Of a stretch of DNA of 51,263 bases, positions 1-51,263 are shown one piece after another. The stretch's first letter is position 1. Every line of letters begins with the position of its first letter. Under the pieces are notes generated by a model that worked only from the letters and a program-made list of their open reading frames with translations, was not told where the DNA came from and made no database searches. The stretch is taken from NCBI GenBank assembly GCA_002898235.1, contig BEIL01000002.1, forward strand, positions 1-51,263, read 5' to 3'. Origin of the DNA: a bacterium HR35. Lineage in GTDB: Bacteria > Patescibacteriota > Minisyncoccia > UBA6257 > HR35. The position numbers and the translations under genes are program-made.

Positions 1-123
1 AGATTATTAAATTTATTAGGTAGAGGAGCTGGGGGAGGTCAACAACCACAACAACCACAACAACCACAACAACCACAACAACCACAACAACCACAACAAG
101 GGGGATTGCCGGGTCTTACTTAA
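1..123 (+). CDS. C-terminal end of a CDS truncated by the window edge; Pro/Gln-rich (QQP)n tail
   Basis: Frame 1 reads RLLNLLGRGAGGGQQPQQPQQ...QGGLPGLT* with a stop at 121-123; no start within the window. Confidence 0.6.
   Translation, partial: RLLNLLGRGAGGGQQPQQPQQPQQPQQPQQPQQGGLPGLT
40..102. repeat. 9-bp tandem repeat (CAACAACCA)n, about 6 perfect copies plus a partial
   Basis: Direct reading: caacaacca repeated from 40 to 93, then caacaaggg; encodes QQP repeats in frame. Confidence 0.95.
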
Positions 124-137
124 TTTAATTCTGATCT

Positions 138-803
138 ATGGATAATAATTACGATTTATTACAACTTCTTGAAGGAAAAAGTTTGGCTCTGAGAGAGTTT
201 ATTTCTTCTGAGATTTTTATTAATTTTGCTTATAAAGTTTCTCAACTTGTAGGCTTGGATATTGATTCTTATATTAAATTATTCGATTATTTTACTGTTT
301 TATCTCTCCAAGGCTTTCCAGTTGAAGAAGCCGAAGATAGATTAAATGATTTCTTGCCTAATTTAACTGAGGAGCAAAAAAAGGTAATTATTAGAGAAAT
401 GGCTCTCAATTTAATTCCCACTTTAGAAAAAATTTGGGAAATAAAACCAGAAGATGAAGAATATGAAGAAAAAGTCAAAAGATATGTTGCTTTAATGGAA
501 GCTTTCCTAAATAGACCTTACAGCCGAATGCAAGTTCAAAAAAAGCTTGAAGAGGGTCAAAAAGAAGAAATTTTCTCAGCTCCAACACCTCAAATAAAAA
601 CAGAAGAAGAAGCTGCAAATATTTCAAAAAAAGAAGCTGCTATTGATTTAACTCCGATTAGTTGGCAACCTAATGTTCAAGAAGAAAAACAAGAAGAAAT
701 TGCTTCTTCTGAATTTTCTGAAATTCCTCAAATTAGTATTAAAATTAAAGAAGAAAAAACAGAAGAAAAAGAAGAAAAAACAGTTGATTTATCACAATTT
801 TAA
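138..803 (+). CDS. Hypothetical protein with charged E/K-rich C-terminal tail, first complete gene of the T4SS-like operon
   Basis: 221-aa ORF; 1-nt overlap with next gene. Confidence 0.8.
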   Translation: MDNNYDLLQLLEGKSLALREFISSEIFINFAYKVSQLVGLDIDSYIKLFDYFTVLSLQGFPVEEAEDRLNDFLPNLTEEQKKVIIREMALNLIPTLEKIWEIKPEDEEYEEKVKRYVALMEAFLNRPYSRMQVQKKLEEGQKEEIFSAPTPQIKTEEEAANISKKEAAIDLTPISWQPNVQEEKQEEIASSEFSEIPQISIKIKEEKTEEKEEKTVDLSQF

Positions 804-1375
804 TGCCAAGAAGATTTTTTGTGCCAAAATATATTACTATCGAAGATAGACTTGAAGGATTGATTACTTTTAAACAACTTTTTGCTTTAATAATTGCTTT
901 TTTTATTTCTTATTTTGCTTTTAAAATCCATACTTACTTAGGAATTTTAGTTGGGATTTTAAGTTTTGGAGTAGCTATTTTAGGAACTTTCTGGATAGTA
1001 AACGGTAAACCATTTTTTAATGTTTTGCCTTCAGCTATTAAAACTTTACTCCAACAAGAAAAATATCTTTGGCAAAGAATACCAAGAACTTTTTATAAAG
1101 AAGTTTCTCTTCCTCAAGTAGAAGAAAAAGAAGTTTATCCAGAATTTATTGAACCAAGAAAAAGAGAATTAATTGAAGGTAATAAAATTGAATTAGAAAT
1201 TAAACAACCAGAAATTGTTCCTAGTTTTAGAGAAGTAGTTAAGGTTGATTTAGAAAAGCCTTTAGCTATTCAAAAAGATGAATTTGAAAAATTGGGTCAT
1301 CGACATGAAGCCAATCCTCATAATCCTTATCGTCTTTTCCCTTATATTAAATTTTATAAAACAAAATCTTCTTAA
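803..1375 (+). CDS. PrgI family-like membrane protein
   Basis: N-terminal 'RFFVPKYITIEDRLEGLITFKQLF' followed by two hydrophobic helices and 'GKPFFNVLPSAIKTLLQQEKYLWQR', resembling PrgI-family proteins that precede VirB4 ATPases. Confidence 0.7.
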   Translation: MPRRFFVPKYITIEDRLEGLITFKQLFALIIAFFISYFAFKIHTYLGILVGILSFGVAILGTFWIVNGKPFFNVLPSAIKTLLQQEKYLWQRIPRTFYKEVSLPQVEEKEVYPEFIEPRKRELIEGNKIELEIKQPEIVPSFREVVKVDLEKPLAIQKDEFEKLGHRHEANPHNPYRLFPYIKFYKTKSS

Positions 1376-1380
1376 AAACT

Positions 1381-2010
1381 ATGCCTCAACCAACCTATTA
1401 TTTAATTAAAGTCAAAGAAATTAAAGATAATGTTTATATTTTAGAAGATGGCAGCTTGAGAGCTGTTTTAGCTGTTCCGGGAATAAATTTAGATTTAATG
1501 AATGAGGAAGACCAAAATTTATTTCTAAATCAGTTTAAAGCTCTTTTAGATGGCTTAGATTTTCCTTTACAAGTTTTTATTTATTCCCGCTACGAAAATT
1601 TAGACAATTACTTAAAAATTATTCAAGCTAGATTAGACGAAGAAGAAAATCCGTTAATTAAATTTCAAATTGAAGAGTATATGAAATTTTTAGAAGATTA
1701 TTTAGCCAATCATAAAGTAATGAAAAAAATGTTCTTTGTTATTATTCCTTATGATTCAGCTTCAGCTGGCGCTCCTTTGCCGTTAGCTAAAAAACTGCCA
1801 GAAACTCAAGATTATCAAGAAATGCTTTTTCAATTAGAAACGCGAATAAATTATGTTACTCAAATTTTAGCTAATATGGGATTAGTTCCCATTCGATTAA
1901 ATGATTTAGAGCTTTTAGAACTTCTTTTTGAAAGTTATAATCCTAGTCTTCGCTATGGAGAAATTCCTAAACAAATTATCGAAAAATTAACTGAATTTTT
2001 GGGCAAATGA
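1381..2010 (+). CDS. VirB4/TraC N-terminal-domain-like conserved protein
   Basis: 209 aa; 'VYILEDGSLRAVLAVPGINLDLMNEEDQ' and 'LDGLDFPLQVFIYSR' resemble VirB4/TraC N-terminal segments; overlaps the ATPase ORF by 4 nt. Confidence 0.6.
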   Translation: MPQPTYYLIKVKEIKDNVYILEDGSLRAVLAVPGINLDLMNEEDQNLFLNQFKALLDGLDFPLQVFIYSRYENLDNYLKIIQARLDEEENPLIKFQIEEYMKFLEDYLANHKVMKKMFFVIIPYDSASAGAPLPLAKKLPETQDYQEMLFQLETRINYVTQILANMGLVPIRLNDLELLELLFESYNPSLRYGEIPKQIIEKLTEFLGK

Positions 2011-3806
2011 TTAATTTAAATTTACCTTTTTTCGGTAAAGGCGGAAAAATAAAAATTCCTCTTCAGAAAGAATTAGCTGGCTTTGAAAAGATTAAAGAAT
2101 TAATGGCACCTCCTGGAGCTAATTTCCTTTTAGATTATTTTCAAATTGGCGAACTTTATGGCCGAACAATTATTGTTTTAGAATATCCTTCTTATTTAAT
2201 TGGTCCTTGGCTTAGCAGGATAATAGTTTTAGATGAACCTTTCAACTTATCTTTATTTTTCTATCCAACTGATACCGGAAAAATGTTAAGAAAGCTGGAG
2301 AAACAATTAGCTCGAATCGAAGCTCAAATTAGCGAAAGAGCAAATAAAGGGCAAGTAAGGTCTCCTGAATTAGAAACAGCTTACAAAAACGTTGAAGAAT
2401 TAAGAGATTTGTTAGTTCAAGCCGAAGAAAGATTGTTTACTGTCTCTCTTTATTTAACTATTTTTGCCAAAGATAAAAAGGAGCTTGATTTAAAAACAAA
2501 AAAAATTATTAAATCATTTGAAAGTGGCTTAATTTCTGCTAAGGAAGTAATGTTTCAACAAAAAGAAGGCTTTATTTCTACTTTACCTTTAGGAATTGAT
2601 GAATTAAAGGTTTCTTATAGTCTTAATTCATCAACCGCTTCTTCTTTCTTTCCTTTTATTTCTGTAGATATTGTTGATGAAGGCGGTATTTTTATGGGAA
2701 TTAATTTAATTGACGGTGGAGTTGTAATTTTAGATAGATTTAAATATGAAAACCCTCATCTATTAATTTTAGCTCGCTCGGGTTCAGGAAAATCTTATAC
2801 TGCTAAATTAGAAATTATGAGAAGCTTAATGATGAATATTGAAGTCATTGTTTTAGACCCAGAAAATGAATATAAATCAATTTGCGATGTTTATGGTGGA
2901 ACATTTATTCCTCTTTCTCTTCAATCAGATTACAATCTTAATCCTTTTGATTTACCCTCTTTAGCTGAAGGAGAAAATCCTTATGATATTTACAAAGAGC
3001 ATATTTCTAACTTAATCAATTTAATCGAACTTTTAATTGGTGAAAAACTTTCCTCTCAAGAATTAGCTTTAGTTGATCGAGCTTTAAATCAAACTTATTT
3101 AGCTTTTAATATTTCTCCAGAATTTGGCTGGGAAAAAACTGAAATTTTTCCAACGCTTAATGATTTTGAAAAAGTTTTAAGAAGCACTGTTGGTGGTGAA
3201 ACCATTGCTGATAAACTTTATCCTTATACCGAAGGAACCTTTGCTGGCTTTTTAAATAAACAAACAAATGTTGAAATGGATAATCGCTTAATCGTTTTTG
3301 GTTTAAAAGACTTGCCTGAAGTTTTAAGACCGATTGGCATGTTTATTGCTTTAAGTTTTATTATGAATAGAGTAAAAAGAAAATTAAAAAAAAGAGTTTT
3401 GATTATTGACGAGGCTTGGTGGATTATGAAACAACCTTTTGGAGCTGAATTTCTTTTAAATGTCATCAAAAGAGGAAGAAAATATAAGTTAGCAGTTACT
3501 AATATAACTCAGGATGTTGAAGACTTTTTAAATTCAGAATATGGTAAGCCAATTATTACTAATTCAGCTATAATTTTCTTAATGAAACAATCAACAGCTT
3601 CAGCTGACTTATTAAAGCAAATTTTTTACCTTTCTGAAGGAGAAAAAAATTTTTTAGTTCAGGCAGAAAGAGGCAATGGTATTTTAATTGCTGGTGGTAA
3701 AAGAGTTCCTTTGTATGTTTTAGCTTCTTATGCTGAAGACCAAATTATAAGAACTAGGCCGGATCAATTAATAGCTTTAGAGAAAGTAAAAGATTTAGGC
3801 CTTTAA
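2007..3806 (+). CDS. VirB4/TraC-type conjugal transfer / T4SS ATPase
   Basis: Walker A 'ARSGSGKSYTAK', 'VIVLDPENEY', Walker B 'RVLIIDEAWWIM', 'RGRKYKLAVTNITQDVEDFL'. Confidence 0.88.
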   Translation: MINLNLPFFGKGGKIKIPLQKELAGFEKIKELMAPPGANFLLDYFQIGELYGRTIIVLEYPSYLIGPWLSRIIVLDEPFNLSLFFYPTDTGKMLRKLEKQLARIEAQISERANKGQVRSPELETAYKNVEELRDLLVQAEERLFTVSLYLTIFAKDKKELDLKTKKIIKSFESGLISAKEVMFQQKEGFISTLPLGIDELKVSYSLNSSTASSFFPFISVDIVDEGGIFMGINLIDGGVVILDRFKYENPHLLILARSGSGKSYTAKLEIMRSLMMNIEVIVLDPENEYKSICDVYGGTFIPLSLQSDYNLNPFDLPSLAEGENPYDIYKEHISNLINLIELLIGEKLSSQELALVDRALNQTYLAFNISPEFGWEKTEIFPTLNDFEKVLRSTVGGETIADKLYPYTEGTFAGFLNKQTNVEMDNRLIVFGLKDLPEVLRPIGMFIALSFIMNRVKRKLKKRVLIIDEAWWIMKQPFGAEFLLNVIKRGRKYKLAVTNITQDVEDFLNSEYGKPIITNSAIIFLMKQSTASADLLKQIFYLSEGEKNFLVQAERGNGILIAGGKRVPLYVLASYAEDQIIRTRPDQLIALEKVKDLGL

Positions 3807-3807
3807 A

Positions 3808-5016
3808 ATGAAAGGTTTTCTTTATCTTCCACTTTTGTTTTTAGCTTTTATTATTGATGTGATTGAAATAATTTTAAGCTTAGCCGATTCAACAGTTATT
3901 CTCATTGTCTTACACATTCTTCAAATTTTACTTGATCTTTTATTTAATCTTTTATTTTTGGTAATTTTTTTACCTTCAATTTTTGAAGCTCTTAGAGAAA
4001 AAAGAGCAAAAACTGTTTTAATTAGAAGAATTGTTGCTTTTCTTACAGAAGCTATTGGTGAATCAATTCCTGTTTTAGATTTCCTACCTATTAGATCTCT
4101 AACTATTTTTTTTATGTGGCTTGATGAATCAGGAATAATTGAAAAAATCCAAAAAAAGATAAGCGAGACAATTTCTAAAGCTTCTCAACTTCCGGTCATT
4201 GGTACCTTGGTTAAAAAATATTCAGAAGTTTTAGAACAACCATTAGTTAAAGAAGTTTTACCAAGAGTTGTTTCCAATAAAGCTATTGAAACTTTATCTC
4301 CGATTTCTTCTCTTCCTCAAACACCCCAGGTTATTCAACCTAAAAAAATAGAGACTTCTCCAAAAACTCCTTATCTTAAATCCGCTAAATTATCTACTCG
4401 AGGAACTGTTTTTGTTTTCCTCTTTTTCTTTTCTCTTTTTTCCTTTTCTTCAATTTCTTTAGCTCAAACAAAAGAGGTTTATTTCTTTACTAAAAAAACC
4501 AAAGACGGAATTATTGTCTCAAGTATTTTTGTTAATCCAAAAACTAAAACCATTTACGAACCGCCTCCAGTTTCTAAATTTGATTGGAAAATTCCTTTTT
4601 CTCAAGATTTTTCAATTACTTCTTATAAAAGTTTTTTAAAAGTTGATCCTGACCCTAAATTTAAAAGAGAATCAGCTAAAATTAAACTTTTTGTTTCCGG
4701 CATAAGTTTTAAAGATAAAAAATTTTATGAAGGCGAGGTTTTTCTTCCCTCTCCTGATATTTCAATTATTAAAATTAAAAACTCCTATTTTGAACTGCCA
4801 TTTTTAGGAAAAATCGAAGGTAATGAAATTCTTAGTTATAAAACTTGGAATTTTACTTCTGACAATTTAACTAATGTTTGGAAGTTAAATGATATTTTCC
4901 TTAGTAATCAAAGGCAACTAAATATTAATTTAATTTCCCCTGGCCTGCTTTCTTTAGAAGTAGTTAATTTAAACAATCGTAACGAAAAAGTGATAAAATT
5001 TCTTTTAGTTAAATAA
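3808..5016 (+). CDS. Multi-helix membrane protein of T4SS-like operon, hypothetical
   Basis: 402 aa, several hydrophobic segments at the N-terminus plus an internal signal-like helix; 1 nt after the VirB4 gene. Confidence 0.75.
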   Translation: MKGFLYLPLLFLAFIIDVIEIILSLADSTVILIVLHILQILLDLLFNLLFLVIFLPSIFEALREKRAKTVLIRRIVAFLTEAIGESIPVLDFLPIRSLTIFFMWLDESGIIEKIQKKISETISKASQLPVIGTLVKKYSEVLEQPLVKEVLPRVVSNKAIETLSPISSLPQTPQVIQPKKIETSPKTPYLKSAKLSTRGTVFVFLFFFSLFSFSSISLAQTKEVYFFTKKTKDGIIVSSIFVNPKTKTIYEPPPVSKFDWKIPFSQDFSITSYKSFLKVDPDPKFKRESAKIKLFVSGISFKDKKFYEGEVFLPSPDISIIKIKNSYFELPFLGKIEGNEILSYKTWNFTSDNLTNVWKLNDIFLSNQRQLNINLISPGLLSLEVVNLNNRNEKVIKFLLVK

Positions 5017-5323
5017 AATGCCCAACATTCAATCAATTTTAAGTTGTTATGACCTTCAGAGTTGTTTTCAGGCTGTTTATAATTTAGGTTTAGTTTTGCT
5101 TTTTGTTTTAGCTTTTTTGAATATGGTTTATGGAGCTGTACTTTATCTTTTTTCAGCTGCAAGTATTTTTAGTAAAGAGGAAGGAAAAAATAGGATTATT
5201 AACTCTATTGGAGCAATTGCTATAACCTTAATCTTGCCTCAAATTTTAAATATTATTAATCCTGGTATTTTTCAAGTTAAGCTTTGGATTCCAACTATTC
5301 AAGAAGCTAAAAGTCCGGTTTTT
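5010..5323 (+). repeat. Copy 1 of a 314-bp perfect inverted repeat (partner 47382..47695)
   Basis: Base-by-base comparison with the reverse complement of 47382..47695 shows no mismatch; identity starts at TAAATAAAATG and ends at CCGGTTTTT. Confidence 0.97.
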
Positions 5324-5869
5324 AAGACAGAAGCTCTTTGGGGAGAAGCTGAAATTGTAAATCAAGTAAATAGCGTTATTCCTACCCAAGCTTATTATTG
5401 GCTTGATCCAAATAAAGCTGGGAAATTAGCTGATTATACTTGTTTTAGTAACGCAATTTATGTAGATAAAAACGATTCTCTATTTGGAAGCTCGACGTCT
5501 TATAATGGTATCCCTGTTTCTTCCTTGGTTAATAAACAATTGGTTGAGTGTGTAACTCCAAAATATTCTAACTTTAGGATAACTCAAGGTTATAATCCTG
5601 GTTCTTTTGATAAATCTCATCAATTAGGCTATGGAATTGATATTATTCCTAATGATGGAAATTATCAAGCTTTAACAAATGCCTTAGTTAATTGCGGTTT
5701 TTCTGTTTTAAACGAAAGCGAAAGAGTAATTGAATGTTATGGCGAAGGAAGTACTAGGCTAGTTAAACCTTGTCCTTCTGAATGTAGAAGCAGCTATCTT
5801 AAACCTGGTTGTGTTTGTGCTTATACCGGACCTCATCTTCATGCTGCTTTAATGGTCAGAGAAAAATAA
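5018..5869 (+). CDS. T4SS pilin-like two-TM N-terminal module fused to an M15-like (LAS-type) metallopeptidase domain
   Basis: N-terminus with two hydrophobic helices (TrbC/VirB2/T4SS_pilin style). C-terminus has 'SHQLGYGIDI' (HxxGxxxD, as in M15) and 'GPHLHAAL' (HxH). The N-terminal ~102 aa are identical to ORF 46707..47687. Confidence 0.75.
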   Translation: MPNIQSILSCYDLQSCFQAVYNLGLVLLFVLAFLNMVYGAVLYLFSAASIFSKEEGKNRIINSIGAIAITLILPQILNIINPGIFQVKLWIPTIQEAKSPVFKTEALWGEAEIVNQVNSVIPTQAYYWLDPNKAGKLADYTCFSNAIYVDKNDSLFGSSTSYNGIPVSSLVNKQLVECVTPKYSNFRITQGYNPGSFDKSHQLGYGIDIIPNDGNYQALTNALVNCGFSVLNESERVIECYGEGSTRLVKPCPSECRSSYLKPGCVCAYTGPHLHAALMVREK

Positions 5870-5885
5870 TAGCAAAATAAGAAAA

Positions 5886-7040
5886 ATGAGAAAACAAATA
5901 ATTTTTTTAGTAGGTTTAGGAGTAATAGTCATTATTTTAGTTGTTTCAATAGTAGGCTATTTTGCTACTCGACCTAAAACTCAGCCAACAAAACCCCAAG
6001 TAGTTGAAGTTTTAGAAGAGAAACCATCTCCACCAGCAGCAATAGAAGAAAAAAAAATAACTTTACCCGGACTTCAAATTACTACTTCAGAAAGTACGAC
6101 CTCAGAAAACATTGAGGAAATACCAACAACTACTTTAGGACAATTAACCAAGCCCCTTTTTGAAAAGGAGTATATTTTTGCTGGTTTAATCTATCCTTAT
6201 GTTTATCTTTATGATCCTGGAGAGGGTATTTTGAAATATATCAATTTAGATGACAAAACTTATAAAGAGCTTTATCGAAGTTTTTCTCTTTATTACCCTT
6301 TGGTTTCGCCTACAAGAAAAAGAATTGTTTTTCAAGAAAACAATGTTTGGAAGGTTTTAGATTTGTCACTTGACGAAACTAAAACGCTTAATTATCAACT
6401 TTCTGATTTTGCCTGGAAAAATGACGAACTTTATTATTTTGCTTTTGATGAAAATCGCGGCGGTGGGGTATATAAATTTTCTGACTTTAATAAAGAACCA
6501 ATACTTTTAAGCAAATTAAATTTACCTGAAGCCAAGATGGAGATTTTTGGTGATTCTCTTTTAGTTTGGGCCTCTCCTCTTATTTCTTATAATTCACCAA
6601 TATTTCTTCTAGACTTAAAAAGGCCGGCAGCTTTTAAACTAATTTTTGAAGAAAAGACTTATCCTTCGCTTTTAGCTAATAGTAGTGGTGAGTATCTTTT
6701 TTTAAGCTCAGTTGAAAATGGTTTGTGGGTTTCTAAAATTTATAATCGAAGCTTTAAGGTAATTAAAGAATTTAATTGGGGAAGCTTAAAGGAAAAGTGT
6801 ACTTTTCAAAAAGTTTTGGTATGTGGAGTACCAATCAATCAAGAAACAGATTTAATTTCTTGGTATCATTTAAATAAAAGCTTTAATGATAAGATAATTA
6901 TTTTTGACCCAGTTAAAAAAGAAGAAAAAGAAATAATTTTAGATAAAAATTATGATGTTTTATATCCTCAATTAACACCTTTAGGAGTTATTTTCTTAAA
7001 TCGAAACGATTCAAAACTTTATTTAGTTACCTTAGAATAA
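5886..7040 (+). CDS. Membrane-anchored hypothetical protein, possible beta-propeller-type ectodomain
   Basis: 384 aa, single N-terminal TM helix, P/T/E-rich linker, then repeated beta-rich segments. Confidence 0.65.
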   Translation: MRKQIIFLVGLGVIVIILVVSIVGYFATRPKTQPTKPQVVEVLEEKPSPPAAIEEKKITLPGLQITTSESTTSENIEEIPTTTLGQLTKPLFEKEYIFAGLIYPYVYLYDPGEGILKYINLDDKTYKELYRSFSLYYPLVSPTRKRIVFQENNVWKVLDLSLDETKTLNYQLSDFAWKNDELYYFAFDENRGGGVYKFSDFNKEPILLSKLNLPEAKMEIFGDSLLVWASPLISYNSPIFLLDLKRPAAFKLIFEEKTYPSLLANSSGEYLFLSSVENGLWVSKIYNRSFKVIKEFNWGSLKEKCTFQKVLVCGVPINQETDLISWYHLNKSFNDKIIIFDPVKKEEKEIILDKNYDVLYPQLTPLGVIFLNRNDSKLYLVTLE

Positions 7041-7041
7041 T

Positions 7042-7665
7042 TTATTTTTCTAAAGAAATTGGTTTAAGTTTTTCTTCATAAAAAAGAAAAAGTTTTTTCT
7101 CAATTATTAACAAAATAAGGTTCGTTAGCCAATAGATTGAAAAAATAGCCGGGAAATTAATTATTACTAAAGCAATTAAACCAATCAACAAAAATTGGTT
7201 TTTCAAATCTTCTTTATTAAAGAGATAGACGCTTAAGAATTGAAAAAAGATAGTTAGTCCGATTAAAATGGGATTTTTAGAGGCTAAGTTAATCACCCCC
7301 AAAAACATTAAATTTTTATTTTCTGCCAAAATTTTCTTTAAAAGAAAAAAAATGGCAATTAAAAGAGGAAATGGTAAAAACTGAAAAACGATAGAAAGAA
7401 AAGGGTTAAATTTTTCTTCTTGATAAATTTTATTAATTTCTTCTAATTGTTTTAAGGGATCATTTTTATGTTTTTCCATAAGATTTTTTATTTTTGGTCT
7501 AATCTTTTTTAGTTTTATTTCTTCTTTAAAAACTAAATAACTTAAGGGCAAAATCGAAAGCCTAAAAAGAAAAGTAAATAAAATCAAAGCTAAGCCATAA
7601 TCATTAGTTAGAGAGTATAAAAATTTATAAAAACCTAAAAAGTTTTCTGTTAAAAAATTAATCAT
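7042..7665 (-). CDS. yidC: YidC/Oxa1-type membrane insertase (short)
   Basis: 'YGLALILFTFLFRLSILPLSYLVFKEEIKLKKIRPKIKNLMEKHKNDPLKQLEEINKIYQEEKFNPF'; follows rnpA. Confidence 0.85.
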   Translation of the reverse strand: MINFLTENFLGFYKFLYSLTNDYGLALILFTFLFRLSILPLSYLVFKEEIKLKKIRPKIKNLMEKHKNDPLKQLEEINKIYQEEKFNPFLSIVFQFLPFPLLIAIFFLLKKILAENKNLMFLGVINLASKNPILIGLTIFFQFLSVYLFNKEDLKNQFLLIGLIALVIINFPAIFSIYWLTNLILLIIEKKLFLFYEEKLKPISLEK

Positions 7666-7999
7666 TTATTTTTTGTAAGAGTTTTAATAATTCTTGTTCT
7701 AATTCTTTAATTTTTTTTTCGACCAATTCCCTCTTAATTAATAAAATGACGAAATCATACTTTTTTTCCACTAATTTTCCCCAATTTTTTCTAATTATTT
7801 CGTAAATTTTTCTTTTAAGTTTATTTCTAATCACCGCCTTCTTGAAAATCTTTATTTCTGGTTTTACTGAAAACCTCGGATAAGATAAATTATTTGGCCT
7901 ATAAAAAATAAGAAAATTTTCCGATTTTAAGCTCTTTCTTTTCTCAATAAAAAAATTTTTCAAATCATCGCCTTTTAATCTAAAAATCTTTTTTAACAT
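7658..7999 (-). CDS. rnpA: Ribonuclease P protein component
   Basis: 'KPEIKIFKKAVIRNKLKRKIYEIIRKN' RnpA-like basic motif; lies between rpmH and yidC. Confidence 0.85.
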   Translation of the reverse strand: MLKKIFRLKGDDLKNFFIEKRKSLKSENFLIFYRPNNLSYPRFSVKPEIKIFKKAVIRNKLKRKIYEIIRKNWGKLVEKKYDFVILLIKRELVEKKIKELEQELLKLLQKIND

Positions 8000-8005
8000 T
8001 AAATC

Positions 8006-8119
8006 TTAAGCTAATCTTTTTCTTCCTTTTCTTCTTCGTCTTTGAAGAATCTTTCTTCCAGCTTTAGTCCTCTTTCTAACTAAAAATCCTGATGTTCTTT
8101 TCTTTTTTCTCTTGGTCAT
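8006..8119 (-). CDS. rpmH: 50S ribosomal protein L34 (37 aa)
   Basis: Translated by hand from the minus strand: MTKRKKKRTSGFLVRKRTKAGRKILQRRRRKGRKRLA*; not in the ORF track because of its size. Confidence 0.93.
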   Translation of the reverse strand: MTKRKKKRTSGFLVRKRTKAGRKILQRRRRKGRKRLA

Positions 8120-8128
8120 TTTTGTCTC

Positions 8129-8158
8129 TTGAAGTCAATCTCTAGTTTATATTATAAT
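8129..8158 (+). promoter_or_regulatory. Candidate sigma70-type promoter for dnaA (TTGAAG - 18 bp - TATAAT)
   Basis: TTGAAG at 8129-8134, TATAAT at 8153-8158, 11 bp upstream of the dnaA ATG. Confidence 0.5.
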
Positions 8159-8169
8159 ACATCTTAAAA

Positions 8170-9537
8170 ATGACACCTAGCACTTTTGAAAATCTTTGGC
8201 AAGAAGTTTTATCTGAGATTAAAAATAAATTAGGAGAAAAAACTTTTAACATTTGGTTTAACGAATTTTCACCTAAAACTTTTATCCATAATTCTTTAAA
8301 AATAGAAGTTCCAAGTAAATTCGTTAAAGATTGGATTGAAAAAAATTATTTTCAAACAATCTGCCAAATAATAAAAAGCAAATTTCCTGAGGTAAAAGCC
8401 GTTGAAATTATTGTTAATTCAGAAAAAACAACAATTATTAGACAAAAATCTACGGTCTTTAAAAGGCTTCAAAGTTTGGCTTTAAAAACTAGCAAAGGGA
8501 TTTTTGATATTAATCCCCAAACTAATTTAAATCCTCGTTATCGGTTTGATAATTTTGTTGTTGGCAAAACTAATGAGTTAGCTTTTACTGCTTGTCAAGC
8601 GGTAGTTAAAAATTTAGGAAGTCTTCATAATCCCCTTTTTATTTATGGACCAGTAGGAGTTGGTAAAACTCATCTTCTTCAAGCAACTGGAAATGAAATT
8701 TGTAAAATTTATAAAAATTTAAAAGTTAAATACATTACTACCGAAGATTTTACCAATCAATTTATAAACTCAATTAAAAATCAGAGCGTTGAAGAGTTTC
8801 GTTTCCGTTTTCGCGATGTTGATGTTTTAATTTTAGATGATGTTCATTTTCTTTCAGGTAAAATTAGCACTCAAGAAGAGTTATTTCATACTTTTAACTT
8901 CCTTTATAATCTTTCTAAACAAATAATTTTTTCCTCTGATAGACCGCCGGCTTTAATTCCTGATATTGAAGAAAGACTAAGATCACGATTTGAAGGCGGT
9001 TTAATTGTTGATATTAATCCTCCTGATTTTGAAACTCGAGTAGCTATTTTAAAAATGAAAGCTCAAGAAAAAGGCTTAGAATTGGAAAATGAAATTTTAG
9101 AGTATATTGCTGAAAAATTCACTAATAATATTCGTGAATTAGAGGGTGTTCTTTCTTCAATTTATTTTGAAAGCCAATTAAATAAAAAAATTACTTTAGA
9201 AATTGTTAAAGAAATTATAAAAAGATTTTCTAAAGAAGTTTATCGTAAGTTTACTCCTCGAAAAATAATTAAAACTATTGTGAATCATTATGAGTTAAAA
9301 GAGGAGGAGGTTTTATTAAAAAAAATTAGGAATAAAAATTTAGTTCAAATAAGACAAATCTTGATTTACCTTTTAAGAGAATACGCCCAACTTTCTTATA
9401 CTTCAATCGCCGAACTTCTTAAAAAAGACCATACAACTATTATTTATTCTTATGAAAAAGTTGTGGAAAAGTTGAAAACTGATGAAGCTTTAAAACAAGA
9501 AATTGAAATTTTAAAATCAAAATTAAACGAGGTTTAA
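8170..9537 (+). CDS. dnaA: Chromosomal replication initiator protein DnaA
   Basis: 'NPLFIYGPVGVGKTHLLQATGNEI', 'DVLILDDVHFLSGK', 'DHTTIIYSYEKV' C-terminal DNA-binding signature. Confidence 0.97.
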   Translation: MTPSTFENLWQEVLSEIKNKLGEKTFNIWFNEFSPKTFIHNSLKIEVPSKFVKDWIEKNYFQTICQIIKSKFPEVKAVEIIVNSEKTTIIRQKSTVFKRLQSLALKTSKGIFDINPQTNLNPRYRFDNFVVGKTNELAFTACQAVVKNLGSLHNPLFIYGPVGVGKTHLLQATGNEICKIYKNLKVKYITTEDFTNQFINSIKNQSVEEFRFRFRDVDVLILDDVHFLSGKISTQEELFHTFNFLYNLSKQIIFSSDRPPALIPDIEERLRSRFEGGLIVDINPPDFETRVAILKMKAQEKGLELENEILEYIAEKFTNNIRELEGVLSSIYFESQLNKKITLEIVKEIIKRFSKEVYRKFTPRKIIKTIVNHYELKEEEVLLKKIRNKNLVQIRQILIYLLREYAQLSYTSIAELLKKDHTTIIYSYEKVVEKLKTDEALKQEIEILKSKLNEV

Positions 9538-9629
9538 AAGTTTTTTTAACAACTTTTTAAAAAATCAATGTATAAATTTAAAGTTTTTATTTATAAAATT
9601 TAAAACAAATTAACAATTCCCCAAGAAAT

Positions 9630-10754
9630 ATGATTATTACTGTTTCTAAAGAAAAATTAAAAGAAATAGTCCAAATAGTAAGAAGTATTTGTCCTCGAAA
9701 AACTGATATTAATATCTTGAATTATTTTTATTTAGAAGCTAAAGATGAAGAATGTTCTATTTTAGCTACCGATTTAGAAATAAATTATCAAACAAAATTT
9801 CCCGCTAGAATCGAAAAAGAAGGTAAAATTTTGATTCCTGCTAAACAATTTGAAAACATTGTTGATAATCTTTATGAAGAAGATGTAACTCTTGAAGTCA
9901 ATGGCGATATTCTTTATTTAAGAGGAAAAAAATTTTTTCTTAATCTTCCTGGATTAAGTCAAACAGATTTTCCCACTTTTTCCCCAGTTATTAAAGATAA
10001 ATTTTTTGAAATCGACAATGAAATTTTTTTAAATGTTATTGAAAAATTTAAGCCTATTTTAAAAACATCAGATATTAGACCGGAGTTTGCTGGAGTTTAT
10101 TTCGATTTAACTACTCAAGGATTGAACCTGGTAGTCACCGATTCTTTTCGTTTGGCTTATCAAAAAATTAAAAACATTTTTTATGAAACCAATCTTGATA
10201 AAATAAGCGTTTTAATTCCTTTAAGATTAATTAAAGAATATCTTGGACTTAAGAAAAAAGGAGTAAAATTAAGGATTTATTTTGAAGAAAGTCAAATCTC
10301 GTTTGAAGTTGGCAATCATCTTTTTACTAGTAAAATTATAGCCTTAGATTATCCTGATTATAAAGGTTATTTAGAGCAAAATAACTTCCTTTTTACTATT
10401 GAAATTGAAAAAGAAGAAGTTTTAAAAGCTCTTAAACTGAATAAGGTTTATGCTGGAGATTTGAAAGAATTAGAGGTTATTTTTAACTTTGATGAGCAAA
10501 AGCTTTATCTAATTTCTAGAAATGAACTTTTAGGCGAGGTTAAAAATGAAATTGATTTTGATTTAAAAGAAAACAATTTTAACCGCAATGAATTTAAATT
10601 AAAATTTAATACTGATTTTTTCTATGATGGTTTTGATTCTTTTGAAGCAGAAAAAGTACTAGTTAATTTCTTTTCAGCTAGTGAAGATACTTTTCCTCTT
10701 TATTTAACTTCCCCCGCAGAAGAAGATTTTATCTATATTTCAATGCATCTTTAA
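9630..10754 (+). CDS. dnaN: DNA polymerase III subunit beta (sliding clamp)
   Basis: 374 aa, position after dnaA, 'DFPTFSPV', 'VVTDSFRLAY' signatures. Confidence 0.93.
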   Translation: MIITVSKEKLKEIVQIVRSICPRKTDINILNYFYLEAKDEECSILATDLEINYQTKFPARIEKEGKILIPAKQFENIVDNLYEEDVTLEVNGDILYLRGKKFFLNLPGLSQTDFPTFSPVIKDKFFEIDNEIFLNVIEKFKPILKTSDIRPEFAGVYFDLTTQGLNLVVTDSFRLAYQKIKNIFYETNLDKISVLIPLRLIKEYLGLKKKGVKLRIYFEESQISFEVGNHLFTSKIIALDYPDYKGYLEQNNFLFTIEIEKEEVLKALKLNKVYAGDLKELEVIFNFDEQKLYLISRNELLGEVKNEIDFDLKENNFNRNEFKLKFNTDFFYDGFDSFEAEKVLVNFFSASEDTFPLYLTSPAEEDFIYISMHL

Positions 10755-10972
10755 TGTTAAAAAAAATCGATTTTAAAATTCCTCTGGTTTTTAAGATAGC
10801 TAATTTTTTAAAGAAAAACTTTCCTTATGCTAAAATCCAGATTAAAAAGAAAAAAGAACATTTAGAAATTTATTTTTTAAGTCCAGTAGATCCTTATAAA
10901 GTTGAAGAATTTAAAGCTTTTTTAAGACAGCAAAAATTTTTATCCTTTCAAATTTATTTTAAAAAGAGTTAA
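10754..10972 (+). CDS. Small hypothetical protein
   Basis: 72-aa ORF overlapping the dnaN stop by 1 nt. Confidence 0.5.
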   Translation: MLKKIDFKIPLVFKIANFLKKNFPYAKIQIKKKKEHLEIYFLSPVDPYKVEEFKAFLRQQKFLSFQIYFKKS

Positions 10973-12986
10973 GCCATTTCTGAACACCTATTTCCCATTT
11001 TTCAAATTGAGGGTCTTGGTAAGGATTTTCTGGAATTGGTCCTAAAGGATCATAACGATTAACATAAAAGAGAATATCATGAATTCCATATTCAGAAACC
11101 CAATTACCATTTAACATTGGTTTATTAACTATTCTTTGTTCTGGTGGATCAAATTTATTTTCAATTAAAATACCTTCTTCTTGAAGCTTGACAAGAAAAT
11201 CATGAAAAATTGGCAAAGCAGCGACCAAACTAGCACCCAAAGAATTCATTCTTTTTCCACTTGTATTTCCAGCCCAAACTCCAACAGCTAAATTTTTAGT
11301 ATAACCAAAAGTCCAAGCATCTTGATAGAATTGCGTTGTTCCAGTTTTAAGAGCAACCTCATCAGAACCAAAATCAGTTAAATAAAAACTCCTTTGAAAA
11401 AGCCCTCTTCTAGCCTCTTTATCTTTTAAAATATCAGTTACTAACCGAGCTGTTTCAGTAGAAATAATTCTTTTTTCTTGCGGAAAATATTCGTAAATTA
11501 CCTCACCATCTCTTTGAATTATTTTTAAAATTAAAGATTGAGAAACTAAAACTCCATCATTAGCTAAGGCTCCATAAAATCTAATTAAATCAGCCATTCT
11601 TATTTCAGCTGTTCCCAAACCGAAAGATAAACCATAATAATTTATTGGTTTAAGATAATCAATTCCTAATTCTTTTATCAAATTTTCAACCCTTTCCGGA
11701 ATAGCTAAATAATAAACTTTGACCGAAGGAACATTTCGAGATTCAGCTAAAGCTTGTCTTAAAGTCACTGGTCCTTTAAAAAGATTATCAAAATTTTTAG
11801 GACGATAATTATTACCAAAATCAGTAGGAACATCAAAAACAATAGTTTTATCAGGATAACCCAATTCAAATAAAGCAGCGTAAATCAAAGGTTTAATAGC
11901 TGATCCTGGTTGTCTAGGTCTAAAAGGAACATTAACCTGACCATCGATTGATTCATCAAAAAAATCTTTAGAGCCAACTAAAGCTAAAACTTCTCCAGTT
12001 TGAGGGTTAATAGCCATCAAAGCAGCATTAGCTCCTCCATATTTTTTTTTGTTTTCTTTAGCTCGTTTTTGAATAATTTCTTCGGCTATTTTTTGAATTT
12101 TAACATCTAAAGTAGTAATTACTTTTAAATTTAATTCTTCTAAGCTTTGATTAGGAAACATCTTTTTTAAAGAATTAACTACTTCCATAACAAAATGAGG
12201 AGCGATTATTCCTTGGTATTTATTTTTAACTAAACCTATTTCTTCTTGAAGACTATTTTGATATTCTTTTTCGGAAATGAAATTATTCTCATAAAGCTTT
12301 TTTAAAATAAAATCCCTTCTTTCTTTGAGTCTTTTAAGGTTTTCAGGAGAAGTGGGAGCATAAAAAGCCGGAGATTTAGCTATCGCAGCTAAAGTAGCAG
12401 CTTCAGCCCAATTTACTGTTTGAATCTTTTTATTAAAATAATAATCGCTTGCTGCTCCAATGCCGATATTACCCTCTCCTAAATAGATAAAATTTAGATA
12501 ATAAGTTAAAATCTCCTCTTTTGAATAACGGGATTCAATTTTAATAGCCAAAATTATTTCTTTCAATTTCCTGATAAAGCTTTTTTCATGAGATAAAAAA
12601 AGATTTCGAGCTAATTGCTGAGTGATTGTTGAACCACCGTAGGTTAAACTTCCAGTTTTTAAATTTAGATAAATCGACCTTAAAATACCTCTCAAACTTA
12701 TACCTTTGTGTTTAAAGAAATCAATATCTTCAGAAACAAGAAATGCTTTTATAACTTTATCAGGAATTTCTTGATAATCAACCCATTGACGCCGAAACCC
12801 AATTTTGTAAAGAAGCACTTTTTCCGTTCGATCATAAATTTCAACTCCGCCACTAATAATTTTTTCTCCTAAGATATTTGGATCAGGTAAAGTGGAAGCC
12901 AAATAAAAATAAACTAGAATTAAGAAAGAGAAAGAAAGAAAAAGAAAACTTAAAATTATTTTTAATAAAAAACCTCTTTTTTTCAT
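10959..12986 (-). CDS. Class A penicillin-binding protein (transglycosylase/transpeptidase)
   Basis: 'GGSTITQQLARNLFL', 'RPRQPGSAIKPLIYAALFE', 'ALKTGTTQFYQDAWTFGYT'. Confidence 0.93.
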   Translation of the reverse strand: MKKRGFLLKIILSFLFLSFSFLILVYFYLASTLPDPNILGEKIISGGVEIYDRTEKVLLYKIGFRRQWVDYQEIPDKVIKAFLVSEDIDFFKHKGISLRGILRSIYLNLKTGSLTYGGSTITQQLARNLFLSHEKSFIRKLKEIILAIKIESRYSKEEILTYYLNFIYLGEGNIGIGAASDYYFNKKIQTVNWAEAATLAAIAKSPAFYAPTSPENLKRLKERRDFILKKLYENNFISEKEYQNSLQEEIGLVKNKYQGIIAPHFVMEVVNSLKKMFPNQSLEELNLKVITTLDVKIQKIAEEIIQKRAKENKKKYGGANAALMAINPQTGEVLALVGSKDFFDESIDGQVNVPFRPRQPGSAIKPLIYAALFELGYPDKTIVFDVPTDFGNNYRPKNFDNLFKGPVTLRQALAESRNVPSVKVYYLAIPERVENLIKELGIDYLKPINYYGLSFGLGTAEIRMADLIRFYGALANDGVLVSQSLILKIIQRDGEVIYEYFPQEKRIISTETARLVTDILKDKEARRGLFQRSFYLTDFGSDEVALKTGTTQFYQDAWTFGYTKNLAVGVWAGNTSGKRMNSLGASLVAALPIFHDFLVKLQEEGILIENKFDPPEQRIVNKPMLNGNWVSEYGIHDILFYVNRYDPLGPIPENPYQDPQFEKWEIGVQKWLNSF

Positions 12987-13011
12987 TAAAATTTATTTTA
13001 AACTATTAATC

Positions 13012-14658
13012 ATGAAAGATATTTGGGAGGAAATAAAAAAAAGGAAAAGAGAACAAGAAGAATTTTTGGCTCAAAGATTAGCTACTGAGTTAGGAGTTCC
13101 TTATTTTAATTTTGATTATTTAAAACCAAATCCATCTGCCCTTGAGTTTATTCCTAAAGAAATAGCTGAAAAGTTAAAACTTATTCCAATTGAAGACGAT
13201 GGAAAAAAAATAACCATTGCTTTAGTTAACCCTTTAATAGAAGGCTTAAAGGAATTTTTTCAAAGTTTAAGAGAAAAAAGAAAGGAAATTGTTTGGGGAA
13301 TAATTTCTGAATCAAGTTTAGCTAAAGGTTTAGAAGAATACGGTTTTTTAAACCTAAAGAAAATTAAAATTACAAAAACTTTAGATATTAAACCAGAAAT
13401 TGTTTCTAAAATCAATCAAGAGCTAACCCGCAAAGAAATGCTCCAAGCCTTTTGTCAAGATTTAATAAAAGAGTCTCCTTTTTTTATTTTGGACACCTTA
13501 ATAGCCGGAGCTTTAAAATTTGAAGCTTCTGATATTCATCTCGAACCTTATGAAGATAGAGCCGTTGTTAGGTATAGATTGGATGGTTTGCTTTATGATG
13601 TTTTAACCTTACCTCGACAAGTTTATGAAGTGATTAAAAATCGTCTCAAAATTATCTCTGGCTTAATGCTTAATATAACAGACAAACCTCAAGATGGTAG
13701 TTTTTCTCTTAATTATCAAGGAGAAAGAATTGACTTTCGAATTTCTTCATTGCCAACTGATTATGGTGAAGCTTTTGTGATTCGAGTTCTTATCTTTGCT
13801 AAAATAATTAAAAACTTAGAAGAATTGGGTTTAAGAGAAGACGATTACCAAATACTTTTAAAACACATCTATTCTCCCAATGGTCTTATTTTAAACACCG
13901 GACCAACTGGCTCAGGTAAAACAACCACCCTTTATTCAATCTTATTAAAAATCAAAAAACCAGAAATAAAAATAATTACTTTGGAAAATCCGATTGAATA
14001 CCGAATTGAAGGTATAACTCAAGTAGAAATTGATGAAAAAAGAAATTTAACTTTTGCTGAAGCTCTAAGATCATTTTTGCGTCATGACCCAGATGTTATT
14101 TTAGTAGGAGAAATAAGAGATAAAGAAACAGCCATTACTGCTGTTCAGGCTTCTTTAACTGGTCATTTAGTTTTATCAACTCTTCATACCAATGATTCTT
14201 TAGGAGCCATTCCTAGACTTATAAGCTTAGAAGTAGATAAACAATTAATCTCTTCTTCTTTAAAATTAGTGATTGCTCAAAGATTAGTTAGAAAAATTTG
14301 TCAAAATTGTAAAGAAGAATATCAACCCGATGAAGAAACCAAAAATAAAATTAAAAAATATTTAAATAATCTACCTAATAGAGTAAAACTAAATGTCGAT
14401 TGGGATAAATTAACTTTAGCTAAAGGTTTAGGTTGTTCTTTTTGTTTTAATACAGGTTATAAGGGAAGAATAGCTATTTTTGAATTGTTTGAAGTAAAAA
14501 GAGAGTTGGAACCTATAATTTTAAAAAATCCAACCGAAGAAGATATTTTTCAAAGCATAAAAGATGACTTTGTTACTCTTAAACAAGATGGTCTAATAAA
14601 GGTTATTCAAAAAATAACTACTATTGAAGAAGTAGAAAGAGTAGCTGGTTTGTTATAA
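13012..14658 (+). CDS. GspE/PilB-family type IV pilus/secretion ATPase
   Basis: 'FEASDIHLEPYEDRAVVRYRLDG', 'TGPTGSGKTTTLYSIL', 'LRHDPDVILVGEIRDKETA', Cys pairs 'CQNCKEEY...CSFCFNTGYKGR'. Confidence 0.93.
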   Translation: MKDIWEEIKKRKREQEEFLAQRLATELGVPYFNFDYLKPNPSALEFIPKEIAEKLKLIPIEDDGKKITIALVNPLIEGLKEFFQSLREKRKEIVWGIISESSLAKGLEEYGFLNLKKIKITKTLDIKPEIVSKINQELTRKEMLQAFCQDLIKESPFFILDTLIAGALKFEASDIHLEPYEDRAVVRYRLDGLLYDVLTLPRQVYEVIKNRLKIISGLMLNITDKPQDGSFSLNYQGERIDFRISSLPTDYGEAFVIRVLIFAKIIKNLEELGLREDDYQILLKHIYSPNGLILNTGPTGSGKTTTLYSILLKIKKPEIKIITLENPIEYRIEGITQVEIDEKRNLTFAEALRSFLRHDPDVILVGEIRDKETAITAVQASLTGHLVLSTLHTNDSLGAIPRLISLEVDKQLISSSLKLVIAQRLVRKICQNCKEEYQPDEETKNKIKKYLNNLPNRVKLNVDWDKLTLAKGLGCSFCFNTGYKGRIAIFELFEVKRELEPIILKNPTEEDIFQSIKDDFVTLKQDGLIKVIQKITTIEEVERVAGLL

Positions 14659-14662
14659 AAAG

Positions 14663-15000
14663 TGGAGGTGGGGGGAATCGAACCCCCATCGGAGGAAAAA
14701 GAATTATCGGTTCTCCTAGCGCAGTCTGTTTTTAAAATTTGCTTTTTGAGAGGAAAAACAGACAAACCTCTCAAAAGCTAGGCTCTTAATTTCGGTTTTA
14801 GGCTAGAGCCATCACCTAAAACCTAAGAGGGATTTTTTTAACCCCTAAGAAACTCCCCTCTAAAGTTTCTTAGAAGCCGCTCTTTACTTTACGAAAGAGC
14901 GTAAACTGGGACTCTGTTGGCACTTTAAGAGGCTATTAAGGGAGCCACCCTGCTAGCTCCGATAATTCTTTTTTTCCTCCTCGACCTCCATTCCACCCCC
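14663..15000 (-). ncRNA. ssrA: tmRNA (predicted tag ANRVPVYALS*)
   Basis: Acceptor pairing GGGGGUG / CACCUCC, T-arm GGGGGUUCGAUUCCCCC, reading frame GCC AAC AGA GTC CCA GTT TAC GCT CTT TCG TAA on the minus strand, directly downstream of smpB. Confidence 0.9.
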
Positions 15001-15444
15001 TTAATATTTTTTGAGAATTCTTTCTTTTTCTCTTTGAAATTCTCTTTTCTTAATTTTTTCTCTAATCTCAAATTTTTTAAGACCCCGAACTAAAGCAATT
15101 TCAACTTTTATTAACCTGTTTTTATTATAAATTTTCAAAGGAATAATTGTCAAGCCCTTGTTTTTTAATTTACTTAAAAGATAATTTATTTCTTTTCTTT
15201 TTAAAAGAAGTCTCCTTGGCCTTAAAGGATTATAAAAAGGTGGTGTATTTTTTTCTTGATAGGGAGGTAAATAAAAATTTATTAAAAAAAGTTCATTGCC
15301 CTTTTTGCTAACATAACTACCTTGAAGACTGCCTTTACCACTAAAAATCGATTTTACTTCAAAACCATAAAGCTCAATTCCAGCTTCAAATTTTTCTAAA
15401 ATTTCGTAATTTCTAAAAGCATCTTTGTTTTGAATAAGCACCAT
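15001..15444 (-). CDS. smpB: SsrA-binding protein SmpB
   Basis: 'NKDAFRNYEILEKFEAGIELYGFEVKSIFSGKGSLQGSYV'. Confidence 0.95.
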   Translation of the reverse strand: MVLIQNKDAFRNYEILEKFEAGIELYGFEVKSIFSGKGSLQGSYVSKKGNELFLINFYLPPYQEKNTPPFYNPLRPRRLLLKRKEINYLLSKLKNKGLTIIPLKIYNKNRLIKVEIALVRGLKKFEIREKIKKREFQREKERILKKY

Positions 15445-15465
15445 TGTTTTTTATAATTTAAGTTA

Positions 15466-17565
15466 ATGGGAAAAAATAATAAAAAATCAAAAATTAAAAC
15501 CGACTGGTTTGAAAAGATAAAAGTTATTCTTCTGTCAGAAAATTTTAAACCATTTTTAGGTTGGTTTTTAATTTTTCTTTCTTTTTTTCTTTTAATCTCT
15601 ATTTTTAGTCCTTATGGCAAAATAACTTCAAAAATAAATTTATTTCTTATTAGGTTTTTTGGTTGGAGTGAATATTTTTTAGTTTTTTCTTTTTTGGGTT
15701 TAGCCTATTTTCTTTTTAAAAATTTAAAATGGTTTGATGTTTTTAAAAGAGGTTTTGGTCTCCTTTTTCTATTTTTTTTCATCAATTTTTATTTTCATTA
15801 TTTTTTTCGCGAAGGCGGAATTTTAGGTAGCTTACTTTTTTCTCTTTCTTTTGCTTTGGGTAGCTTGGGAGCTTTTATCTTTTATTTTCTTCTGTCATTT
15901 TTTGGTGCCTGGCTTATTTTTGAAAATAAGTTCATAGAAATTTTTCTTAATCTCTTTTATCAAGTTAAACAAGAAACAGAAAAGATAAAGTTGATTAAAA
16001 AAGAACCAGTAGAAGCACCATTAAAGGGAGTAAAGCAGGAAATAAAATTAGAAAAAGAATTTAAAGAAAAAAAAGAATTAAAAACTGAAAAACCTAAAAT
16101 CAATTTTAGAAAAATTATTCAACAAGGAAAATGGGAATTACCACCAGTTGAAATTTTAAAACAAGCTAAAGAAGAGGTCATTGCTCCTGATGTTAAAAAA
16201 ACTTCAGAAATAATCTTGAAAACATTGGAAAGTTTCGAAATAAAAGCTGAAATAGTTAATGTTGAAATAGGTCCGGCAGTTACCCGTTTTTCTTTAAAAC
16301 CAGGAGAAGGAATTAAACTTTCAAAAATAATTAGTCTCCAAAACGACATCGCTTTAGCTTTAGGTGTTCCCAATTTAGTTTTAGAAACACCAGTTCCTGG
16401 AAGAGCAGTTATCGGAATTGAGGTGCCAAATATTAAACCAGCTGTTGTCAGAATAGGAAATTTAATTAATTCTCCTGAGTTTTTAAACTCTGATGAACTT
16501 CTGCTTTTTCCGGTGGGAAGGAAAATAAATGGCGAAGCTTATTTTGCTGATTTGGCCAAAATGCCTCATCTTTTAATTGCCGGAACTACTGGTTCAGGAA
16601 AATCAATTTTTATCCATAACCTTTTAATTTCTTTTTTAATGAAAAATACTCCAGAAACATTAAATCTTTTGCTTATTGATCCTAAAAGAGTTGAATTGAT
16701 TAATTATCAATCCTTACCTCATCTTCTTTTAGAGCCGGTAACTGATCTTAAGAAAGCTTTAATTGTTTTTAATTGGCTAGTTGAAGAAATGGAAAATCGT
16801 TATCAACTTTTAGAAGCTTCTGGTTCAAGAGATATCGATAGCTATAATCGAAAGCAAATTCAAAAAAAGGAGAAAATTATACCCCGCATAGTTTTAATCA
16901 TCGACGAGATGGCTGATTTGATGGTAACTTATGGTTCTTCAGTAGAGACAATGATTATTAGGTTAGCTCAAATGGCCCGAGCAACAGGTATTCATTTAAT
17001 TTTAGCTACCCAAAGGCCTTCAGTTGACATTGTTACTGGTTTAATTAAAGCTAATATTCCTAATAGAATTTGTTTTAAAGTAGCTAGTCAAATTGATTCT
17101 CGAACAGTTTTAGATGTAAGTGGAGCAGAAAAATTAATCGGCTCAGGTGATGCTTTGTTTATTTCGACTGAACTCCATTTTCCTTTAAGAATCAAAACAC
17201 CTTTTGTTTCTGAAGAGGAAATCCATAGAGTTGTCAAGTTTTGGTCTCAGCAAATAGAAAAAATTTCTCCAGAAGAACTTCAAAAAATCTCTTTTGAAGA
17301 AATTGAAAGAAAGTTTTTGCCCGTACTTGACGAAGAAGCTGAAGATTCTGAACTTTTTAAGCAAGCAGTTTATATTGTAGTTAATGCTGGCAAAGCTTCA
17401 ACCTCGCTTCTTCAAAGAAAATTAAAAATAGGCTATGCTCGAGCTGCCAGACTTTTAGATTTAATGGAAGAGAGAGGAATAATTGGTCCTCAAGAAGGTT
17501 CAAAGCCAAGAAGAGTTTTGGTTACTCCTGAAGAAGTTGAGGAACTTTTTAAAGAAGAAGCCTAA
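15466..17565 (+). CDS. ftsK: FtsK/SpoIIIE-family DNA translocase
   Basis: N-terminal TM helices, 'PHLLIAGTTGSGKSIFIHNLL', 'IPRIVLIIDEMADLM', C-terminal gamma-like winged helix. Confidence 0.93.
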   Translation: MGKNNKKSKIKTDWFEKIKVILLSENFKPFLGWFLIFLSFFLLISIFSPYGKITSKINLFLIRFFGWSEYFLVFSFLGLAYFLFKNLKWFDVFKRGFGLLFLFFFINFYFHYFFREGGILGSLLFSLSFALGSLGAFIFYFLLSFFGAWLIFENKFIEIFLNLFYQVKQETEKIKLIKKEPVEAPLKGVKQEIKLEKEFKEKKELKTEKPKINFRKIIQQGKWELPPVEILKQAKEEVIAPDVKKTSEIILKTLESFEIKAEIVNVEIGPAVTRFSLKPGEGIKLSKIISLQNDIALALGVPNLVLETPVPGRAVIGIEVPNIKPAVVRIGNLINSPEFLNSDELLLFPVGRKINGEAYFADLAKMPHLLIAGTTGSGKSIFIHNLLISFLMKNTPETLNLLLIDPKRVELINYQSLPHLLLEPVTDLKKALIVFNWLVEEMENRYQLLEASGSRDIDSYNRKQIQKKEKIIPRIVLIIDEMADLMVTYGSSVETMIIRLAQMARATGIHLILATQRPSVDIVTGLIKANIPNRICFKVASQIDSRTVLDVSGAEKLIGSGDALFISTELHFPLRIKTPFVSEEEIHRVVKFWSQQIEKISPEELQKISFEEIERKFLPVLDEEAEDSELFKQAVYIVVNAGKASTSLLQRKLKIGYARAARLLDLMEERGIIGPQEGSKPRRVLVTPEEVEELFKEEA

Positions 17566-17879
17566 GACCTTAAACTTTCAATAAAATTTTTTAGCAAATT
17601 AGGAACAAAAAAAGAAGCAATTAAAAGAATTAAACCTAAAATAACATAAAGAAAAGACTGATGAAGTTCTTTAACTTCTCCTTTAGCAAAAATATATTTT
17701 AAACCTAAGAAAATTAAAACTAAACTACCAAAAAGCATTAAAGCCGAAAAGGCAAAACGAATAATGTTAGTTAAAATCCTAAAAACCTCTTTTTCAATTT
17801 TAGCAAAACCATCTTCCTGAGCTAAAGCTAAGTTATTAAAAATTAAAATTAAAACTAAGATCAATAATATTTTTTTCAT
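17562..17879 (-). CDS. Stand-alone T4SS pilin-like protein (TrbC/VirB2-like)
   Basis: 105 aa, signal peptide plus two TM helices; 'RFAFSALMLFGSLVLIFLGLKYIFAKGEVKELHQSFLYVILGLILLIASFFVPNLL' has the pilin-like layout. Confidence 0.6.
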   Translation of the reverse strand: MKKILLILVLILIFNNLALAQEDGFAKIEKEVFRILTNIIRFAFSALMLFGSLVLIFLGLKYIFAKGEVKELHQSFLYVILGLILLIASFFVPNLLKNFIESLRS

Positions 17880-17916
17880 TAACTTAAATTTTATTTTAAA
17901 ATTAAAAGAGAAAAAA

Positions 17917-17987
17917 GCCCCTATAGCTCAAAGGAAGAGCGTCTCCGTCCTAAGGAGAAGATGGAGGTTCGAGTCCTCCTAGGGGCA
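17917..17987 (+). tRNA. tRNA-Arg(CCT)
   Basis: Cloverleaf: GCCCCTA/TAGGGGC acceptor, anticodon loop GTCCTAA, T-arm GAGG TTCGAGT CCTC; no encoded CCA. Confidence 0.93.
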
Positions 17988-17993
17988 AAGTTA

Positions 17994-19181
17994 ATGAAGG
18001 CTAATTTTTATTTTTTTATTTGTCTCTTTTTAATTTTTCTTTTATTTATTCTTCAACCTCAAAGAACTTCATTAGGAAGGTTTAAAGTGCTTTCTTATCC
18101 TGAATTGCTCAATAATTATCAGCGAATAAAAGTTTTAGATTTAGCCAATAAAGAAATTTATACCCTTTATTTATCTAAAGATATCAAACTAAGCTTAGGA
18201 GATGAGTTGATTTTAGAAAATTTTTATCTTCAAAATGAAAAAATTTATTTTCCTCAAAAAATAATAGTCAAAAAAAATAAAAATTTTTTCCTAAACTTAG
18301 CTCAAAAATTAAAAGAATTTTATGATAATCGAATTCAACAAAACCTTCCTTGGCCAGAAGAAAATATTTTAAGGGGAATTATTTTAGGAGAAAAAATAGA
18401 AGATTATGAACTTTATCAAAATTTTCAAAAAGCAGGAGTAGCTCATATTTTAGTTGCTTCTGGTAGTAATTTGGTTCTAATTTCTTCAATTTTTCTTTTA
18501 ACCCTTAGAAGTTTGAAATTTTTAAACTTCAAAATCGCTTCAATTTTGCTTATTTTAGTTTTAACTTTTTATTTGTTTTTAGTTGGCTTTGAAGGCAGCA
18601 TTTTAAGAGCTTATCTTTTTTCTCTCTTTTTAATAATTATTAAAAATTTTGCTGGAAGAATTCCTTTGAAAAGAAATATTATTATTACTTTAGTTTTAAT
18701 TTTTATCCTAATTTCGCCTAAATTCTTTTTAGAACTCGGCACTCTACTTTCTTTTTTATCTTTTTTAGGAATAATTTATTTAGCTCCGTTTTTAAAAGCT
18801 AAATTCTTAAATTTTGTTAAAAACAATTTTTTTTCTGAGGTTATTAGCCAAACTCTTAGTTCTTATATATTTGTTTTTCCTTTGGTTAATTTTTATTTTC
18901 AATCATTCAATATTTTTTCGCCCTTTTTCAATCTCCTAATTTTACCCCTTCTTCCTTATGTTTTTTTCTTAGGTCTTTTTTCTTTTTTACCCTTTTTCTC
19001 CTTTTTAGTTTTACCTCTTCTTTATTTTTTGAAAATGCTAGTAAACTTAGCCTCAATTTTCCCTTCTATTTCAATTTCTTTTCCTCTTTCTTTTTATTTT
19101 CTTTACTTCTTAGTTATTTTTTATTTTGTCTATAAAATAAACAAAAATGAAAACATTGAATTTAATTTTGCTTTTCGCTAA
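17994..19181 (+). CDS. ComEC/Rec2-like competence channel domain (N-terminal half of split ComEC)
   Basis: 'ILRGIILGEKIEDYELYQNFQKAGVAHILVASGSNLVLIS' competence-domain signature, many TM helices. ORF track start (17961) lies inside the tRNA; ATG at 17994 preferred. Confidence 0.85.
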   Translation: MKANFYFFICLFLIFLLFILQPQRTSLGRFKVLSYPELLNNYQRIKVLDLANKEIYTLYLSKDIKLSLGDELILENFYLQNEKIYFPQKIIVKKNKNFFLNLAQKLKEFYDNRIQQNLPWPEENILRGIILGEKIEDYELYQNFQKAGVAHILVASGSNLVLISSIFLLTLRSLKFLNFKIASILLILVLTFYLFLVGFEGSILRAYLFSLFLIIIKNFAGRIPLKRNIIITLVLIFILISPKFFLELGTLLSFLSFLGIIYLAPFLKAKFLNFVKNNFFSEVISQTLSSYIFVFPLVNFYFQSFNIFSPFFNLLILPLLPYVFFLGLFSFLPFFSFLVLPLLYFLKMLVNLASIFPSISISFPLSFYFLYFLVIFYFVYKINKNENIEFNFAFR

Positions 19182-19953
19182 TTTTTTAATTTATTCAATT
19201 TTTTGGCAAATAGTTTTTTCTAAAGATATTTTACTTTTTCCCGATATTGGGCAAGGTAAAAGTTTTATTTTGAAAGATTCCAGAGTAATTTTTATTTATG
19301 ATGTTGGCAAAGAAAACATAAAAATTATAAGAACCCTTCAAAAAGTTATGCCCTTTTACAGAAAAGATATTGACATTTTAATTATTTCCCATCCAGATAC
19401 TGACCATTATTTAGCTCTTAATTTTCTTGAGAAAAAATATAAAATAAGGAATCTTTTAATTAATCAAACTGCTTTAAAAGATTTTTACTTTTCTCAATTA
19501 GTTAATCAATTAAAAAACCAAGGAACAAAAATCGTTTTTTTAAAAGAAAAAGATAGAATAATCTTTAATGATACCTTAATTTTTGTTCTTCATCCAGATA
19601 AGGTTTATAAACAAGACAATAATAACTCTCTTGTAGTTTACGGAAAAATTAAAAATATTTCCTTTCTTTTAACCGGTGATATTGAAAAAATAGGAATTGA
19701 AGAAAACTTAATTAAATATTTAAAACTTCTAAAAGGAGTAACAATTTTAGATTATCCTCATCATGGCTCCCGTTTTTCTTTGGTTCATAATTTTTTTAAA
19801 GAACTTAATCCTAAAATAGTTGTCATTCAATCAGGTTTTAATAAATATGGTCATCCACATAAAGAAGTTCTTGATTTTTTTAAAAAAGAAAATAAAATTT
19901 TATGGTTAACTAATTTGAACGGTGACCTAATTTTAGATTTGGGTTATAATTAA
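19147..19953 (+). CDS. ComEC C-terminal metallo-beta-lactamase-like domain as a separate protein
   Basis: 'DIGQGKSFILKDSRVIFIYDVG', 'ILIISHPDTDHYLALNFL', 'LLTGDIEKIGIEENLI', 'LDYPHHGSRFS'; overlaps the upstream ComEC-like gene by 35 nt. Confidence 0.88.
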   Translation: MKTLNLILLFANFLIYSIFWQIVFSKDILLFPDIGQGKSFILKDSRVIFIYDVGKENIKIIRTLQKVMPFYRKDIDILIISHPDTDHYLALNFLEKKYKIRNLLINQTALKDFYFSQLVNQLKNQGTKIVFLKEKDRIIFNDTLIFVLHPDKVYKQDNNNSLVVYGKIKNISFLLTGDIEKIGIEENLIKYLKLLKGVTILDYPHHGSRFSLVHNFFKELNPKIVVIQSGFNKYGHPHKEVLDFFKKENKILWLTNLNGDLILDLGYN

Positions 19954-19956
19954 ATA

Positions 19957-20299
19957 AGGGAAGAACAGCCAATCGCTGGGGTTTTAAAATCCCAGAGGAA
20001 AGTCCGGACACCCAAAAAGGAAAGCTCCGAAAGGAGCTGGGGCGAAAGCCCCAAGAAGGAGGCACAGAGACCATACTATCCAGCTTTTTAGCTGGAAAAA
20101 GGTGAAAAGAATGGGGGTGTCTAAAAAATCATTTTTAGGCTACCCCATTATCTTCTGAAGCAATTCAGAAGATTGTCTCCTTCTTTTCCGGGTGCAAGGC
20201 CGTGCCTGCTTTTAAGCAGGAGTGCCGCTTGTCCTCCTTAGTAATAAGGAGGCCAGACAGATGATTGGCTAAAACAGAATCCGGCTTACGTTCTTCCCT
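19957..20299 (+). ncRNA. rnpB: RNase P RNA (bacterial type)
   Basis: P1 pairing aagggaagaac / gttcttccctt, conserved 'gaggaaagtccggaca', 'gtgcaaggccgtgcctgc' and the terminal 'acagaatccggcttacg'. Confidence 0.93.
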
Positions 20300-20336
20300 T
20301 TTTATTTTTTGTTATTAAAACTAATATTATAAAAAA

Positions 20337-21044
20337 ATGGCAGGACATTCCCATTGGGCCCAAATAAAAAGAAAGAAAGCAGTCCTTGATGTTAAAAAGA
20401 GTCAGCTTATAAGCAAATTGATTAATGCGATTACAGTTGCTGCTCGTGAAGGAAATAATCCAGAGACAAACCCAAAACTAAGAAATGCTATTGAAAGAGC
20501 TAAGGAATTTAAAGTTCCTTTAGAAAATATTGAAAGAGCAATTAAAAAGGCAGAAGATAAAAATTTAAATTTAGAAGAGGTTTGGTATGAAGCTTATTTT
20601 GAAGAAGTTTCTCTTTTAATTAAGGCAATTACAGATAATAAAAATAGAACCTTGGGTGAAATTAAACATGTTCTGAATAAGTTCAATGCTAAATTAGCTA
20701 CTCCGGGATCAGTTAAATGGAATTTTGAAGAAAAAGGAGTAGTTGAAATATCGAAAACGAATGAAGATAAGATTATTGGTTTTTTCGACCTTATTAGTGA
20801 TCTTCAAGAGAAAAATGAAAACATAATGTTAATTACTAGTGTAAAAAATCTGAATGAACTTAAAAACAAACTTTTAGAAGCAAAAATAGAAATTTTAGAT
20901 TCTTACATTGAATTTTTCCCATTAAATCCTATAGAAATTAAAGATAAAGCTAAACTTGAACAAATAACAAATTTAATTAATGAACTCTTAGAATTGGAAG
21001 ATGTCGATGAGGTATTTACTAATGTTAAAAATCTTGACTTTTAA
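20337..21044 (+). CDS. YebC/PmpR-family transcriptional regulator
   Basis: 'MAGHSHWAQIKRKKAVLDVKKSQLISKLINAITVAAREGNNPETNPKLRNAIERAK'. Confidence 0.95.
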   Translation: MAGHSHWAQIKRKKAVLDVKKSQLISKLINAITVAAREGNNPETNPKLRNAIERAKEFKVPLENIERAIKKAEDKNLNLEEVWYEAYFEEVSLLIKAITDNKNRTLGEIKHVLNKFNAKLATPGSVKWNFEEKGVVEISKTNEDKIIGFFDLISDLQEKNENIMLITSVKNLNELKNKLLEAKIEILDSYIEFFPLNPIEIKDKAKLEQITNLINELLELEDVDEVFTNVKNLDF

Positions 21045-21103
21045 TAAAAAACACTTGAAAATTTTTAAATAAAACGGTCGTTAATTAGAGAAGAAAGAGA
21101 TTA

Positions 21104-21367
21104 ATGGTAAAAATTTTCTCACCCGATTTGGAAGAAATTTTAAGGATTTTGATGCAAGGAGATGAAGAAGAGGAAGAAGGAGGTTTGATTTTTGAAGGAC
21201 CAGAAGAAGAGGAACCAGAAGAAGAGGAAGAAGGAGATGAAGAAGAAGAGGAACCAGAAGAAGAGGAAGAAGGAGATGAAGAAGATTTAAGCTTTGAAGA
21301 AGAAGGTTGGGAAGAAGAACTAACCTTTGAAGAAGGCGAAGAAGATGAAGAAGAGGAAGAGTGGTAA
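21104..21367 (+). CDS. Highly acidic low-complexity small protein
   Basis: 87 aa with E/D/G/P repeats; separate unit between yebC and tsaE, followed by a strong intrinsic terminator. Confidence 0.6.
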   Translation: MVKIFSPDLEEILRILMQGDEEEEEGGLIFEGPEEEEPEEEEEGDEEEEEPEEEEEGDEEDLSFEEEGWEEELTFEEGEEDEEEEEW

Positions 21368-21396
21368 TTTTACAAAAAGTTAAAAATCTAAAACAC

Positions 21397-21424
21397 ACCC
21401 CCTCTTTTAAAAGAGGGGGTTTTA
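21397..21424 (+). terminator. Rho-independent terminator
   Basis: ACCCCCTCTTTTAAAAGAGGGGGT perfect hairpin followed by TTTAATTTT. Confidence 0.88.
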
Positions 21425-21440
21425 ATTTTAAAATAAAAAA

Positions 21441-21890
21441 ATGGAGATTTTAATTAAAAATTTAAAAGAAGCAAAAAAATTTTTTAAAAATTTAAAAAAC
21501 AAAATTATTTCTAAAAGAATAGTTCTTTTAATTGGTAATTTAGGAGCTGGAAAAACAACCTATGCTCAATTAATAGCTAAAGAATTCAAAATTAAAGAAC
21601 CTCTTCAAAGCCCAACTTTTATTCTTTGGCAAAAATACGAATTTAAATTCAAAAATAGAAAGTTTTATCTTAATCATTTAGACCTTTATCGAATTAATAA
21701 ACCCCAAGAAATTTTAAAACTTGATTTAAAAAATGAATTAAAGAAAAAAGAAAATATATTTTTGATTGAGTGGGGAGAAAAAATTGAAAAATATTTAAAA
21801 AGAAAAAAAATAAAGTTTTTAAAAGTCGAGATTAAAATTTTAAACAAAGATCAAAGATTGCTTGAATTAAATGAAAGTAGTTTTAATTGA
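21441..21890 (+). CDS. tsaE: tRNA t6A synthesis ATPase TsaE
   Basis: 'VLLIGNLGAGKTTYAQLIAKEFKIKEPLQSPTFILWQ', 'LNHLDLYRI', 'IEWGEKI'. Confidence 0.92.
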   Translation: MEILIKNLKEAKKFFKNLKNKIISKRIVLLIGNLGAGKTTYAQLIAKEFKIKEPLQSPTFILWQKYEFKFKNRKFYLNHLDLYRINKPQEILKLDLKNELKKKENIFLIEWGEKIEKYLKRKKIKFLKVEIKILNKDQRLLELNESSFN

Positions 21891-24387
21891 CGCCAACGCT
21901 CTTCTTCATCGAGTTTATCATGCTCTTCCTAGATTGACAGATTTTCAAGGAAGGCCAACTAATGCTCTTTATGGTTTAGCTAATATTTTACTTAAATTTT
22001 TAAAAGAATATAAGCCAGATTATATTTTTGCTCTTTACGATAGACCAGAACCAACTCTAAGACATCAAGTTTTTAAGGATTATAAAGCTCAAAGACCAAA
22101 AGCTCCAGATGATTTAAGAATCCAAATTAATCTTTCTAAAAAAATATTTTTAGCCTTTGACATTCCGATAATTGAAAAACCTGGTTATGAAGCTGATGAC
22201 TTAATAGCTACTCTTAAGAAAATTTTTCAAACAAAGGCTCAAGAAATTTTAATTTTGACAGGCGATCTTGATACTCTTCAGTTAGTTGATGAAAAAACAA
22301 AAATTTTAACAATGAAAAAAGGCATTTCTGAGCTCCAAATTTACGATTCTCTAGCAGTCAAAAATAAATTTGGGATTTTACCTCAACAGATACCAGATTT
22401 TAAAGCCCTAGTAGGTGATAAATCAGATAATATTCCTGGGGTGCCTGGAATTGGTCCTAAAACTGCAGCTCTTTTGCTTAATAAATACCAAACATTAGAA
22501 AATTTATTTGAAGCTACAGAAAAAGAAAAAATTGATCCACTTTTAAAAAATAAAATCTTTAATCTTAAAGATAAACTGCTTTTTTTTAAAAATTTAGTAA
22601 TTTTAAAAGATGATATTGAGTTAAATTTTAATCCTGAAGATTTAAAATATAGCGGTTATAAAGAAGAAAAATTAATTGAAGTCTTTAAAGAATTTGATTT
22701 TCGCTCTCTTATTCAGAGATTAACTAAAACTACACTTTTTTCTTTCAAGCCCCAGGATCAACCAATCGATTTTGCTTTTGAAAAAGGAGAAATTGAAAAT
22801 CTAAAATCTCCCTTCTTTTTTGAATTAGCTAAAGAAAAAATAAATGTTTTCGACGGAGAAAAATTAAAAATATTTACGCTAAATGATTTAGAAAAAATCC
22901 TTCTTCTTCCTCATCAAAAAATCTGTTATGATTTTAAAGAAATTATTAAAGTTTTGCTTAAAAACGATTTTTATTTTGATAAAAAAATAAATTTAGAAAC
23001 AATTTTTGATTTTAAACTTGTTTTTTGGCTTCTAAATTCAGATAAAGGCGATTTTAGTTTAGAAGAAATTTTAGATTTTTACTTAAAAAATAATTCAAAT
23101 TATTATCAAAAAATATTAACGGTTTATCAAATTTTAGTTAATGAATTAAAAGAAAAAGAACTTTTAAATCTTTATCGTGATTTAGAAATTAAAATTTCAC
23201 CAATTTTAGCCAGAATGGAATTAAGAGGAATAAAAGTTGATTTTGAAAAGCTAACAACTTTTAAAAAATTTTTAACAATTAAAATTGATTCTTTAAAAGA
23301 AGAAATTTATAAGCTAGCCCAAAGAAGATTTAATCTTAATTCTCCTCAAGAATTAAGCTATGTTTTGTTTACTGTTTTAAAATTGCCGACAAAATATATA
23401 GCTAAAACAAAAACAGGCATTTTTTCAACTCAAGAAAGCGAATTATTAAAATTAATAAATGTCCATCCAATTATCGAAAAAATTTTAGAATACCGAGAGT
23501 TAGGGAAACTTTTAAAAACTTATACTGAAGGATTTTTAAAGTTTGTTGATCCTAAAGAAAAGAGAGTTTATACTATTTTTAATCAAACAAAAGCAGCTAC
23601 TGGAAGAATTATTTCTGAAAAACCAAATCTCCAAAATTTACCTTTAAGAGGTGAGTTGGCAAAAAATTTTAGAGAAATTTTTGTTAGTCAAGACAATTTT
23701 GTTTTTGTTGGAGCTGATTATTCACAAATTGAATTAAGAATTTTAGCCTATCTTTCTCAAGATGAAGGTTTAATTTTGGCTTTTAAAAATGACTGGGATA
23801 TTCATAGCGAAGTAGCTAAATATCTCTTTGGTGAAATTAATGAGGAAACAAGAAGAAAAGCAAAGATAGTTAATTTTGGTATAGTTTATGGAATTTCGGC
23901 TAAAGGTTTAGCTGAAAGATTGAGAATAAATTTAACCGAAGCTCGAAAAATAATCGAAAGATTTTTTAGTTTTTACCCCAAAGTTAAAGAATATCAAGAA
24001 AAAACTTTAGAATTTGCTAGAAAAAATGGTTATGTAGAGACTCTTTTAGGAAGAAAAAGATTTTTGCCAGAAATTAATACCCTAAGTTATCGAGAAAAAA
24101 CCGAAGTGGAAAGAATAGCGATTAATATGCCAATTCAAGGATTGGGAGCTGATATTTTAAAGAAATCAATGATTGAGATTGAAAAAATGATTTTAGAAAA
24201 AGAATGGCAAAATAAAGCTTTTTTTGTTTTAACTATTCATGATGAAATAATTTTTGAAGTAGCTGAAGAAATTAAAGAAGAATTTAAGGTTATAATAAAA
24301 GAAATAATGGAAAATGTTTTAACTTTAGGAGTTCCTCTTAAGGTTAATATTCGCGAAGGAAAAAATTTAGCTGATTTAATTAAATGA
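21871..24387 (+). CDS. polA: DNA polymerase I
   Basis: N-terminal 5' nuclease ('GDLDTLQLVD', 'GDKSDNIPGVPGIGPKTA') and C-terminal polymerase ('FVGADYSQIELRILAYLSQD', 'KIVNFGIVYGISAKGLA', 'TIHDEIIFE'). Confidence 0.96.
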   Translation: MKVVLIDANALLHRVYHALPRLTDFQGRPTNALYGLANILLKFLKEYKPDYIFALYDRPEPTLRHQVFKDYKAQRPKAPDDLRIQINLSKKIFLAFDIPIIEKPGYEADDLIATLKKIFQTKAQEILILTGDLDTLQLVDEKTKILTMKKGISELQIYDSLAVKNKFGILPQQIPDFKALVGDKSDNIPGVPGIGPKTAALLLNKYQTLENLFEATEKEKIDPLLKNKIFNLKDKLLFFKNLVILKDDIELNFNPEDLKYSGYKEEKLIEVFKEFDFRSLIQRLTKTTLFSFKPQDQPIDFAFEKGEIENLKSPFFFELAKEKINVFDGEKLKIFTLNDLEKILLLPHQKICYDFKEIIKVLLKNDFYFDKKINLETIFDFKLVFWLLNSDKGDFSLEEILDFYLKNNSNYYQKILTVYQILVNELKEKELLNLYRDLEIKISPILARMELRGIKVDFEKLTTFKKFLTIKIDSLKEEIYKLAQRRFNLNSPQELSYVLFTVLKLPTKYIAKTKTGIFSTQESELLKLINVHPIIEKILEYRELGKLLKTYTEGFLKFVDPKEKRVYTIFNQTKAATGRIISEKPNLQNLPLRGELAKNFREIFVSQDNFVFVGADYSQIELRILAYLSQDEGLILAFKNDWDIHSEVAKYLFGEINEETRRKAKIVNFGIVYGISAKGLAERLRINLTEARKIIERFFSFYPKVKEYQEKTLEFARKNGYVETLLGRKRFLPEINTLSYREKTEVERIAINMPIQGLGADILKKSMIEIEKMILEKEWQNKAFFVLTIHDEIIFEVAEEIKEEFKVIIKEIMENVLTLGVPLKVNIREGKNLADLIK

Positions 24388-25673
24388 ATCTATTTAAAAA
24401 TCTTTTAGAAAAACTTAAAAAACAGGTAAATATTTATTTTTCAGGATTTTTTCTTTTTCTTTTAATTATTGGACTTTTGATAAGCGATTTTAATTTTCTT
24501 AAAATTTATCTTTTTATTTTGATTTTAATTTTTTTTAATTTTTTAGGTTATCAATTTTATCTTATTAGAAAACCTTCAAAAGAAAAATCTATTTTTCCAA
24601 TTTTGACAAACATCTTGGAAAATCTCCAAGAAGGAATAGTTTTTTACGACGAAAATTTAAAAATTATTTACGCTAATAAAAAATTTGCTGAAATAGTCAA
24701 GTTGAAAAAAGAAGATTTGGAAAAATTAGAGATTGGACAATGGATGCTTAAAAATAAAACTTATGAAATTTTGGGAAATATTTTTTTCCCTTTTATTAAT
24801 GGCGAAGAAATAAAAATAATATCCGAAAAGCCTTTTGAAATAATTGAAGTAAGTTTTAAATTTCCAGAAGAAAAATATTACACCGTTGGCTATTGGGAGG
24901 CCGAAATTGAAAATAAAAAAACTAAAATAAGATTAGTCATTGATAGAACTAAAGATGTAATTGAAAGCCAAAAAAGAATGGAGTTTATTCAATTAGTAAG
25001 CCACAATCTTTTATCTCCTTTATCTGAAATAAGGTGGTTACTAGAATCGATAGACGAAGAATCTCTAAATGAGGAAAACAAAAAAATTATTAGCGATGTT
25101 TTAGAAATTGTTAGAAATTCTATTGTTTTTTCTCAAAATATTCTGACTTTTGTTAGAGCAGAAAAAGGAGTTCTTAGTTTGAATATTAACGAATTTAACT
25201 TAGAAGAGCTTTTAAAGAAGATTCTTCTTTCTTTTCAAAAAAGAATTAAAGAAAATAATTTAAAAATTGAAGCTGAAATTTATGAAAAAGCTAAAAATTT
25301 GATTGGCGATGAAACTCTTATTTTCTTAGCCCTATTTTCTCTAATTGAAAATGCAATTGTCTATAATAAAACTGGTGGTTTAGTTAAAATCACTGCTCAA
25401 AAGGTTGAAGGCAGACCTTATGCAGAAATAATTATTGAAGATACCGGTATAGGTATGTCGCCCGAGGTTTTAGAGAATTTATTTAAACCATATTTCCGAG
25501 GAGAAAAGGCTAAAGAAAAAGAAGTTGGCGGATTTGGGATTGGTCTTTATTTGGCTAAAAAAATTATCGATCTTCATGGAGGAGAAATAAAAGTTTTTTC
25601 AGAAGAAAATAAGGGAACAAAGGTAGTTGTTACTTTACCTTTAGAAAAATCACTTATTCCTGGTATAATTTAA
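24384..25673 (+). CDS. Membrane-bound sensor histidine kinase with PAS-like domain
   Basis: TM helices, PAS-like segment, H-box 'QLVSHNLLSPLSEIRWLL', 'DTGIGMSPEVLENLFKPYFRGEKA', 'GGFGIGLYLAKKII'. Confidence 0.88.
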   Translation: MNLFKNLLEKLKKQVNIYFSGFFLFLLIIGLLISDFNFLKIYLFILILIFFNFLGYQFYLIRKPSKEKSIFPILTNILENLQEGIVFYDENLKIIYANKKFAEIVKLKKEDLEKLEIGQWMLKNKTYEILGNIFFPFINGEEIKIISEKPFEIIEVSFKFPEEKYYTVGYWEAEIENKKTKIRLVIDRTKDVIESQKRMEFIQLVSHNLLSPLSEIRWLLESIDEESLNEENKKIISDVLEIVRNSIVFSQNILTFVRAEKGVLSLNINEFNLEELLKKILLSFQKRIKENNLKIEAEIYEKAKNLIGDETLIFLALFSLIENAIVYNKTGGLVKITAQKVEGRPYAEIIIEDTGIGMSPEVLENLFKPYFRGEKAKEKEVGGFGIGLYLAKKIIDLHGGEIKVFSEENKGTKVVVTLPLEKSLIPGII

Positions 25674-25680
25674 AAATATA

Positions 25681-27126
25681 ATGCTCAAACCTCGAGTAAG
25701 ATTTGCTCCTTCGCCAACCGGCAAACTTCATTTAGGAAGTGCTCGAACGGCTCTTTTTAATTTTCTTTTTGCTCGCTCTCAAAAAGGAGTCTTTCTTCTA
25801 AGAATAGATGATACTGATAAAATCCGTTCTAAAAAAGAATATGAAGAAGATATTTTAGATAGTTTGAATTGGCTAGGCTTATATTCCGATGAAGAAATTG
25901 TTCGTCAAAGCGAAAGGCTTGATCTTTATGAAAAAATAATTAAAGCTCTTTTAGATAAAGGCTATGCTTATTATTGTTTTTGTTCTAAAGAAGAATTAGA
26001 AGCTCGAAGACAAGAACAATTAACTCGAGGAGAAGTTCCTCGCTATTCAGGCAAATGTCGTCAGCTTACTTCTCAAGAAGTTAATCAAAAATTAGCTAAA
26101 GGAGAAAAGTACGTTATTAGGCTTAAAGTACCAGAAAAGAAAATTACTTATAAAGATTTTTTGAGAGGAGAAATTCCTTATGATTTTCGCTTATTAGGTG
26201 ATTTTGTTATAGCTAAAAATGAAAGAGAACCTCTCTATCTTTTAACTTCTCCAATTGATGATCATTATCAAGGAATAACCCATGTTATTCGAGGAGAAGA
26301 TCATTTGCCTAACACTCCTAAGCAACTTTTGATTTTTAAATATCTAGAATGGGAACCACCAATTTTTGTTCATTTGCCCCTTATTTTAGGCCCTGATGGT
26401 AGTAAGCTTTCTAAAAGACATGGAGCTAAAAGTATAAGCGAATATCGAGAAGCTGGTTTCTTGCCAGAAGCTTTGATTAATTTTTTAGCTCTTTTAGGTT
26501 GGCATCCCGAAGGAGATCGAGAAATTATTACTCTCGAAGAAATGATTCGAGAATTTAAATTAGAGAAACTTAACAAAACCCCAGCTCGCTTTAATTTTTC
26601 TAAATTAATTTTCTTCAATCGTTATTATCTTAAACAAAAACCGAATAACGATTTACTTCAATTGCTTGATTTTTCAAACTATGGCAATTGGCAGAATGAT
26701 AATTTTTTAGCTCTTAATGGTCTGAATTATTCTCGAGAAAAAATTTTAAAAATTATTAATCTCGGCAAAGAAAGAGCTTCGGTTGTTAATGAAATTTTGT
26801 TGACTGTTGATTTTTTCTTTAAAGATTTTGATTATGATAAAAACCTTCTTTTATGGAAAAATTCCTCTTTTGAGGAAATAAAAATCAACCTTCAAGCAAT
26901 TGAAAACGAGTTTAGAAAATTAAAAGAAGAAGAATTTAAAAGTGAAAAACTGAAACAGATATTGGATAACTTAGCTGGTGAAAATAAAGGACCAGTTTTT
27001 TGGCCTTTAAGAGTAGCCCTTTCGGGGAAAGAAGCTTCGCCTCCACCATTTGAATTAGCTGAAGTTTTTGGTAAAGAAAAAACCTTGGAGTTGATTAATA
27101 AAGCTCTAAAAAAATTAGGCGATTAA
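25681..27126 (+). CDS. gltX: Glutamyl-tRNA synthetase
   Basis: 'RFAPSPTGKLHLGSARTALFNFLFAR', 'GSKLSKRHGAKSI'. Confidence 0.96.
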   Translation: MLKPRVRFAPSPTGKLHLGSARTALFNFLFARSQKGVFLLRIDDTDKIRSKKEYEEDILDSLNWLGLYSDEEIVRQSERLDLYEKIIKALLDKGYAYYCFCSKEELEARRQEQLTRGEVPRYSGKCRQLTSQEVNQKLAKGEKYVIRLKVPEKKITYKDFLRGEIPYDFRLLGDFVIAKNEREPLYLLTSPIDDHYQGITHVIRGEDHLPNTPKQLLIFKYLEWEPPIFVHLPLILGPDGSKLSKRHGAKSISEYREAGFLPEALINFLALLGWHPEGDREIITLEEMIREFKLEKLNKTPARFNFSKLIFFNRYYLKQKPNNDLLQLLDFSNYGNWQNDNFLALNGLNYSREKILKIINLGKERASVVNEILLTVDFFFKDFDYDKNLLLWKNSSFEEIKINLQAIENEFRKLKEEEFKSEKLKQILDNLAGENKGPVFWPLRVALSGKEASPPPFELAEVFGKEKTLELINKALKKLGD

Positions 27127-27128
27127 TA

Positions 27129-27365
27129 ATGATTAAAAAATTTTTTGATTTAACTTTAAAAATCGTTATTTTTCTTCTCCTAATAGCTCTTTTGCCAAAG
27201 GATTTTCTTTTGGATTTAAAGACAAAAATAGATTCCCTAGGATTAATAAAAATTTTAAAAACTGGCTTAGCTAATTTTTTTAATTTTGTTAAAAATTATA
27301 ATCTTTTTAATTTAAATCAATTTTTAGCTTTAATTTATAACTATTTAAAAAATTTGTTAAAATAA
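27129..27365 (+). CDS. Small hypothetical membrane-associated protein
   Basis: 78-aa ORF with hydrophobic N-terminus, tightly packed between gltX and glmS. Confidence 0.5.
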   Translation: MIKKFFDLTLKIVIFLLLIALLPKDFLLDLKTKIDSLGLIKILKTGLANFFNFVKNYNLFNLNQFLALIYNYLKNLLK

Positions 27366-27372
27366 TTTTCTT

Positions 27373-29169
27373 ATGTGTGGCATTATTGGTTATTTGGGCA
27401 ATAAAAAAGCTTTAGAAATTTTACTTGATGGCTTAGAAAAATTAGAATATCGAGGTTATGATTCTTGTGGTTTAGTTATTTTTAATTCTTCACAAAATTA
27501 TTATCTTCAAAAAACAGTTGGTTCAACAAAAGCATTAAGAGAAAAAATAAAAAGCTTATTTGAAGGAAATTGGGGAATTGCTCATACTCGTTGGGCTACC
27601 CACGGAGGAGTAACAGATTTTAATGCTCATCCTCATTATGATTGTCGACAAGAAATTTTTGTTGTTCATAACGGAATAATTGAAAATTTTAAAGAAATTA
27701 AACAAAGGCTTTTAGAAAAAGGACATAAATTTTCTTCAGAAACTGATACTGAAGTTTTCGCCCATTTAGTTGAAGATTATTTGAAATTAGAAAAATCTTT
27801 GGAGGAAGCAGTTAAAAAGGCGATTAAAGAAATTGAAGGTACGTTTGCTTTCTTGGTTGTCAGCAAAAATGAGCCGGAGAAAATTATCGGCATAAAAAAA
27901 TCAAGTCCTTTAATTTTAGGAGTGGGCAAAAACGAATTTCTTTTAGCCTCAGATCCAACACCCATTTCTTTTTTGACAAAAAATGTAGTTTATTTAGATG
28001 ATTATGATATGGTGATTTTAAAAAAAGATGGTTTTCAAATCTTTTCTCTTAAAGAAAATAAATATAAAAAGCCGAAAATAAATTCTATTGATTGGGAAAT
28101 AAAAACTGAACAAAATAATATTTTTGAGCATTATATGTTGAAAGAAATTTTTGAAGAAGCAAAAGCATTTGGTGAGACTATCAAAGACAAAATTCAAGAA
28201 AAAAAAGTTATTTTTGAAGAACTAAATGGTTTAAAAATAGAAAGAATTAATAAAATAATATTGACTGGTTGCGGAACAGCTTATTATGCTTGTCTTTACG
28301 GCAAATATCTTTTCGAAGATTATTTGGAAAAAGAAACTCGAGCAGAAATTGCTTCCGAATTAAGATACGAAAATTATTCTTATGATAAAAAAACTCTTTT
28401 TATCTGCATTAGCCAATCAGGAGAAACTATTGACACCCTAGAAGCTCTAAAAATAGCTAAAGAAAAAGGAGCAATTACGGTTGGCATAATTAATGTTCCT
28501 GGTTCTTCGATGACTAGAATTGTTGATTATTTAATCTTAACTAAAGCTGGTCCAGAGCTTGCTGTTGCTTCAACTAAAGCTTTTATTTCCCAATTATCCA
28601 TTCTTTATCTTTTAGCTTTTTATTTTGCCAAAAATAAAAACCCCGATTATCTTTACGAATTTTTAAGTTTAAAGAACAAAATTGAAGAAATGCTAGCTAA
28701 AAAAGAAGAAATTGAAAGTTTGGCTAAAAATTTAATTGATTTTAAAAATTTCTATTATTTAGGAAGAAAGTATGAATATCCAATTGCTCTTGAAGGAGCT
28801 CTAAAGCTTAAAGAAATTGCTTATGTTCATGCTGAAGGTTATCCGGCCGGAGAAATGAAGCATGGTCCTATCGCTTTAATTGATAAAGATTTTCCTACAA
28901 TAGTTTTAGCTCCTCAAGATTCTCTTTTCGAAAAATCTATTTCTAATTTAGAAGAAATCAAAGCAAGGAAAGGAAAAGTAGTTTTAATTTCTGATTCAGA
29001 AAAAGATTTTGAAGTTTATTCTCAAATTAAAATTCCTCAAACCAAAGAAGAATTTTATCCCTTTTTAATCACCCCCTTAATTCATCTTTTTGCTTATTTT
29101 TTTGCCAAGCATTTAAAAAGAGAAATAGATAGACCTCGAAATTTAGCTAAGTCAGTTACAGTTGAATAA
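27373..29169 (+). CDS. glmS: Glutamine--fructose-6-phosphate aminotransferase (isomerizing)
   Basis: 'MCGIIGYLG', 'LEYRGYDSCGL', 'HTRWATHGGV', C-terminal 'IDRPRNLAKSVTVE'. Confidence 0.97.
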   Translation: MCGIIGYLGNKKALEILLDGLEKLEYRGYDSCGLVIFNSSQNYYLQKTVGSTKALREKIKSLFEGNWGIAHTRWATHGGVTDFNAHPHYDCRQEIFVVHNGIIENFKEIKQRLLEKGHKFSSETDTEVFAHLVEDYLKLEKSLEEAVKKAIKEIEGTFAFLVVSKNEPEKIIGIKKSSPLILGVGKNEFLLASDPTPISFLTKNVVYLDDYDMVILKKDGFQIFSLKENKYKKPKINSIDWEIKTEQNNIFEHYMLKEIFEEAKAFGETIKDKIQEKKVIFEELNGLKIERINKIILTGCGTAYYACLYGKYLFEDYLEKETRAEIASELRYENYSYDKKTLFICISQSGETIDTLEALKIAKEKGAITVGIINVPGSSMTRIVDYLILTKAGPELAVASTKAFISQLSILYLLAFYFAKNKNPDYLYEFLSLKNKIEEMLAKKEEIESLAKNLIDFKNFYYLGRKYEYPIALEGALKLKEIAYVHAEGYPAGEMKHGPIALIDKDFPTIVLAPQDSLFEKSISNLEEIKARKGKVVLISDSEKDFEVYSQIKIPQTKEEFYPFLITPLIHLFAYFFAKHLKREIDRPRNLAKSVTVE

Positions 29170-30157
29170 AATGAATAAAATAAAAAAAATAAATTTAGTT
29201 TGTCTTGGTGGAGGAACTGGATTATCTCAAGTTTTAACAGCTTTTAAAAATAGTCTTGGTAAGGAAATAAAAAGAATCTCAGCTATTGTTACAGTTGCTG
29301 ATTCTGGAGGAAGCACAGGAATTTTAAGAAAAATTTACGATATTCCCGCTATTGGGGATATTCGCAATTGCCTTTTAGCTCTTTCTGATATTGAGGAGTA
29401 TATTAAAAAAGCTTTTAGTTATCGCTTTAAAGGAAATGGTTTAAAAAATCACCCCTTAGGCAATCTTTTTTTAGTTGCTCTTTTAGAGACTCAAGGTAAT
29501 TTAGAAAAAGCAATTAAAATAGCCTCCAAAGTTTTAAAAATAAAAGGAGAAGTTATTCCTTCAACCCTAGAAAATATAAACTTAGTAGCTAAATTTACTA
29601 ATGGAAAAATAATCGTTGGTGAAGATAAAATTCCTAAATATGCTTTGAGGACTAATCAACAAATTAAAGATTTATGGTTGAAGCCAAAAAATCCAAGAGC
29701 AACTAAGTTAGCTTTAAAAAGAATAAAAGAAGCAGATGTTATTTTAATTGGTCCGGGTAGTTTATATACCAGTATTTTGCCCAACTTTTTAGTTTCTGGT
29801 ATAAGCGAAGAAATAAACAAAAGCAAAGCCTTAAAAATATTTATCCTAAATCTTCTTACTCAACCAGGAGAAACAGATAATTTTAAGGCTAGTGACCATT
29901 TAAAAGAATTTTTAAGGATTTCTCAAGTTAAAAAGATTGATATTCTTTTGGCTAATAAGACAAAACCACCTAAAGAATTTTTAAAGAAGATAAAAGAAGA
30001 AAATAAAAAAATTGTTTTAATTGACAAAAAAGAAATTAAAAAATTGGGCGTTGAGTTAGTTGAAAAAGATTTGGCTAATTTAAAAGATATTTATTTCAAG
30101 CATTCTCCTTCAAAAATAAAAAAAGCAATTTCCAAAATTATCAAAAATAGGTTATAA
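29162..30157 (+). CDS. YvcK/CofD-like (gluconeogenesis factor family) protein
   Basis: 'VCLGGGTGLSQVLTAFKN', 'VTVADSGGSTGILRKIYDIPAIGDIRNCLLALSD', 'HPLGNLFLVAL', 'ILIGPGSLYTSILPNFLV'. Confidence 0.92.
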   Translation: MNKMNKIKKINLVCLGGGTGLSQVLTAFKNSLGKEIKRISAIVTVADSGGSTGILRKIYDIPAIGDIRNCLLALSDIEEYIKKAFSYRFKGNGLKNHPLGNLFLVALLETQGNLEKAIKIASKVLKIKGEVIPSTLENINLVAKFTNGKIIVGEDKIPKYALRTNQQIKDLWLKPKNPRATKLALKRIKEADVILIGPGSLYTSILPNFLVSGISEEINKSKALKIFILNLLTQPGETDNFKASDHLKEFLRISQVKKIDILLANKTKPPKEFLKKIKEENKKIVLIDKKEIKKLGVELVEKDLANLKDIYFKHSPSKIKKAISKIIKNRL

Positions 30158-30167
30158 TTTTTATATA

Positions 30168-30329
30168 ATGGCTAATAAAAATAGAACCTTAATCAAACTT
30201 AAGTGTTCAGCTTGTGAGGCGATTAATTATTATTACTGGAAGAAAAAAGGAGCTGAATATAAATTGAACTTGAAAAAATATTGTAGCAATTGTCGAAAAC
30301 ACACTCAACATAAAGAATTTAGAAAATAA
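30168..30329 (+). CDS. rpmG: 50S ribosomal protein L33
   Basis: Hand translation: MANKNRTLIKLKCSACEAINYYYWKKKGAEYKLNLKKYCSNCRKHTQHKEFRK*; two CxxC pairs; too short for the ORF track. Confidence 0.9.
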   Translation: MANKNRTLIKLKCSACEAINYYYWKKKGAEYKLNLKKYCSNCRKHTQHKEFRK

Positions 30330-30330
30330 A

Positions 30331-30404
30331 GGGGGAGTAGCTCCAATTGGTAGAGCAGCGGTCTCCAAAACCGCAGGTTGGAGGTTCGAATCCTCCCTCC
30401 CCCG
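30331..30404 (+). tRNA. tRNA-Trp(CCA)
   Basis: GGGGGAG/CTCCCCC acceptor, anticodon loop CTCCAAA, T-arm GGAGG TTCGAAT CCTCC. Confidence 0.94.
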
Positions 30405-30425
30405 CAAAGTAAGTTAAACTAATTA

Positions 30426-31139
30426 ATGGCTAAATATTTTGATGAAGAGAAGTGGATAAAAATTCTTAAACAACCCGATTGGTATTTAGAAATTATTGAT
30501 GAAATTAGATCTCTTCGAGAATTAGCTAATAAAAACAAAAATCCAGAAATTATAGAAGAAATATATCAATTTTTCGAAAAACAATTAGAAGACAATAAAA
30601 TTGCTTTAGCTAAAGAAGGACCTAATTGGGATAAGGAAAGGAAGCCAATAGATACTATTGTTATTCATCATACAAGTTTGCCTCCAGGAATTACTTGGCA
30701 AAGATTAAGCGCAATTCAGCTGATTAATATCTATGCTACTTATTATGCAAATCCTTATTATGAAGAAGAAAAGCATTTAAAGGGAAAGCCGATTTATTCT
30801 GGTCATTTTAGAAATGGCAAGCAGGTTTTTTATACTTACCACTGGCTTATAAGAATGGATGGATCTTGGGAAAGACTTTTAAATGATGATGAAATTGGTT
30901 GGCAAGCAGGCAATTGGGAAATAAATTGTCGAAGTATAGCTATTTGTTTAGATAATGATTTTGAAAACTCTTCTCCCCCAGATTTTTTACTTGAATCAAT
31001 AGCTAAATTGATAAAAGAAAAATACCCTCAAGTTAAACCAGAAAGAATATTTGGTCATTTAGAAATTAAACCCAAAATTACTTGTCCTGGAAATAAATTT
31101 TTAACTGATTGGAAACCAAAACTAATAGAATTGTTATAA
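30426..31139 (+). CDS. N-acetylmuramoyl-L-alanine amidase (Amidase_2/PGRP-like)
   Basis: 'IDTIVIHHTSLPPG', 'YHWLIRMDGSWERLLNDDEIGWQAGNWEINCRSIAICL', 'IFGHLEIKPKITCPGNKF'. Confidence 0.88.
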   Translation: MAKYFDEEKWIKILKQPDWYLEIIDEIRSLRELANKNKNPEIIEEIYQFFEKQLEDNKIALAKEGPNWDKERKPIDTIVIHHTSLPPGITWQRLSAIQLINIYATYYANPYYEEEKHLKGKPIYSGHFRNGKQVFYTYHWLIRMDGSWERLLNDDEIGWQAGNWEINCRSIAICLDNDFENSSPPDFLLESIAKLIKEKYPQVKPERIFGHLEIKPKITCPGNKFLTDWKPKLIELL

Positions 31140-31147
31140 AATTTAGA

Positions 31148-31705
31148 TTAAAGTCCCAGCTCTTCGCTGATTTCTTGCATTGCTTTTAAAGTTATTTCAG
31201 CTAATTCTTCTAATTTTAATCCTAACATTTCTTCAGCTTTTAAAATTATTTCTCTATTAACTCCTTTAGCAAAAGATGGCTCTTTAAATTTATTTAAAAT
31301 TCTTTCTACTGTCACTTCGCTTAATTTTTTATTTGGCATTACCAAAGCAACGGCAACAATAAAACCAGTCATTTCCTCACAAGTATATAAAGCTTTTTCT
31401 AATTTTGTTTCCGGGATAAATCCTTGCAGATGATTATGTTTTTTTATAGCTTCAATTACCTCTTTAGGAAAACCTTCTTTTTCTAAAATTTCAACAGCAA
31501 TTAATGGATGTTTTTCGGGAGTTTCTTTTGTTATTTCCCAATCTAAATCATGTAAAAGCCCTGCTAAAGCCCAAATTTCTTCATCTTCGCCATATTTTCT
31601 TGCTAAATGTCTCATCAAATTTTCAGTTGCTAAAAGATGTTTTTTTAAATTAGGATTTTTAATATATTGATCAATTAACTTTAAAGCTTTTTCTCTTAAC
31701 TCCAT
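31148..31705 (-). CDS. HD-domain phosphohydrolase
   Basis: 'LLATENLMRHLARKYGEDEEIWALAGLLHDLDWEITKETPEKHPLIAVEIL'. Confidence 0.85.
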   Translation of the reverse strand: MELREKALKLIDQYIKNPNLKKHLLATENLMRHLARKYGEDEEIWALAGLLHDLDWEITKETPEKHPLIAVEILEKEGFPKEVIEAIKKHNHLQGFIPETKLEKALYTCEEMTGFIVAVALVMPNKKLSEVTVERILNKFKEPSFAKGVNREIILKAEEMLGLKLEELAEITLKAMQEISEELGL

Positions 31706-31749
31706 TTTTTTAAAAATTTTAATTTAATAAACAATATTATAACTTATCT

Positions 31750-32889
31750 TTATTTTTTAATTATATCTTCGCAGATTTCTTTTAGTCTTTTACTTGAATT
31801 TTCTTCATGAAATTTAAAGAATTTTGGATAAGCTTTTAAAATATTTTTTTGTAAATCAATAAATAGACCTTTATTTTTATATTGAAGCAAAATTTTTGCC
31901 CAATAATTAGGCTCGTCGCTTTTAATAAAAATTCCGCAGTTTGATGGTATGGCCTCTCTTGAACTTGAATAATCATAAACAAAAGGAGGTAAACCTCTTA
32001 AAAGTGATTCAAGATAAGTAAAACTAAAAACTTCAAAATTAGAAGCTGAAATAAAATAATCAAATTCTGTTAAGATATTAGGCAAATTTTTATTTTCAAT
32101 CCAGCCTAAAAACTCTACTTGATTTTCTAATTTTAAGCTTCTAACCAATTCTTCTAAGTTATCCCTTTCTTGTCCTTCACCAATAATGAAAAGTTTATAT
32201 TTTTTATTAATAAACCTTAAAGCTTTTATAATAATATCAACCCTTTTTTCTCTACTCAATCTTCCAAAATAAACTAAACTATTAGGTTCTTTTTCTTTGA
32301 TTTTAAAACCCGTAAAAAAATCACTACTTACTGGAATAGGTAGATAATAAGATTTTTTCCTAATCTTTTTTCCATATAATTTTTTAAAACTTTTAGCAAC
32401 AAAAATTACTGCTTGACTGTTTTTAATAATAAAATTTCTAAAAATTAAAGAGGGGAGAATTCCTATTTTTAAAAAATAACCCTCAAAATCAAATTTATCT
32501 AATCTAAAATTTTTTGAAAAATAATCATAATTAGTATGAAAAACAAAAGCAAGCTTTTTGTTTAAAAGTTTTGTTTCTTGAGAAAGGGAAAGCAGAAAAG
32601 AAATTAATCCTGGTTCATTTAAAATTATCAAATCAACTTCCTTAATTTTATTAATAGCCTCCTTGGTTAAAAAAGTTCCAATTTCTAAACCTTTAAAAAC
32701 GAAAGAAAGGTTTAAAGCTGGAATTTCTATTATTCTTTCCGGATAGATATTTAATTTTTCTTTAGTTTTGTTTTTAAGTAAATAGGTTTCAATCCCAAGA
32801 TTATTTAAATTTTTAAACCATCTTAAACTGCAAAGCTGAGAGCCACCTCCGAATTTTGAAAAAATATCAAAAACTATAAGAAGCTTCAT
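31750..32889 (-). CDS. GT4-type glycosyltransferase
   Basis: 'SLVYFGRLSREKRVDIIIKALRFINKKYKLFIIGEGQERDNLEELVRSLKLENQVEFLGWIENK'. Confidence 0.88.
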   Translation of the reverse strand: MKLLIVFDIFSKFGGGSQLCSLRWFKNLNNLGIETYLLKNKTKEKLNIYPERIIEIPALNLSFVFKGLEIGTFLTKEAINKIKEVDLIILNEPGLISFLLSLSQETKLLNKKLAFVFHTNYDYFSKNFRLDKFDFEGYFLKIGILPSLIFRNFIIKNSQAVIFVAKSFKKLYGKKIRKKSYYLPIPVSSDFFTGFKIKEKEPNSLVYFGRLSREKRVDIIIKALRFINKKYKLFIIGEGQERDNLEELVRSLKLENQVEFLGWIENKNLPNILTEFDYFISASNFEVFSFTYLESLLRGLPPFVYDYSSSREAIPSNCGIFIKSDEPNYWAKILLQYKNKGLFIDLQKNILKAYPKFFKFHEENSSKRLKEICEDIIKK

Positions 32890-32948
32890 TTATCAAATCT
32901 AATTTTAATTTACTAAAATGAAATTTTTTCGTTTAAAATAAATTAAAA

Positions 32949-33031
32949 GCCCGGGTGGCGGAATTGGTAGACGCGCTGTCTTGAGGGGGCAGTGGCGATG
33001 AGCCGTGCGGGTTCGAATCCCGCCCCGGGCA
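32949..33031 (+). tRNA. tRNA-Leu(GAG)
   Basis: GCCCGGG/CCCGGGC acceptor, long variable arm TGGCGATGAGCCGTG, anticodon loop TTGAGGG. Confidence 0.93.
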
Positions 33032-33067
33032 CAAACCCCTTTTGATTTAAAACGATTAAATAAATTA

Positions 33068-33634
33068 ATGAAACTTTTGCCACTTAATAAACCTTTAAGA
33101 ATTTTACTCTTTACTAATGCTTTAATTAGAATTTCGGCTGCAATGTTGGCCCCAGTGTATGCTTTATTTGTTAAAAGAATCGGCGGTGATTTAATAGAAG
33201 CAAGCATTGGGGGCGGAATTTATGCTCTAATTGCTGGATTAACAACTATAATTTCTGGAAGGTTTAGCGATAAAGTAAAAGAAAATGAACTAATTCTAGT
33301 TTTAGGTTATTCAATAATGGGCGCAGGATTTTTGTTATATTTTTGGGTTAATTCTGTTATTTTTTTATTTATTGTCCAGGCTATTATTGCTTTTGGCGAA
33401 GCTCTTTATTTACCTGTTTTTGACGCTCTTTATACTAAACACCTCAACAAAAATATGGCAGGAAGTCAATGGGGTTTAAGAGAATCAATGAATTATTTTG
33501 TAATAGCCTTGGGAGCAATTTTTGGAGGAATAATAGCAACTCTTTTTGGTTTTCAAACAATGTTTGTTTTAATGTCAATTCTTTGTTTTGCTAGCGCTCT
33601 TTATATTTATCGTTTAAAAAGAACTGTTCTTTAA
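33068..33634 (+). CDS. Half-size MFS-like transporter (about 6 TM)
   Basis: 'FTNALIRISAAMLAPVYALFVKRIGGDLIEASIGGGIYALIAGLTTIISGRFSDKV' MFS-like; ORF track start 33005 lies inside tRNA-Leu, ATG at 33068 preferred. Confidence 0.7.
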   Translation: MKLLPLNKPLRILLFTNALIRISAAMLAPVYALFVKRIGGDLIEASIGGGIYALIAGLTTIISGRFSDKVKENELILVLGYSIMGAGFLLYFWVNSVIFLFIVQAIIAFGEALYLPVFDALYTKHLNKNMAGSQWGLRESMNYFVIALGAIFGGIIATLFGFQTMFVLMSILCFASALYIYRLKRTVL

Positions 33635-33664
33635 AAATATTTCGGCTTGATTTTTAAAAAATAA

Positions 33665-33988
33665 TTGTTAAAATTAAATAGGGAAAAATTTAAGATGAAA
33701 ATAGTTTATTATTTGAAAAATTTAAAAAATCTACCTCAAGGAGTTGTTGATTTTATAAAAAGAAAATCTAAAAAACTTGAAAAAATAGAGGAGAAAGAAG
33801 GAGAAGGAATTTTAGAAATAGAGCTTAGAAAAGATAAAGAGACCAAAGAAAAATCTGGAATTTATAAAGTCAAAGTTATTTTTGATACTCCTAAAAGAAC
33901 AGCAAATATTATTTGGGGTTTCGGGAAAAATTTTTATCAAGCAATTAATGACGCTTTTAAAAAACTTTATCGTTCTTTAAGAAGATAA
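33665..33988 (+). CDS. HPF/RaiA-like ribosome-associated protein (likely start 33695)
   Basis: 'MKIVYYLKNLKNLPQGVVDFIKRKSKKLEKI...KVKVIFDTPKRTANIIWGFGKNFYQAINDAFKKLYRSL'. Confidence 0.65.
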   Translation: MLKLNREKFKMKIVYYLKNLKNLPQGVVDFIKRKSKKLEKIEEKEGEGILEIELRKDKETKEKSGIYKVKVIFDTPKRTANIIWGFGKNFYQAINDAFKKLYRSLRR

Positions 33989-35707
33989 TTCTTTAAGTTT
34001 CTTCCAAAAATCAATCACAAATTTTTGATAATCCAATTTATCTAAAGCAATGTCATCTAATTTTTCTTCCATCAAGGCAGTAAATTTCAAGTCTACAAGT
34101 TCAGGATATCTTCCTTTTAAAAATTTATAAACAGCCTCACCTTTTTCAGTTGGTTTTAAAAAATTTTTTTCTTTAATAATATACTCTCTTTTCTTTAAAA
34201 TCTCAATAATTGGTACATAAGTTGAGGGTCTACCAATTCCTAATTCTTTCATTTTTTTAATTAAACTTGCTTCATTAAATCTTGATGGAGGTTTTGTTTC
34301 TACTTCTTTAAATTGAAATTCTAAAATATTAAAATTTTCTTTTTCTTTAACCTCTGGTCTTTTGGAGAATTTCTCTTTAACAGGAAAAATTTTAGCAAAG
34401 CCATCAAAAATTAGTTCTTTATTTATAGCTAAAAACAAAATAACGGACTTGTTCGGACTTGACACGGACTGTTCGGACATATTATTTTGTCCATTCTGTC
34501 CCTGCATAGTCTGTGTATAGTTTGTGTTCTGTCTAAATCCAGTCCGTGTGTCGTCCGTGTGTCGTCCGTGTTCAGTCTGCGATTTGAATAAATATTTACT
34601 TTCTAAATACTCTAATGGTTTAAAATGACTAGCAATTGTTACCATTAAAATTAATTGCCAAAGCTTTAAAAAATCTTTAGTTAAATTTGGTTTTTCTAAA
34701 GAAGTAGGTCTAATTGCCTCATGAGCTTCAAAGCTAATTTTTTCTTTTTTGCTTCTTGGCAAAGAAAAATAATTTTTACCATAATTTTTTTCAATAAATT
34801 CCTTTATCTTTAAAGAAAAATTTTTATTAATTGAATGACTATCAGTTCGATGATAAGTTATATAACCAGCCTCAAATAATTTTTGAGCAATAAACATTGT
34901 CTTTTTTGGAGGAAATTTTAAAAATTGATAAGCCATTCTTTGCAAATTTTCAGTATCTAAAGGAAGTGGTGGATAAATTTTCTTTTTTTCTTCAAGAATT
35001 TTTTCTAAAGTTAAATTTTTAATTTTTAAAATCTCTTTTTTTAGTGATTCAAGTTCTTCTTTCTTTAAATTTAAAATTTTTAAATTTTTATCAACCAAAA
35101 CTAATTTCAGAGGAAAATTTTCTAAAAGAGCATAAACATTAAAATATTTTTCTTTTTTAAAATTTCTAATCTCTTCTTCTCTTTCAATAATTAATCTTAA
35201 AGCTGCTGATTGAACTCTGCCAGCAGATGAACCAATTTTTTCTTTCCATAAAATTGGTGATAAAGTATAACCAAAAATTCTATCTAAATATCTTCTTCCT
35301 TTTTGAGCCCTCACTAAACTTTCTTTAATTTGAGTTAAATTTTTTAAAGCTTGGTAAAAAGCAGTAGGAATAATTTCATGAACAAATATCCTTTTAATTT
35401 TTGAATGCTCTTTTTCAGGTAAAATCATTTTAATTTCATAAGCAATCATTTCTCCCTCGCGATCAGGATCAGTTGCTAAAATTATTTCTTCTGCTTTGGA
35501 GCTTAAATTTTTAATTCTCTCGATTATTTTCTTTTTACCTTTGATTGGTACATATTTTGCTTCAATTTGATTATTTTTTAAATAAATTCCAAAAGAATTT
35601 GGGGGTAAATCTAATAAATGTCCATAAGTTGCTAAAACATAATAACCTTTTAAAAATTTCCTGATAGTTTTTGCTTTTGTTGGTGATTCAACAATTAAAA
35701 GCTTCAT
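33977..35707 (-). CDS. topA: DNA topoisomerase I (no C-terminal zinc fingers; contains low-complexity insertion)
   Basis: 'LLIVESPTKAKTIRKFL', 'TDPDREGEMIAYEI', 'SAGRVQSAALRLI', 'GYITYHRTDS', 'RFNEASLIKKMKELGIGRPSTYVPII'. Confidence 0.95.
   Translation of the reverse strand: MKLLIVESPTKAKTIRKFLKGYYVLATYGHLLDLPPNSFGIYLKNNQIEAKYVPIKGKKKIIERIKNLSSKAEEIILATDPDREGEMIAYEIKMILPEKEHSKIKRIFVHEIIPTAFYQALKNLTQIKESLVRAQKGRRYLDRIFGYTLSPILWKEKIGSSAGRVQSAALRLIIEREEEIRNFKKEKYFNVYALLENFPLKLVLVDKNLKILNLKKEELESLKKEILKIKNLTLEKILEEKKKIYPPLPLDTENLQRMAYQFLKFPPKKTMFIAQKLFEAGYITYHRTDSHSINKNFSLKIKEFIEKNYGKNYFSLPRSKKEKISFEAHEAIRPTSLEKPNLTKDFLKLWQLILMVTIASHFKPLEYLESKYLFKSQTEHGRHTDDTRTGFRQNTNYTQTMQGQNGQNNMSEQSVSSPNKSVILFLAINKELIFDGFAKIFPVKEKFSKRPEVKEKENFNILEFQFKEVETKPPSRFNEASLIKKMKELGIGRPSTYVPIIEILKKREYIIKEKNFLKPTEKGEAVYKFLKGRYPELVDLKFTALMEEKLDDIALDKLDYQKFVIDFWKKLKELSS
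34443..34581. repeat. 11-bp-periodic inverted repeat array (GTCYGTGTNNN / ACACGGACNN) inserted in frame in topA
   Basis: Units at 34498, 34509, 34520, 34531, 34542, 34553, 34564 (gtccctgcata, gtctgtgtata, gtttgtgttct, gtctaaatcca, gtccgtgtgtc, gtccgtgtgtc, gtccgtgttca); reverse-oriented CGGAC at 34444, 34454, 34465, 34474. Confidence 0.92.
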
Positions 35708-36719
35708 TTAAATAAATTTTTCCTTCTTTATTAATAATAATCTCTTTAATTTCCAAAGAGGTTAAAATTTCAAGCAATTTTCCGATTTCTAATCCAGTTA
35801 ATTCTTTAAGTTCATCTATTGTTTTAGAAGAATCGTTGAGATTTTTAATAATTAATTTTTCTTCTGAACTAAGATGGATATCTATCTTTTTTTGTTTTTT
35901 ACCAAAAAGATTTAAAATCTCTTCAGGAGAAATTAAAAGATAGGCACCCTCTTGAATTAATTTTAAGTTGCCTCGATAATTTTTATCATAAATACTTCCA
36001 GGTAAAGCATAGATATCCTTTCCGTATTCTAAAGCAAATTTAGCTGTAATTAAAGAGCCAGAATTTTCTGGTGCCTCAATAATAATTATAATTTTTCCCA
36101 AAGCAGCAATAATTCTATTTCTTAAAGGAAAATGATGTGGTTTTTGAGGAGAACCTAACGGATATTCGCTAATTATTCCTCCACCTGATTCAATTATTTT
36201 TTCAACATACTTTTTTCTTGGGTCTTTTAGAATAACATCTAAACCACAACCAATAATAGCAAAATTTTCTTTTTTTACCTCCAGTGCCCCTAAGTGACTA
36301 GCCAAATCAATTCCATAAGCTAAACCACTAATTATTGTTAGACCGTTTTCAGCAAAAATTTTTGAAAATTCTTTAGCTGTTTTTTCTCCAATTTTTGAAG
36401 GCTTTCTAGTGCCAACAACAGCTATTTTATTTTTAAATTTATTTAAATTTTTTTCTCCTAAAACAAAAATTCCTAAAACATAAGTTTTATTTTCTTTTAA
36501 TTCTCTCGGAAACTCTTTATCTGAAATTAAAATTAAATCACCACCAATTTTTTGAAGTTTATCATATTCTTTTTCCCAGTCGAGTTTCTTTTTAAATTCT
36601 TTTTCTAATACTTGAAAAATCTTTTTAAAGGATTTATATTTTTTATATAACTTTAAAACTTTCAAGTTAGGCGGTTCAAAATTAAATACTAAACCAAGAT
36701 AATAAACTTTTTCTTCCAT
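35688..36719 (-). CDS. dprA: DNA processing protein DprA
   Basis: 'KIAVVGTRKPSKIGEKTAKEFSKIFAENGLTIISGLAYGIDLASHLGAL', 'GSLITAKFALEYGKDIYALPGSI'. Confidence 0.94.
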   Translation of the reverse strand: MEEKVYYLGLVFNFEPPNLKVLKLYKKYKSFKKIFQVLEKEFKKKLDWEKEYDKLQKIGGDLILISDKEFPRELKENKTYVLGIFVLGEKNLNKFKNKIAVVGTRKPSKIGEKTAKEFSKIFAENGLTIISGLAYGIDLASHLGALEVKKENFAIIGCGLDVILKDPRKKYVEKIIESGGGIISEYPLGSPQKPHHFPLRNRIIAALGKIIIIIEAPENSGSLITAKFALEYGKDIYALPGSIYDKNYRGNLKLIQEGAYLLISPEEILNLFGKKQKKIDIHLSSEEKLIIKNLNDSSKTIDELKELTGLEIGKLLEILTSLEIKEIIINKEGKIYLNEAFNC

Positions 36720-37059
36720 GATTCAAGAATTGTGGTTTCTTGATTTTTTGGCTCTAATTTTTGTTAGATTTGTTTTAGCTTATTATTATTTTAACTATTG
36801 GAAAAATAAAAACGAAAATCTTCAACAAAAAATTTTAGCTGTTATTTTTATTTCAGCTTCTTTACTTTTAGTTGTTGGCTATTATACTTCCTTTCTTTCT
36901 TTTTTCTTTCTTTTTTATGAATTATTTGATTTATTTAAAACTATATTAGCAAAAAAGGATTTTACTATTAATTTACTTAAAATTTCTTTAATTTTGGTTT
37001 TACTTTTTATTGGTCCAGGAAAACTTTCCCTTGATAGATTATTTAATGTTAGATTTTAA
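36718..37059 (+). CDS. DoxX-like small membrane protein
   Basis: Four hydrophobic segments and terminal 'FIGPGKLSLDRLF' motif. Confidence 0.55.
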   Translation: MIQELWFLDFLALIFVRFVLAYYYFNYWKNKNENLQQKILAVIFISASLLLVVGYYTSFLSFFFLFYELFDLFKTILAKKDFTINLLKISLILVLLFIGPGKLSLDRLFNVRF

Positions 37060-38320
37060 AAAATTTTTATTTTTCTTTTTTCTGACTTTTAATGGAGTTT
37101 TTGCTTCTGAGCTTTATATTTCAGAAATAATGTATAATCCCAAAGGAAGTGATGATGGCAATGAATGGGTCGAAGTTGTTAATCTTTCGAGTGGTTTTAT
37201 AAAAATTTTTGGTGGTCGAAATGGTTGGCGATTTAATGATGGCGAAAATCATCTTTTTGAAGATTTAACTATAGAATTAGCTCCAGGAGAGGTTTTAGTT
37301 ATTGCTCAAAATAAAAATAAATTTTTAACAACCTATCCTTATTTCAATCAAAAATTAATAGAAGTTAAAAATATGAACTTAAAAAATAGCGGCGGAACTA
37401 TTAGTTTGTTTGATGAAAAGAAGAATTTAATAACTTTAAGAACTTACTCTAAAGATTGCGGTGGAGAAGAGAATGATTTTACTATTATTTTTTTGAATGA
37501 CCGGTGTTATGAAAATGAAGTCATTAAGGGTACTCCTGGAAAATATCCTGATATACCTAAAAAAGATAAAGACCATAAGGAAGAAAATAATCTTTCTTCT
37601 TCAACTCAGACAACAAATATTAAGGAAACATTAACTTCAACTCCTACTCCAACAAGTTCTTCACCTACTTTATCTGATTCTCAAAGTCAAAAATCAGAAG
37701 ATGAGGAAATTGGCTGTTTAGTAATAAATGAGTTTTTACCTAATCCTCAAGGAAGAGATGAGGCTAAAGAATTTGTAGAAATTTTCAATGACTGTTCTCA
37801 AGAAATTAATTTAACAGGCATTTTGTTAAAAATAGGCAGATATAAAATTAAGCTTGAGGGAAAAATTAAAGGACAAGAATATTTAGTAATTTCTAATGCT
37901 GATAAAAATTTTTTTATTAGAAATACTAAAGAAACACTTGAATTAATTAAAAACAATAATGTTTTTTATCGAATTTCTTATAACGGCAAAGCTCCCGAAG
38001 GACTTTCTTTTTCTCGAGTTGAAGAAGAATGGGGCTGGACTGAACCAACTCCCGGTAAAGAAAACAAAGCTTCTTTTATTGATTTAGCTTCAATTAGAGA
38101 AAATAATAAGGAAGATAATAGTTATAATCCTGATTATGTTTTTAAAACTGACGATCAAAAAACTCCATCTAATTTTATTGAAAAAAGTCAATTGGCTGAA
38201 TTAAATTTAACTACTAATAATAACTATTTTCCAGATAAGATCAATCTTTTTCTTCTTTTCTTTTCTTTACTTTTTATTCTAACTTTAATTTTCCTTTTTG
38301 TTTTTTTATTTAAGTTTTAA
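37046..38320 (+). CDS. Secreted/surface protein with two lamin-tail-like domains and C-terminal TM anchor
   Basis: Signal peptide 'MLDFKKFLFFFFLTFNGVFA', LTD motifs 'LYISEIMYNPKGSDDGNEWVEVVN' and 'LVINEFLPNPQGRDEAKEFVEIFN', T/S/P linker, C-terminal hydrophobic helix. Confidence 0.78.
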   Translation: MLDFKKFLFFFFLTFNGVFASELYISEIMYNPKGSDDGNEWVEVVNLSSGFIKIFGGRNGWRFNDGENHLFEDLTIELAPGEVLVIAQNKNKFLTTYPYFNQKLIEVKNMNLKNSGGTISLFDEKKNLITLRTYSKDCGGEENDFTIIFLNDRCYENEVIKGTPGKYPDIPKKDKDHKEENNLSSSTQTTNIKETLTSTPTPTSSSPTLSDSQSQKSEDEEIGCLVINEFLPNPQGRDEAKEFVEIFNDCSQEINLTGILLKIGRYKIKLEGKIKGQEYLVISNADKNFFIRNTKETLELIKNNNVFYRISYNGKAPEGLSFSRVEEEWGWTEPTPGKENKASFIDLASIRENNKEDNSYNPDYVFKTDDQKTPSNFIEKSQLAELNLTTNNNYFPDKINLFLLFFSLLFILTLIFLFVFLFKF

Positions 38321-38899
38321 GACATCAAATTTGAAGTTTTTATAGTTAGCAATTAATCTTTCTAAAGATTCAGTTTCAATTTTTTTGTTTAATTTTTGAG
38401 TAACTTCAAAAAATTTAGAATGATTAATTTTAACGCCCCACAAAGAAGGTTCGAAAACTCCTTGAAAATAACTTTCACCTAAAACAATTTTTTCGCTAAT
38501 AAAGTAAGGTGAATGATGGAAATTATTTAAAGTTTCTATTCCTAAAAGAATATAGGCAGAAGCTAATTTTAATTTTTGATTTTCATTTAAAATTTCACTC
38601 GAAGCTACAAACATTTGAGGAGTAATTTTTGTTTCTAATTTTTCAATTGACGAATCATCGGCTAAGGAATGAAAGAAATCATGAAGCAAAAGAAAAATAA
38701 TTGACCATTTTTCAATTTCTTCTTTTGAAAGCTCGTTTAATTCGAAATAACCTTTAACTTTGTTAATATTTTTTAAAGAAGCCAGAAAAAATTTAGCCTC
38801 CTCTTTGGGTATGAAATTAAAATTTAAATCTAAGCTTCCTTTTTCTGAATTGGAAATAATGTTTAGAAGAAAGTCTTTTATTGAAGTTGAGTGTCTCAT
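38306..38899 (-). CDS. Hypothetical protein
   Basis: 197-aa ORF convergent with the LTD protein; no recognised family. Confidence 0.6.
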   Translation of the reverse strand: MRHSTSIKDFLLNIISNSEKGSLDLNFNFIPKEEAKFFLASLKNINKVKGYFELNELSKEEIEKWSIIFLLLHDFFHSLADDSSIEKLETKITPQMFVASSEILNENQKLKLASAYILLGIETLNNFHHSPYFISEKIVLGESYFQGVFEPSLWGVKINHSKFFEVTQKLNKKIETESLERLIANYKNFKFDVLKLK

Positions 38900-38910
38900 T
38901 TTTTAAAACT

Positions 38911-39011
38911 AAAAAGACCCCCTTTGTGGGGGCCTTTTCTTTTTGTTTTTATTTAATTTTTCGCCTTTTATTAAAAAAAAGAAAAGGCCCCCAACTTCTT
39001 TTGAAATTGGG
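38911..39011. promoter_or_regulatory. Overlapping competing hairpins: candidate attenuator/terminator in the leader of the 38306..38899 gene
   Basis: CCCCC(TTTGT)GGGGG at 38918-38932 shares its GGGGG arm with a longer inverted repeat GGGGGCCTTTTCTTTTT (38928-38944) / AAAAAGAAAAGGCCCCC (38976-38992); third hairpin 38991-39011. Confidence 0.6.
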
Positions 39012-39190
39012 AAACCTTTGTTAAATTAATAATCAAGCAATAACTTCTACTCATTTTTATTAACCAATATTTTAACAACTAGTTTTTTAAAAGTCAAGTT
39101 GTTTTCCACAAGCAATTTAAAAAATTTTCATTTAGGTTTTAAAATAGAAATCAATTAAGGGTCGAATTAATGTTTTTTATTTTAAATTAA

Positions 39191-39874
39191 ATGAACCAAC
39201 CTCTAAGTTTGGTCGATGTTTTAAATAATTATCTCTTATCTCTCTATCCCACCCTCTTAAATAGTTTCTTTAATCTTCTTTTAGCATTGGTTGTTATTTT
39301 TGTTGGTTGGCTTGTTAGTTATTTTTTTAAATTATTAGTAGAATTAGTTTTCGAGAGAGCAAAATTTAAAGAACTTTTAACTAAAGCTAACTTAGCTCAA
39401 TACTTTGAGGATTTTTCCTTCGAAGAAAGAGCTTCTAAAATTTTAGGCGATGCTGCCTTTTGGTTCGTTTTTCTTATTTTCTTAATGACAGCTACTGATA
39501 TTTTAGGCTTAAATGTAGTAACCTCCTTTTTGAAGGATTTACTTTACTTTATTCCTAAAGCTATTACAGCTGCTTTAGTTGTTTTAGCCGGTTTTATCTT
39601 TGGTGATTTAATTAAAAAAATTGCTTATGGATTTTTTAAGGGATTTGAAAGAAAAAGTGCAGATTTTTCTTCTTCAATAATTAAATGGTCTATTGTAGTT
39701 TTCTCTTTGGTTACAGCTTTAAATGTTTTAGGAATAGCTAATGAAATTATTAATACTTTGCTTTTTGGTTTTGTTCTCTTTTTTGGTTTAGCTGGTGGTT
39801 TAGCTTTTGGTTTAGGTGGCCAGGATTTAGCCCGAGAAGTATTAGAAAGCTTGAGAAATAAATTTCGTAAATAA
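39191..39874 (+). CDS. Mechanosensitive-channel-like TM-helix protein
   Basis: Repeated 'ALVVIFVGWLVSYFFKLLVELVFERAKFKELL' / 'ALVVLAGFIFGDLIKKIAYGF' and 'FGLAGGLAFGLGGQDLAREVLESLR'. Confidence 0.72.
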   Translation: MNQPLSLVDVLNNYLLSLYPTLLNSFFNLLLALVVIFVGWLVSYFFKLLVELVFERAKFKELLTKANLAQYFEDFSFEERASKILGDAAFWFVFLIFLMTATDILGLNVVTSFLKDLLYFIPKAITAALVVLAGFIFGDLIKKIAYGFFKGFERKSADFSSSIIKWSIVVFSLVTALNVLGIANEIINTLLFGFVLFFGLAGGLAFGLGGQDLAREVLESLRNKFRK

Positions 39875-39875
39875 A

Positions 39876-39904
39876 TTGACTTAAATAAAAATTTTAGCTA
39901 TAAT
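39876..39904 (+). promoter_or_regulatory. sigma70-type promoter of the 23S-5S operon (TTGACT - 17 bp - TATAAT)
   Basis: TTGACT 39876-39881, TATAAT 39899-39904, exactly 17-bp spacer, upstream of 23S leader. Confidence 0.8.
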
Positions 39905-39994
39905 ATTATTTAAATAGAATTGGCGCTAAATTTTAGTTTGTCTTAATAATTGATGAAGAGAATTTTTGTTGCTTTAAAAGAAAACTAAAAATTT

Positions 39995-40046
39995 AAGAAA
40001 GATATGATTAATGTTGAGACAATAGTTAAGGGTTGATCAAAGAAAA
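39995..40046 (+). repeat. Left arm of about 50-bp 23S precursor processing stem
   Basis: Near-perfect complement of 43785..43836 (aagaaag..atgattaatgttgagacaata..gttaagggttgatcaaagaaaa). Confidence 0.93.
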
Positions 40047-42105
40047 GGTTACGGGCTAAGGGTGGATGCCTTGGGAGGAGGTGGCGATGAAGGACGCGGC
40101 TAGGCTGCGAAAAGCCTGGGGGAGGCGCCTAGCAGCCGTTGATCCCAGGATTTCCGAATGGGGTAACCTGTCCTAACGATAAGTTAGGACATCCAGAGGG
40201 ATTAGCTCCTCTGGAGGCGGACCCGGGGAAGTGAAACATCTCAGTACCCGGAGGAAAAGATACCAATTCGGTATTCCCTGAGTAGCGGCGAGCGAAAAGG
40301 GAAAAGCCCAAACGCGAGCTCCATAAGGAGCAAGCGGGTTAAAGGGCCAAAGCGTTCTCTTTAAAAAAGTTTTTGATCCTGGTGCATGGGATCAAACTTT
40401 TTTAAAGAGAGGTAGGGTTACAAAAGAAATCGTTAGCCGAAAGCGCTGGAAAGCGCTGCCAAAGAGGGTGAAAGCCCCGTAGGCAAAAACGATTTCTCCC
40501 TACTGCTTTGGTTCCTGAGTACCCCGAGGAATGATAACCTTGGGGGAAATTGCCGGAACCAACCGGTAAGGCTAAATACACCTCCTCACCGATAGTGCAC
40601 CTAGTACCGCGAGGGAAAGGTGAAAAGCAGGCCGGAAGGCCGGTGAAATAGAACCTGAAACCCTTAGCCTACAAAGAGCACAAGCCCGTAAGGGTGAGTG
40701 CGTGCCTATTGAAGAATGAGCCGGCGAGTTTGGGATGCTCGCTTGGTTAAGGCCAGTCAAGGCCGAAGCCAAAGGGAAACCGATTTGGTCTGAAAAGGGC
40801 CAAATTAAGTGGGCATCCCAAGACCCGAAGCCAGACGATCTACCCGTGGCCAGGGTGAACTTCACCGAAAGGTGGGGGGAGGCCCGAACCCGTGGGTTTC
40901 GCAAAACCTTGGGATGAGCTGCGGGTAGGAGTGAAAAGCTTATCGCGTCTGGGAATAGCTGGTTCTCCCCGAAATAGCTTTAGGGCTAGCGGACGTTAAT
41001 AGCCTCTTGGAGGTAGAGCACTAATAAGTTGGTAAAGGGCGAAAGCCCAGCCAACTTATTAAACTCCGAATTCCAAGAGGTGTTCCGTCTAGTCAGCCCA
41101 TGGGGGATAAGCTCCATGGACAAGAGGGGAACAACCCAGATTCCCAGCTAAGGCCCCAAAATCCCAGCTAAGTAGGAAAGGTAGTATCTCTCCTATGACA
41201 ACTAGGAGGTTGGCTTAGAAGCAGCCATCCTTTAAAGAGTGCGTAACAGCTCACTAGTCGAGGAGAGATGCACCGAAACATTTACGGGTTTAAGCTGGGT
41301 GCCGAAGCTGGAATCTAGGAAGCTTTTTGCTTCCTAGAGGTAGGGGAGCATTCCATTCGCGTTGAAGGTCCATCCGCGAGGAGGACTGGAGCGAATGGAA
41401 GAGAGAATGCCGGCATGAGTAACCGCAAATCGCCTGAGATGGGCGATCGCCGTAAGGGCAAGGTTTCCTTGGCAATGGAAATCAGCCAAGGGTTAGGCGG
41501 GACCTAAGGTAAACCCGAAAGGGGTAGTCGATGGATAGCCGGTTAATATTCCGGCCCCACTCTTTGATTCCGATGGGGTGACGAGGGATATAAGGAGAGG
41601 AGAGGTAATGGTTACTCTTCTTCCTTAAACTAGAGGGCGAGGTAGAGCAAATCTCTACCTCTAGGGTCAAGAGCCCAGCCCTCGATTAAGGAAGGAAGTC
41701 TTCTTTTAGAAGACAACCTCTCCGAAGAGCCCTCCAAGAAAAGCCTCTAAGGATAAATCAAAGAGTGCCCGTACCGGAAAACCGACACAGGTGCCCGAGG
41801 CGAGTAGCCTAAGGCGAACGGGTGATCCCTCCTCAAGGAACTCGGCAAAAAAGCGGGCGTAACTTCGGGAGAAGCCCTCCCTGTAGTATGCCAAAAGCAT
41901 ACTCCAGGGCGCAGCGAACGTCTCCCTGGCGACTGTTTACCAAAAACACAGCTCCCTGCTTAACTGGTAACAGGAAGTATAGGGGGTGACGCCTGACCGA
42001 TGCCGGAAGGTTAAAGCATCAGGGTAGTTACTGAAGTAGCTTAGCTATTTCAGTAACTGCTCATGGTGCTAAGCCCCGGTCAATGTCGGCCCTAACCCTG
42101 AGGGT

Positions 42106-42836
42106 TGATCCAAAGCGGATTGGGCCCTCATAAAATCCAGCTATATGCTGGGACACCTCGATAGTCGGTCATTACCGAGTTTTAACTTGCTAAGCCAAAA
42201 GTCCCAAGATGGGCTAGCTTAGCGAGAAGGTGAAAAAATGATACGTAGAGGCAACCAGCAGGAAAGGCTTTCTACTAGAGATAGGCTTGGGTATTTTTTA
42301 GCAGGCTTTGTTGAAGGAGAAGGAAGTTTCACGGTTCAAGTAAGGTTTCATCCTGGAACCAAATTTGGTATAGCAATTGATCCTGAGTTTTACTTATACC
42401 AACACCAGAAAAGAAAAAAAATTTTAGAACTTGCTCAAGAATTCTTTCAAACAGGTAAAATATGGAAAAAACCTGGAACAGAAAATGTGCTGGTTTATGG
42501 TATAAAATCAAGAAGAAGTATAATCGAAAAAGTTGTGCCTTTTGTTGAAAAATATTTGCTACCTTATACTTCAAGAAAAGAGCAAATAGAATTTTTTTTA
42601 AATGTTTTGAAAATGCTTGAAGAAAAAAAGCATCATACAAAAGAAGGAATTTTGGAAATTGTTGATTATCTCTATTCTACAGAAAGAAAATTTAAAATAC
42701 CCAAGTCTACACTAGTAGAAAGAATCCTCAGAGGCCATACGCTGGACAGGTCATAAAGGAAAATATAGGGAACTAAGATTGTCCTTTATGGCCTGAAGAT
42801 ATGGTCCAGCCCCTATGGTGACATAGGGATAAGCTG
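42106..42836 (+). mobile_element. Group I intron in 23S rRNA at the E. coli U1923-equivalent site
   Basis: P1: 5' exon GAGGGU pairs with IGS GCCCUC (terminal U.G wobble). P10 pairing of 3' exon CCGA with UUGG. Core 'atccagctatatgctggga' and 'gaagatatggtcc'. P9 CCCUAUG-GUGA-CAUAGGG. Terminal omega-G at 42836. Confidence 0.9.
42238..42756 (+). CDS. LAGLIDADG homing endonuclease encoded inside the 23S group I intron
   Basis: 'LGYFLAGFVEGEGSF' LAGLIDADG motif; 172 aa, a single such motif recognised. Confidence 0.92.
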   Translation: MIRRGNQQERLSTRDRLGYFLAGFVEGEGSFTVQVRFHPGTKFGIAIDPEFYLYQHQKRKKILELAQEFFQTGKIWKKPGTENVLVYGIKSRRSIIEKVVPFVEKYLLPYTSRKEQIEFFLNVLKMLEEKKHHTKEGILEIVDYLYSTERKFKIPKSTLVERILRGHTLDRS

Positions 42837-43329
42837 CCGAAGGTAGCGCAATTCCTTTCCGGGTAAGTTCCGGAGCGCATGAAAGGCGTAACGACTGGGG
42901 AACTGTCTCGAGGAGGGGCCCGGTGAAAATGCAATCCCCGTGAAGATGCGGGGTGCGGGCAACGGGACGGAAAGACCCCGGGAGCTTTACTGGGCTCACT
43001 CATTGGTTTTGGTTAGATGATGCATAGTGTAGCGGGGAGGCTATGAAGCTCTGCTTTCGGGCAGAGTGGAGCCGTCAATGGAACACCCGCCTTCATCTAG
43101 CTGAAACCTAACCCATTTAGCTAAAATGGGAACAGTGAGTGGGGGCCAGTTTCACTGGGGCGGTGGCCTCCTAAAAAGTAACGGAGGCGTCCAAAGGTCG
43201 GCTTGTCCTGGATGGAAACCAGGATGAAAGTGTAAAGGCAAAAGCCGGCCTGACTGCAAGGCTGACAAGCCGAGCAGAGGCGAAAGCCGGGCTTAGTGAC
43301 CCGACGGCCCTTTTTGGAAAGGCCGGAGA

Positions 43330-43364
<35 letters not shown>

Positions 43365-43481
43365 GTGTGGCCCGAGAGTCCACATCGACGGCCACGCTCG
43401 GCACCTCGATGTCGGCTCACCCTAGCGCGGGGCTGAAGAAGGTCCCAAGCGTCGGGCTGTTCGCCCGTTAAAAGGGTACGT

Positions 43482-43516
<35 letters not shown>

Positions 43517-43784
43517 CATATCTGTTGCCCGCGTTTGGAAGCCTGAGGGGAGCTGGTCCTAGTACGAGAGGACCGGACTGGGGCAGCCTCTGGTGTACCA
43601 GTTGTTCCTCCAGGAGCATCGCTGGGTAGCTATGCTGCCACGGGATAAGCGCTGAAAGCATCTAAGCGCGAAACCCACCCCAAGATTAGGCTTCCTTTAT
43701 TAGCCCCCAGGAAGATCACCTGGTTGATAGGCCCCTACTGGAAGCTCGGCAACGGGTTGAGGTTAGGGGTACTAATGGGCAAAA

Positions 43785-43836
43785 TTTTCTTTGATCAACC
43801 CTTAACTTATTGTCTCAACATTAATCATTCTTTCTT
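43785..43836 (+). repeat. Right arm of 23S precursor processing stem
   Basis: Reverse complement matches 39995..40046 apart from small indels. Confidence 0.93.
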
Positions 43837-43845
43837 TAAAAAATT

Positions 43846-43962
43846 CCCCGGTGGCCGTATGTCCGAACTGGAACCACCTCTTTACATTCCGAACAGAAAG
43901 GTGAAACGGTTCGGAGCCGATGGTAGTGCCCAATAAGGGTGCGAGAGTAGGTGCTGCCGGGG
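43846..43962 (+). rRNA. rrf: 5S rRNA
   Basis: 'ccccggtggccgtatgtccgaactggaaccacctctttacattccgaacagaaaggtgaaacggttcggagccgatggtagtgcc...gtgctgccgggg' with closing terminal stem. Confidence 0.94.
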
Positions 43963-43985
43963 TTTTTAGTTTAAAATAAAATTTA

Positions 43986-44744
43986 ATGAACTCAAGATTT
44001 TTCAAACAATTAAAAATTGCTTTTTTATTTTTCTTCCCCATTTTTATCTTTTTGGGTTTTAAAATTGTTCCTTTATTTTTAACTCCCCCTTCTTGTTTTG
44101 ATAATAAAAAAAATCAAGGAGAAATTGGTATTGATTGTGGAGGCCCTTGTCCTCCTTGTGAAATTAAATCTCTTCAACCTTTAACTATTTCTTCTTTGAG
44201 GAAAATTAAATATCCCGATGGAAGTTATGATTTAGCTGCTAAAGTTTTTAATCCTAATGAAAAATGGGGACTTAAGGAAATTGCTTATTCATTTGTTTTG
44301 TTTGACGAAGAAGGAAAAAAAATTTATGAAACTTCAAAAGAAAAATCAATTATTTATCCTAATGAAACTCGATGGCTTATTCTTCAGAATTTAAAACTTC
44401 CAGACTTTTCTTCTTTTAAACTTAATTTAGAAATCGATAATTATAATTGGCAGCCCATGGAAAATAATTTTTCTCCTCTTTATCTTGTTTATTATGAGCC
44501 AACTTTTGAAAAAACATCTTTTGGAAGTTATCACATCTTTTTTAATGTTTATAATAAATCAATATATGATTTTGATAAAGTCGAAGCTATTGTTTTTATT
44601 TATGATGAAAACCAGGAAATTATTGCTTTAAACCGGGTAAATTTTAAAATAAACCATGATACAATAGAAAAAGTAGAGTTTATTAATAATACTCTCGATA
44701 AAGAACCAAAAGGTCTAGAAATTTTTTTTCAACTTAATCAATGA
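43986..44744 (+). CDS. Conserved hypothetical membrane-anchored protein with CxD..NQGE..DCGGxCxxC motif
   Basis: N-terminal TM then 'CFDNKKNQGEIGIDCGGPCPPC'. Confidence 0.75.
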   Translation: MNSRFFKQLKIAFLFFFPIFIFLGFKIVPLFLTPPSCFDNKKNQGEIGIDCGGPCPPCEIKSLQPLTISSLRKIKYPDGSYDLAAKVFNPNEKWGLKEIAYSFVLFDEEGKKIYETSKEKSIIYPNETRWLILQNLKLPDFSSFKLNLEIDNYNWQPMENNFSPLYLVYYEPTFEKTSFGSYHIFFNVYNKSIYDFDKVEAIVFIYDENQEIIALNRVNFKINHDTIEKVEFINNTLDKEPKGLEIFFQLNQ

Positions 44745-45718
44745 AAACAGTTTTAACTGGTATTAAACCTACAGGAGAAATCCATTTAGGGAATTATTTA
44801 GGAATGGTTCAACAACTTAGCGATCTTCAGGAAAAACATAAAAGCTTTTTGATGATTGCTAATTTGCATGCCCAAACAGTTCCTTATAATCCTAAAGAAT
44901 TAACTGATTTGACATTTGAATTAGTCTCTTCTTTAATAGCTTTAGGCATTAAACCTCAAAAAACTACTATTTTTCTTCAATCAGATAATCCTTACCATCC
45001 TTATTTATCTTGGATTTTAGGTTGTTTAACTTATTTAGGTGAGCTTCAGAGAATGCATGAATTCAAAGAACAAAGCGAAAGATATAAAAAAGAAGGTGTA
45101 GGTTCAGGAATTTTAATGTATCCGGTTTTGATGGCAGCTGATATTTTGCTTTATAATGCTGATCTTGTTCCAGTTGGTGAAGATCAAAGACAACATCTTG
45201 AACTCACTCGAGAAATAGCTAGAAGATTTAATAACCGTTTTGGAAAAATTTTTAAAATTCCAGAAGCTTTAATTCCTAAAGAAACTTATAAAATTATGAG
45301 CCTTTCAAATCCACTTAAAAAAATGTCAAAATCATTGCCTGAAGGATGTTTGGAAATTTTTGCTCCTGAAAAAGAAATTGAAGAAAAAATTATGAAAGCC
45401 ATTACTGATTCAGGAAAAGAAATAAAATATGATCCTCAAAATAAACCTGGGATTAGCAATCTAATGATTATTTATAAATACCTTACTGGCAAAACTTTAG
45501 CAGAAATTGAAAATGAATTTCAAAATGTTTCTTATGTGGATTTCAAAAAAGAAATTGTTAAAGCTTTTTTAGAACATTTTTCTCAAGCTAGAGCTTTGAA
45601 AAGAAAAATAAAAAAGAAAGATGTTTTAGAAATTTTGAAGGCGGGAAAAGAAAAAGCAATCAAAACTTCAACTCCTTTAATTGAAAAAATAAAAAAAATC
45701 ACTGGCTTAAAAGTTTGA
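44741..45718 (+). CDS. trpS: Tryptophanyl-tRNA synthetase
   Basis: 'TGIKPTGEIHLGNYLGMV', 'YPVLMAADILLYNADLVPVGEDQRQHLELTREIARRFN', 'KKMSKS'. Confidence 0.96.
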   Translation: MKTVLTGIKPTGEIHLGNYLGMVQQLSDLQEKHKSFLMIANLHAQTVPYNPKELTDLTFELVSSLIALGIKPQKTTIFLQSDNPYHPYLSWILGCLTYLGELQRMHEFKEQSERYKKEGVGSGILMYPVLMAADILLYNADLVPVGEDQRQHLELTREIARRFNNRFGKIFKIPEALIPKETYKIMSLSNPLKKMSKSLPEGCLEIFAPEKEIEEKIMKAITDSGKEIKYDPQNKPGISNLMIIYKYLTGKTLAEIENEFQNVSYVDFKKEIVKAFLEHFSQARALKRKIKKKDVLEILKAGKEKAIKTSTPLIEKIKKITGLKV

Positions 45719-45744
45719 CTTTACTTCATTTTTTGTGTTAAAAT
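45715..45744 (+). promoter_or_regulatory. Candidate promoter of rplJ-rplL (TTGACT - 18 bp - TAAAAT)
   Basis: TTGACT 45715-45720; TAAAAT 45739-45744. Confidence 0.5.
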
Positions 45745-45756
45745 TTAGATTAATTA

Positions 45757-45812
45757 AAGCCGAAGACAGGAGGGGCCTTAAGGCTTAAAACTTAATTACC
45801 CTCCCGAGGCAA
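45757..45812 (+). promoter_or_regulatory. Ribosomal protein L10 leader-like RNA
   Basis: 'gccgaagacaggagggg...taccctcccgaggc' hairpin immediately upstream of rplJ. Confidence 0.65.
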
Positions 45813-45814
45813 AA

Positions 45815-46315
45815 ATGAGAAAAGAAAAAAAACAAAAAATTATTACTGATTTAAAGCAAAAATTCGAGACTTCTTCAGCCTACGCTCTTTTTAGTTTACT
45901 TAACTTATCGGCAGAAAATTTAGAATTTTTAAGAAGAGAAGCTAAGAAAAATAGCGGTTTAGTTCAGGTAGTTAAAAAAACATTAGTTTATAAAAGTAAT
46001 CCCGAATTTTCTTTTAGCGATGAAGAACTTAAAGAACCATTTGCTTTTCTTTGGTCATTTGATGAAGATTTAAAAGCTTTTAAAGTTTTGAATCAAATCA
46101 AAAAACAGGAAATAGAAATAAAAGTTTTAGGAGGTTATTTTGCTAAAAGAAAACTTACTCCCAATGATGTTTGGGAATTGGCTAATCTTCCTTCTAAAGA
46201 AGAGCTCTTAGCTAAACTTCTTTCTCGATTAAATTCACCACTTTTTCATTTAAATCTAACTTTAAATTCACCTTTAAAAAATTTAATTTTAGTTTTGTCG
46301 GCTATTAAAAAATGA
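45815..46315 (+). CDS. rplJ: 50S ribosomal protein L10
   Basis: 'KKQKIITDLKQKFETSSAYALFSLLNLSAENLEFLRREAKKNSGLVQVVKKTLVYKS'; followed by rplL. Confidence 0.9.
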   Translation: MRKEKKQKIITDLKQKFETSSAYALFSLLNLSAENLEFLRREAKKNSGLVQVVKKTLVYKSNPEFSFSDEELKEPFAFLWSFDEDLKAFKVLNQIKKQEIEIKVLGGYFAKRKLTPNDVWELANLPSKEELLAKLLSRLNSPLFHLNLTLNSPLKNLILVLSAIKK

Positions 46316-46326
46316 TCTAATTAAAA

Positions 46327-46704
46327 ATGTCTGACAAAATCCAACAAATCATCCAAATGATTGAAAACTTAACAGTCGTCGAATTAAACGAATTAGTAAA
46401 GGCTTTAGAAGAAAAATTTGGAGTTTCAGCTGCTGCTTTTGTAGCGGCTGCTCCAGTTCAAGCTCCTGCCCAAGCTGAAACTCAAACCGGTGGGACAGTT
46501 GAAGTTGTTTTAGTTGATGCTGGAGCTAATAAAATTAATGTGATTAAAGTTTTGCGTGAACTAAATCCCAATATGTCTCTTAAAGATGCTAAAGATGCTG
46601 TTGATAATCCTCCTTATAAAGTAGCTTCAGGAATTGAAAGAGCTAAAGCTGAAGAGATTAAGAAAAAATTTGAACAAGCTGGAGCTAAGGTTGAGATTAA
46701 ATAA
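46327..46704 (+). CDS. rplL: 50S ribosomal protein L7/L12
   Basis: 'LVKALEEKFGVSAAAFVAAAP', 'INVIKVLRELNPNMSLKDAKDAVDNPPYKVASGIERAKAEEIKKKFEQAGAKVEIK'. Confidence 0.96.
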   Translation: MSDKIQQIIQMIENLTVVELNELVKALEEKFGVSAAAFVAAAPVQAPAQAETQTGGTVEVVLVDAGANKINVIKVLRELNPNMSLKDAKDAVDNPPYKVASGIERAKAEEIKKKFEQAGAKVEIK

Positions 46705-46706
46705 AA

Positions 46707-47687
46707 TTAAAGCTTACCGCAGTTTACTTTCCAAACATAAGGATTTCCTGGCGAAGAATATTGATTAATTGCTTGAAGAACAGAAAAAGGAATGCTCACA
46801 TAATTTCCATTAGCAGGATCTTTAAGATAAATACAATCTTGATAGATTTGATTACTTCCACCTCGTTGAGGAATAGAACACTGATTTAAGTATCCGACAG
46901 CTAAAAGATAATGACCAGCAGGATAGGTATTATCTCTAATATTGATAATAAATTTTTCTCCAGTTTTGATTCCGTTTAAAAAATCATCCCAAGAAGAAAT
47001 TCTGTCAGCTTTAGTATCAATAAAAGCTTTATTAGTTCCTCGATACCCGCCCAATCCTTGACTTACAGCTTCATTAGCTGTTTTTACAATATAATTTTTA
47101 ATTTCTGTTTTTTCTTCTTGACTAATTCCATCGTTGCAGAAATTAGAGCAATTAGCTTTTAACATAGCTAAGGAAACAATTCCGCAACCAGATGGCCCAA
47201 TATATCCATCACCATACCGAATATTAGCATAATCAGGATCGGTTTGTTTAACTAAAGGCACTCCATAATAGCAATCATAGCTAGAAACTTGATTTCTTCC
47301 AACGCCTGGCGGAGACAGATAATTTACATAACCCGGAGGAGAAGAAACGGTTCGATAACCCATTAAACCACCAAAAGTTTCAAAAACCGGACTTTTAGCT
47401 TCTTGAATAGTTGGAATCCAAAGCTTAACTTGAAAAATACCAGGATTAATAATATTTAAAATTTGAGGCAAAATTAAGGTTATAGCAATTGCTCCAATAG
47501 AGTTAATAATCCTATTTTTTCCTTCCTCTTTACTAAAAATACTTGCAGCTGAAAAAAGATAAAGTACAGCTCCATAAACCATATTCAAAAAAGCTAAAAC
47601 AAAAAGCAAAACTAAACCTAAATTATAAACAGCCTGAAAACAACTCTGAAGGTCATAACAACTTAAAATTGATTGAATGTTGGGCAT
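46707..47687 (-). CDS. Same T4SS pilin-like N-terminal module fused to a C39-like cysteine peptidase domain
   Basis: N-terminal 102 aa identical to ORF 5018..5869. C-terminus 'GPSGCGIVSLAMLK', 'GHYLLAVGYLN', 'YLKDPANGNYVSIPFS' fits C39-family Cys/His/Asp motif spacing. Confidence 0.78.
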   Translation of the reverse strand: MPNIQSILSCYDLQSCFQAVYNLGLVLLFVLAFLNMVYGAVLYLFSAASIFSKEEGKNRIINSIGAIAITLILPQILNIINPGIFQVKLWIPTIQEAKSPVFETFGGLMGYRTVSSPPGYVNYLSPPGVGRNQVSSYDCYYGVPLVKQTDPDYANIRYGDGYIGPSGCGIVSLAMLKANCSNFCNDGISQEEKTEIKNYIVKTANEAVSQGLGGYRGTNKAFIDTKADRISSWDDFLNGIKTGEKFIINIRDNTYPAGHYLLAVGYLNQCSIPQRGGSNQIYQDCIYLKDPANGNYVSIPFSVLQAINQYSSPGNPYVWKVNCGKL

Positions 47688-47695
47688 TTTATTTA
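47382..47695 (-). repeat. Copy 2 of the 314-bp perfect inverted repeat (partner 5010..5323)
   Basis: Reverse complement identical base by base to 5010..5323. Confidence 0.97.
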
Positions 47696-47725
47696 GATTT
47701 TAAACTGATTTATAATTTTTTTTAA

Positions 47726-47798
47726 GCCCCTGTAGCTCAACTGGAAGAGCGCGTGGCTTCGGACCACGAGGTTGGGGGTTCGAGTCCCTCCAGGGGCA
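47726..47798 (+). tRNA. tRNA-Arg(TCG)
   Basis: GCCCCTG/CAGGGGC acceptor, anticodon loop CTTCGGA, T-loop TTCGAGT. Confidence 0.93.
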
Positions 47799-47801
47799 AA
47801 G

Positions 47802-48809
47802 TTAAAGTTTTCTTCTTTTAATTTTTTCGTAAAGATAGAGAAAATAATATTTTGGTTTAAAAACAAAATCTAAAGTTGGTAAAAAATCTATTCTTTTTCC
47901 TCCAAAACCAATTTTAAAAAGACTTAAACCATACCAAGGATGACTGGGCTCTAATTTTTTTGCCAATCCCCAAAAATTATAATAACGACAATTTCTTTTT
48001 TTCGCCTCTTGCATTATTTCCCATTGGATTTTGTAGTTTAAGGGTTCTTTAATTGGTAAAGAGGCTGAATGATGATAAAAAGCTATTTGATGAGAAAAGA
48101 TAATTAAAGCTGCTGAATAATATTTATTTTCCACTTTACCTAAAAAAAGCAAAGCTTTATTTTTTTGAGAAAAAATTTTAAATTCTTCAAAAATAAAGCT
48201 TTTAGGATAAGGAATGAAATTTTTTCTTTGAGCAAGATCTTGATATAATTTCCAAAAAATTTCAATTTTAGTTAAATCAGTTGTTTTTTCAATTTCCAAA
48301 AATGGTTTTTTAAGAGAATCTAAAACCATTTTTCGATGACTATCCTTCATTTCTTTAAGCATTTCTTCATCGCTCTTTAATTCTTTAAGAAAAAAATTTT
48401 CGCTAACAGCATAAGTAGGTGCTAATTTAAATTTCAATTTTTTAAAAATTTTTAAATAATTTTCTTCATTAGCCAAACAGGAATTAATTCTTAAAAAATC
48501 ATATTTCTTGGAATACCCATTTTCTTTTAAAAATTTAATTAAAGCTTGAATTCCAACTTCCAAAAATTCTTCCTTAATTACTGGTCCGTGATGAATAACT
48601 AAACCGCTAGCTAATTTTCTTTTATAGCCAATAAGTTGACTTAAACCAACCAATTGATTTTTATAAAAGAAACCTAATCTTAAAACTGAACGACCTAAAT
48701 TTTTTTCCATTTCACCATACTCCCAATCTTGAAGAAAACTTAAATAATTATTCTCATCTAAAAATTCCTGCCAACCTTTTTCTTCTTCAAAAATTTTTAT
48801 TTCAACCAT
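47802..48809 (-). CDS. FemAB/FemX-like peptidoglycan-bridge aminoacyltransferase (GNAT-like fold)
   Basis: 'FLQDWEYGEMEKNLGRSVLRLGFFYKNQLVGLSQLI', 'KDSHRKMVLDSLKK', 'LINYKIQWEIMQEAKKRNCRYYNFWG'-type C-terminus. Confidence 0.82.
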   Translation of the reverse strand: MVEIKIFEEEKGWQEFLDENNYLSFLQDWEYGEMEKNLGRSVLRLGFFYKNQLVGLSQLIGYKRKLASGLVIHHGPVIKEEFLEVGIQALIKFLKENGYSKKYDFLRINSCLANEENYLKIFKKLKFKLAPTYAVSENFFLKELKSDEEMLKEMKDSHRKMVLDSLKKPFLEIEKTTDLTKIEIFWKLYQDLAQRKNFIPYPKSFIFEEFKIFSQKNKALLFLGKVENKYYSAALIIFSHQIAFYHHSASLPIKEPLNYKIQWEIMQEAKKRNCRYYNFWGLAKKLEPSHPWYGLSLFKIGFGGKRIDFLPTLDFVFKPKYYFLYLYEKIKRRKL

Positions 48810-50011
48810 TTTTTAAGTTTTTCCAAAACAAGATAAGCTTCTTCTTCAGAAATTAGAGTTGGTAGATTAAAAACAGTTTGACTTATTTTTTCGGCTTGAG
48901 GACAACTTTTTTCTTGATAATCAAAAATTTTTAAATTATTACTACAAGGAGCCAAAACACATCTATACCAATCGCCTAAATAAATATTATCTTTTTTAAA
49001 ATCTTCTAAAATTTCTTTTCTCAATTGGGAAAAAACCGGAAACCTTAAAAAATTTGGTTCTCCTTGAAAGCTGAAATTTAAAAGATTGCTATTAATATAA
49101 ATTTGAGCTATTTTTTTTCTTTGATTATTGAATTTTTCTAATTTTTTAAGTTGATTTAAAAGCAAGGGAAAAAGTTTGTCAGGAAATTTTCTTAAATAAT
49201 TCTTAGGTTTAATTCCTTGTTTTTCTTCTGAAGTTACCATTTCTGGAGTTATTTCTAAAAATCTTAAAAATCTAATAGCCCCTTTAGTTACTTTTAAGTG
49301 ATAATATTTTTTGAGTTTTAATAAAATTTTTGTTCCTAAAAGAAGCCCTTTAACTTCCCAATCAGACCATTCATTTAAACTTTTATAATTTTCTAAACAA
49401 TCTTTTTTTAAAAAGTCATTTCTAATAATTAAAGCTCCACCAATAATACTCGAAATTACTTTATTTCGATTAAAACTTAAAAGAGTTGCATCGCCAAAAT
49501 TACCTAAATAATTACCTTCATATCTTGCTCCTAAAGCATGAGTTAAATTTTCAATCACAAAAATATTTTTTTCTTTAGCCAACCTCAAGATTTCTTCTAA
49601 TTTTGCTGGAATACCGAAAGTATTTTGAATAATTAAAGCTAAAGAATTATAACCAACCTTACTTTTTAAATCTTCTAAATCAAAATTGAAATCATCGCCA
49701 ATATCAACAAAAACAGGTCGCAGATTAGCAAATTTTATTGCATTAGGAACAACTAAACAAGAAAACGCTTGAGTCAAAACTTCTTGACGGTTATCAATCC
49801 TTTTTAAAATTGAAAGAAAAAAAGTAAGTGCTTCTCGGGCTGAGCCGAAAAATAAAATTTCTCCCTGAGGAAAATATTTTCTTAATTCTAATTCAACCTC
49901 CCTTTGAGCTCTTAAGTCTTCATAACCCTTCAAAATTTTTTCAATTAATTCTTCATCATCTCGTTCAAAATTAGGTAATAAATCGATATTAATCAGTTTT
50001 TTCATTGCCAA
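48797..50011 (-). CDS. DegT/DnrJ/EryC1/StrS-like PLP-dependent aminotransferase
   Basis: 'FFGSAREALTFFLSILKR', 'NLRPVFVDIGDDFNFDLEDL', 'VIENLTHALGARYEGNYLGNFGDATLLSFNRNKVISSIIGGALI'. Confidence 0.82.
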   Translation of the reverse strand: MAMKKLINIDLLPNFERDDEELIEKILKGYEDLRAQREVELELRKYFPQGEILFFGSAREALTFFLSILKRIDNRQEVLTQAFSCLVVPNAIKFANLRPVFVDIGDDFNFDLEDLKSKVGYNSLALIIQNTFGIPAKLEEILRLAKEKNIFVIENLTHALGARYEGNYLGNFGDATLLSFNRNKVISSIIGGALIIRNDFLKKDCLENYKSLNEWSDWEVKGLLLGTKILLKLKKYYHLKVTKGAIRFLRFLEITPEMVTSEEKQGIKPKNYLRKFPDKLFPLLLNQLKKLEKFNNQRKKIAQIYINSNLLNFSFQGEPNFLRFPVFSQLRKEILEDFKKDNIYLGDWYRCVLAPCSNNLKIFDYQEKSCPQAEKISQTVFNLPTLISEEEAYLVLEKLKKWLK

Positions 50012-51263
50012 GTTTAAGTTTTAAACCTCTAGGAAAACGATTAAAAATAAAAATACCCGTCTTTTCCTTAAATTTTTCTAAGAAATTATCTAAATCTTCT
50101 TGTTTTCTGGGAAAGAAAACTTTTTGAGGAATTAATTTTTTGAAAAAATGATATTCTTCTGGTTGGGTTAAGACTAAAACATCTAAATTCTGAAAAAGTT
50201 GAGCTAACTCTCGATAAATTTTTTTAGTTTCCCTTCCTAATTCTAAAAGTCCATTAAAAATAACTATTTTTTTGTCTAAATTCAATTCCTGAAAATATTT
50301 TAAACCTTCAATAACTCCCTTCAGATTAGCATTATAAGAATCATCGAAGATAACAAAATTTTTAATAAACTTAACCTGAAGAAAAGTTGAGGGTAGAGAG
50401 ATGTTTTTAATTTTTTCGCTTATTTCTTCTAAATTTAAAATCTTTTCTTCTAAAACAAAAGTTAAAGCTCCAACTAAATTTTCAATTTGAGGTGGATAAA
50501 AAAGATTGGTCTCTAAAAGATGACTATCCTCTCCAATTTTTAACTTAAAGATAGTTTTTTCTAGCTCTGAACTCAAAATTTCATAAGAATAATCGCCTTG
50601 TTTACCATAAGTAATTATTTTCAGTTCTTTATTTTTAAAATTTTTTTCAATTTCTTCTTTCAATTTAGCAAAATATTCATGATTAGAATTGATAAATACT
50701 TTCCCTTTTTTCATCCATTGTAAAGCTTCAAGTCCTTCGGCCCAAATAACATTCTCCATCCTTTCGCCAAATAGAAAATAATGTTGCTTAGTAATTCCAG
50801 TTATAAAAACATAATCAGGAATAATTGCTTTAGTAAGCCAAGCAATATTACCTAAAAAATAAGAACCTAACTCTAAAACTAAATAATCATAATTTTCTAA
50901 TTTTTGTCGAAGTAAAAATTTTAAGATCGAATACTCATGATTTATTCGCGGAGGTAAAGATAAAATTTTTTTATTCTGGAGAAGATAAACCAATATTTCT
51001 TTAAGTGAAGATTTTCCGTAGCTGCCAACGATCACTATTTTTTTAATTTCTAATTTTTTTAATTTTCTTTCAACTCTTCTTCGTAGCAGCCAGAGATAAG
51101 GACTGACCAAAATTTCAAAAAGCATCAAGGCTAAAACAAAAAAAGCTATCTGAAAATAAGAAATAAAAATTAAAGCAACAATTAAAGGATCATTTTTAGA
51201 AAGATAAATAAAAGAAAAATTTAAAAAGAGAAAAAGAAAAAGTAAAATTAAGGCTTTAGGAGT
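49989..51263 (-). CDS. Atypical MurF-like Mur ligase with N-terminal TM region; 5' end outside window
   Basis: 'KIVIVGSYGKSSLKEILVYLLQ', 'INHEYSILKFLLRQ', 'FVIFDDSYNANLKGVIEGLKYFQEL'. The frame stays open upstream of the track start to 51263 (TPKALILLFLFLFLNFSFIYLSKNDPLIVALIFISYFQIAFFVLALMLFE...). Confidence 0.82.
   Translation of the reverse strand, partial: TPKALILLFLFLFLNFSFIYLSKNDPLIVALIFISYFQIAFFVLALMLFEILVSPYLWLLRRRVERKLKKLEIKKIVIVGSYGKSSLKEILVYLLQNKKILSLPPRINHEYSILKFLLRQKLENYDYLVLELGSYFLGNIAWLTKAIIPDYVFITGITKQHYFLFGERMENVIWAEGLEALQWMKKGKVFINSNHEYFAKLKEEIEKNFKNKELKIITYGKQGDYSYEILSSELEKTIFKLKIGEDSHLLETNLFYPPQIENLVGALTFVLEEKILNLEEISEKIKNISLPSTFLQVKFIKNFVIFDDSYNANLKGVIEGLKYFQELNLDKKIVIFNGLLELGRETKKIYRELAQLFQNLDVLVLTQPEEYHFFKKLIPQKVFFPRKQEDLDNFLEKFKEKTGIFIFNRFPRGLKLKLGNEKTD

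Follow-up and report, generated by a model that had tools for sequence, protein, structure and literature searches.

An in-frame palindromic array in topA of a small bacterial genome as a probable gene-less copy of a mobile element linked to GxxExxY nucleases

The window, i.e., the whole stretch of 51,263 nucleotides analyzed here, belongs to a low-GC genome of 0.6 Mb (bacterium HR35, hereafter G000; G002, G003 and so on denote relatives), whose size, GC and genes point to a Patescibacteria-type lineage, and carries topA, the gene for DNA topoisomerase I, on the minus strand at positions 33977–35707. The open reading frame encodes 576 amino acids with Pfam matches to Topoisom_bac (E=2.6e-102) and Toprim, and the closest fold in the PDB is that of E. 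coli TopA. Within this gene we detected a palindromic-array insert that holds no gene of its own (34439–34579, minus strand) and that adds 46 codons in frame (amino acids ~378–423), corresponding to 138–141 bp of palindromic DNA with facing arms. The 5' arm in the topA reading sense consists of eight 11-bp units in register (34498–34585, plus strand), which run GTCCCTGCATA, GTCTGTGTATA, GTTTGTGTTCT, GTCTAAATCCA, GTCCGTGTGTC twice, GTCCGTGTTCA and GTCTGCGATTT. It is faced by the 3' arm, four CGGAC units at 34444–34478 (plus-strand starts at 34444, 34454, 34465 and 34474, spacing 10/11/9), the opposing GTCCG motifs starting at 34542, 34553 and 34564 on the same strand. A central stem-loop, GGACATATTATTTTGTCC, lies at 34474–34492 (plus strand; RNA/DNA fold, read from the sequences), and a similar core was also read in other G000 copies. 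The initial annotation had placed the array correctly, and the addition of about 45 amino acids without a break of the frame is borne out. It had listed seven GTCYGTGTNNN units at 34498–34574; the 11-bp register holds and extends to an eighth unit, but the motif is looser than described, with an exact GTCYGTGT in four of the eight units and the others degenerate.

The array is far above chance level. The real topA contains seven CGGAC/GTCCG motifs within 150 bp against a maximum of three in 5000 codon shuffles, and the insert differs from the remainder of the gene in GC content (0.48 vs 0.24), in agreement with the unusual composition noted at the outset. It also folds more strongly than expected as RNA (z=-4.4) and more weakly so as DNA (z=-2.8). 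Elsewhere in the window, a GGAC cluster at 43509–43584 was considered as an array and rejected, since its sequence resembles 23S rRNA, and a perfect 9-bp tandem repeat (CAACAACCA, 6.7 copies) lies at 40–99.

In the TopA of three relatives (G003, G004 and G014), the insert is absent, and a short turn joins the same two strands where G000 has its extra codons. The nearest TopA relative, that of G002 (84% identical), has an insert at the same site, although filled by a different array, of facing CCGGAT-type units (ACCCGGATnnnACCGGATA and its complement). Neither amino acids nor units are therefore kept at this site, and the opposite outcome, a conserved peptide with a lost DNA repeat, is not what the alignment gave; it is the facing-array architecture that the topA sites of G000 and G002 have in common. 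No target-site duplication could be discerned at the topA insert, its host flanks having diverged, and no junction stem was seen by eye at the element ends. The AlphaFold model of the G000 TopA has a mean pLDDT of 86.6, with residues 379–420 below 50 and situated between beta-strands 365–376 and 424–434; the insert is thus predicted to loop out, disordered, at the turn of a beta-hairpin. This position was modelled for TopA alone, while the loops of the other hosts discussed below (LepA, RecG, E1-beta, copper ATPase and Dtd) come from reading the host sequences.

The topA insert has matches at three places in its own genome (C1:67968–68095, C2:60338–60500 and C4:7496–7697), the first of which (C1:67968; 85% identity over 86 bp, E=3.6e-22) sits in a transketolase-type E1-beta gene. 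At C2:60338–60500, the array is nested in the intein region of a ribonucleotide reductase (class II), so that one selfish element sits within another. A census of unit runs gave 28 runs (~18 loci) in G000, mostly in open reading frames, against none in every control, and a de novo count of facing arrays over the whole genome gave five against 0–1 in order-3 Markov controls. The hosts of ~11-bp facing arrays include topA, a pyruvate-dehydrogenase-type E1-beta gene, the ribonucleotide-reductase intein, NDH-2, a Mur-ligase-like gene and others. These copies in unrelated genes, together with related arrays dispersed in other genomes, support the earlier suggestion of a mobile mini-repeat family. 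One further unit run (G000:C4:17197–17232) falls in a copper-ATPase-like gene, in the portion coding for membrane segments; read in the frame of the units, it gives a hydrophobic peptide. G000 also has an open reading frame of ~1163 amino acids with DEAD helicase and topoisomerase domains (C1:158241–161732), reverse-gyrase-like and suggesting a thermophilic host; its homologue in G002, of 1232 amino acids, carries an array insert.

In G002, facing arrays number at least 57; one contig alone holds 57, against 0–1 in controls. Only 15 of the 57 lie within open reading frames although the contig is 90% coding (P=8.6e-31), which points to strong purging from genes, in-frame survivors excepted, and many copies are intergenic. 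A motif-free comparison of 408 reciprocal best hits likewise recovered tens of in-frame inserts of 15–58 amino acids in G002 proteins, built from several unit types, and the array spacing in this genome alternates between 11 and 13–14 bp. The E1-beta gene is present in two copies in G002 (C1:461675–462703 and 408481–409497).

The E1-beta site gives a fuller view of these inserts. In a family-wide alignment, the linker that joins the two transketolase domains holds a gene-less GGAC array in G000, and the same linker in G009 and G012 holds, all in frame, an arm peptide, a domain of ~116 amino acids and a closing arm peptide. This domain is GxxExxY (TIGR04256, E~1e-33; PF13366, PDDEXK_3), of the PD-(D/E)XK superfamily, with the PD...E-x-K pattern visible in its sequence; the two inserts contain no Hint splicing or intein domain, only GxxExxY/PDDEXK_3. 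The arm-GxxExxY-arm counterpart was thus seen in relatives for the site of another coding G000 copy and not for topA. The sole GxxExxY detected in G002 is flanked on both sides by CCGGAT arrays that face each other and have the unit type of that genome's gene-less loci; the surrounding frame reads as a D-aminoacyl-tRNA deacylase (Dtd-like), a name taken from reading the sequence and not from a family search. No GxxExxY gene was found in G000; its array copies therefore have no visible driver there and are most plausibly relics or imports.

GxxExxY is present in 86 of the 245 genomes of the order. It was also found in 48 of 100 Lentisphaerae-related genomes, sampled from the class to which an Oligosphaeraceae MAG belongs. 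Across the order, ~45 of the ~150 matches listed lie in open frames longer than 400 amino acids (counted by eye), with hosts read from sequence as LepA, RecG, a copper P-type ATPase, NDH-2 and E1-beta. The reading frame is open across both junctions in every host-embedded case read. The LepA site is empty in the G000 allele, and the RecG proteins of G000 and G002 align without the gap. We found no literature on GxxExxY as a mobile element or on its flanking arrays, and nothing relevant on the repeat sequence, on in-frame palindromes in CPR genomes or on PDDEXK_3; of the two papers found to use the name GxxExxY, one does so for a gene reported by a pipeline in place of cas4.

Bracketing of GxxExxY by short-unit arrays is general, and their orientation is not always inverted. 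For 40 GxxExxY loci, we compared the 260 bp on either side and counted the bases covered by exact inverted 8-mer matches; at least 16 bp were matched at 30 of 40 loci against 9 of 35 distant flanks (p=2e-7), and inverted matches of this length outnumbered direct ones (30/40 vs 15/40, p=1e-4). The Lentisphaerae-related sample replicated the effect (23/28 vs 8/21, p=7e-5), near-direct matches also being frequent; loci were treated as independent in these tests though phylogenetically they are not, so that all p-values are descriptive. Three loci (L309, L315 and L307) have flanks with direct, not inverted, short-unit repeats, e.g., GACGCAAAG or ACACGAAA. Autocorrelation near GxxExxY gave weak peaks at lags 10–12 (0.300, 0.279 and 0.295 vs 0.268, 0.247 and 0.290 far away), a result on which we place no weight, minus-strand loci having been left unturned.

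In a tree of 36 GxxExxY domains, host-embedded copies tend to cluster away from stand-alone ones. Five copies at the LepA site, which come from three families, group together with support (98/95), and the two E1-beta copies of G009 and G012 are not grouped. At the LepA site, the element ends are an inverted copy of the adjoining host sequence, with left stems of 8–12 bp in six of seven cases and right stems of 11–12 bp in six of seven, against a background in which stems of at least 9 bp occur in 0.7–1.1% of random windows. The paired positions of these junction hairpins co-vary between species through compensatory changes, in alignments of four and five sequences picked after the palindromes had been seen. 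Such stems could have arisen by fold-back synthesis as the element inserted, or could reflect selection for a hairpin.

The facing-array architecture also occurs outside the phylum of the window. Within the phylum, a three-unit CGGAC search of 381 genomes returned G000 only, plus scattered chance-like matches. Among GTDB genomes, the exact three-unit ACACGGAC pattern was found in 103 stretches, mostly from one Lentisphaeria MAG (JAQVUB01, L165–L244) in which near-identical facing arrays occur on dozens of contigs; the other matches were in Oligosphaeraceae, Bacteroidales and some Streptomyces and Nocardia, the runs of the last two resembling simple tandem arrays. No ACACGGAC arrays flank the single GxxExxY gene found in the Lentisphaeria MAG. 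Its arrays are often at contig edges and may fragment the assembly.

Based on these observations, we propose that the topA array is probably one of the gene-less copies of a mobile palindromic element; the full form would have a GxxExxY nuclease, and persistence would come from in-frame translation in surface loops. The arms of such an element would be two facing runs of ~9–12-bp units (here ACACGGACNNN and its complement), between which full versions would carry the GxxExxY PD-(D/E)XK protein. In G000, the element would have landed in TopA at the turn of a beta-hairpin, keeping the frame and bringing no stop codons, and since the insert would be translated as a flexible loop of ~46 amino acids, TopA should still work and the element should escape purging. 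DNA cleavage by the nuclease would drive the spread, with gene-less copies left behind or moved in trans. The sequences show dispersal, in-frame insertion, presence or absence among relatives, recurrence of sites and bracketing of GxxExxY by inverted arrays, and structure prediction gives the loop position; cleavage as the driver, movement in trans and a TopA that functions with its insert are what we infer from them. Because unit sequences vary from one genome to another, the argument for a common descent of all arrays is one of architecture, not of alignment.

An origin of the arrays in place, by slippage and template switching at a hairpin, would leave them immobile, with GxxExxY genes merely settling there. 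It would account for units that vary between genomes and are homogeneous within loci, for both arms at the topA site differing between G000 and G002, and for element ends that repeat the neighbouring host sequence inverted, as expected from fold-back synthesis; but G000 has copies with a similar core in unrelated genes, at the identity given above for the E1-beta copy, and the Lentisphaeria MAG has near-identical arrays at many contigs, so that we regard this origin as unlikely. Improbable to a further degree is that the insert is missing from the mature protein through removal of an RNA intron or ribosome skipping aided by junction hairpins. The open frame through both junctions would be needless for RNA removal, the topA insert lies in a predicted loop where read-through should be tolerable, and the E1-beta inserts lack an intein domain, against which stand the pairing of the arms in RNA and the LepA-site hairpins that join host flank and element end at both junctions with compensatory changes.

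Two further explanations have very little probability. Elements of the REP/BIME type, mobilized by a Y1 (RAYT) transposase, would also be small palindromic repeats and often intergenic, as many are in G002, but a PF01797 protein is absent from G000, G002 and most of the family, being found in G011 only, and the arrays are made of facing 11-bp units, not of single palindromes of 20–40 bp. Least probable of all is a supercoiling-sensitive or regulatory element specific to topA, as the initial annotation had also suggested from the location in a gene for a supercoiling enzyme and from a period near one helical turn; topA is one host among many unrelated genes with the same arrays, the topA of most relatives has no array, and the spacing in G002 departs from a constant 11 bp.

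The proposed mobile element resembles several known systems in part. Rickettsia palindromic elements (RPEs) measure ~100–150 bp and are dispersed in a small genome; many of them interrupt conserved genes of unrelated function without breaking the frame and so add a short peptide to the product (reviewed in PMC10969869). The palindromic topA element falls within this size range, and the G000 arrays likewise lie in frame in unrelated genes (topA, E1-beta, the ribonucleotide-reductase intein and others). They differ in that the arms are arrays of ~9–12-bp units varying between genomes, that the same host site recurs across genera, and that fuller versions carry a GxxExxY nuclease, whereas no nuclease partner of RPEs was found in the literature consulted. 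The likeness, drawn by analogy, is thus one of mode, and the topA element would not be classed as an RPE. With homing endonuclease elements and inteins the full elements share a nuclease domain in frame in conserved proteins and at the same site across genera (LepA, RecG), but they have no splicing domain, their arms are short-unit arrays, gene-less copies spread too and the inserts are apparently in loops. MITEs and REP/BIME elements are similarly short, non-autonomous, palindromic and multicopy; here, unlike in MITEs, no transposase-type ends were recognized. No target-site duplication could be discerned next to the diverged host flanks, and the REP/BIME partner transposase is lacking as stated above. 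The GxxExxY family itself, whose domain the full elements contain, is already named and modelled. Judging from the sequences, the unit-array arms, the nuclease partner and the recurrent sites appear new relative to the literature found, while the mode of life is already known from RPEs.

More broadly, and with somewhat less than even confidence, we hypothesize that GxxExxY proteins are the homing-type nucleases of widespread in-frame elements with facing short-unit arms. In candidate-phylum-type genomes, these might insert at fixed sites within loops of core genes (LepA, RecG, E1-beta, Cu-ATPase), their ends taking on an inverted copy of the adjoining host sequence, and leave gene-less arrays such as the one in topA. 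If true, this would provide a function-level hypothesis for a family with almost no literature and account for the short-unit facing arrays around its genes. Tolerance of selfish DNA within coding genes, for which Rickettsia is the best-known case, would extend to other streamlined genomes, the inserts lengthening core enzymes there, and the hypothesis predicts host-protein loops that tolerate insertions of 40–170 amino acids.

The comparison of TopA sequences gave one further observation. Both members of family f26 (G041:C1:79655–81304 and G059:C31:14715–16358) have in-frame TGA codons in TopA (2+1 each), which suggests that this lineage of the order decodes TGA as an amino acid.
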